31,485 bases of DNA from a virus. The notes below the pieces were generated by a model that did no database searches, was not told the origin of the DNA, and was given only the letters and a program-made list of their open reading frames with translations. The translations under genes and the position numbers were made by a program. Location of the stretch: positions 1-31,485 of the IMG/VR virus record IMGVR_UViG_3300033141_001507. One strand, given 5' to 3'. How positions within the stretch are numbered: position 1 is the stretch's first letter; every line of letters begins with the position of its first letter. Shown here piece after piece: positions 1-31,485 of the stretch.

Positions 1-99
1 CTTTCTCAGAAAAACCCGTATGATATCAACGTTTAGCAGCATCACGACAAGAACAGAGTATGCTGGCCAACTGAACAACCACTGAACAGGAGACACAAC

Positions 100-420
100 A
101 TGGGCACGAAATCACCACCGGCTCCCGCGGTCCAATGGCCAGAGGACATCCACACCAGCCAGATATGGATCGGCAACGGGGGCAACGACCGGTTCGAGGT
201 GGCTGCCCTGCACAGTCACGAGGCTGGCCGCATCGTAATTGAGGCGCGCGCCATCACCGGGCAGCAGCTCGGGCCGGGGCTCCTGTTCGGGCTGGAGCAC
301 TTCCGGGAGCAGGCCGCGCCGACCTACCGGGATGCGAAGCCCCAGATCCCTGGTCAGCCTGGGAAAGAGTATCGCATCACCGGCCTATGCCCCAAGGACG
401 ACGAAAGGAAGACGACATGA
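100..420 (+). CDS. Hypothetical small protein, first gene of packaging operon
   Basis: I do not recognise this 106-aa protein. The ATG is preceded by a good ribosome binding site (AGGAG, 8 bases upstream), which fixes the start. It has no membrane segment, no cysteine cluster and only one Cys near the C-terminus. The middle (residues 22-60) alternates hydrophobic and polar residues as in a small beta-rich fold, and the C-terminal third is rich in Pro, Lys and Arg. Its stop overlaps the next gene's ATG (ATGA), so the two are probably translated together. It opens a run of five small genes leading to the terminase. Function unknown; being a real gene is likely from the ribosome binding site and the overlap. 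Confidence 0.7.
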   Translation: MGTKSPPAPAVQWPEDIHTSQIWIGNGGNDRFEVAALHSHEAGRIVIEARAITGQQLGPGLLFGLEHFREQAAPTYRDAKPQIPGQPGKEYRITGLCPKDDERKTT

Positions 421-692
421 ACGCAAAGCAAGAACAACAGCAACACCTAGCCCGCGCGATGCTCAAGCTACGGGAGGCGATCAACGCACCCCCGCCACCG
501 GTGCTAGAGCTGTCATGGTGGGACCGCCAGCGGCAGCGCTTCCCGCGTGTGACGGCGCTGCTGAGCGATCCATTGGGACTCGTGACGTCCGTGGGTATCG
601 TTGCCGCGATTGCGGCCGATAGCCCATGGGTCCCGCTTGACGTCTGGATCGGCTTGGGCGTAGTGGCGATCCTCATCCGAGCTCGGCGCTGA
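417..692 (+). CDS. Small two-helix membrane protein
   Basis: This 91-aa protein starts at the ATG that overlaps the previous stop (ATGA) and ends in a TGATG overlap with the next gene. Residues 1-27 are a polar, Gln-rich amphipathic stretch with a Pro run after it (25-28). Two hydrophobic segments follow, about residues 52-68 and 71-88, separated by a short DSPW turn, and the protein ends in a basic IRARR. This is the shape of a small hairpin-type inner-membrane protein. Holin function is possible, but its place beside terminase genes, far from the endolysin, argues against that. No family recognised. Confidence 0.65.
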   Translation: MNAKQEQQQHLARAMLKLREAINAPPPPVLELSWWDRQRQRFPRVTALLSDPLGLVTSVGIVAAIAADSPWVPLDVWIGLGVVAILIRARR

Positions 693-1261
693 TGCCTAGT
701 CCCGACGAGGCGAAGCAGCGGGCCCGAAAGATACGCGCCTACCACAAGCGTACGGGCATGTCACAACGGGCCGTGGGCGAACACTTCGGGGTCAGTGCAG
801 CCACGGTCAACACCGCGCTCAAGGCCGGACGCAAGGCCAGCAAGCGCAAGCCGAGACGCAAGCAGCGCAAGGCCACCACGGAGCCAGCCCAGCCCATCGA
901 GGACCATGACCCCTATCAGCGCACCCTGGCTGTGTTCGCCGATCTCCAGACCGCGTTGCGTCAAGCTGACAAGGATGGCGAGGGAGCCCTAGCAGCTCGG
1001 ATACGGCGCGACATGGTGCCGGTGTTGCGCGAGCTGCGGCAGTCCGCGCCAGACGCTGCCGATGCTGCTGGCGTGACGGTGGACCCCATGGCCATGATGG
1101 AGCTGGGTCGCGCGGCGATGACCAAGCTCCGGGATTACGCGGATCGCGCTCGGGAGGAGCTCCTGGACAAGGTGCGTGACCGTAAGCTGTCGTCGGACGC
1201 GCTTGAGGTGTTGAGGCTGGTAGGCGTGCTGCCGGCGGTGGAGGGAGAGACCGATGGGTGA
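692..1261 (+). CDS. Terminase small subunit-like HTH protein
   Basis: A 189-aa protein with an N-terminal helix-turn-helix (about residues 24-46, core AVGEHFGVSAATVNTALK), then a very basic linker (KRKPRRKQRK, about 50-62) and a largely helical C-terminal part. Small terminase subunits recognise the packaging start site on phage DNA and hand it to the large subunit; many have exactly this layout of N-terminal HTH and helical oligomerisation region. The gene lies about 470 bases before the large terminase in the same overlapping operon, which supports the role. The start is fixed by the TGATG overlap. A general DNA-binding regulator remains the alternative, since I see no family-specific motif. 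Confidence 0.6.
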   Translation: MPSPDEAKQRARKIRAYHKRTGMSQRAVGEHFGVSAATVNTALKAGRKASKRKPRRKQRKATTEPAQPIEDHDPYQRTLAVFADLQTALRQADKDGEGALAARIRRDMVPVLRELRQSAPDAADAAGVTVDPMAMMELGRAAMTKLRDYADRAREELLDKVRDRKLSSDALEVLRLVGVLPAVEGETDG

Positions 1262-1460
1262 TAGAAAAACGATGACGTTCGGTCAGAAGGCGGCGGCTCA
1301 GCTATGGGGCCAGGAGCAGCTGCGAGCGGTGCCGGCGGGCTGCGTTGGCTGTCGCTACCTTTCGAGGCTGGGCTATCCGCTGGACGACCACCACCGGCAC
1401 GTATGCATCGACTGGTGCCCCCAGGGCTATGTGCCCGGTCGTCCACTGAGGGACACGTGA
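1254..1460 (+). CDS. Small Cys-rich protein, possible zinc knuckle
   Basis: A 68-aa protein whose ATG lies 8 bases inside the end of the previous gene and whose stop forms a GTGA overlap with the next. It has four cysteines in a CxxC (residues 30 and 33) and CxxxC (51 and 55) arrangement, with His46, His47 and His49 just before the second pair. This could bind a zinc ion as a small ribbon or knuckle. I do not recognise the family. Its conserved position between the terminase subunits suggests an accessory role in packaging, but that is inference only. Confidence 0.6.
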   Translation: MGDRKTMTFGQKAAAQLWGQEQLRAVPAGCVGCRYLSRLGYPLDDHHRHVCIDWCPQGYVPGRPLRDT

Positions 1461-1732
1461 GACCACTGCCCAAGGCGGGCGACCGTATCCACTGTGACCC
1501 CAACCGCGACGACGGTGACGTGCCTCGCCGATGGCGCAACCCTAACCGGCGATCGGCTGTCGTGCTGGCGGTGCTCCGTGACAAGGGGGTCGAGGACGTG
1601 GAGCTGATTGTGTTCAAGGTGTGGGGCTCTCGCCGGGGCTGGCGTTACCGCGTGGAGACCGATGTGTGGTGGGATGCCAGCACCGGCTGGGCTCCTGGCT
1701 CGCTGCCGAGTCGACCGCGGGTGGTGTTGTGA
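1457..1732 (+). CDS. Hypothetical protein between terminase genes
   Basis: A 91-aa protein read from a GTG that overlaps the previous stop (GTGA); its own stop again overlaps the terminase GTG start (GTGA). A longer open frame exists upstream (to 1304), but it runs through the previous gene and is not needed. The sequence is basic and Trp-rich, with a likely beta segment (RRSAVVLAVLRDKG, then VELIVFKVWGSR) and a WWD motif near the C-terminus. It could be a small SH3- or SPOUT-like barrel, but I cannot assign a family. The tandem GTG starts suggest strict translational coupling. Confidence 0.55.
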   Translation: MRPLPKAGDRIHCDPNRDDGDVPRRWRNPNRRSAVVLAVLRDKGVEDVELIVFKVWGSRRGWRYRVETDVWWDASTGWAPGSLPSRPRVVL

Positions 1733-3246
1733 CCACCGCCGCGCAGTCCCCGCTAGTCGAGGTCATGACCTTGCTTGGTCGGCTCGGTTGCGCGGAGGAA
1801 GCTCTCGCGACTCTCACGGATCAGGAGCGGATAGCGCTCGCGGCACTGAGCGAGGCATGGGAGCGGCCGAACCAGACCATCCCTCCAGATACGGAGTGGG
1901 ACATGTTCGCATTCATCGGCGCTCGAGGCACTGGCAAGACCTATCCCGTGAGCCGGTACGTTGCGGAGAAGGGGGCGAGCGGCGAGGCGATGCGGATCCT
2001 GCTCGTTGCCCAGTCGAAGCAGAAGGCTCGCGTCATCTTCGCAACGGGTAAGTGTGGCCTACTCAATCAGCCGCCGTGGCTCCGTCCGGTGCGCAAGGGG
2101 GACACGCTCATTTGGCCATCCGGGGCCGTCGCTGAAATCACCTCCGCAGCACCCACCGAGAAGAGCGAGGAGCGGGGCGACGAGTATGACCTGCTCTGGG
2201 CATCTGAGGTCAACGCGTGGGCTCGTGGGTGCCGTGTCGAGGTGTGGCGCAACGCCCGGCTATCGACCCGCTCAGGGGCTGCCAAGGTGGTGGTGGACAC
2301 GACGCCCAAGAAGGGCAACCCGATCATCAAAGAGATCAAGGCGGAAGCGGAGGCGGACAAGAGCCGGCGCACGCGGTGGATCCATCACGTGGTCGAGGAC
2401 AACGCGATCAACCTCGCACGGGGCTTTGTGGGCAGCATGCGGCGGGCACTGGCAGGCACACGAGCCGAGCGGGAGGAACTCGACGGCCTGGAAGCCGAGG
2501 ACGGTGGAGGGCTCATCAAGGACGAGTGGATCGAGGGTGCGCGTCGAGCTGAGCCGCGGACCTGGAAGCGTCGGATCGTGGTGCTCGACCCGACGATCGC
2601 CGATGCCAAGACCGGTGGCAACGATGCGGGCCTAGTGTGCATGGGCACGGGCATCGATGACCAGATCTACATCACCCGGGACCAATCAGAGATCATGGCT
2701 CCCGACGAGTGGGCCAAGCGCGCGATCAACGCTGTGATAGACGACCACGCGGACTGTCTCGTCATCGAGACCAACCGCGGTGGACGCGTCATCGACTTTG
2801 GGTTGGAGCTCCTCGCTCGTGACTTCGGGCAACAGCTTACGGTGGTTGAGATCGGAGCCGTCACGCGGTACACGCCGGGCACGATCAACGTCAAGCTCGT
2901 GCACGCCAGAGCTGATAAGTCGACGCGGTTTGACCCGGCGATCGTCGAGTACAAGGCCGGTCATATATCGCACGTGATAGGGGCCGATCTGGAGTCGCTC
3001 GAGGAGACGCTGACTAGCTGTGACTTGGCCACCGTCACCACGCGCAACAGTCCTGGCGATCTGGACTGCGTAGCTTGGGGCGTCATCGAGCTCCGGCAGC
3101 TGTATGAGCAGATACGTAGGGGCGAGCCAGGGGGCCAGGCTGCGGTGGTCAAGGCCGCTCGGAAGCAGCACAAGGCGGACCGCTCGCCGGTGACTGGGCT
3201 GCGGCCGACGCTTGGTCGAAAGAGACGGAGGGCGAACCTGCTCTAG
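1729..3246 (+). CDS. terL: Terminase large subunit (ATPase-nuclease)
   Basis: This 505-aa protein is the DNA-packaging motor that pumps phage DNA through the portal and cuts it. Walker A is GARGTGKT (residues 64-71), Walker B is YDLLWASE with catalytic Glu160, and the coupling motif is DTTP (190-193). The C-terminal RNase H-like nuclease shows its acidic set at Asp287 (VLDPT), Glu347 (VIETN) and Asp444/Asp446 (GDLDCVAW). Length is normal for a two-domain TerL. I chose the GTG at 1729, which overlaps the previous stop; upstream extension to 1621 would run through the previous gene. The 3' end converges with the portal gene and both use one CTAG for their TAG stops. Confidence 0.92.
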   Translation: MTTAAQSPLVEVMTLLGRLGCAEEALATLTDQERIALAALSEAWERPNQTIPPDTEWDMFAFIGARGTGKTYPVSRYVAEKGASGEAMRILLVAQSKQKARVIFATGKCGLLNQPPWLRPVRKGDTLIWPSGAVAEITSAAPTEKSEERGDEYDLLWASEVNAWARGCRVEVWRNARLSTRSGAAKVVVDTTPKKGNPIIKEIKAEAEADKSRRTRWIHHVVEDNAINLARGFVGSMRRALAGTRAEREELDGLEAEDGGGLIKDEWIEGARRAEPRTWKRRIVVLDPTIADAKTGGNDAGLVCMGTGIDDQIYITRDQSEIMAPDEWAKRAINAVIDDHADCLVIETNRGGRVIDFGLELLARDFGQQLTVVEIGAVTRYTPGTINVKLVHARADKSTRFDPAIVEYKAGHISHVIGADLESLEETLTSCDLATVTTRNSPGDLDCVAWGVIELRQLYEQIRRGEPGGQAAVVKAARKQHKADRSPVTGLRPTLGRKRRRANLL

Positions 3247-4964
3247 GTCCCTGTCGGTCTCACCTCGGACGCGGGGCCAACATCGGCAGCTGCTTCTCCT
3301 TCTGCTTCGCCTTCCACGGATCCCTTGGCCTCTTTCAGGGCCTTGAACTCGGCCACCATGAGCGATCCCTCGTCCGTGTTTTCGAGTGGGGTGAGTCCCT
3401 GTGATCGTCGCGCCTCATCGACCTTGACCACGACCGCGATGTCTGTTGGGGCAAGCTCCACTGACGACTCTTGTGCAGCTGCTTCCGCCGGCACCGTGAC
3501 CTGCGGCACTCCGAGGCGATCCGCGTACTCGTCCGCCCATGGCTGGGTGAGGATACCGGCCGATTTGCGGGCCTGGTAAGCGGTCGTGAAAGCGTCCTCG
3601 TTCGCGGCTTGGTGCTCCCGCTTTTGCTGCTCATCCGGGTCTGGCATCAGGTAGCGGCGTTGTGGCGCAAGGCTCGAGTCGCCTTGGTTGATGGCGGCCC
3701 ATGGCTCGATGACTCCCTCGTGGATGCCTCGCTCGATGGCCGCCTTGTCGCCTTGGATGACCGTTGAGGCCACGTCGAACAGCTTTGCTATATCTACACC
3801 GGGAGCACCTCCGGTGGCGCCTAGTGCTCCGTCCGTGCCGTTGTAGATGCGCTGAGCAGACTTCGCCGCGCTCAGTCCCAGCTCTTTCCAGATCTCCCAC
3901 ATGCGCGATGGGTTGCTGAGGATCTCGATCTCCGAGCCAAACTGAGCCAGCCCATAGGGCATGTCCAGGCTTGCCATGTCTTCGAGCAGTGCCAGCATGG
4001 CGAGCGCCTCAGGGCTTGTCGTGGCCTCCCCGGTGGGCGCGCCAGCATCATCGAGCACCGGGACTTGTAGCGGTTGTTGCTCTGGCAGCCTGCCGATGAT
4101 CTTCGAGTTGCCGTGGCTGTTGCTGCCCCTGTTCCAGTCCCGGCTGGAGTAGGCGGCTGATGCCCACGTGAGGGCTCCCGGGAGGAGCGCTGCGTCATGG
4201 CGCCATGGGAGCAGGTCGGAGCTGCGGTAGACCGTCCAGCGCCCATCGGCGTGGGTGATGGGGATCGAGGTCAGGTCGACCGTCTTGCCCTGTCGCTTGG
4301 CACGCTCGGATAGGTCACCGGCGAGGGCGTCCCGGTCCTCTTGCGAGGTCATGGCGTCGACTGACGTGTACAGCTGATCCTCCCATTCGCGATACCAGAC
4401 GAACTCGAGCGGCCATGGCCGGTGGACCACATCGTGACGGCTCCCATCGGGGCGAGCTGTCCACGTGTTGTAGCCGATGGCGATGGCGTGGTTGGCGAGA
4501 TCGCCGTTAATCGTTTTGATAGTGCCGCGGCTGATGGCGGTGCCTCGCGAGGGGCCAGGCTCGCCGAATAGGATCTCCCCCTCCCGTGCTACCCGTTGGC
4601 TCGCTGGCGACGGCCCCTTGGCACCGGGTGACATGGCTGGCTCGAGTGACACGGCCAGAGCAGCGAGCGGAGCCACGCGGACTTTCCAGGCCGTGAACAG
4701 GTCGGGATTGGTGCGCATCGCCACCGCGAGCTGTACGGGCCGGCGGAACCTGCCGGCGATCTGCTCGTCCCGCGCGCTCATGATGTCCTCGAGCGACCAG
4801 CCGAACGCGGCGGACGGGATGGACTGATGGAACGCCGGGACGCGTAGGTCCCTCATCCGGAACTCGTCACCTCGTCGTATCGGCTGCTGAGCCTTAGAGG
4901 CACCTAGGAGGGCGGGGAGGTTTCGGGCAACAGATATGAGTCTGGAGAGTAAAGACGCCTGCAT
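3243..4964 (-). CDS. Portal protein, Mu gp29/DUF935-like
   Basis: The portal is the dodecameric ring at one head vertex through which DNA enters and leaves. This 573-aa protein has the expected size, a helical N-terminal part, a central segment with alternating beta strands, and a C-terminal region with an IYNGTDGALGATGG turn followed by helices and INQGDSSLAPQRRYLMPDPDE, which resembles the crown-region end of DUF935-type portals. An acidic Ala/Glu-rich tail follows. I use the ATG at 4964; an in-frame TTG at 4985 adds 7 residues, and neither has a clear Shine-Dalgarno. A GCCCC/GGGGC hairpin abuts the ATG. It is oddly on the minus strand, downstream of an HTH gene, while neighbouring head genes run plus. 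The assignment rests on position, length and these motifs. Confidence 0.75.
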   Translation of the reverse strand: MQASLLSRLISVARNLPALLGASKAQQPIRRGDEFRMRDLRVPAFHQSIPSAAFGWSLEDIMSARDEQIAGRFRRPVQLAVAMRTNPDLFTAWKVRVAPLAALAVSLEPAMSPGAKGPSPASQRVAREGEILFGEPGPSRGTAISRGTIKTINGDLANHAIAIGYNTWTARPDGSRHDVVHRPWPLEFVWYREWEDQLYTSVDAMTSQEDRDALAGDLSERAKRQGKTVDLTSIPITHADGRWTVYRSSDLLPWRHDAALLPGALTWASAAYSSRDWNRGSNSHGNSKIIGRLPEQQPLQVPVLDDAGAPTGEATTSPEALAMLALLEDMASLDMPYGLAQFGSEIEILSNPSRMWEIWKELGLSAAKSAQRIYNGTDGALGATGGAPGVDIAKLFDVASTVIQGDKAAIERGIHEGVIEPWAAINQGDSSLAPQRRYLMPDPDEQQKREHQAANEDAFTTAYQARKSAGILTQPWADEYADRLGVPQVTVPAEAAAQESSVELAPTDIAVVVKVDEARRSQGLTPLENTDEGSLMVAEFKALKEAKGSVEGEAEGEAAADVGPASEVRPTGT

Positions 4965-4980
4965 GCCCCTATTCTGGGGC
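4965..4980 (-). promoter_or_regulatory. Hairpin directly upstream of portal start codon
   Basis: A perfect 5-bp inverted repeat, GCCCC with a 6-base loop and GGGGC, lies immediately before the portal ATG in the portal mRNA. It contains the only purine-rich stretch near the start, so it could hide the ribosome entry site. No U-tract follows, so it is not a terminator. Role as a translational control element is inference. Confidence 0.35.
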
Positions 4981-5002
4981 AGCAATCAGCAATCCACTAG
5001 CG

Positions 5003-5227
5003 TCAGATACGGCCGGAGGCGATCGGGCGTACTCTCACAGTGCGTAATCGCTCACGTAGGACCGCGGCGCTCGTGCTCGTGATGGGGAGCCGCGCCACAC
5101 CTCGAACGATGGTCCGCTCATCGAGGCCCAACAGCTCCCGGGCCCTGGCGTCACCGCATCGGAGCACCACCGCTCGTGCTCGTGCTGCTTCGTCTCGGGT
5201 TAGGATCGTGCGTGCTCGTCTATCCAT
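5003..5227 (-). CDS. Small helix-turn-helix regulator
   Basis: A 74-aa basic protein with a helix-turn-helix-like core at about residues 26-50 (ARELLGLDERTIVRGVARLP), followed by a short helix STSAAVLRERLR. Proteins of this shape, with a GL..RT..R..ARLPI core, are small DNA-binding regulators; I recall similar ones from myxobacterial genomes, but cannot confirm that here. It lies just upstream of the portal on the same strand (38 bases to the portal ATG) and diverges from the protease-capsid gene, so it could control either or both. A sigma70-like promoter sits directly before its ATG, possibly giving a leaderless transcript. Confidence 0.6.
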   Translation of the reverse strand: MDRRARTILTRDEAARARAVVLRCGDARARELLGLDERTIVRGVARLPITSTSAAVLRERLRTVRVRPIASGRI

Positions 5228-5263
5228 GCCCTATAGTTTATGGGCTAAGTACGCGAAATGCAA
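5228..5263 (-). promoter_or_regulatory. Putative sigma70-type promoter for regulator-portal unit
   Basis: On the minus strand a TTGCAT box (5263-5258), a 17-base spacer and a TAAACT box (5240-5235) form a plausible sigma70 promoter. The -10 box ends 7 bases before the regulator ATG, so the transcript would have little or no leader. The same AT-rich patch reads TATAGT (5232-5237) on the plus strand, a good -10 hexamer for the diverging protease-capsid gene, but no matching -35 is seen there. This is the only AT-rich intergenic stretch in the head region. Confidence 0.35.
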
Positions 5264-5341
5264 ACAGTTGTCCGGGTCTTGCACTGTCCGAGCTGATCGC
5301 GCCAAAATTGGAGCGTGGGAAGCAAGCTCTGGCAGACGATC

Positions 5342-7792
5342 ATGGCGACGGCAACTGGCCGGCGAAAGATGCGACGACGCGTGCTGCTCTCCGGCGGTAG
5401 CGGGAGCGTCCGGCGGCTGTCGATTGAGATCGAGCTAGGCCCTGACGGTGAGCCCCCTGCGGAGTTCCGCCTGTTCAAGGCTGGAATCAACTCGACTCGC
5501 AACGGGCCCTACCTGTTTGATGCCGAGGCCGCACGGCTGACGATGGCTGCGTTCGCCGAGCACGGCACCGATGTGATGATCGATCTGGAGCACCTCGCGG
5601 TCGCTCCGGGTGAGGTCACCGGCGACGCTCGCAACTTCGACCCCGACGCCAGGGGCTGGGCGAAGCTCGCTCTTCGCAACGGGGAGCTCTGGGCTGTCTC
5701 CGTAAGCTGGACTCCAGATGGTGTCAGGCGGCTGAAAGAGCGGACACAGCGCTACGTGTCCCCCGCGTTCGATGTTGACGGTGAGGATCGGGTTATCTCG
5801 ATCCACAACATCGCCCTGACCGCCACCCCCGCAACAGATGATGCGTTCCCGCTTGTGGCACGCCAAACGATTGGAAAAACAATGAAGCTCTCCGAGTTCC
5901 TCAAGCGCTGGCACAAGCTCTCTGTCTCACAACGATCCCTCCCTGCCGGTGACAAGCTGCTGGCGTTGCTTGCGATCGACATGAAGACCTTGCAGTCCGT
6001 GGTTAAGGCCATGGGCGGTGACCCGTCTGGCGACCTGACCAGCATGTTCTCGGCGGTCCGCATGTTCGCGGACGAGCTCGCGGCCAGTGTCACCGGTGAT
6101 GCTGCCCCCATGCCCATCGAAGGCGATGATGCCGGGATGCTCGCGGACGATCCGGCCACCCCCACCCCAGCCCCTACCGAGGGCGACTCGGTCGCGGCTC
6201 GCGCGGTGACCGATGAGTTGGAGCTGCTCCGCAAGAGCAACGCCGAACGGGATGCCAAGCTCAAGCTGCTCCAGACGGAGCGAGACGAGCGCATCCAAGC
6301 CGACCGTGTAGAGCTGTGTCGCCAAGCCGTGGCCACTAACGCGCTGCGTCCTGGTCAGGTCTGGCAGGACGGTGAGGACGGGAAGCCCCAAGCGTACCTG
6401 AACACGATGACGCTAGATGGCATCCGCCAGCTCATCACCACCGGCGGCGGTAGCCTCTCCCCCACGCTGCTCTCGGTCACCCCGCGACCCCCGGTCGATG
6501 GCTCGATCGTGACCGCGGAGCCTGGCATCGAGATGAGCGAGTATGAGTCCAAGCGGCTCCGCGCCACCGTGGATCGCATCCGGGCCAAGGACAAGCTGCC
6601 CCAGGCCACTGATGGCGACTACATGCTCGCCACCGAGCGCTATCAGGACCATCGCGGCCAACAGCTCAAGTGGGCTGAGAGCGAGGGCAAGCATCGGGTG
6701 GTCGTCAGGTACGGCCGCAAGATCGAGGAGATCCACACCCTGTCCACCGTCACTGGCAATCTGCGCGGTGACTGGCTCAAGCTGTTAACCAACCCAGTCC
6801 AGCCGATCGAGGCGTTCGGCCCAGCGAGTCAACGAAGCCTGGAAGAGTTCAGGACCGAGTACATGGTCAACCTGGCTGCCCAGCTCGAGGACTGGACGGG
6901 CGATATCGGTGACGTGCTCTCGAGCGGGTCACTTCGGACCACGTATCCTCTGGACTTCCAGTCCATGAAGTACCTCAAGCGGACTGCCCAAGCTGCTCCC
7001 GCGAGCACTCCCCAGTCAGCGGAGATCAACGTCAATCAAGACGAGTATGTTCTGGCTGCCGAGGGTGAGCTCAAGCGCATCCTCCGCGGCGACTTCGCTT
7101 ACCTTAAGAGCTGGCAGAGCAAGGCCGGTCAGATGGCCCGTGCTCGCGTCCGTCTCCGTGGTCTGCTCATCATCACCCTGCTCGAGGCCAACGGGCTCTG
7201 GGCACCGTCCGACGCCGTCCCGGCCGGACTGGACACCAAGAACTTCTTTGCGACCGACCACGCCGCTAACCCCTTCGATTCCCTCGCCGGCACCGGCTCC
7301 AATCTCAGTGGCGCAACCCAGCCCCTGAACGCGGACAACCTCACCACTCAGAAAGCGGCGATGCTCTTGGTCCCGTTCTTCGACGGGATCGACATGGCTA
7401 AGGAAGCGAGCGACCTGTTCCTTCCGACTGCGATCGCCGAGAAGGCTCGACTGCTCCTCACCGTCCAGGACGTCATCCTCCGCGACAGTGCGGCTAAGGA
7501 TGCATCGGCTGGCGTCACGAATGAGCACAAGGACAGCGGCTTGGGTCGCATCCTCGCCCCACAGCTGACCGGCGCTGGAGCCGCGTCCGACCACTACCTG
7601 ATCAGTCGTGACATCATCGCGGACGGCTTTACCCCGTGGGTCATCGCCGAGGATCCGATGGAAGAAATCCGGGAGTGGGACCAGAACTCCGGCTACTACA
7701 AGGACACCGGTAAGATCAAGATCCAGAGTCATCTCGGCATGAGCGCGGTCCTGCTCTGGTGGCAGGGCATCCGTAAGGTTCGAGGCGCATAG
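5342..7792 (+). CDS. Prohead protease-scaffold-major capsid fusion protein
   Basis: An 816-aa single ORF that joins what are usually two or three genes. Residues about 39-175 match the Mu gpI-type maturation protease: EH with candidate catalytic His84, then RGWAKLALRNGELWAV, SWTPDGV and RYVSPAF with candidate Ser140, then ALTATPA. Residues about 180-480 look like a scaffold: acidic linkers and a charged coiled coil (ELELLRKSNAERDAKLKLLQ). From about 490 to the end it resembles the Mu gpT major head subunit (SLEEFRTEYMVNLAAQ, KNFFATDHAANPFD, TALLV-like helix, ending VLLWWQGIRKVRGA). Upstream GTG (5315) and downstream ATG (5369) starts are possible; none has a strong ribosome binding site. In the cell it would co-assemble and cut itself apart in the prohead. 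The fusion is read directly; the domain names are from family memory. Confidence 0.82.
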   Translation: MATATGRRKMRRRVLLSGGSGSVRRLSIEIELGPDGEPPAEFRLFKAGINSTRNGPYLFDAEAARLTMAAFAEHGTDVMIDLEHLAVAPGEVTGDARNFDPDARGWAKLALRNGELWAVSVSWTPDGVRRLKERTQRYVSPAFDVDGEDRVISIHNIALTATPATDDAFPLVARQTIGKTMKLSEFLKRWHKLSVSQRSLPAGDKLLALLAIDMKTLQSVVKAMGGDPSGDLTSMFSAVRMFADELAASVTGDAAPMPIEGDDAGMLADDPATPTPAPTEGDSVAARAVTDELELLRKSNAERDAKLKLLQTERDERIQADRVELCRQAVATNALRPGQVWQDGEDGKPQAYLNTMTLDGIRQLITTGGGSLSPTLLSVTPRPPVDGSIVTAEPGIEMSEYESKRLRATVDRIRAKDKLPQATDGDYMLATERYQDHRGQQLKWAESEGKHRVVVRYGRKIEEIHTLSTVTGNLRGDWLKLLTNPVQPIEAFGPASQRSLEEFRTEYMVNLAAQLEDWTGDIGDVLSSGSLRTTYPLDFQSMKYLKRTAQAAPASTPQSAEINVNQDEYVLAAEGELKRILRGDFAYLKSWQSKAGQMARARVRLRGLLIITLLEANGLWAPSDAVPAGLDTKNFFATDHAANPFDSLAGTGSNLSGATQPLNADNLTTQKAAMLLVPFFDGIDMAKEASDLFLPTAIAEKARLLLTVQDVILRDSAAKDASAGVTNEHKDSGLGRILAPQLTGAGAASDHYLISRDIIADGFTPWVIAEDPMEEIREWDQNSGYYKDTGKIKIQSHLGMSAVLLWWQGIRKVRGA

Positions 7793-7840
7793 GATCCCGC
7801 AACCACAGGCAAGCAGCACTAAGGACCAAGGACCAAAGCA

Positions 7841-9274
7841 ATGGCACTCGACAAAGAACACTCACAAGAGCAGCTCGCCTCCTATCTGGCCGAGTCACAA
7901 GCACGCATCGCCGGTTCCGCGGATGAGATCTTCGAATCGGCGATGGTCCATGCCAAGGCAGACGGCTACGTTGTCAAGGTCGGCGACAGTGGCGGGCTCG
8001 GTATCGGGCCGGTGCTCGGTGTGGCCAAGTTCGGGCAGGACAACAGCTCCGGCTCTGACGGTGACAAGAACATCGATCTGCTAACCGGACTGTTCGCACG
8101 CAAGAACAGCGCTGGCTCCGCGGTGACGATCGCTGACTTCGGCAAGATCATCTATGCTGAGGACGATGAGACCGTAAGCGACGACGACACGGATCCCGTT
8201 GCCGGGACCATGTGGGGTTTCACGGAGGAGAGCACCCCGCGCGTCATCGTGCTGATCGGTGCAAGTAGTTCCGTATCAGATCTCGCTGCTGACCTGGCTT
8301 CGATCCTCAATGGCTTCGGCGCGAGCATGGTCGGAGTCGAGGACGTGGCCGGCACCTTCGCCGGTGCGGACGTTGAGGCGGTGCTCGCGGAGATCATCAC
8401 GCTCCTCGCGAGCATTGTCGCTACCGAGGGCTCGGCCATGATCGGGACCGAGGACGTCGGAGCCTACTTCGCCGGTGCCACGGTCGAGGCGATCCTCCAA
8501 GAGATCGGAGCGAATACCGGCGCTGGTGTCGTGGGTATCCTCGATGCTGCTGCCCACTTCGCAGCCGTGGATGTGGAGGGCGCGCTAGCCGAGAACGCTA
8601 CCGCCATCAACGTGCTTCGACCCGGGGCGCCGATGATGAACAGGGTGATCATGCTCGGTGCACCTGGTGCCATCGTGGCACTGGACACCGTGACGATCGG
8701 CACCGATATCTACGAGTTCAACGCCGCGACCCCGCCCGCTGCTGGCACCGCCGGCAGTATCTGGGTCTACCAAGGCGCCAACAGCGCGGACTCCCGGGCC
8801 AATCTCATCAACGCCATCAACGGCGTTATTGACGCGCCGAACATCACCTATGACGGCGCGGTGGTCGAGACCATGCTGGCTGTCGCCGGGACCACTCTTG
8901 GCACGGTCAACATCAACTCAGCCGATGCCATCGGTGGGGCAATCACTCCAAGCGCCGTCGGGGTAGCGTGCGCCGAGGGGCTGACGACCGTCACGGACAT
9001 CTGGGATGCCAATGCCACGTATGCCGGTGAGGCTGCTGGTGAGACCCAGAGCCAGATGGTAACTTTCGCGGTCACAGCCGCCGAGATCACCGCCGGCTTC
9101 GTGGAGATCTACTTCGACTTCACTCCGACTTCGGTGATGCTGAATGACCGGAACGTCCCCATGCATGATGAACCGTACACCATCACCGGTGACGCGGTGG
9201 TGCTGACGCTGACGGGTGGTGGAGCTCCCAACATCCAGGCCGGTGACGTCATCGACATCCACGTACAAGGCTAG
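7841..9274 (+). CDS. Capsid decoration-like structural protein with three repeats
   Basis: A 477-aa protein directly after the capsid gene, with AAGGACC ribosome-binding repeats before its ATG. Residues 1-135 resemble capsid cement/decoration proteins (ADGYVVKVGDS, VTIADFGKIIYAEDDETVS, PVAGTMWGFTEE). Three repeats of about 25 residues follow at 161-185, 198-222 and 229-253 (consensus VGxEDVAxxFAGAxVEAxLxEI), a module common in phage surface proteins. Residues about 268-380 form a beta domain (TVTIGTDIYEFNAATPPA) and 398-477 a final beta-sandwich. Position suggests it sits on the outside of the capsid and binds there as trimers, by analogy with decoration proteins. The name is inferred from position and N-terminal similarity; a combined head fibre is the main alternative. 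Confidence 0.65.
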   Translation: MALDKEHSQEQLASYLAESQARIAGSADEIFESAMVHAKADGYVVKVGDSGGLGIGPVLGVAKFGQDNSSGSDGDKNIDLLTGLFARKNSAGSAVTIADFGKIIYAEDDETVSDDDTDPVAGTMWGFTEESTPRVIVLIGASSSVSDLAADLASILNGFGASMVGVEDVAGTFAGADVEAVLAEIITLLASIVATEGSAMIGTEDVGAYFAGATVEAILQEIGANTGAGVVGILDAAAHFAAVDVEGALAENATAINVLRPGAPMMNRVIMLGAPGAIVALDTVTIGTDIYEFNAATPPAAGTAGSIWVYQGANSADSRANLINAINGVIDAPNITYDGAVVETMLAVAGTTLGTVNINSADAIGGAITPSAVGVACAEGLTTVTDIWDANATYAGEAAGETQSQMVTFAVTAAEITAGFVEIYFDFTPTSVMLNDRNVPMHDEPYTITGDAVVLTLTGGGAPNIQAGDVIDIHVQG

Positions 9275-9301
9275 ACCGGCGTCCCTCTCCTGTGGCGCTG
9301 C

Positions 9302-9351
9302 CCACTTCGGTGGCCGCTCCTGCCCCCTCCCGGTCCCTCCCGGTTGGGGGC
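9302..9351 (+). promoter_or_regulatory. Two hairpins between decoration and connector genes
   Basis: The 96-base gap holds two stem-loops. The first has CCAC/GTGG around a TTCG tetraloop (9302-9313). The second pairs GCCCCC (9322-9327) with GGGGGC (9346-9351) around a loop containing TCCCGG twice. No U-tract follows, so complete termination is unlikely. They could damp transcription after the strongly needed head genes or protect the upstream mRNA 3' end. Structure is visible; function is inference. Confidence 0.4.
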
Positions 9352-9370
9352 TTGAGTGGTAGGAGCTACC

Positions 9371-10030
9371 GTGTCCGCCTATTGCACCACCCAAGACGCG
9401 TTGAGCTGGCTATCAGCCGGTAGCGTTACTGATCAGCAGCACCTGCTGGCATCGGTCGTGATTGCGACGGATACCCTGGTCCTCAATGGTCACAACCTCG
9501 TCACGGGCGACCCCTTCGAGATCCGGCTACAGGTAGGTGACGATCTGCCAACTCCCCTCGCCGAGGCGACGGAGTACTACGCGATCGTGCTCACTCCGAC
9601 CACCTTCCAGGCGGCGCTCTCCGAGGTGGATGCCCTGGCCGGTACCGAGATCAACATCACCGCCACCGGGACCAGCGTGGCGGCAATCCTGCGCATCCCT
9701 TGGACTCGCATCATTGAGCGTGTCTCCGGCGAGTTGGATGAGCTCATGATCGGTTCCGCCATGCCGTTGGATCCAGCCATGAGCATCGATGACGTGCCGA
9801 GCATCGTGCGTAACTACGCCTCGCTGATGGCCATCTCCCGAGCTGCTCTGTTCACGGGCCAGGCCGATGACAGCCTCGATGCTGAGATCGAGCGGGCGCA
9901 AAAGCGACTCGACGTGTATGCCTCTGGCAAGCCTATCCGTGCTGATGCTCCGACCGCGACCAATCACGCGGTGTCCGGCACCGGAGCAGATCCTCGCGGT
10001 TGGACTGTAACCGGGGGGACCATCCCATGA
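9371..10030 (+). CDS. Head-tail connector, DUF1320/gp36-like with inserted module
   Basis: A 219-aa protein starting at the GTG that follows an excellent ribosome binding site (AGGAG, 6 bases before); the earlier GTG at 9356 lies in front of that site and is rejected. The N-terminus (MSAYCTTQDALSWLSAG) and the helical C-terminal half (SGELDELMIGSAMP to RAQKRLDVYASGK) fit a DUF1320/gp36-type neck or adaptor protein, which joins the portal to the tail. Between them, about residues 33-108, sits an extra beta module (HNLVTGDPFEIRL, LPTPLAEATEYYAIV, TFQAALSEVDALAG), a type often seen grafted onto virion proteins. Length is greater than usual because of this insertion. Next gene overlaps by ATGA. 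Confidence 0.65.
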   Translation: MSAYCTTQDALSWLSAGSVTDQQHLLASVVIATDTLVLNGHNLVTGDPFEIRLQVGDDLPTPLAEATEYYAIVLTPTTFQAALSEVDALAGTEINITATGTSVAAILRIPWTRIIERVSGELDELMIGSAMPLDPAMSIDDVPSIVRNYASLMAISRAALFTGQADDSLDAEIERAQKRLDVYASGKPIRADAPTATNHAVSGTGADPRGWTVTGGTIP

Positions 10031-10431
10031 GTGGCGTACGCAAGCGGTCCGGCACGAGTCTCAGCGGCCTATCCGCGAAGCTCAAGGACATCCCGCGCAC
10101 GGCCGCGATCGGGGTGGCTCGGATTGCTGCTGGTAAGCTCAGCTCTGCGGTCCTGGCATCGTTCGACGCTGGCCAGACGGCATACGATAGCGCCAGGCCG
10201 CTCGGCAGCTCTGGCAATAAGCTCACGCTGGTTCAAACGGGGCGAGTGCGTGGCTTGTTGAGGTTTCTCTCCGATGGCACCACGAAGATCCGCGCGAATA
10301 TCGGTGTCCCGTATATGCGATACCTGATCCGATACGGGATCCTCCCGGTGGGACCGCTGCCGATCAAGTGGCGTGCGATCTTCGACGCTGAGAAAAAGAA
10401 GGTTCTTGACGCGGAGGTCGCGAAGCTCTGA
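10027..10431 (+). CDS. Small basic neck/tail-completion candidate
   Basis: A 134-aa strongly basic protein with ATGA overlap at its start and TGATG at its end. The N-terminal half is helical (SLSGLSAKLKDIPRTAAIGVARIAAG), then a beta-like middle (KLTLVQTGRVRGLLRFLSDG, KIRANIGVPYMRYLI) and a helical end (AEKKKVLDAEVAKL). This layout and its slot between the connector and the tail terminator candidate fit a HK97-gp10-like or gpG-like neck protein. I see no diagnostic motif, so the role is inferred from gene order. Confidence 0.5.
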   Translation: MSGVRKRSGTSLSGLSAKLKDIPRTAAIGVARIAAGKLSSAVLASFDAGQTAYDSARPLGSSGNKLTLVQTGRVRGLLRFLSDGTTKIRANIGVPYMRYLIRYGILPVGPLPIKWRAIFDAEKKKVLDAEVAKL

Positions 10432-11030
10432 TGCCGACCTACCTCAGCGCAGCTCTCCGCACCCAGCTCGTGACGCAGCGCGTCCCCTATGAGCTCGTAG
10501 ACGGACCTGAGCGACTCAACCAGGGGCCAAGTGTAGAGCCGCATGTGACCCTCCAGCGTGACCCTACCGGCGACACTTGGAAGCCTGCGATTAGTCGAGT
10601 GGGCAACAACCCGAGCTATCTCATGACGAGGGTTATCGGGATGCAGCTGCTGATCTACATGCAAGCGCGCAAGGCATCGCCGAGCACCCTCGACCATGAT
10701 GATCAGACCGACTCGGTGGTCAAGCAACTTGCGGTTGCGCTCTACCATGTCTTTGGGCACGGGTTCGGGACTCGGGTGGAATGGCGCTTCAAGCCGTCTC
10801 GTTTTCTCACCGTGGCTGAGATCGATGAGCTCAACCTCACTCGTTGGCCGGGCCGGATCTACCTGCTCCCCTTCGACTTCGATGACGCGATCCTGGACAA
10901 GGATGCCGAGGGCGACGCTCTACCCACGTTTGAGTTTGCGACGGGTGACGTAGTCACGACCATTACCACTAGCGGCTCCGGCTCAGCCGGTGGCCTACCA
11001 TCAGCAACAACGGAGCTTGACGACTCATGA
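10431..11030 (+). CDS. Tail terminator candidate upstream of sheath
   Basis: A 199-aa protein immediately before the sheath, the usual place for the tail terminator of contractile-tailed phages, which caps the tube and stops its growth. The sequence mixes helices and strands (VTLQRDPTGDTWKPAIS, MQLLIYMQARKA, VVKQLAVALYHVFG, WPGRIYLLPFDFDDAIL), like the small alpha/beta fold of terminators; the strand-rich VEWRFKPSRFLTVAE resembles the fold's later part. The C-terminal 30 residues are low-complexity Thr/Ser/Gly. Start is fixed by the TGATG overlap. Assignment by synteny and composition, not by a clear motif. Confidence 0.5.
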   Translation: MPTYLSAALRTQLVTQRVPYELVDGPERLNQGPSVEPHVTLQRDPTGDTWKPAISRVGNNPSYLMTRVIGMQLLIYMQARKASPSTLDHDDQTDSVVKQLAVALYHVFGHGFGTRVEWRFKPSRFLTVAEIDELNLTRWPGRIYLLPFDFDDAILDKDAEGDALPTFEFATGDVVTTITTSGSGSAGGLPSATTELDDS

Positions 11031-13006
11031 CCCTACCGAGCGCAACCACGACCCTAGAGCAGGTAGCTGGCCCCAAGGCAACGGGCTCCGATTTGGTGAC
11101 CATCCTGGCAGCCGTGCCGACCAATGCCGATATCACCCCGCGGCTCTATGCTCGCGCCGATGACATCGAGACGCAGCACGGCTATTCGCAGGGGCTGGAT
11201 CGCGCATCGGTATTCATCGCGATTACCAACTTGCCCGTGCTGTTCGTGGGCTTGCCTATCGATGTCCAGGGTGCCGTAGGGCGCTTTGACGTGTCGGGCA
11301 ACAGCAACACCTCCGTCGTTACCGTGGCGGCCGGCGGCGATGGCTCGCTCGAGGTGGTGCGCGGCATTTGCAAGGTGGTGACCGGCGGCATCGTTGGCAC
11401 CGCGATCATCAAGCTGAGCATCTCGCTCGATGGCGGGCACGTCTACAAGTCGGTACGTCTCGGGACCGCGAACAGCTACGTCATCCCCAAGGTGGGCCAG
11501 ACGCTGTCGTTTGCGGCTGGTAGCCTGACGGCCGGTGAAACGGCCCTGACATGGTCGAGCACCGCTCCGACCGCGTCGAACAGTGACATCACGCTGGCCA
11601 AAACCGCGCTAAAAAACCAGGCCAAGCTGAGTCGCGCTTGGTTCTTGGCCTATGACATCGAGGCCTCGTCTGATATTTCCCAGTTCAAGACGGAGGTCGA
11701 TGCCTACGAGACGTCAGACGACCGTTATGTGCAGGGCTATGCGGGTATCCGGTCCAAGGATCCGCAAGCCGAGCTGAGCCAGCTACGCGTGTGGATGACC
11801 GGCTCGCCAGCTATCACGTTCGCCGATGCTGGAGGAGCTGACACGATCACTCGTGCGGCTGGCTCATTCACGACTGACGGTTTTACCACTGGTGACACGG
11901 TCGTTATCGCTGGTGCCGTTGCCGGCGGTGGAGCGAATAACGTCACCGCGGTCCCGGACACGTTCGCGGCATTGGTCCTCACACTCGGTGCAGCCGATCC
12001 CCTGCAAAACGAGGGACCGATCGCCGGGGTAACGATCTACGCGACCCCGACGCTCACCTTTGTGGACGGCGGCGCAGGTGTCGACACCATCGTCCGCAAC
12101 CGCGGGAGCTGGTTTAACGATGGGTTCCGCGTGGGTGATAGCGTCGCCATCACCGGGACCGCGAGCAACAACTACACGGCAGTGATCACGGTCCTCACCG
12201 CGACTACGATGACGTTCATCACCGGCACCGTCGTTGCCGAGGTGATCGGCTCCTACGGCGTGACCATCATCTCGGGCGCTACCTACGCGGTGGACGTAGC
12301 TGCCATGGAGATCGCGTTCGCCACGGTCACCAGTGACCAACGGATCGAGATCAGCTATGGCCGGCTGTGGTACTCGTCCCCCGTAACGGGCTACAAGCTG
12401 CGCTACCCGGTGGCACTGGCTGACATGATCCGCAGCTTCCAGCGGGATCTCTCCGAGACCACCTGGGAGAAGGGCGTGGGGTCGCTGGCAAATTGGGGCA
12501 TGACTGACCCGGACGGCCTGCCCTTCGAGTACGATGAGCGGCTCTATCTGGCAGCTGAGCCGGCGGGCTTCACATGCGCTCGGACGTGGGCATCGGACGC
12601 CAGCGGAGCCCCCTACATCGCCGTTTCACAGACACGCCAGGGTGACCAGGGCGTGCTGCTGCAATCGCACTATGCCCGTGTGGGCAACCTCGCTCAGACC
12701 GTAGCGCAAGCCGATGGCGAGAACATCGTGGGCTCGCTCCTCGTGACCAAGCGGCCGGACAGTCTCGGGCGCAAATACGCCACTACCGCGAGCCTGGCCA
12801 CCATTGAAACCAAGTTCAACACGGGCCTGACCCGCGCCCTTGGCGGCACGACTCGCAGGGGCATCGGTCCGCGGGCATCACAGGCCGTCTACACCGCTGC
12901 GACGGATGACGACTTCGCAGCATCAGGCGCCAAGCTCAATGGCTCGATAGAGCTCAACGTGCTTGGCACGATCTTCACAGTCCTAACCGCAATCAGGATC
13001 CAGTAA
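11027..13006 (+). CDS. Contractile tail sheath protein with two inserted beta modules
   Basis: A 659-aa protein that forms the contracting outer tail layer. The N-terminal part (DLVTILAAVPTNADITPRLY, then FLAYDIEASSDISQFKTEVD) and the C-terminal part (KLRYPVALADMIRSF, GFTCARTWASDASGAPYIAV, VLLQSHYARVGNLAQTVAQA) fit the DUF3383-like sheath group. Two tandem extra domains lie at residues 263-338 and 342-416, both starting with a TF.D.G...DTI.R..GS pattern and sharing GD.V.I.G; these would decorate the outside of the tail. Position before the tube gene supports the call. It starts in an ATGA overlap and is longer than most sheaths of this group because of the insertions. Confidence 0.82.
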   Translation: MTLPSATTTLEQVAGPKATGSDLVTILAAVPTNADITPRLYARADDIETQHGYSQGLDRASVFIAITNLPVLFVGLPIDVQGAVGRFDVSGNSNTSVVTVAAGGDGSLEVVRGICKVVTGGIVGTAIIKLSISLDGGHVYKSVRLGTANSYVIPKVGQTLSFAAGSLTAGETALTWSSTAPTASNSDITLAKTALKNQAKLSRAWFLAYDIEASSDISQFKTEVDAYETSDDRYVQGYAGIRSKDPQAELSQLRVWMTGSPAITFADAGGADTITRAAGSFTTDGFTTGDTVVIAGAVAGGGANNVTAVPDTFAALVLTLGAADPLQNEGPIAGVTIYATPTLTFVDGGAGVDTIVRNRGSWFNDGFRVGDSVAITGTASNNYTAVITVLTATTMTFITGTVVAEVIGSYGVTIISGATYAVDVAAMEIAFATVTSDQRIEISYGRLWYSSPVTGYKLRYPVALADMIRSFQRDLSETTWEKGVGSLANWGMTDPDGLPFEYDERLYLAAEPAGFTCARTWASDASGAPYIAVSQTRQGDQGVLLQSHYARVGNLAQTVAQADGENIVGSLLVTKRPDSLGRKYATTASLATIETKFNTGLTRALGGTTRRGIGPRASQAVYTAATDDDFAASGAKLNGSIELNVLGTIFTVLTAIRIQ

Positions 13007-13007
13007 A

Positions 13008-13523
13008 ATGGCTGTCGACACCGCACCAGGCGAGCAATACATCCAGGGTAAAGAGGTCTCGTTTTCCGAGGTCAAGGCTACCGCTCACGTGCCCGGCGGC
13101 GAGTCTTTCGAGATGACCGATTGGAAAGACATCACGTGGAAGACAGCCGTTACTGTCGGCAAGACCCGGAGTCGGGGAACGCCCAACCGGCGAACCTCTG
13201 GCATCTCGGATTTCACGGCTGCGGCCATCTTCTACCGCGGTGGAAAGATCGCTGTCATTAATCAGCTGGCCATCATCGCCGAGGCCAACGACCTGATCCG
13301 AGACGGTGATATGGTGATGTGGGGGATGGTCGAGTTTGACCTGGAGATCACGTTCTCCTATCCCGGCGAGGATCAGATCTCCACCATCGTGCTCGAGGGC
13401 TGCAGGTTCATCGATGACGATGAGAAGAGCAGCGAGGGCGAGGCGCCGCAGGAGGCCGCATTGACGATCGATCCGATGAACATCTACGAGCTGATCAACG
13501 GCCGCAAGTGCGTGCTGAGGTAA
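13008..13523 (+). CDS. Tail tube protein, Mu gpM-like
   Basis: A 171-aa protein right after the sheath with one base between stop and ATG. Tail tube proteins form the rigid inner pipe for DNA delivery, with a beta-sandwich fold of about 140-180 residues. This one shows the strand-rich pattern KEVSFSEVKATAHVPGG, TWKTAVTVGKTRSRG, ISDFTAAAIFYRGG, and FDLEITFSYPGEDQI, with a helix near the end. The KTRSRG and GEAPQEAALTIDP segments suit gpM/FII-type tubes. Order sheath, tube, chaperone, tape measure makes the assignment firm. Confidence 0.82.
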   Translation: MAVDTAPGEQYIQGKEVSFSEVKATAHVPGGESFEMTDWKDITWKTAVTVGKTRSRGTPNRRTSGISDFTAAAIFYRGGKIAVINQLAIIAEANDLIRDGDMVMWGMVEFDLEITFSYPGEDQISTIVLEGCRFIDDDEKSSEGEAPQEAALTIDPMNIYELINGRKCVLR

Positions 13524-13549
13524 GCTCGGACCGAACAGGAGAGGGACCC

Positions 13550-14041
13550 ATGGAACCAACGAAACCAACCGTCAATGATGACATCGAGGAGCTCGAGGAG
13601 AAGATCGCCGAGGTCCGCAAGCGTCGTGCAGCTCAAGCCCAGAAAGAGCACAAGCCCTGGCTCGTGCAGAATCTCAAGGATCAGCTAGCCCTTGCAGATC
13701 TCGAGGACGAGCACGGCCCCAACCGTGTCTGGTCAATCGAGTTTGAAGGTTGGAAGGCGGAAGAGGGAGCGGCAACGCTGATCGTCGTGCTCCTCCCGAC
13801 TCGGAGTGAGAAAAAGTTCAAGAAGTTCCAACAGCTCGTACTTAAGAACCGCGAGCGCGCTCCACAGGTCCTGACTGCCATTGAGCAGCTCGCACGCACT
13901 TGCGTGGTCTATCCCCACCCGGAGGAGCAAAAGGAGCTTTACACCGGTACGGTGGAGCTTGCCGCAGGGATCCTATCGGAGGCGGCTGACTTCATCGGGG
14001 CCAAGCTCCGTGGCCAAGCGGAGGAGGACTCAAAAAAATAG
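13550..14041 (+). CDS. Tail assembly chaperone, zero-frame product
   Basis: A 163-aa protein that in known phages binds the tape measure and recruits tube subunits before being released from the tail. The ATG at 13550 follows a strong ribosome binding site (AGGAGAGGG), and earlier in-frame starts are ignored. The N-terminal 45 residues form a charged coiled coil (DDIEELEEKIAEVRKRRAAQ); the rest is mixed helix and strand (VWSIEFEGWKAEEG, TLIVVLLPTRSEKKF), with a helical end. It sits between tube and tape measure genes, as in almost all long-tailed phages. The zero frame stops at TAG directly after a run of seven A residues, where a -1 shift makes the longer form. Confidence 0.78.
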   Translation: MEPTKPTVNDDIEELEEKIAEVRKRRAAQAQKEHKPWLVQNLKDQLALADLEDEHGPNRVWSIEFEGWKAEEGAATLIVVLLPTRSEKKFKKFQQLVLKNRERAPQVLTAIEQLARTCVVYPHPEEQKELYTGTVELAAGILSEAADFIGAKLRGQAEEDSKK

Positions 14042-14193
14042 CGGAGATGGTAGCGAAGGCTAAACGCTACTCAAGCACACTAGGGCAATGTTTGACGAAA
14101 TGGGGCGACGGATCGATCGAGGCGGAAGCCGGGGCTGAGGTGGTCGCTGATATGATCCTGCTCGTCCGTGACCGGATGCGAAAAGGAATGTAA
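13550..14193 (+). CDS. Tail assembly chaperone, -1 frameshift fusion product
   Basis: If ribosomes slip back one base on the seven-A run, the chaperone continues for 51 more codons (starting IAEMVAKAKRYSS) and stops at TAA 14191-14193, whose last A is the first base of the tape-measure ATG. The result is 214 aa, the equivalent of lambda gpGT. The extension is helical and acidic toward its end (SIEAEAGAEVVADMILLV). It has no strong start of its own. The open frame exactly filling the gap up to the tape measure gene is strong evidence that it is translated. Confidence 0.75.
14020..14070 (+). promoter_or_regulatory. Programmed -1 frameshift cassette
   Basis: Three elements of a bacterial -1 recoding site are visible. 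A Shine-Dalgarno-like GGAGGAGG (14020-14027) precedes the site by 4 to 7 bases. The slippery heptamer A AAA AAA (14032-14038) is in the right frame, with the zero-frame TAG directly after it. A downstream stem pairs GTAGCG (14050-14055) with CGCTAC (14065-14070) across a 9-base loop. Known dnaX-type sites have the same three parts, although their Shine-Dalgarno is farther upstream. Confidence 0.75.
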
Positions 14194-15962
14194 TGGCGGA
14201 CGGCAGCTCATACGAGATCAACGTGCAGGCGAAGGGCCTGGGGGTAGATGCTACTGCTTCCCAGATTAATGCCCTTGGCACGTCTCTCGATGTGGCTGAC
14301 AAGGTCGTCACGCAGTTTGATAACGCCCTGAAAGCGGCCGGTGCCCAGCTCAAGCAAGCGGGTGCGGCGGCGGCGGCGGCTAGTGCTGGTTTGTCGGAGG
14401 CTGAAACAACCTACAAGTTCCTCGAGCGTGCAGCGATACGAGCAGGCAAGGCCGTCGAGAAAGCCGCTGCAAAGGGCAAGGACACGTCAGCGTTGAAGGT
14501 GCGCGCATCGGAGGCCGCGGCTGCCCTGCGCAAGCAAGGGGCGGCTGTCGATGCTGCCAAGGCCAAGGCCACATCCGCAGCGGCTGCGGAGCTCAAGCTC
14601 GCCGCATCCTTCAAGGCGGTAGGGAGAGCGGCATCAACCGCGGCGGCGAAAACCAAGGCTCTTGGCCGTGCTCAGTCCGGGGCCAAAAAGTCAACGCGCG
14701 ACCTTGGCGCTACCTTCCAAGCCCTTACCCCGATGATGGGAGCGGCCGGCGGGCGTCTCGGTCAGATGACGATGCTACTCGGTACGGGCGGATGGATCGG
14801 GGTCGCGTTGCTCGCGGTCCTGGCTACGGTCCTGCTTGCTGCTGCGTTTGTCTATCTCATCGGTAAAATGCTCAAGTTCGCCATCGCATCCGACAAGGCG
14901 ACGAGTAAGAAGTTTGAGAAGTCCGCCGAGCGCCTATCCAAGAACATGAAAAAGCTGTTCGAGGGCGTGCGAACTGACAAGCTCGTCAAGCCGGTCAACA
15001 AGCTGTTGCAGCTCTTCGACAAGAATACGAGCGCCGGCAAGGGCCTGGCCAAGATCATTGAGTCGATCATGAACCCGCTGATCGATGGCATTGTCGAGGC
15101 GCTCCCGCTCGCCAAGGAGTTCTTCAAGGGCATGATCCTGGGAGCGCTCAAGCTCATCATCATCGTGCTCAAGCTTCGAAACGCTATCCTCCGCGCCATC
15201 CCAAAGGAGACGCGCGAGAAGATCATGAACACGGTGGAGTCAATGCTCTCGCTCGCGAATGTGGCGAAGGCTGGAGAGGTCGCGTTCTTCGCGCTCGCCA
15301 TCGCGCTCGGTCTGGTAGCGGTTGCTGGACTGCTATTGGTTGCCGTAATCGTCATACTCATCGCTTTGTTGTTGGCTATCCCGATCGCGGTTGGGGTCGT
15401 CACCGCTTGGCTACTTGGGGCATTCGACAAGACTGGAGACAAGTGGGAGAAGGACGGCAAGAAAGCCTCCAAGGGGCTGATTGGTGGCATCGTTGACGGC
15501 ATCAAGTCCGGTGCTGGCGCAATCGGAACGGCGATGGCTAGCCTTGCATCGGGGGCGGTCGCGGCGTTCAAGAGCGCCCTCAGTAGCAAGTCCCCGTCTC
15601 GGGTGTTTTTTAAGGTCGCCGAGACTGGCATCGGCGGCGGCGTAGTCAAGGGGCTCGAGGCTGCTACTCCGGCAGTCATGCGCGCATCGACAAGCATGGC
15701 AGACGCAGCATCCGAGGGAGCACGTACAACCTCAGACTCCCCCGGTGAGCCGTTCGCACCAGTGACCGCAGCAAGGGGCGGCGGGGCAGGCAACGGCGGC
15801 GGCGGCACCGTCACGGTCACCATCGAGGACGGTGCTGTCCGCATCGATGCTCCGACTGGCGACGCTGAGGACATCGCAACGGCGGTCCGTAATGCACTCC
15901 AGGAGACCCTAGACAACCTCGCGCTCCAGCTCGGCGGTGGCGAAGTAGCGGAGGCGACCTGA
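14193..15962 (+). CDS. Tail length tape measure protein
   Basis: A 589-aa protein that sets tail length and helps DNA cross the cell envelope. Residues 40-160 are Ala/Lys-rich helical coiled coil, followed by a hydrophobic segment (about 201-223, GVALLAVLATVLLAAAFVYL). A second, longer hydrophobic block lies at about 363-410 (LALGLVAVAG, then VAVIVILIALLLAIPIAVG). The C-terminal part is Gly/Ala-rich and ends with VTIEDGAVRIDAPTGDAED. Using the rule of roughly 0.15 nm per residue, it predicts a tail near 85-90 nm. The start overlaps the stop of the frameshifted chaperone (TAATG), and the next gene overlaps by TGATG. Confidence 0.88.
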   Translation: MADGSSYEINVQAKGLGVDATASQINALGTSLDVADKVVTQFDNALKAAGAQLKQAGAAAAAASAGLSEAETTYKFLERAAIRAGKAVEKAAAKGKDTSALKVRASEAAAALRKQGAAVDAAKAKATSAAAAELKLAASFKAVGRAASTAAAKTKALGRAQSGAKKSTRDLGATFQALTPMMGAAGGRLGQMTMLLGTGGWIGVALLAVLATVLLAAAFVYLIGKMLKFAIASDKATSKKFEKSAERLSKNMKKLFEGVRTDKLVKPVNKLLQLFDKNTSAGKGLAKIIESIMNPLIDGIVEALPLAKEFFKGMILGALKLIIIVLKLRNAILRAIPKETREKIMNTVESMLSLANVAKAGEVAFFALAIALGLVAVAGLLLVAVIVILIALLLAIPIAVGVVTAWLLGAFDKTGDKWEKDGKKASKGLIGGIVDGIKSGAGAIGTAMASLASGAVAAFKSALSSKSPSRVFFKVAETGIGGGVVKGLEAATPAVMRASTSMADAASEGARTTSDSPGEPFAPVTAARGGGAGNGGGGTVTVTIEDGAVRIDAPTGDAEDIATAVRNALQETLDNLALQLGGGEVAEAT

Positions 15963-16546
15963 TGCCCCTTGCACCACTAGACGATGCTGCGTGGGACAAG
16001 CTGGTCATTTTTTGGCAGGATCAGCCCTGGCAGTCACCCGGAAAGACCACCGTCAAATGTAGGCGAGTCATCGGGTGGGACAAGAAGGCAGCACAGGGGC
16101 AGAAGGGCGCCAGCTCTGAACGCAAGGGCGAGCCGTTGAAGACATGGACCTCGACTCATCAGCTCACAGATCAGGTCAAGATGGTGGACGGGGTCGCGAT
16201 CCCAAATGACTTCGAGCAATGGGACGTGTGGGAGTTCTTGCTGGCGCGAAGCTACGATGAGGACAAGCCCAAGGCGCTCTCTGTGTTCCACCCTGAGCTG
16301 TATCGACAGGGGGTCGAGGCGGCATCCGTGGAGGAGATCGGCTCGATGGTGCGCGATGGCGTTGGCGGCGCTACCATCGAGGTCAAGTGGCTTGAGTTCC
16401 GCCCCCCGACACCTACCGGCGGCGGCGGTAGCGGTGGTGCGGTAGATCCAGACGATGAGCCAGACGGCCGCACCGAGACGGATGACGCGATTGACAAGGC
16501 ACTGGCCGAAATCGATGCGCTCCAGAAAGAGGGCGAGGCGCTGTGA
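15962..16546 (+). CDS. Tail/baseplate protein downstream of tape measure
   Basis: A 194-aa protein in the slot where Mu carries gpN and other phages carry hub-associated proteins. The first 150 residues look like a beta-rich domain (KLVIFWQDQPWQ, TTVKCRRVIGWDKKA, QWDVWEFLLARSYDEDKP, GGATIEVKWLEFRPP). A Gly/Ser linker (about 151-158) leads to an acidic helical tail (DETDDAIDKALAEIDALQKE region), perhaps a docking peptide. I do not recognise the family; baseplate hub or tape-measure cap are the likely roles from position. Its stop overlaps the hub GTG start (GTGA). Confidence 0.5.
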   Translation: MPLAPLDDAAWDKLVIFWQDQPWQSPGKTTVKCRRVIGWDKKAAQGQKGASSERKGEPLKTWTSTHQLTDQVKMVDGVAIPNDFEQWDVWEFLLARSYDEDKPKALSVFHPELYRQGVEAASVEEIGSMVRDGVGGATIEVKWLEFRPPTPTGGGGSGGAVDPDDEPDGRTETDDAIDKALAEIDALQKEGEAL

Positions 16547-17612
16547 GAGCCGCGCTCAACAACCGCACCGTGCTGCGGGCCCGCGTCATGCTCCCGGCCT
16601 GGGGCATGCCATACGCCGATGTGGAGATCGACGGCCGTGAAGCGCTCGACAGTGGCACGGTACAGCTCGTGATCAATGACATGGTGCTCAACGGTACCGT
16701 AATCACATCCGGGTCATGGCGCGGCCGGCGGCGTTACCGCATCGTGGGCGGTGCCGGCGGTTGGGGCAAGCCCATCGCGGCCAAGGCGTACACGAGCGAC
16801 TGGCAGGTACTCAAGGCTACCGTAGTGAGTGAGGCCGCTGTGGATGCTGGCGAGCTCATCGACTCCAGCGGGGTCGAGGGCGATGACGACTTCTTGACGG
16901 CGTCACTCGATTCGGCGCGCTCCCGGTCACCGAGTTCGTCGCCGATGCTGCTCGAGTCGACATGCCCGATCGCGCGGTCGGTCGCATCGAGCTGGCTCCC
17001 ATCGCTGCCGTTTCCTCGCTTGTCCCGGGGGTCGTGGTGGATGGCATGCCGGTGGTGGACGTCGAGCACCGCATCGAGGATGCGACGCTTAGGACCAGCG
17101 TGTGGGGCGAGCACGGGGCATCGTCGCGGCTCCCCTCGGCCATGGCTCGGCTGGTCGATGCTCTCACCGCCGATGCCCGGTATCGCGGGACGTACTCGTT
17201 TCGCGTCGTATCACAAGATGGGGAGCGCCTTGACCTGCAACCTGAGCGGACCGTGACCGGGATGCCATGGCTTCAACGTGTACGTGCTCGGCTGGCTCCT
17301 GGCATTAAGGCAGAGTACACGCCGGGGAGCTCCGTGCTGGTCGTGTTCGTGGATGGCGATCCAGCGCGTCCTGCGGTGGTGTCAGGTTCCGATCCAGACT
17401 CCCCGGCGTGGTTGCCAGATACGCTCGTGCTAGACGCTGACAGCGTGGAGATAGGTGACAATGCCGATGTAGATCTGGCTGCGGCCTGGGCTCCTGTCGT
17501 GCGACTCGGCGATACTATTAGCGGGGTGGTAGTTCCCGGTGGAGCTGGCTCTGTGGTGGTCACATCCTTGACTCGCGTTGACGCGCAACCACCAACGAGG
17601 GTCAAGGCATGA
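16543..17612 (+). CDS. Baseplate hub/spike protein with OB fold, apparently frameshifted
   Basis: The gene starts at GTG 16543 (GTGA overlap) but must change frame near 16888-16912 to make sense. The first frame gives a hub-like region (ARVMLPAWGMPYADVEIDG to GVEGDDDF). The second frame, which opens after a TGA at 16884, continues as LDGVTRFGALPVTEFVADAA and runs to 17612 with an OB-fold domain (RVRARLAPGIKAEYTPGSS, LVVFVDGDPARPAVVSGSD) typical of gpV/gp45-type spikes that carry the tail tip. After the shift point the first frame turns into Ser/Arg/Trp-rich noise, so it is not coding. Joined by a -1 shift the product is 356 aa. No classical slippery heptamer is present, so a one-base deletion or sequencing error is the simplest explanation. 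Confidence 0.65.
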
Positions 17613-18109
17613 CCAGTGTAGCTGCCACCCGTACCGCGGAACTCCTCGCCGAGCTGCCGGCGGTATCGGAAAAGCGCGAGCGTGACCCGCGAGACTACGG
17701 GCGCGACACCTTGTGCATTGATAGCCTCCAGACGGGCCGCTATGCCACCGGCACGCTCCTGATAGGTCAACGCCTGTATCACCGGGTCACGACTCAGCCG
17801 GGCACCCTCCGGGGCAGTAAGACACTCCGAGATTTCGGCTTGGACTTGCCGGCCTACATTGGGACGGTGACCAACAACCGATCGCTTGAGGCGTCTGTTG
17901 GTCCACGTGTTGAGCAGGAGATGCGCAAAGATCCAGAGGTGCTCTCTGTAGTCGTGACGGTGACGGCAACCGAGACGACCAACCATCAGATCACCTGGGA
18001 GATCGCTTGCGACGTACGCAGCGCCGCTGGTCCATTCCAGCTGGTGATCGGTGTTGACGAGGGGCTGACCGCAAGTCTGCTCAAGCTGGAGGATAGTGGC
18101 TCATCATGA
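17609..18109 (+). CDS. Baseplate wedge protein, gp25/gpW (Mu gp46)-like
   Basis: A 166-aa protein with ATGA overlaps on both sides. Wedge proteins of the gp25/gpW/gp46 group link the hub to the baseplate arms and start sheath polymerisation. The diagnostic order is visible: YGRDTLCID, LLIGQRLYHRVTTQPGTLRG, DFGLDLPAYIG, then RVEQEMRKDPEVLSVVVTVT, where the EIxxxIxxDPRI-like part is EQEMRKDPEVLS. The C-terminal segment LVIGVDEGLTASLLKLEDS fits. Next gene is baseplate J, as in Mu. Confidence 0.8.
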   Translation: MTSVAATRTAELLAELPAVSEKRERDPRDYGRDTLCIDSLQTGRYATGTLLIGQRLYHRVTTQPGTLRGSKTLRDFGLDLPAYIGTVTNNRSLEASVGPRVEQEMRKDPEVLSVVVTVTATETTNHQITWEIACDVRSAAGPFQLVIGVDEGLTASLLKLEDSGSS

Positions 18110-19311
18110 CCGTCCCGACACTCGCGGATCTGCTCGCACGCTCGACCTTGACGGAGATCTACAACCTGGGGATCACGGTCGCGCGTGGCTTGGGGCTCCC
18201 GGTGGATTCGTGGATCGATGGCGACGCAACGAAATCGCTTTATTGGTACATGGCTGAGGAGCTTGACTCGCTCGAGGTCATCGTAGTTGGCTACATTTCG
18301 AGTGGGTTCTTGGACTTCGCAGCTGCTGATCCCGCGCGCTACCCATGGCTCGTGCGCCTGGCTGATCAGATGTACGGTTACACCGCGGACGAGGCGATTT
18401 CGGCGAGCACTGAGGTGGAGCTCACCAACGCGGCCGGTGCGACCTACACGACCAACGATCTAGCCGCTGGCAATCTGACATTTGAAAACACGGTAACCGG
18501 TGTGACCTACACCAACAGCACCGGGCCGGTACCATCGGTGCCCCTGCTCCCGTTCCCGGGCCCGGGCAACACGGTGCTGATGACCGTGGCCGCAAACGAG
18601 GCTGGATCTAATGGTAGCGCGGGAGCTGGCGACATTGCCCTTCAGACGGCTCTCCCGGGCGTCACAGCCACGAACGCAACCGCAGCCATTGGCACCGATG
18701 ACGAGACGGCGCAGAGCATCGTCGCGGGAGCACGGGCCAAGCTCGGGCCGTTGTCACCATCGGGCCCAAAGGACGCCTACGATTCGATCGCCACCGATGC
18801 AGAGAAGACGGGTGAGGCTGGCGTGACCCGCTCGCGGACCTATCACGACAGTACAACCGGCGATGTGACCCAGTACTATGCCGGGCCATCCGGGGCTGTG
18901 TCGGGGCCAGAGGTGACCGCGGTCAATGCTGCGATCGCCAATTGGGCGACCCCGCTTTGCATCACCCACACGGGAGCAAGCGCGGCCAATATCTCGCAAG
19001 CTGTGACCTACGAGCTCTGGCTTTACGACTCGGTTGGCATGACGGACTCTGAGGTCGAGGCGGTGGTTCTGACGGCGCTCCAAGAGCTGTTCGTAGTGCG
19101 TCCCATCGGTGGTGATATCAAGGCCGCGGTCGGCACTGGCAAGATCTACCAGTCGATGATCGAGGGCACGATCCGCGCGCTGTTCCCGGGCCACTTCGTG
19201 GATGTCGATCTGACCGTGCCAGCGATTGACACAGCCGTAGGCATCAATGAGGTCCCGGTGCTCGGTGTAGTCACTGCAACCGCCATCCACTTTGAGGCTG
19301 CACCGGCATGA
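18106..19311 (+). CDS. Baseplate J-like wedge protein (Mu gp47-like)
   Basis: A 401-aa protein forming the baseplate wedge arm. The N-terminal region TLADLLARSTLTEIYNLGITV leads into VVGYISSGFLDFAAADPARYPWLVRLADQMYG, followed by a beta segment (TEVELTNAAGATYTTNDLAAGNL) and the typical middle and C-terminal parts, including TDDETAQSIVAGARAKLG, KDAYDSIATDAEKTGEAGVTRSR and AVVLTALQELFVVRPIGGDI. This order is the standard baseplate J layout. Its place between gp25-like and tail protein I-like genes confirms it. ATGA overlaps at both ends. Confidence 0.87.
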   Translation: MTVPTLADLLARSTLTEIYNLGITVARGLGLPVDSWIDGDATKSLYWYMAEELDSLEVIVVGYISSGFLDFAAADPARYPWLVRLADQMYGYTADEAISASTEVELTNAAGATYTTNDLAAGNLTFENTVTGVTYTNSTGPVPSVPLLPFPGPGNTVLMTVAANEAGSNGSAGAGDIALQTALPGVTATNATAAIGTDDETAQSIVAGARAKLGPLSPSGPKDAYDSIATDAEKTGEAGVTRSRTYHDSTTGDVTQYYAGPSGAVSGPEVTAVNAAIANWATPLCITHTGASAANISQAVTYELWLYDSVGMTDSEVEAVVLTALQELFVVRPIGGDIKAAVGTGKIYQSMIEGTIRALFPGHFVDVDLTVPAIDTAVGINEVPVLGVVTATAIHFEAAPA

Positions 19312-20531
19312 GAACCTTTCGCACAAGTTTCAAACGGCTCCTGCCGGACTGGCTATCCAAGGAGCAAGGGGAGGCCCTGTGGTGGTCCCTCGGAGTGGTG
19401 ATTGATGGGTTCCTGCAACGGGCTTACCTCGGCACCGTGGCACGCTTCCCGATCGACGCGCCAGAGGATGCGATGCCGTTCATGTCCCGCGACCGGAAGA
19501 TCGTCAGGGGCATTAACGAGTCACGCGACAACTTTGCGATCCGGCTCATCCGGTGGCTTGACGATCACCTGACCCGGGGCAACCCCTACGCGCTCATGGA
19601 GCAGCTCCAAGCGTACACCCAAGCGGCGACAAGGATCCGCACGGTGGATCGCCGTGGCAATTGGTACACGCTTGACCGGGACGGTACGCGGTCGTTTGTG
19701 AGCAATACCGGGAATTGGGACTGGGACGGGATCCCCGACGCTCCGAAGTGGGCACGGTTCTGGGTCATCATCTACCCGGAAGCCATTGCGGCCACTGATG
19801 ACACGCTTGTCGATGGTGACATGGAGGCTGCCGGGACGGCTGCATGGGGAGCCGTCTCTACCGTCCTGTCAAAGCAAGGCGCGGCGTATGAAGATGCTCA
19901 GTGTTTGCGCACTACCGCCACCGTCTCAGGCATCATGACAACACCGGTTGCTTGGCAAGACGTTGAGTTGGTCGTGGGCGCAAACTACACGATCCACGGT
20001 AGGGGCAGAGGTGATGGGGTTTTCCCGCCCAAGATGCACGTCTCGGGCGGCGGTGACCTATGGAACGGTACGGCTTCCACGGATTGGCAAGGGTTCGACG
20101 TCAACATAACAGCAACCGGTGAAAAGTTGTTTCTCGGTTTTCGCACCCTGGGGGCCAGCGTTGGTACGGAATACGTTGAATTTGATGCCATCTCGATCAG
20201 CTCACCAAGTATCCCATGGAGCAACTATGTACCATTCGACGGGGCTAGGCTGTTCGACGGGACGCACATGTACGGCACCACCGCGACACCTGGCGAGGTG
20301 TCAACGGTCAAACAGATCGTCAACGACTGGAAGCCAGCCGGAGCACATTGTGAATGGATCATCATCGCCTTCGACGATGACAGCTTTGACCCTACCGACC
20401 CGGAGCCGGACGGGACTTGGTATCTCTGGGGCACAGGGGCAAACAGGACGCGCAACCGACTCACCACCGCAATCTACTGGCAAGGGCCTGGGCCGCTACC
20501 GGTGACCCCATACGGAGCCATGATTCCATGA
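19308..20531 (+). CDS. Tail protein I/gp48-like baseplate protein with CBM-like insertion
   Basis: A 407-aa protein in the gp48/tail protein I slot. The N-terminal 160 residues (SFKRLLPDWLSKEQGEALW, DNFAIRLIRWLDDHLTRGNP) and the C-terminal 90 residues (VSTVKQIVNDWKPAGAHCEW) make up the tail protein core. Between them, about residues 165-298, sits a carbohydrate-binding-like beta-sandwich (DTLVDGDMEAAGTAAWGAVS, LVVGANYTIHGRGRGDG, GTEYVEFDAISIS) that resembles CBM4/9-type modules. It could bind a host surface sugar at the baseplate rim. Start overlaps the previous stop (ATGA). The core assignment rests mainly on gene order; the inserted domain is visible from its pattern. Confidence 0.68.
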   Translation: MRTFRTSFKRLLPDWLSKEQGEALWWSLGVVIDGFLQRAYLGTVARFPIDAPEDAMPFMSRDRKIVRGINESRDNFAIRLIRWLDDHLTRGNPYALMEQLQAYTQAATRIRTVDRRGNWYTLDRDGTRSFVSNTGNWDWDGIPDAPKWARFWVIIYPEAIAATDDTLVDGDMEAAGTAAWGAVSTVLSKQGAAYEDAQCLRTTATVSGIMTTPVAWQDVELVVGANYTIHGRGRGDGVFPPKMHVSGGGDLWNGTASTDWQGFDVNITATGEKLFLGFRTLGASVGTEYVEFDAISISSPSIPWSNYVPFDGARLFDGTHMYGTTATPGEVSTVKQIVNDWKPAGAHCEWIIIAFDDDSFDPTDPEPDGTWYLWGTGANRTRNRLTTAIYWQGPGPLPVTPYGAMIP

Positions 20532-20546
20532 CCACGGAGCTACACC

Positions 20547-21185
20547 ATGCCGGTTAATTACGCAGGCGATCCGTTACTTTTCCCAGACAACATCGAGCTA
20601 GTGACCGGATCCGATACCAACACTCCGGCGATCCAGAACGCAGCCGAGGAAGGGCTTGCCGATCGGACTGCTCAGCTCTATCAGGGCAAGCCTGGAGACC
20701 TGCAGGTTCCGTTGGCCGTACCGCTCGCAGCCGTTGGAGCGGCTTGGACATTCCAGGCCGGGACGGTGCTATGGGAGCAGGTCGCGATACCCGGCGGAGA
20801 TGCGATCCTGTTCGTCTGCACGATGCCGGTGCTAACGCGGGGCGTTGGCACCTACAAGGTCACCGGTCTGGAGTGCCGCGTGAACGGTGCCGGTGGCACA
20901 GCCGGCGCTGGTGCCCATGGCGCGAACAAGCCGGCCACGATGCCACAGGTGACCCTATCGTCCCGTAGTGATCAGGTGCTAACCAACCACGGCACCACGG
21001 TTGATAGCTCTGGCAGTGCAGCGGCTTACGACATCCCCCATTCGATCGTTCACACGCTGGCCCCTGCCCAGGCCGTGTACTGGCGCCGAACGTTTTACGT
21101 GCTCTTTGAGGGCGAGGCTGGGGCGAACGCCGTTGCCAACGCTCTCACCCTCTACGATATCAACCTGCTACTGGAACAGATCTGA
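20547..21185 (+). CDS. Structural protein upstream of tail spike
   Basis: A 212-aa protein with GGAG about 7 bases before its ATG and a TGATG overlap to the spike gene. The first 60 residues are helical and polar (NAAEEGLADRTAQLYQGKPG), the rest is beta-rich (GAAWTFQAGTVLWEQVAIPGG, AILFVCTMPVLTRGVGTYKV, VYWRRTFYVLFEGEAG), with a Gly/Ala loop at about 113-128. It is likely a virion protein that adapts the fibre to the baseplate, but this is only from position. No known family recognised. Confidence 0.55.
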   Translation: MPVNYAGDPLLFPDNIELVTGSDTNTPAIQNAAEEGLADRTAQLYQGKPGDLQVPLAVPLAAVGAAWTFQAGTVLWEQVAIPGGDAILFVCTMPVLTRGVGTYKVTGLECRVNGAGGTAGAGAHGANKPATMPQVTLSSRSDQVLTNHGTTVDSSGSAAAYDIPHSIVHTLAPAQAVYWRRTFYVLFEGEAGANAVANALTLYDINLLLEQI

Positions 21186-23383
21186 TGGCCACCAATTGGA
21201 CCGACTTACTGGCTCAGCTGCTATTCGGTGTGCGCTACGTCTACCAGTGGGGCGTCGAGTTGACCGAACGCGACTCGCTTGATTTTCTCATCCCGCTAAC
21301 GGCGGTGGACAACGCGATCACGGGCCGCACCGAGATCGACATCCTCCCGTCCGCGCTTGCTCCCCACGTCTACACCAACGATGTGGTTTGGGTCGATGGT
21401 GTGTTCGGCACAGCCTCCGGTCCAGCGGCCGACATGGCCACCCCGTACGCCACGATCACGCAAGGCATGGCCGCGGCGGTGGCGTTGCTCCCGACGCTGT
21501 CTAATCCGGTAGTCGTGATGGTGCACCCCGGGATCTATACCGAGGCGCCGCTCACCATCCCGGCGTTTGTGACCCTCCAATCCGTGGGCGGTGCGAGCGC
21601 CACGATCATCCAGGCCAGCGCCGCCGCCGGGGTGCTCATCACCGGCACGGGCGATGCCTGGCTTAAGGGCTTTACTCTTCAAGGCGCAAACGCTGCCGGC
21701 ACCGGGATCCGACTGACGACCGCTGGGATCTTCTGGGTCGATGATGTCGATATCTACGACTGCGAAACCGGCGTGAACGTCGACGGGGCAACGGCCACGA
21801 TCAACATGGCCTATACCAACATCGAGCGGCGTGATGCTGGCGAGACCGTTACGATCGGGATCCTGGCGACCAATGGCGGGCTGTTCATCGGTGACAACAT
21901 CTCCGTTGTGGGCGTCCCCGGAGTCGCGGTGGTCACCAACGGGCTGCAATCCATTGGATCTGGCTCTTTCGTCAACATGCACAAGTTTTTTCTGCTCGCT
22001 TGCACCACTGGCGCGCAGGTCACAACCGGTGCAAAAATCAAGATGCTCGATGGCGATATCGTCACCTCTACGACCGCTATGCATATCGCGGCCACGAGTG
22101 GCATCCTCGCAGTCAACAGTGTGCAAATGCAGTCGTCGGCCACTTGGGACCTGCTAGTCGAGCACGCTACAGCCGTGGTGATGTCCAGCGGTATCGCCAT
22201 CGACGGCTCCAAGGTCTCAATCACATCCGGTGCAAGCTGGGTCGGTAGCTGGGTCAACACGCAAGAGAGCGACGCCGGCATGACCATCGAGGGCGAGCTC
22301 CACGTGGGCAGCCACTTGCGGCCAGCCGAGACGGCAATGGGCGGCGGCGACAGCCACACGCTCGGCATGGCGGCACAGACCAACACTAATCTAGAGGTTG
22401 GAGCGTGGAACGATCTGACCGCGATCCTGGCGAGCGCATCCGGTAGCGTTGCAGATCTATTTCCCGCGCTCATTGTCGGGAGCACGTTCTACATCGGTGG
22501 AGACGAGCCGTTCCCAGGGCTCAAGATTGACGCGACGATCGCCACGGTGCTCGGCGGCGGAGACATCGAGACCGAGTACTGGAATGGAGCCGCGTGGGTT
22601 GCATTCCAGTCGATGACCACCGCGGCCGATGCGAGCTATGACAGCTACGGTGACGAGCTAGTACCAGATGCCATCTCCTTACAGATGCGATTTGGTCTCA
22701 TGCCATCATGGGCCACGAAGGCGCTCGATGGGACTACCAAGTATTGGGTCCGGTTCAAGGTCACCGTTGGCGCTATCACGACCAGCCCGCGAGCTGAGCA
22801 ATGTAAGCTCCATACCAACCGAACCGAGGTCAACGCCGATGGTTTCGTGGAACACTTCGGCAACGGTCGACCGGTGGTGGTTTACGATCTAGATCTGGAA
22901 GCATGGGCTGGAGCCGTCACCCCGGGCAGCCAGGACATCGCCTACGGGACCAACCTGATCATTGGACACGATAAGAACAGTTTTCCGAACGCTCAAACCA
23001 AGAACCTGGGCAGGGGCTGGTCCGTCCCACTCAACATCGACACGAGCCTACCGATGACGCTCGAGATCGAGTGGCATCCGAGCACGACCAACGCCGGTGA
23101 CATGACCTGGAATATCTACTCTCTCGCCCACGCGGACGGCGACGTGCTAGCCCATGCACTAGCAGGGCCCTTGACCGAGACGCTATCCACGGAGACGGCC
23201 GCAGCGTCTGGCGTGGCGTATCAGGGAGCTCTCAGCGAGCACGACATAAACATTCCAACGGTGGAAGGGAAAAGTAACTACACGCTGGCAATGATGATCG
23301 AGCGCAAGGGCGGTGTGGATACGTTCACCGGTGCCGCCGTCGTCCGTAGCATCCGACTCCGCGCCACCGCTTGGCGACAATAG
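21185..23383 (+). CDS. Tail spike/fibre with parallel beta-helix
   Basis: A 732-aa receptor-binding candidate. The N-terminal 60 residues contain a baseplate-anchor-like segment. From DGVFGTASGPAADMATPYATI (start near residue 77) comes a right-handed parallel beta-helix of the pectate-lyase kind (VVVMVHPGIYTEAPLTIPA, VTLQSVGGASATII, GIRLTTAGIFWVDDVDIYD, GGLFIGDNISVVG), running to about residue 350. The C-terminal half is made of beta domains (IETEYWNGAAWVAFQSMTTA, KYWVRFKVTVGAITTSP). Such proteins bind and often cut host polysaccharide. I see no clear catalytic cluster, so enzymatic activity is open. Start is the TGATG overlap. Confidence 0.72.
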   Translation: MATNWTDLLAQLLFGVRYVYQWGVELTERDSLDFLIPLTAVDNAITGRTEIDILPSALAPHVYTNDVVWVDGVFGTASGPAADMATPYATITQGMAAAVALLPTLSNPVVVMVHPGIYTEAPLTIPAFVTLQSVGGASATIIQASAAAGVLITGTGDAWLKGFTLQGANAAGTGIRLTTAGIFWVDDVDIYDCETGVNVDGATATINMAYTNIERRDAGETVTIGILATNGGLFIGDNISVVGVPGVAVVTNGLQSIGSGSFVNMHKFFLLACTTGAQVTTGAKIKMLDGDIVTSTTAMHIAATSGILAVNSVQMQSSATWDLLVEHATAVVMSSGIAIDGSKVSITSGASWVGSWVNTQESDAGMTIEGELHVGSHLRPAETAMGGGDSHTLGMAAQTNTNLEVGAWNDLTAILASASGSVADLFPALIVGSTFYIGGDEPFPGLKIDATIATVLGGGDIETEYWNGAAWVAFQSMTTAADASYDSYGDELVPDAISLQMRFGLMPSWATKALDGTTKYWVRFKVTVGAITTSPRAEQCKLHTNRTEVNADGFVEHFGNGRPVVVYDLDLEAWAGAVTPGSQDIAYGTNLIIGHDKNSFPNAQTKNLGRGWSVPLNIDTSLPMTLEIEWHPSTTNAGDMTWNIYSLAHADGDVLAHALAGPLTETLSTETAAASGVAYQGALSEHDINIPTVEGKSNYTLAMMIERKGGVDTFTGAAVVRSIRLRATAWRQ

Positions 23384-23395
23384 GAAAATGAGACC

Positions 23396-23683
23396 ATGAG
23401 CCATCCCGAAAACCTCCCCTACAAGTCCGCTCACGACTACACCACCGCCGGAGCTACGATCAACCTGGTCACCGACACCACAAATGGGCCCGGGGGCATC
23501 GCTCGCCGGATCCTCGTCGGGACCGCCGGCACTGTGGTCTTGCTCTATGCCAACGGCAAGACCGGGACACACGTGATTGGTGCGACTGACCTCGCCACCT
23601 CTTGGGCCGTGCTCGAGGCTCACGAGGTCAACTCCATCATGGCAGCCACCACCAACGGACTGCGCATCCGGGTGAGCTGGTAG
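23396..23683 (+). CDS. Small spike-base-like virion protein
   Basis: A 95-aa protein between two adhesins. Its core PGGIARRILVGTAGTVVLLYANGK, then LEAHEVNSIMAATTNGLRIRVSW, resembles the small 'spike base' proteins that link fibres to phage or gene-transfer-agent particles, with the pattern ARR..VG.AG.V.L...G, then a short strand and a basic end. The match is from memory and short, so it is tentative. It ends one base before the next gene's ATG, which suggests joint translation. Confidence 0.5.
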   Translation: MSHPENLPYKSAHDYTTAGATINLVTDTTNGPGGIARRILVGTAGTVVLLYANGKTGTHVIGATDLATSWAVLEAHEVNSIMAATTNGLRIRVSW

Positions 23684-23684
23684 G

Positions 23685-25724
23685 ATGACCATCGTTGGGC
23701 CAGGCGTTGGAGCGGGGTACATACTCGCAGCGCTAGCCGCTGGGCAAACGCCAGTACTCCCCGTCACCGCGGGCAACATCCTCTGGCTGAGGGCGGACCG
23801 TGGTATCGCGCGGACCGGCGCGCAGGTGTCCGGGTGGGCGGACTTCTCGGGCCAGAACAACCACGCCGCTCAAACGGTCGCGGCGGATCAGCCTGAATGG
23901 GGTGCAGCATCGGGTGTCAATGGCACGGCTGGGGTGACGCTGGACGCAGCCAATACGGAGTGGATGAATCTCGTCGGAATGACCGACGCATCAACTAGCT
24001 ACACCGCGTTCTGCGTCTTAGAACAGACGGGCGCCACGGCGGGCTCATCATACGCCGTGCTTGGCATGGGAACGCCTGATTCGCTTTGGTCTGCACGAGC
24101 TAACCAGGTCGGCATCAACGATGGATCAGATCGCCTTAGTGGCGGCATGATGAACGGTGAGCAGTGGCTTGAATGGCACTTAGACAGCGGCGCGCCGTCT
24201 ACCAGCATGTTCCGCGACGGGTCGCAAATTGGCGAGGTTGGTGTCCTTGGCACAATCGACTGGGCTAACACTAAGGTCGGACGTCGTGCCGACGCTGGCA
24301 CGGCTTACCTCAACGCCACCATCAGCGAACTCATCGTATACAACCGCATCCTCTCAGCTGCCGAGCTTGCGCAGGTTCGGGCCTACATCGCAGCACGGTA
24401 CGCCTTGGCATGGGACATCAACAGCATCGCAGGCGATATCCTTTGGCTACAGGCCGACGCTGCGAATATCACCGTAACGGGCGCAGGCGTCTCGACGTGG
24501 GTTGACCGCTCGCCCGAGGGCAATCACGCTTCGCAGGCAGCCGATGCCGATAGGCCCGCGTGGCTCGTTGCGGGCGGGGTCAACGGGCTCGGCGGGGTCG
24601 AGTTCGATGCTGCTAACACCGAGTGGCTAGACACCACCGGCATGGCCGACGCGTCGAACGACTACACCGTTTTTGCTGTCCTGAATCAGACGACCACGGC
24701 GGCAACCCAGACGCTCCTGAGCAACGATGCGGGTGAGAGCCTGTTGTCGCTGTCTACCGTCGGCACCGTGTCCGTGGGCGGGCAAGATGGCACAGCCGTG
24801 CTTGAGGCATCGTTGCCTATCACAGGCGACCAATGGCTCGAGATGAGTTGGCGGTCCGGCACGACCGCCGTAGAGGGCTACCGTAACGGGTCAAGCATCG
24901 GCACCGACACGTACGACGCGGGCTCAGTCTACGCGGCAGGCGGCTCTGCAATCGGGGCCGTGACGGGCGGTGCGGCGGAATACGCCGACTGCGTACTCTC
25001 CGAGCTCATCGTCTTCAACCGCCTGCTTACCGCAGAAGAGACGGCCGCAGTACGGGCCTACATCGCCACGCGGTATGCGCTCGCGTTCTCGCCGCTCTCC
25101 GTGGCTGACGCTGTCGTGTACCTCGAGCCAAGCGCCGCCAACATTACCCTCAACGGGGCCGATGTCGCCTCGTGGGCCAATCTGGGGAGTGGCGCGGACT
25201 TTGCGCAGGGCACGGCGGCGCAGCAACCGTTGTACGTTGCGGGGGCGCTCCCGAGGCTGACGTTGACTGAGGGCGACTTGCATCACTTGGTCGGTCCAAA
25301 TGTTAGCGCTCTGTTCAACAATGTACCGTATTCGCTGATCGCGGTGAGCGCTGCCAATGGAGCAGGTACTGACAACATAATCGGCAACAACGCGGTGCCG
25401 AGATTCTGGATGGGCGCAAGCTATTGCGGCTATGACGCTGTGCCCGAGTTGTTGACGTATGCGCGCAACAACAACACGGCGGTGCGTCATTTCCTAAACG
25501 ACGGCGTAAATTGCACCTATCGCGAAAACGGCGCGCAACTGGACACCGCTGTGCGCGCCCCGGCTGCAGCGAGCGCAACCCCGCTTACACTAGGCCAAGG
25601 TCGTGGCCTTTACATGAACGGCGATTTCTACGAGATGGCAGCCTATGACCGCGCGCTGACCGCTGAAGAAATCGCCTCACTCGAGACGTACTACTCCACC
25701 AAGTACGCGAGCGTTATCCCATGA
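23685..25724 (+). CDS. Triple LamG/ConA-like lectin domain adhesin
   Basis: A 679-aa protein with three tandem copies of a LamG-like lectin domain at about residues 30-240, 250-470 and 475-679. Each opens with a short strand (ILWLRAD, ILWLQAD, VVYLEPS), shows a GxxVSxWxD-type segment, and closes with SELIVYNRxLSAAE-type and VRAYIAARYAL-type helices (third copy YEMAAYDRALTAEEIAS, then YYSTKYAS). Copies 1 and 2 are closest to each other; copy 3 is divergent. LamG/ConA domains bind glycans, so this is a good candidate for reversible host attachment. It follows the beta-helix spike and ends in an ATGA overlap with the next gene. Confidence 0.78.
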   Translation: MTIVGPGVGAGYILAALAAGQTPVLPVTAGNILWLRADRGIARTGAQVSGWADFSGQNNHAAQTVAADQPEWGAASGVNGTAGVTLDAANTEWMNLVGMTDASTSYTAFCVLEQTGATAGSSYAVLGMGTPDSLWSARANQVGINDGSDRLSGGMMNGEQWLEWHLDSGAPSTSMFRDGSQIGEVGVLGTIDWANTKVGRRADAGTAYLNATISELIVYNRILSAAELAQVRAYIAARYALAWDINSIAGDILWLQADAANITVTGAGVSTWVDRSPEGNHASQAADADRPAWLVAGGVNGLGGVEFDAANTEWLDTTGMADASNDYTVFAVLNQTTTAATQTLLSNDAGESLLSLSTVGTVSVGGQDGTAVLEASLPITGDQWLEMSWRSGTTAVEGYRNGSSIGTDTYDAGSVYAAGGSAIGAVTGGAAEYADCVLSELIVFNRLLTAEETAAVRAYIATRYALAFSPLSVADAVVYLEPSAANITLNGADVASWANLGSGADFAQGTAAQQPLYVAGALPRLTLTEGDLHHLVGPNVSALFNNVPYSLIAVSAANGAGTDNIIGNNAVPRFWMGASYCGYDAVPELLTYARNNNTAVRHFLNDGVNCTYRENGAQLDTAVRAPAAASATPLTLGQGRGLYMNGDFYEMAAYDRALTAEEIASLETYYSTKYASVIP

Positions 25725-26110
25725 CCCACATCACCGGCACACCAGAGGCAATCACCGCAACCCTCGCGAGCATCGACAAGCTCATGGACATACCGTACGA
25801 GGCCGATACGATCGACATGCCACCCGAGCACGAGCTCCCGGCGGGGTTCGAGGTCCCGGACGGTTTTGGGCGGACGTTGCATTACGCCACGATCGTCGAG
25901 CACCCAACCGACTCGAAGCAATGCGCGATCGAGGTGGACGCGGCTCTTGTCATGGCTCTCGCGGGTCCGGCAGCGGACCGGCTCACGGTGGGGGAGGTGA
26001 TCGCGCTCGCGGCTGAGGTGGACTCGGCCAATACGCTACCAGGGGACTGGACGCCGAAAGATGCCGAGGAGCTGCCGGCACCGATTGAACCCATCGAAAG
26101 GCCAATCTGA
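25721..26110 (+). CDS. Hypothetical protein between adhesin and lysis genes
   Basis: A 129-aa acidic protein with an ATGA overlap to the lectin gene. The first part is helical (PEAITATLASIDKLMDIPYE), a Pro-rich middle follows (MPPEHELPAGFEVPDGFG), then a strand (LHYATIVEHP), and a helical end (LTVGEVIALAAEVDSANT). Pro/Glu/Ile-rich tail. No signal peptide or membrane segment. It occupies the site where some phages place a tail fibre assembly chaperone, but nothing in the sequence proves that. Confidence 0.55.
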   Translation: MTHITGTPEAITATLASIDKLMDIPYEADTIDMPPEHELPAGFEVPDGFGRTLHYATIVEHPTDSKQCAIEVDAALVMALAGPAADRLTVGEVIALAAEVDSANTLPGDWTPKDAEELPAPIEPIERPI

Positions 26111-26111
26111 G

Positions 26112-26435
26112 ATGAACACGGACACGATCCAGATCGCATTGATCGGAGTAGTCGGGACAGTGGTGCTAATCAATACGGTCGCGCCGCTCATCCGCCGAGC
26201 CATGACAGCCAGAAACGGCGACAAGCCCACGGTGCAGGTGACGCAGCACCAGGGCGATGCCGTCAACACCGGGCGACATGCCGCGATCGATACCATCACC
26301 CCGCGGGAGTGCGAGGCCAGGCACGAGGGCATCGAGCACCGAATCGAATCGCTCGAGAATGGAGTGTCCGAGATGAGGACTGATATCCAGTCTACCCGGG
26401 ACATTGCGAAGCAAATTTTGGACAAGGTAAGCTGA
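26112..26435 (+). CDS. Membrane-anchored coiled-coil protein of lysis block
   Basis: A 107-aa protein with one membrane segment at about residues 6-26 (IQIALIGVVGTVVLINTVAP), a basic region just after it and a charged helical coiled coil at about 70-105 (IEHRIESLENGVSEMRTDIQ). This topology fits phage accessory holins or inner-membrane spanins. It sits between the adhesins and the holin-like gene, two bases after the previous stop, and ends in an overlap with the next ATG. The two lysis roles cannot be told apart from sequence alone. Confidence 0.6.
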   Translation: MNTDTIQIALIGVVGTVVLINTVAPLIRRAMTARNGDKPTVQVTQHQGDAVNTGRHAAIDTITPRECEARHEGIEHRIESLENGVSEMRTDIQSTRDIAKQILDKVS

Positions 26436-27241
26436 TGAACGAAACACTATGGATCGCCCTACTCGTGGCCCTGACGATGATCGGTGGCAGGCTCGCCAAG
26501 CTCTACCCCCGGCTCCCCAAGGGCCTCATGCCGGCGGTGGCGCTGCTCATCGGTGCTGGGCTCTACCTGGCCAAGGCGGCGCTACTCGACGGTGTGCCGG
26601 TGGCTGATGCGCTCGTGTCCTGGCAGGTCCTGGTAACCGGTGCCGGTGCCATCGTGGGCCACGACCTGATCAAGCCGGTCCTGAGTCGATGGCTCGGCGA
26701 GGATTGGGCTGTCATCATCATGGGTCGGCTCGATGCCCGGCAGCCCAAGAAACAACCGGGGGTCGCCGTTGGTTACAAAGGCCAGATGGGGCAGCTGCTG
26801 ATCATCATCTCGCTGGCTCTCGGTGCGTCTGGTTGCCAGCTCGTGGGGCCAGCTCTCGCCGCGCTACAGACGGCGGTCACCTCGGCGCAGGGTAGCCAGT
26901 GGCTCGGCTCCGTGCTGGGGCAAGCTGAGAAGGGGTCGGAGGCGTACTTCGACCGCCACCCCAACTTGGACAGGCAACGAGACGTGGAGGCCGCTCTGAG
27001 GGCAGTGTGGGGCTATCTGGCCATGCACGACCGCGCGCTTGCCATGGCTGATGCGATCGACTCCGGGGACGCCGGGGCTATCCGTGCCGAGCTGCTCCAG
27101 AGCTGGGGCGTGCTCCGGGCCATGCTGGACTCGATGGGCATCCTCGATGCTCGCCCGCCGGCCGGTGGTGCCGAGGGCTCTGGACCCATGCCGGTGCCGC
27201 TGAGCCTCCCCTCGCTGACCGAAGTAGACGCGAGACTGTGA
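26435..27241 (+). CDS. Holin-like membrane domain fused to lipoprotein domain
   Basis: A 268-aa ORF with two parts. Residues 1-80 hold three hydrophobic segments (about 5-20, 31-50, 63-80) as in a holin. From Met118 the sequence reads like a separate lipoprotein: a hydrophobic helix (LLIIISLALGASGC) with lipobox Cys134, then a helical periplasmic part (TSAQGSQWLGSVLGQAEKGS, LRAVWGYLAMHDRALAMAD). Such a C-terminal half would suit an outer spanin or other lysis lipoprotein. An internal ATG at 26786 with AAAGG just upstream could make the lipoprotein alone. The alternative is one multi-pass membrane protein. The neighbour downstream is a tiny membrane protein. Confidence 0.62.
   Translation: MNETLWIALLVALTMIGGRLAKLYPRLPKGLMPAVALLIGAGLYLAKAALLDGVPVADALVSWQVLVTGAGAIVGHDLIKPVLSRWLGEDWAVIIMGRLDARQPKKQPGVAVGYKGQMGQLLIIISLALGASGCQLVGPALAALQTAVTSAQGSQWLGSVLGQAEKGSEAYFDRHPNLDRQRDVEAALRAVWGYLAMHDRALAMADAIDSGDAGAIRAELLQSWGVLRAMLDSMGILDARPPAGGAEGSGPMPVPLSLPSLTEVDARL
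26786..27241 (+). CDS. Possible internal lipoprotein (spanin-like) product
   Basis: Starting at ATG 26786 inside the previous ORF, this gives a 151-aa protein with a signal peptide (MGQLLIIISLALGASGC) whose lipobox Cys is at residue 17, and a helical remainder with a Pro-rich tail (ARPPAGGAEGSGPMPVPL). The ribosome binding site candidate AAAGG is 4 bases upstream. In phages of Gram-negative bacteria lipoproteins of this size near the endolysin are often outer-membrane spanins. Whether it is made separately or as part of the fusion is not decided by the sequence. Confidence 0.4.
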   Translation: MGQLLIIISLALGASGCQLVGPALAALQTAVTSAQGSQWLGSVLGQAEKGSEAYFDRHPNLDRQRDVEAALRAVWGYLAMHDRALAMADAIDSGDAGAIRAELLQSWGVLRAMLDSMGILDARPPAGGAEGSGPMPVPLSLPSLTEVDARL

Positions 27242-27366
27242 TGGGATTCGAGCTGCTGACCGTGACCGATGCGGTAGCGGTGGTGCTCCTCGCGGTGCTG
27301 CTTGTCGCCGCGGGGTTGCTGCCGTCTGAGGATGACCGGCGATCCAGGGCTCGGAGACGGTTGTGA
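27241..27366 (+). CDS. 41-residue single-helix membrane protein
   Basis: Starts in a TGATG overlap with the lysis ORF and encodes 41 residues. Residues 11-28 form one membrane helix (AVAVVLLAVLLVAAGLL), preceded by a short acidic N-terminus and followed by a charged, Arg-rich tail (SEDDRRSRARRRL). This is the form of a small accessory holin or lysis regulator. It is too short for standard gene callers. The overlap, codon quality and place before the endolysin support it as real. Confidence 0.5.
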   Translation: MGFELLTVTDAVAVVLLAVLLVAAGLLPSEDDRRSRARRRL

Positions 27367-27381
27367 TTGTGGCCAGCCGGC

Positions 27382-27435
27382 GGGGCTACCCTCTCCGCTA
27401 AGAGAGGACCCCGACGGGTTCCCGGCGCGACCGGG
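27382..27435 (+). promoter_or_regulatory. Stem-loops in endolysin leader
   Basis: The 97-base gap before the endolysin holds two hairpins: CCTCTC/GAGAGG (27390-27395 with 27402-27407) extended by GGGG/CCCC, and CCCGG/CCGGG (27421-27425 with 27431-27435). There is no U-tract, so neither looks like a terminator. The second ends about 28 bases before the endolysin ATG. They may affect the timing of endolysin translation. Confidence 0.3.
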
Positions 27436-27463
27436 GCCAAGAACAATGTAACACAGGGACACC

Positions 27464-29008
27464 ATGACCGACCACGATCACCTACCAGACACAGGACAGC
27501 ACACCAGCAACCCTGCCCACGTCCAGCTCCATGACTGCGGCTGGCTCCGTCTCCCGTCCGGGGTCGAGGTGGCGATCCTTTGGGACTCGGAGCACCAGCT
27601 ACTGGCGCGGCTCGGGTGGTCCGCAGCTGACGAGTGGTGTTCTGTTCATGGCTTCCGGCTGCCATCCGTCGCCGAGCTGCGAGAACTCCACACGGTGGGC
27701 CCCCACGTCGAACCGTACGCGCTCCCGACCGTGGCCATGTGTCGAGCTGCCGGCGTCCCTCACAACGCCCAGAAACAAGCCTGGAAGGACTACCACAATC
27801 GGTGCATGCGATCGCTTGGGTGGTGTGCTCGCCATGACAGCGAGGTGCTCCGGCGCTGTGACGAGGCTGGAGCCCTGGCTGTGTCGTGCAACAGCAAACA
27901 CCACTACGACTCTCCTCGCGGTATCTACGGCGCGATGAGCCGCAACGGGGTGCCGATACAGGAGCCCTACGACAAGCACGGCGCAACCTGGACGAGCTAC
28001 ATGCTCACCACCGTGGTTGCGCGAGTCGCTCAGGGCGATTCTGAGCCTGTTTCGGGTGGCGGCGACACTGAGCCCGTGCCCAGCTCTGGGGACGCTCCTA
28101 CCCCTGACCAGTGGCGACCGGTGCTGCGTCGGGGCATGACCGGGCGTGACGTGCGAGCATGGCAAGCTGTGTTGTCCGACGATGCCTATGCCATGGCGAC
28201 AGATGGCGACTTCGGACCCATCACCGAGATAAACACCGTTGACTGGCAGGAGTGCCGGGAGCTCCAGGCTGATGGCGTTGTGGGGCCCATCACCAGAGCG
28301 GCAATCGGATCGCCTCCGGTACCGGTGCCCGACCCATACGAGCCAGAGCCGCTTGTGGTGGTGCCAGAGGCGAGCATCCTACTGCCCGACCCCATGCTGA
28401 TGCTCAAGGCCAAGAACTACACCAGGGGCCACGTCGCTCGGGACTGGTTTATCCTTCATAGCACCGAGGGCGGTGTGAGCGACTGGGCGCCGCTTGGTAT
28501 CGCCAGGTGGTGTGCTGGCCAAGACTGGGCAGGGCGTCCCGTAGCGGCTCCGCGCGCGTCGTGGCACTATGTGACCGGCTCTCATCCCGACCCCTACCAC
28601 GGCGTAATCCAGTGTCTGTCGGAGGAGCACACCGCCTGGACAGCGGGGCGGCGACGGGCGAACGAGCGTGCGATCCAAGTCGAAATGAACGGGCAGGCCA
28701 TGAGCAGCGACTGGTTTGGTCCATCGATGGAGCCGACCGTGCGACGTACCGCTGCGCTCTATGCCCGAGCTGCTGCCCGGTGGGACATGCCCATTCGCGA
28801 GGTGTCCACCGATGAGCTGCGGGAGGCTCGGCGCATGATCGAAGCTGACCCCACATGTGTGCTGCCTGAGCGGTGTCGCGGCGGTATCTCACATGCCGAC
28901 GTAACCGAAGTGTGGGAGGTCCCTGGCGGTCATCAGGATCCCGGCGGGCCGGGCGATAGGCGCTGGCCATGGGATCTCGTGCTCGACATGGTGCGCGCGT
29001 CGGGGTAG
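27464..29008 (+). CDS. Endolysin: unknown N-domain, PG-binding domain, zinc amidase
   Basis: A 514-aa cell-wall hydrolase. The C-terminal Amidase_2-type domain (about 318-505) has the zinc set His332 (FILHSTEGG), His477 (SHADV) and Asp492 (HQDPGGPG), with ASWHYV, EEHTAWTAG and IQVEMNG as the other family landmarks; it should cut N-acetylmuramoyl-L-alanine bonds. A peptidoglycan-binding segment lies at about 219-281 (RPVLRRGMTGRDVRAWQ, DGVVGPITRAAIG). Residues 1-185 form a third domain with scattered Cys and His and a conserved-looking end (NSKHHYDSPRGIYGAM, then GVPIQEPYDKHG), of a family I associate with phage genomes but cannot name. It ends just before a terminator. The start is the first ATG after the leader. 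Confidence 0.82.
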   Translation: MTDHDHLPDTGQHTSNPAHVQLHDCGWLRLPSGVEVAILWDSEHQLLARLGWSAADEWCSVHGFRLPSVAELRELHTVGPHVEPYALPTVAMCRAAGVPHNAQKQAWKDYHNRCMRSLGWCARHDSEVLRRCDEAGALAVSCNSKHHYDSPRGIYGAMSRNGVPIQEPYDKHGATWTSYMLTTVVARVAQGDSEPVSGGGDTEPVPSSGDAPTPDQWRPVLRRGMTGRDVRAWQAVLSDDAYAMATDGDFGPITEINTVDWQECRELQADGVVGPITRAAIGSPPVPVPDPYEPEPLVVVPEASILLPDPMLMLKAKNYTRGHVARDWFILHSTEGGVSDWAPLGIARWCAGQDWAGRPVAAPRASWHYVTGSHPDPYHGVIQCLSEEHTAWTAGRRRANERAIQVEMNGQAMSSDWFGPSMEPTVRRTAALYARAAARWDMPIREVSTDELREARRMIEADPTCVLPERCRGGISHADVTEVWEVPGGHQDPGGPGDRRWPWDLVLDMVRASG

Positions 29009-29042
29009 GCTCACCGCCTTGGCTGAATGCTCACTGGAGCGA

Positions 29043-29076
29043 CCCCGGGCGGCGATGGTGCTACCCGGGGTTTTTT
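29043..29076 (+). terminator. Rho-independent terminator after endolysin
   Basis: CCCCGGG (29043-29049) pairs perfectly with CCCGGGG (29064-29070) and is followed by six T residues (29071-29076). It ends the plus-strand late operon. The stop codon of the converging minus-strand gene (29061-29063) lies in the loop. On the minus strand there is no U-tract, so it should act in one direction only. Confidence 0.88.
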
Positions 29077-29444
29077 GCGTCCAGGAGCCGAATTAGCCCA
29101 TGGATAGGATCGAAGGGGATAAACAGGGTCCAGTCTTCTATCCGCGTCAACCCGTCGCGGGAGGGATGCGGGTCGTGGATTGTCTCGCCGCCGTATGTCA
29201 CGACCGCATGGTTTCCTCGGCTGCATACGCCCCCCGCGATGGCCCACCCCGCTGGTGTAAATTTCTCGAGCCACAGCGGGTAGAACCCAAATGGCTCAAG
29301 CCACTTCTCGAAGCGCTCGGACCACGATCCGGGTCCCATAAACCAGGGGACTCGCTCCAGCGATAGCTCGAGAATAGACGCTACGCACGCCGAATAACAG
29401 TTACCCTTTGCCTGTCCAAATACGGTCTGATCAACCGGGATCAC
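29061..29444 (-). CDS. Papain-like cysteine peptidase-fold protein
   Basis: A 127-aa protein of a small family found in phages and proteobacteria, recognisable from the opening MIPVDQTVFG, GNCYSACVASILEL and the later HAVVTYGG and HDPHPSRDGLT. The likely catalytic set is Cys16 (or Cys20), His79 and Asp91, the order of papain-like and C39-like peptidases. Function is not known; it might cut a host or phage peptide or be a domesticated inhibitor. It starts at a GTG overlapping the previous stop (GTGA) and ends inside the loop of the late terminator. Confidence 0.62.
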   Translation of the reverse strand: MIPVDQTVFGQAKGNCYSACVASILELSLERVPWFMGPGSWSERFEKWLEPFGFYPLWLEKFTPAGWAIAGGVCSRGNHAVVTYGGETIHDPHPSRDGLTRIEDWTLFIPFDPIHGLIRLLDAKNPG

Positions 29445-30229
29445 GATGCCTCCGCGACGAGTAGCCGGGCCTGTAACAGCCGCTTGCTCTGATCGTCATC
29501 CAGGCCGTTCTCGCGCTTCTCGGTCTCCAGCTCGTCGATCTCCAGCTCCAGCAGCATCGTCAGAGCCGATACGGTGTCGTCCAGCTCCAGCCACTGGCCA
29601 TCGATGCGCGCCTCTGCGACGTAGCTGGCGGCAGCTGAGGCAATGCTCTCATGGCCCGCGATCGTGTCGTCCAGGGTGCGCGTGGTGCGCGTGGTCTCAG
29701 GGGCGAAATACTCCGCTGCGTCCCAGAACGAGGCGACAAACTCGTACGTCATGGACTCATCCAAGAGGGACTCCAGCTCGTGCTGTAGCTCGTCGGTCTT
29801 GTCGGCCCAGACACCCACGTTGTTGCTGCCATCCCATAGGATCCCCAGGTAGCAGGCGGCGATGGCCTTGAGCTGGGCATCATGGTCGCGCAACCACGAC
29901 TCCAGCGACTCCGCTACGGTGGACTGGGGCACTGAGCCGAGGCCGATGTGGATCCGCTGGTGCACGCTCAGGGGCCATTCCGCGCCATACGCGCAGAGGT
30001 TGTAGATGAGCATTTCCTCCGGGTCGAGGTAGAGCCGGATCGTGCCTCCGCTGGCTGTGCCGTGGTAGTCGTCCAGATCGTAGGTGATCGCGGTTGGGGT
30101 GGACTCGGGGGCTGGCTCGGTGGTGGTTGTGGCTGATGCGTTCATGGGCTCGGTCTCCTTCAGGAAGGCGTCAAGGCGCCGTTGGTCGTCAGCTGTCCAG
30201 GGGTCGGTGAAGAGTCGAGCGAGTGTCAT
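29441..30229 (-). CDS. Hypothetical acidic protein of early module
   Basis: A 262-aa protein I do not recognise. The N-terminal 50 residues are low-complexity Thr/Pro/Glu (TTTTEPAPESTPT), then a beta segment (GGTIRLYLDPEEMLIYNLC) and long acidic helices (DTVSALTMLLELEIDELETE, SKRLLQARLLVAEAS). It starts at 30229 in an ATGA overlap with the previous gene; an inner ATG at 30145 has a better ribosome binding site (AAGGAG), so a shorter form of 234 aa is possible. It lies in the same leftward operon as the SSB and recombinase genes. Confidence 0.6.
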   Translation of the reverse strand: MTLARLFTDPWTADDQRRLDAFLKETEPMNASATTTTEPAPESTPTAITYDLDDYHGTASGGTIRLYLDPEEMLIYNLCAYGAEWPLSVHQRIHIGLGSVPQSTVAESLESWLRDHDAQLKAIAACYLGILWDGSNNVGVWADKTDELQHELESLLDESMTYEFVASFWDAAEYFAPETTRTTRTLDDTIAGHESIASAAASYVAEARIDGQWLELDDTVSALTMLLELEIDELETEKRENGLDDDQSKRLLQARLLVAEAS

Positions 30230-30650
30230 GCTTTGGTGAGTAGCTCAAGAAGTGCCATCACGCTGGCTCCGCTTAGCGTGATGTGGTTGTTGTACTTGTT
30301 GGTGGCCTCGATTCCGAGCCGCTCAACGTTAGAGGTGCGAGCTCTTCGCGGAACTTTCGATGTGTGGGGGGAGGACTCGCAGATACCGAATGACGTGGAA
30401 TCGTCCTTGGCGAGGCGCCTGGGTCGTCATCCTCAACCATCGCGTCAAGCTCGTCCAGCAGCTCGGTGGCCGCATGGATCTGCTCCGTCAGGATCTTCCG
30501 CGCCCGCAGCACCTCCAGCCGCCACCCGTTGCCGCCGCCGGAGTAGGCACCTGGCAGCCAGACGATGGGGTGCTGCTGATGGATGTGCGCCTCGAGCTTG
30601 GCGGCGTACGTGGCCACGACACGCCGGTTGACCTTAAAAGCCAATGTCAT
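30226..30650 (-). CDS. Small unknown gene with apparent frameshift
   Basis: Two frames appear to make one gene. The first, from ATG 30650 (GGAG 6 bases upstream), reads MTLAFKVNRRVVATYAAKLE, then GGGNGWRLEVLRARKILTEQ and LLDELDAMVEDDD. The second frame has no start codon of its own but ends with a natural-looking tail (ERLGIEATNKYNNHITLSGA, SVMALLELLTKA) and an ATGA overlap to the next gene; the first frame after EDDD becomes Ser/Pro/Thr-rich noise. A -1 change near 30420 joins them into 141 aa. No slippery heptamer is seen, so a one-base deletion or sequencing error is likely. Family unknown; the start lies inside the last codons of the SSB gene. Confidence 0.5.
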
Positions 30651-31161
30651 CATCAGCTCCGTACGCTTCCGGGGGTAGGTCCTCGTCGCTCCTATTGCTC
30701 TGCTGGCGCTCTGGTTCTGGCGGTGGCGCATCCTGCTTTGACGACTGCTGCTGAGCCAGCACGGTACCCATGAGCCGCTGGGCAAACGCAGCTCGCTGCC
30801 CCTGGTCCATCGGTTTCTTGAGCTCGAGGTGTGGGTTGCCGACACTGTTGACCCATCGAATTCGAGGCCACATCTTGCTCGGATCTTCACGGTCCGGCTC
30901 GTGTTCAACGACAAGCTCCACATCGTTGCAGAGGATCTTCCCGTCGTCGCCGTCAACCTCGCCGATGTCAGTCCCTTGCCATCCACAGCTGCGCAGGGCC
31001 CTGAGCGTGGTGTCCGTGGTCTTCTCCGAGAAATACCCCTTCCACGTGAGCATGTGCCCAGACTCGAGCTTGAATCTGACCGCGACCTGTTCGTTGCCCG
31101 CGTTCGTGTAGCCGAGCTGGCAGTGGGTGGCGTGCCCCTTGTATGTTCCTATTTCGATCAT
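30634..31161 (-). CDS. Single-stranded DNA-binding-like protein
   Basis: A 175-aa protein that probably coats single-stranded DNA in phage recombination or replication. The first 110 residues are beta-rich (MIEIGTYKGHATHCQLGYTN, VAVRFKLESGHMLTWKGYFS, LRALRSCGWQGTDIGEVDGD, CNDVELVVEHEPDRED). The C-terminal part is a Gln/Pro/Glu-rich linker ending in the acidic tip DDDIGF, very close to the DDDIPF tip by which bacterial SSBs recruit partners. It lies just downstream of a Sak4-like ATPase, a known pairing in phages. The start at 31161 overlaps the ATPase stop (ATGA); upstream extension runs through the ATPase gene. Confidence 0.7.
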   Translation of the reverse strand: MIEIGTYKGHATHCQLGYTNAGNEQVAVRFKLESGHMLTWKGYFSEKTTDTTLRALRSCGWQGTDIGEVDGDDGKILCNDVELVVEHEPDREDPSKMWPRIRWVNSVGNPHLELKKPMDQGQRAAFAQRLMGTVLAQQQSSKQDAPPPEPERQQSNRSDEDLPPEAYGADDDIGF

Positions 31162-31485
31162 GATGCGATTCCGATCTCCGCTTTCACGCGGTCCACTAGT
31201 TTGGTGAGCTTGACAGCCGATTTGCGGCATTTGTTGATGGCGTTGGCCAGTACCTTTTGACGTGCATCCGGTAGGCTGGGCTTGAGCTGTTCTAGCTCGG
31301 CGACGAGGGCGGCTGGCTCTGCTGGCTTGCCGATGGCAGCCACGAACGCGTGCCAGTCCAGCGGGAGCCGCGCCGGCAGGTCGTAGCGATTCTTGGCCAC
31401 CCACGTGGCCCGGCGTTGGGTGTGCAGGATGCGGGCTCCTCCATCGGTGGGGTTGATGCCCTTGGCTAGGGTCTTGTCGCTGGCT
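31158..31485 (-). CDS. Sak4-like AAA ATPase, C-terminal part, cut by window edge
   Basis: The open frame continues beyond the right edge; 108 codons are visible. The segment GGARILHTQRRATWVAKNRY, then DLPARLPLDWHAFVAAIG, is typical for the end of Sak4/AAA_24-type phage ATPases that help single-strand annealing recombination. The remaining part is helical (ALVAELEQLKPSLPDARQKV, AINKCRKSAVKLTKLVDRVK). A GTG at 31400 is an internal position rather than the start, since coding-like sequence continues upstream. The Walker motifs lie outside the window, so the call rests on the C-terminal motif and the neighbouring SSB. Confidence 0.62.
   Translation of the reverse strand, partial: ASDKTLAKGINPTDGGARILHTQRRATWVAKNRYDLPARLPLDWHAFVAAIGKPAEPAALVAELEQLKPSLPDARQKVLANAINKCRKSAVKLTKLVDRVKAEIGIAS

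Follow-up and report, generated by a model that had tools for sequence, protein, structure and literature searches.

In the window, a stretch of 31,485 bases that is a metagenomic virus record in its own right, one gene combines the protease and assembly scaffold of a phage head with its shell protein. Positions 5342-7792 of the plus strand form a single frame without a stop codon, which encodes 816 amino acids, and the open frame around the gene starts at 5297. The codon-position GC periodicity is identical before, across and after the joint between the protease-scaffold and capsid parts. An earlier note on this DNA had described an uninterrupted frame with a three-part make-up, and had contrasted it with phage Mu, in which gpI, the nested gpZ and gpT are encoded by separate genes. 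The frame is stop-free and its coding signal unbroken at the joint, the three-part make-up is borne out, and the Mu record indeed holds I, a nested Z and T; the arrangement does have precedents, however, as fusion families exist in both NCBIfam and PHROG.

Make-up of the fused protein

The features of the gene are the following, all on the plus strand:
5342..7792, plus strand: fused gene for a Mu gpI-type protease, a scaffold and a gpT-like major capsid protein of the HK97 fold, 816 aa (translation, codon periodicity)
5441..5869, plus strand: protease domain, residues ~34-176, with catalytic His84 and Ser140 (PF10123 and phrog_328)
5882..5884, plus strand: candidate nested start, ATG at residue 181, for a 636-aa scaffold-capsid product (position of the family's internal scaffold start)
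5882..6451, plus strand: scaffold-like helical region with a long helix at residues 281-331 (alignment to the relatives' protease-scaffold proteins; model)
6533..6682, plus strand: predicted two-helix segment, residues 400-447, beginning at a weak ATG at 6533 (model; place of the relatives' scaffold C-terminal tail)
6683..6787, plus strand: linker, residues ~448-482, of low model confidence, a putative scaffold/capsid cleavage zone
6788..7789, plus strand: major capsid protein core, residues ~483-816, HK97 fold (L006 homology, profile comparison, model)

In the protease part, residues 48-183 match the Pfam family Mu-like_Pro (PF10123; E=4.4e-18, 66.3 bits against a cut-off of 25.2), and residues 37-176 match the head maturation protease of PHROG 328 (E=6.6e-21). 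The EH and RYVSPAF motifs reported earlier are present in the fused protein as D81-L-E-H84 and R137-Y-V-S140-P-A-F, and H84 and S140 are invariant across the 15 aligned proteases.

From about residue 480 onwards, the fused protein is a major capsid protein of the HK97 fold. Compared directly with Pfam gpT (PF10124), the capsid half gave E=0.18 and 11.5 bits, under the cut-off of 20.1. It is 35% identical over 339 columns (E=1e-58) to the separate capsid protein of the relative L006; the PF10124 cut-off is passed by most of the relatives' capsid family, and the profile of this family matches the classic gpT profile, Mu's included, with an hhalign probability of 98.3 and E=1.5e-14. Judged via its family and the family's profiles, the capsid half is homologous to gpT. 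The model of residues 398-816 is of moderate quality (pLDDT 64.5) and matches HK97-fold shells, both phage capsids and encapsulins, at E ~4e-6, which is the HK97-type structural match that had been looked for in the C-terminal part. These fold matches include HK97 Prohead II as well as the procapsid of JBD30, which is of the gpT type, and viral capsid proteins are also matched, down to 6e-13. The model of the full-length 816-aa chain is poor (pLDDT 52.6, pTM 0.27), and a fold search with it carries no meaning. An alignment that mixed protease and capsid rows, meant for folding, was discarded because it is probably misaligned.

The end of the scaffold part differs from that in the relatives. 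A conserved C-terminal tail closes scaffolds from Mu to the relatives of the window. In the window, this tail scored at most 0.9 bits, within the shuffled background, whereas held-out relatives gave 6.6-55.6 bits, and the other reading frames of the window held no trace of it. A frameshift that would free a scaffold with a proper tail was rejected, as none was found. The view that the tail was simply lost had to be softened, because a predicted helical hairpin (residues 400-447) occupies its place, and in one of seven comparisons it shows marginal similarity (p=0.04) to the tail of L006. Residues ~448-482, which follow, combine low pLDDT with the lack of a counterpart in the relatives, and are therefore the likely zone in which scaffold and capsid would be cleaved.

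Relatives, gene order and origin of the fusion

Relatives were gathered by scans with the fused protein and with alignments, which gave twelve distinct loci with both halves (L001-L004, L006, L007, L009, L040, L044, L047, L049 and L050) plus the more distant L052. The protease-scaffold and capsid proteins are encoded in separate frames in all twelve, and in L052, usually with a decoration-type gene of PHROG 1731 between them; at L002:5932-7320 even the protease and the scaffold are two separate genes. In the window, the decoration homologue lies downstream of the fusion, and the neighbouring genes are:
1621..3246, plus strand: terminase large subunit (context; PF03237, phrog_2)
3243..4985, minus strand: Mu-like portal protein (context; weak PF06074 match; homologous to the relatives' portals, to 2e-92)
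7841..9274, plus strand: decoration/virion protein homologue (phrog_1731, E=2e-19; similar to the L007 and L040 decoration genes)

The terminase, the portal and the downstream genes flanking the fusion belong to the same lineage as those of the relatives. In the trees, the window protease falls in a 100/99 clade together with separate-gene relatives, the inner resolution of the protease tree being poor, and the window capsid is sister to that of L006 (88/88). Because the fused protein nests among separate-gene relatives, the fusion is, as far as these phylogenies go, most simply derived from separate genes. Its origin is probably independent of that of other three-in-one capsid genes. Several hundred Myxococcota and Actinomycetota genomes gave PF10123 and PF10124 matches, and no fusion was seen among the matches examined. 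A 1097-aa frame in L012 and one of 919 aa in G148 (L078/L096), considered as further fusions, proved to be spurious upstream readings, and the long PF10123 frames of G220 and G686 are without a capsid match.

Several features of the neighbourhood were observed as well. The decoration-type protein has 477 aa, and its PHROG 1731 match is limited to residues 26-130, with a long C-terminal part outside. The portal gene runs antiparallel to the protease and capsid genes in the window and in L001, L002, L004, L006, L007, L009, L040, L044, L047 and L049, but in the same direction as these genes in L003 and L050; a search for inverted repeats around the portal gene of the window gave none. Positions 11027-13006 encode a protein of 659 aa that is conserved across the whole lineage (E to 1e-148) and has no Pfam or PHROG match; its position suggests a tail or neck protein.

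A candidate nested start and a proposed model of assembly

A gene of this kind raises the question of how protease and capsid subunits are kept in proportion. In 12 genes, window included, an in-frame ATG lies 1-11 codons past the protease domain, in most of them with a good Shine-Dalgarno sequence. The anti-Shine-Dalgarno energy at these nested ATGs averages -6.6 kcal/mol, against -2.6 kcal/mol at 122 other in-frame ATGs (p=6e-6), and the RNA at these sites is less structured than elsewhere in the same genes (combined p=8e-5). At L002, the ATG in this position opens the stand-alone scaffold gene and is accompanied by AAGGAG, and the Mu record carries an annotated Z start inside gene I; L009 is without a nested ATG at the joint of protease and scaffold. 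As a signal in the DNA, the nested start after the protease domain is a family-wide feature. In the window its place is taken by the ATG at 5882, whose A-rich region ranks within the bottom 0.5% of the gene by GC content and within the bottom 3.5% of sites by degree of structure, although low GC at 5882, a domain joint, can have other causes.

The earlier note had reasoned that all subunits carry the protease, unless a weak internal start at 6534 supplies a shorter capsid protein. That ATG is present, at 6533 in exact terms, but the reasoning omits 5882, a better candidate, which stands at a conserved position, that of the Mu Z start. We infer that 5882 is a likelier answer to the protease/capsid stoichiometry than the ATG near 6534: its product, if used, would be without protease, so that HK97 gp5-like chains would be joined by a minority of protease-bearing ones.

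We give a little better than even chances to the reading in which a Mu-type I/Z was fused in frame to T, and the gene yields two products, a scaffold-capsid chain and a full-length protease chain. The protease-scaffold gene (I with nested Z) would have been joined in frame to the capsid gene (T), and the intervening decoration gene would have moved downstream along with the fusion. The start at 5882 would then give the 636-aa scaffold-capsid chain as the main product, which would form the procapsid much as HK97 gp5, with its delta domain, forms its own; a smaller share of full-length chains would bring the protease into the shell. Once the shell is assembled, the protease would sever the capsid subunits from their scaffold within the linker, and the scaffold fragments would leave the shell. 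Tentatively, and with somewhat less confidence, this may be the first three-in-one gene of the Mu I/Z/T type with two overlapping products, in a family that also occurs in split (L002) and nested form, its scaffold tail having decayed once it was tied to the capsid.

Alternatively, the gene may yield a single product: all subunits would be made as the chain of 816 aa, giving protease, scaffold and capsid at 1:1, and would mature by self-cleavage. The NF045540/541 fusion families, if those yield one product, would be a parallel, and fused families with single long proteins do exist. The Shine-Dalgarno sequence at 5882 is also weak (-3.3 kcal/mol), and by energy alone other in-frame ATGs in the window score better. 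However, the window has retained the nested ATG within an A-rich, open stretch, and in most relatives there are signals for making the scaffold as a product of its own, which leaves a single product rather unlikely. A third start near the capsid domain, at ATG 6533 or 6863, which would supply free capsid protein beside a full-length assembly chain, is quite improbable. The anti-Shine-Dalgarno energy at 6533 is -5.8, yet its spacing is long (12) and the two-helix segment would be kept on the capsid; 6863 has AGGA at 8 nt, but as residue 508 it lies inside the conserved capsid N-terminal part, and the relatives give no reason to expect either. An assembly or sequencing artefact (a chimera, a missed stop, a frameshift or a base error at the joint) is very improbable: although the only fused copy known is on a single metagenome contig and no close relative of the fused gene was found in the collections searched, the codon periodicity is continuous, the scaffold tail is absent from the other frames, same-lineage genes lie on both flanks, the ~85 residues of the joint keep the frame and include a helical hairpin predicted with fair confidence, and the decoration gene was relocated rather than merely deleted.

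Comparison with known systems

With fused and separate members together, the protease, scaffold and capsid of one gene family occupy three genes, two genes plus a nested start, or a single gene, a natural series for studying how phages set the protease-to-capsid ratio. The series also bears on the interconversion of the Mu-like assembly route, with a separate scaffold, and the HK97-like route, with a covalent one. The nested position of the fused member among separate ones indicates a change from separate to covalent in the lineage of the window.

The I/Z/T genes of phage Mu share with the window the PF10123 protease, the gpT-like capsid and the domain order; a nested scaffold start lies inside the Mu protease gene, and the candidate ATG 5882 is in the corresponding place. 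In Mu, however, T is separate and overlaps the end of I by 4 nt, whereas in the window T is fused to I/Z. In HK97, the scaffold is the delta domain of gp5; it is covalently linked to the capsid protein until the protease gp4, the product of a separate gene, removes it. The covalent scaffold is shared with the window, where its removal by the protease is to be presumed; the fused protease is not. The tripartite capsid gene of Gifsy-2 reportedly gives real capsids. Like NF045540, it unites a protease, a scaffold-like central part and a capsid within one gene, but the protease is ClpP-like and unrelated to the Mu-type protease of the window. The reference for the 'tripartite capsid gene' of phage Gifsy-2 is Effantin et al. 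(2010), as cited in PMC8538268. In JBD30, which has a gpT-type capsid, scaffold and protease are described as separate (PMC11445458).

The fusion families on record are NCBIfam NF045540 and NF045541 (scaf_prot_MCP2) and PHROG 4523, 'major head and protease protein'; Vibrio phage 1.083.O, an isolated phage, has a 671-aa protein that exceeds the NF045541 cut-off. The window protein had no match to these three models. In NF045541 and PHROG 4523, too, one polypeptide carries a protease, a middle region and a capsid part, the last with a distant relationship to gpT, but their protease half is not PF10123, that of phage 1.083.O being weakly similar to the HK97 proheadase. Summarizing, three-in-one capsid genes are already known from other phages; what is new is the fused pair of the Mu gpI/gpT type, together with a likely nested start in the fused gene.
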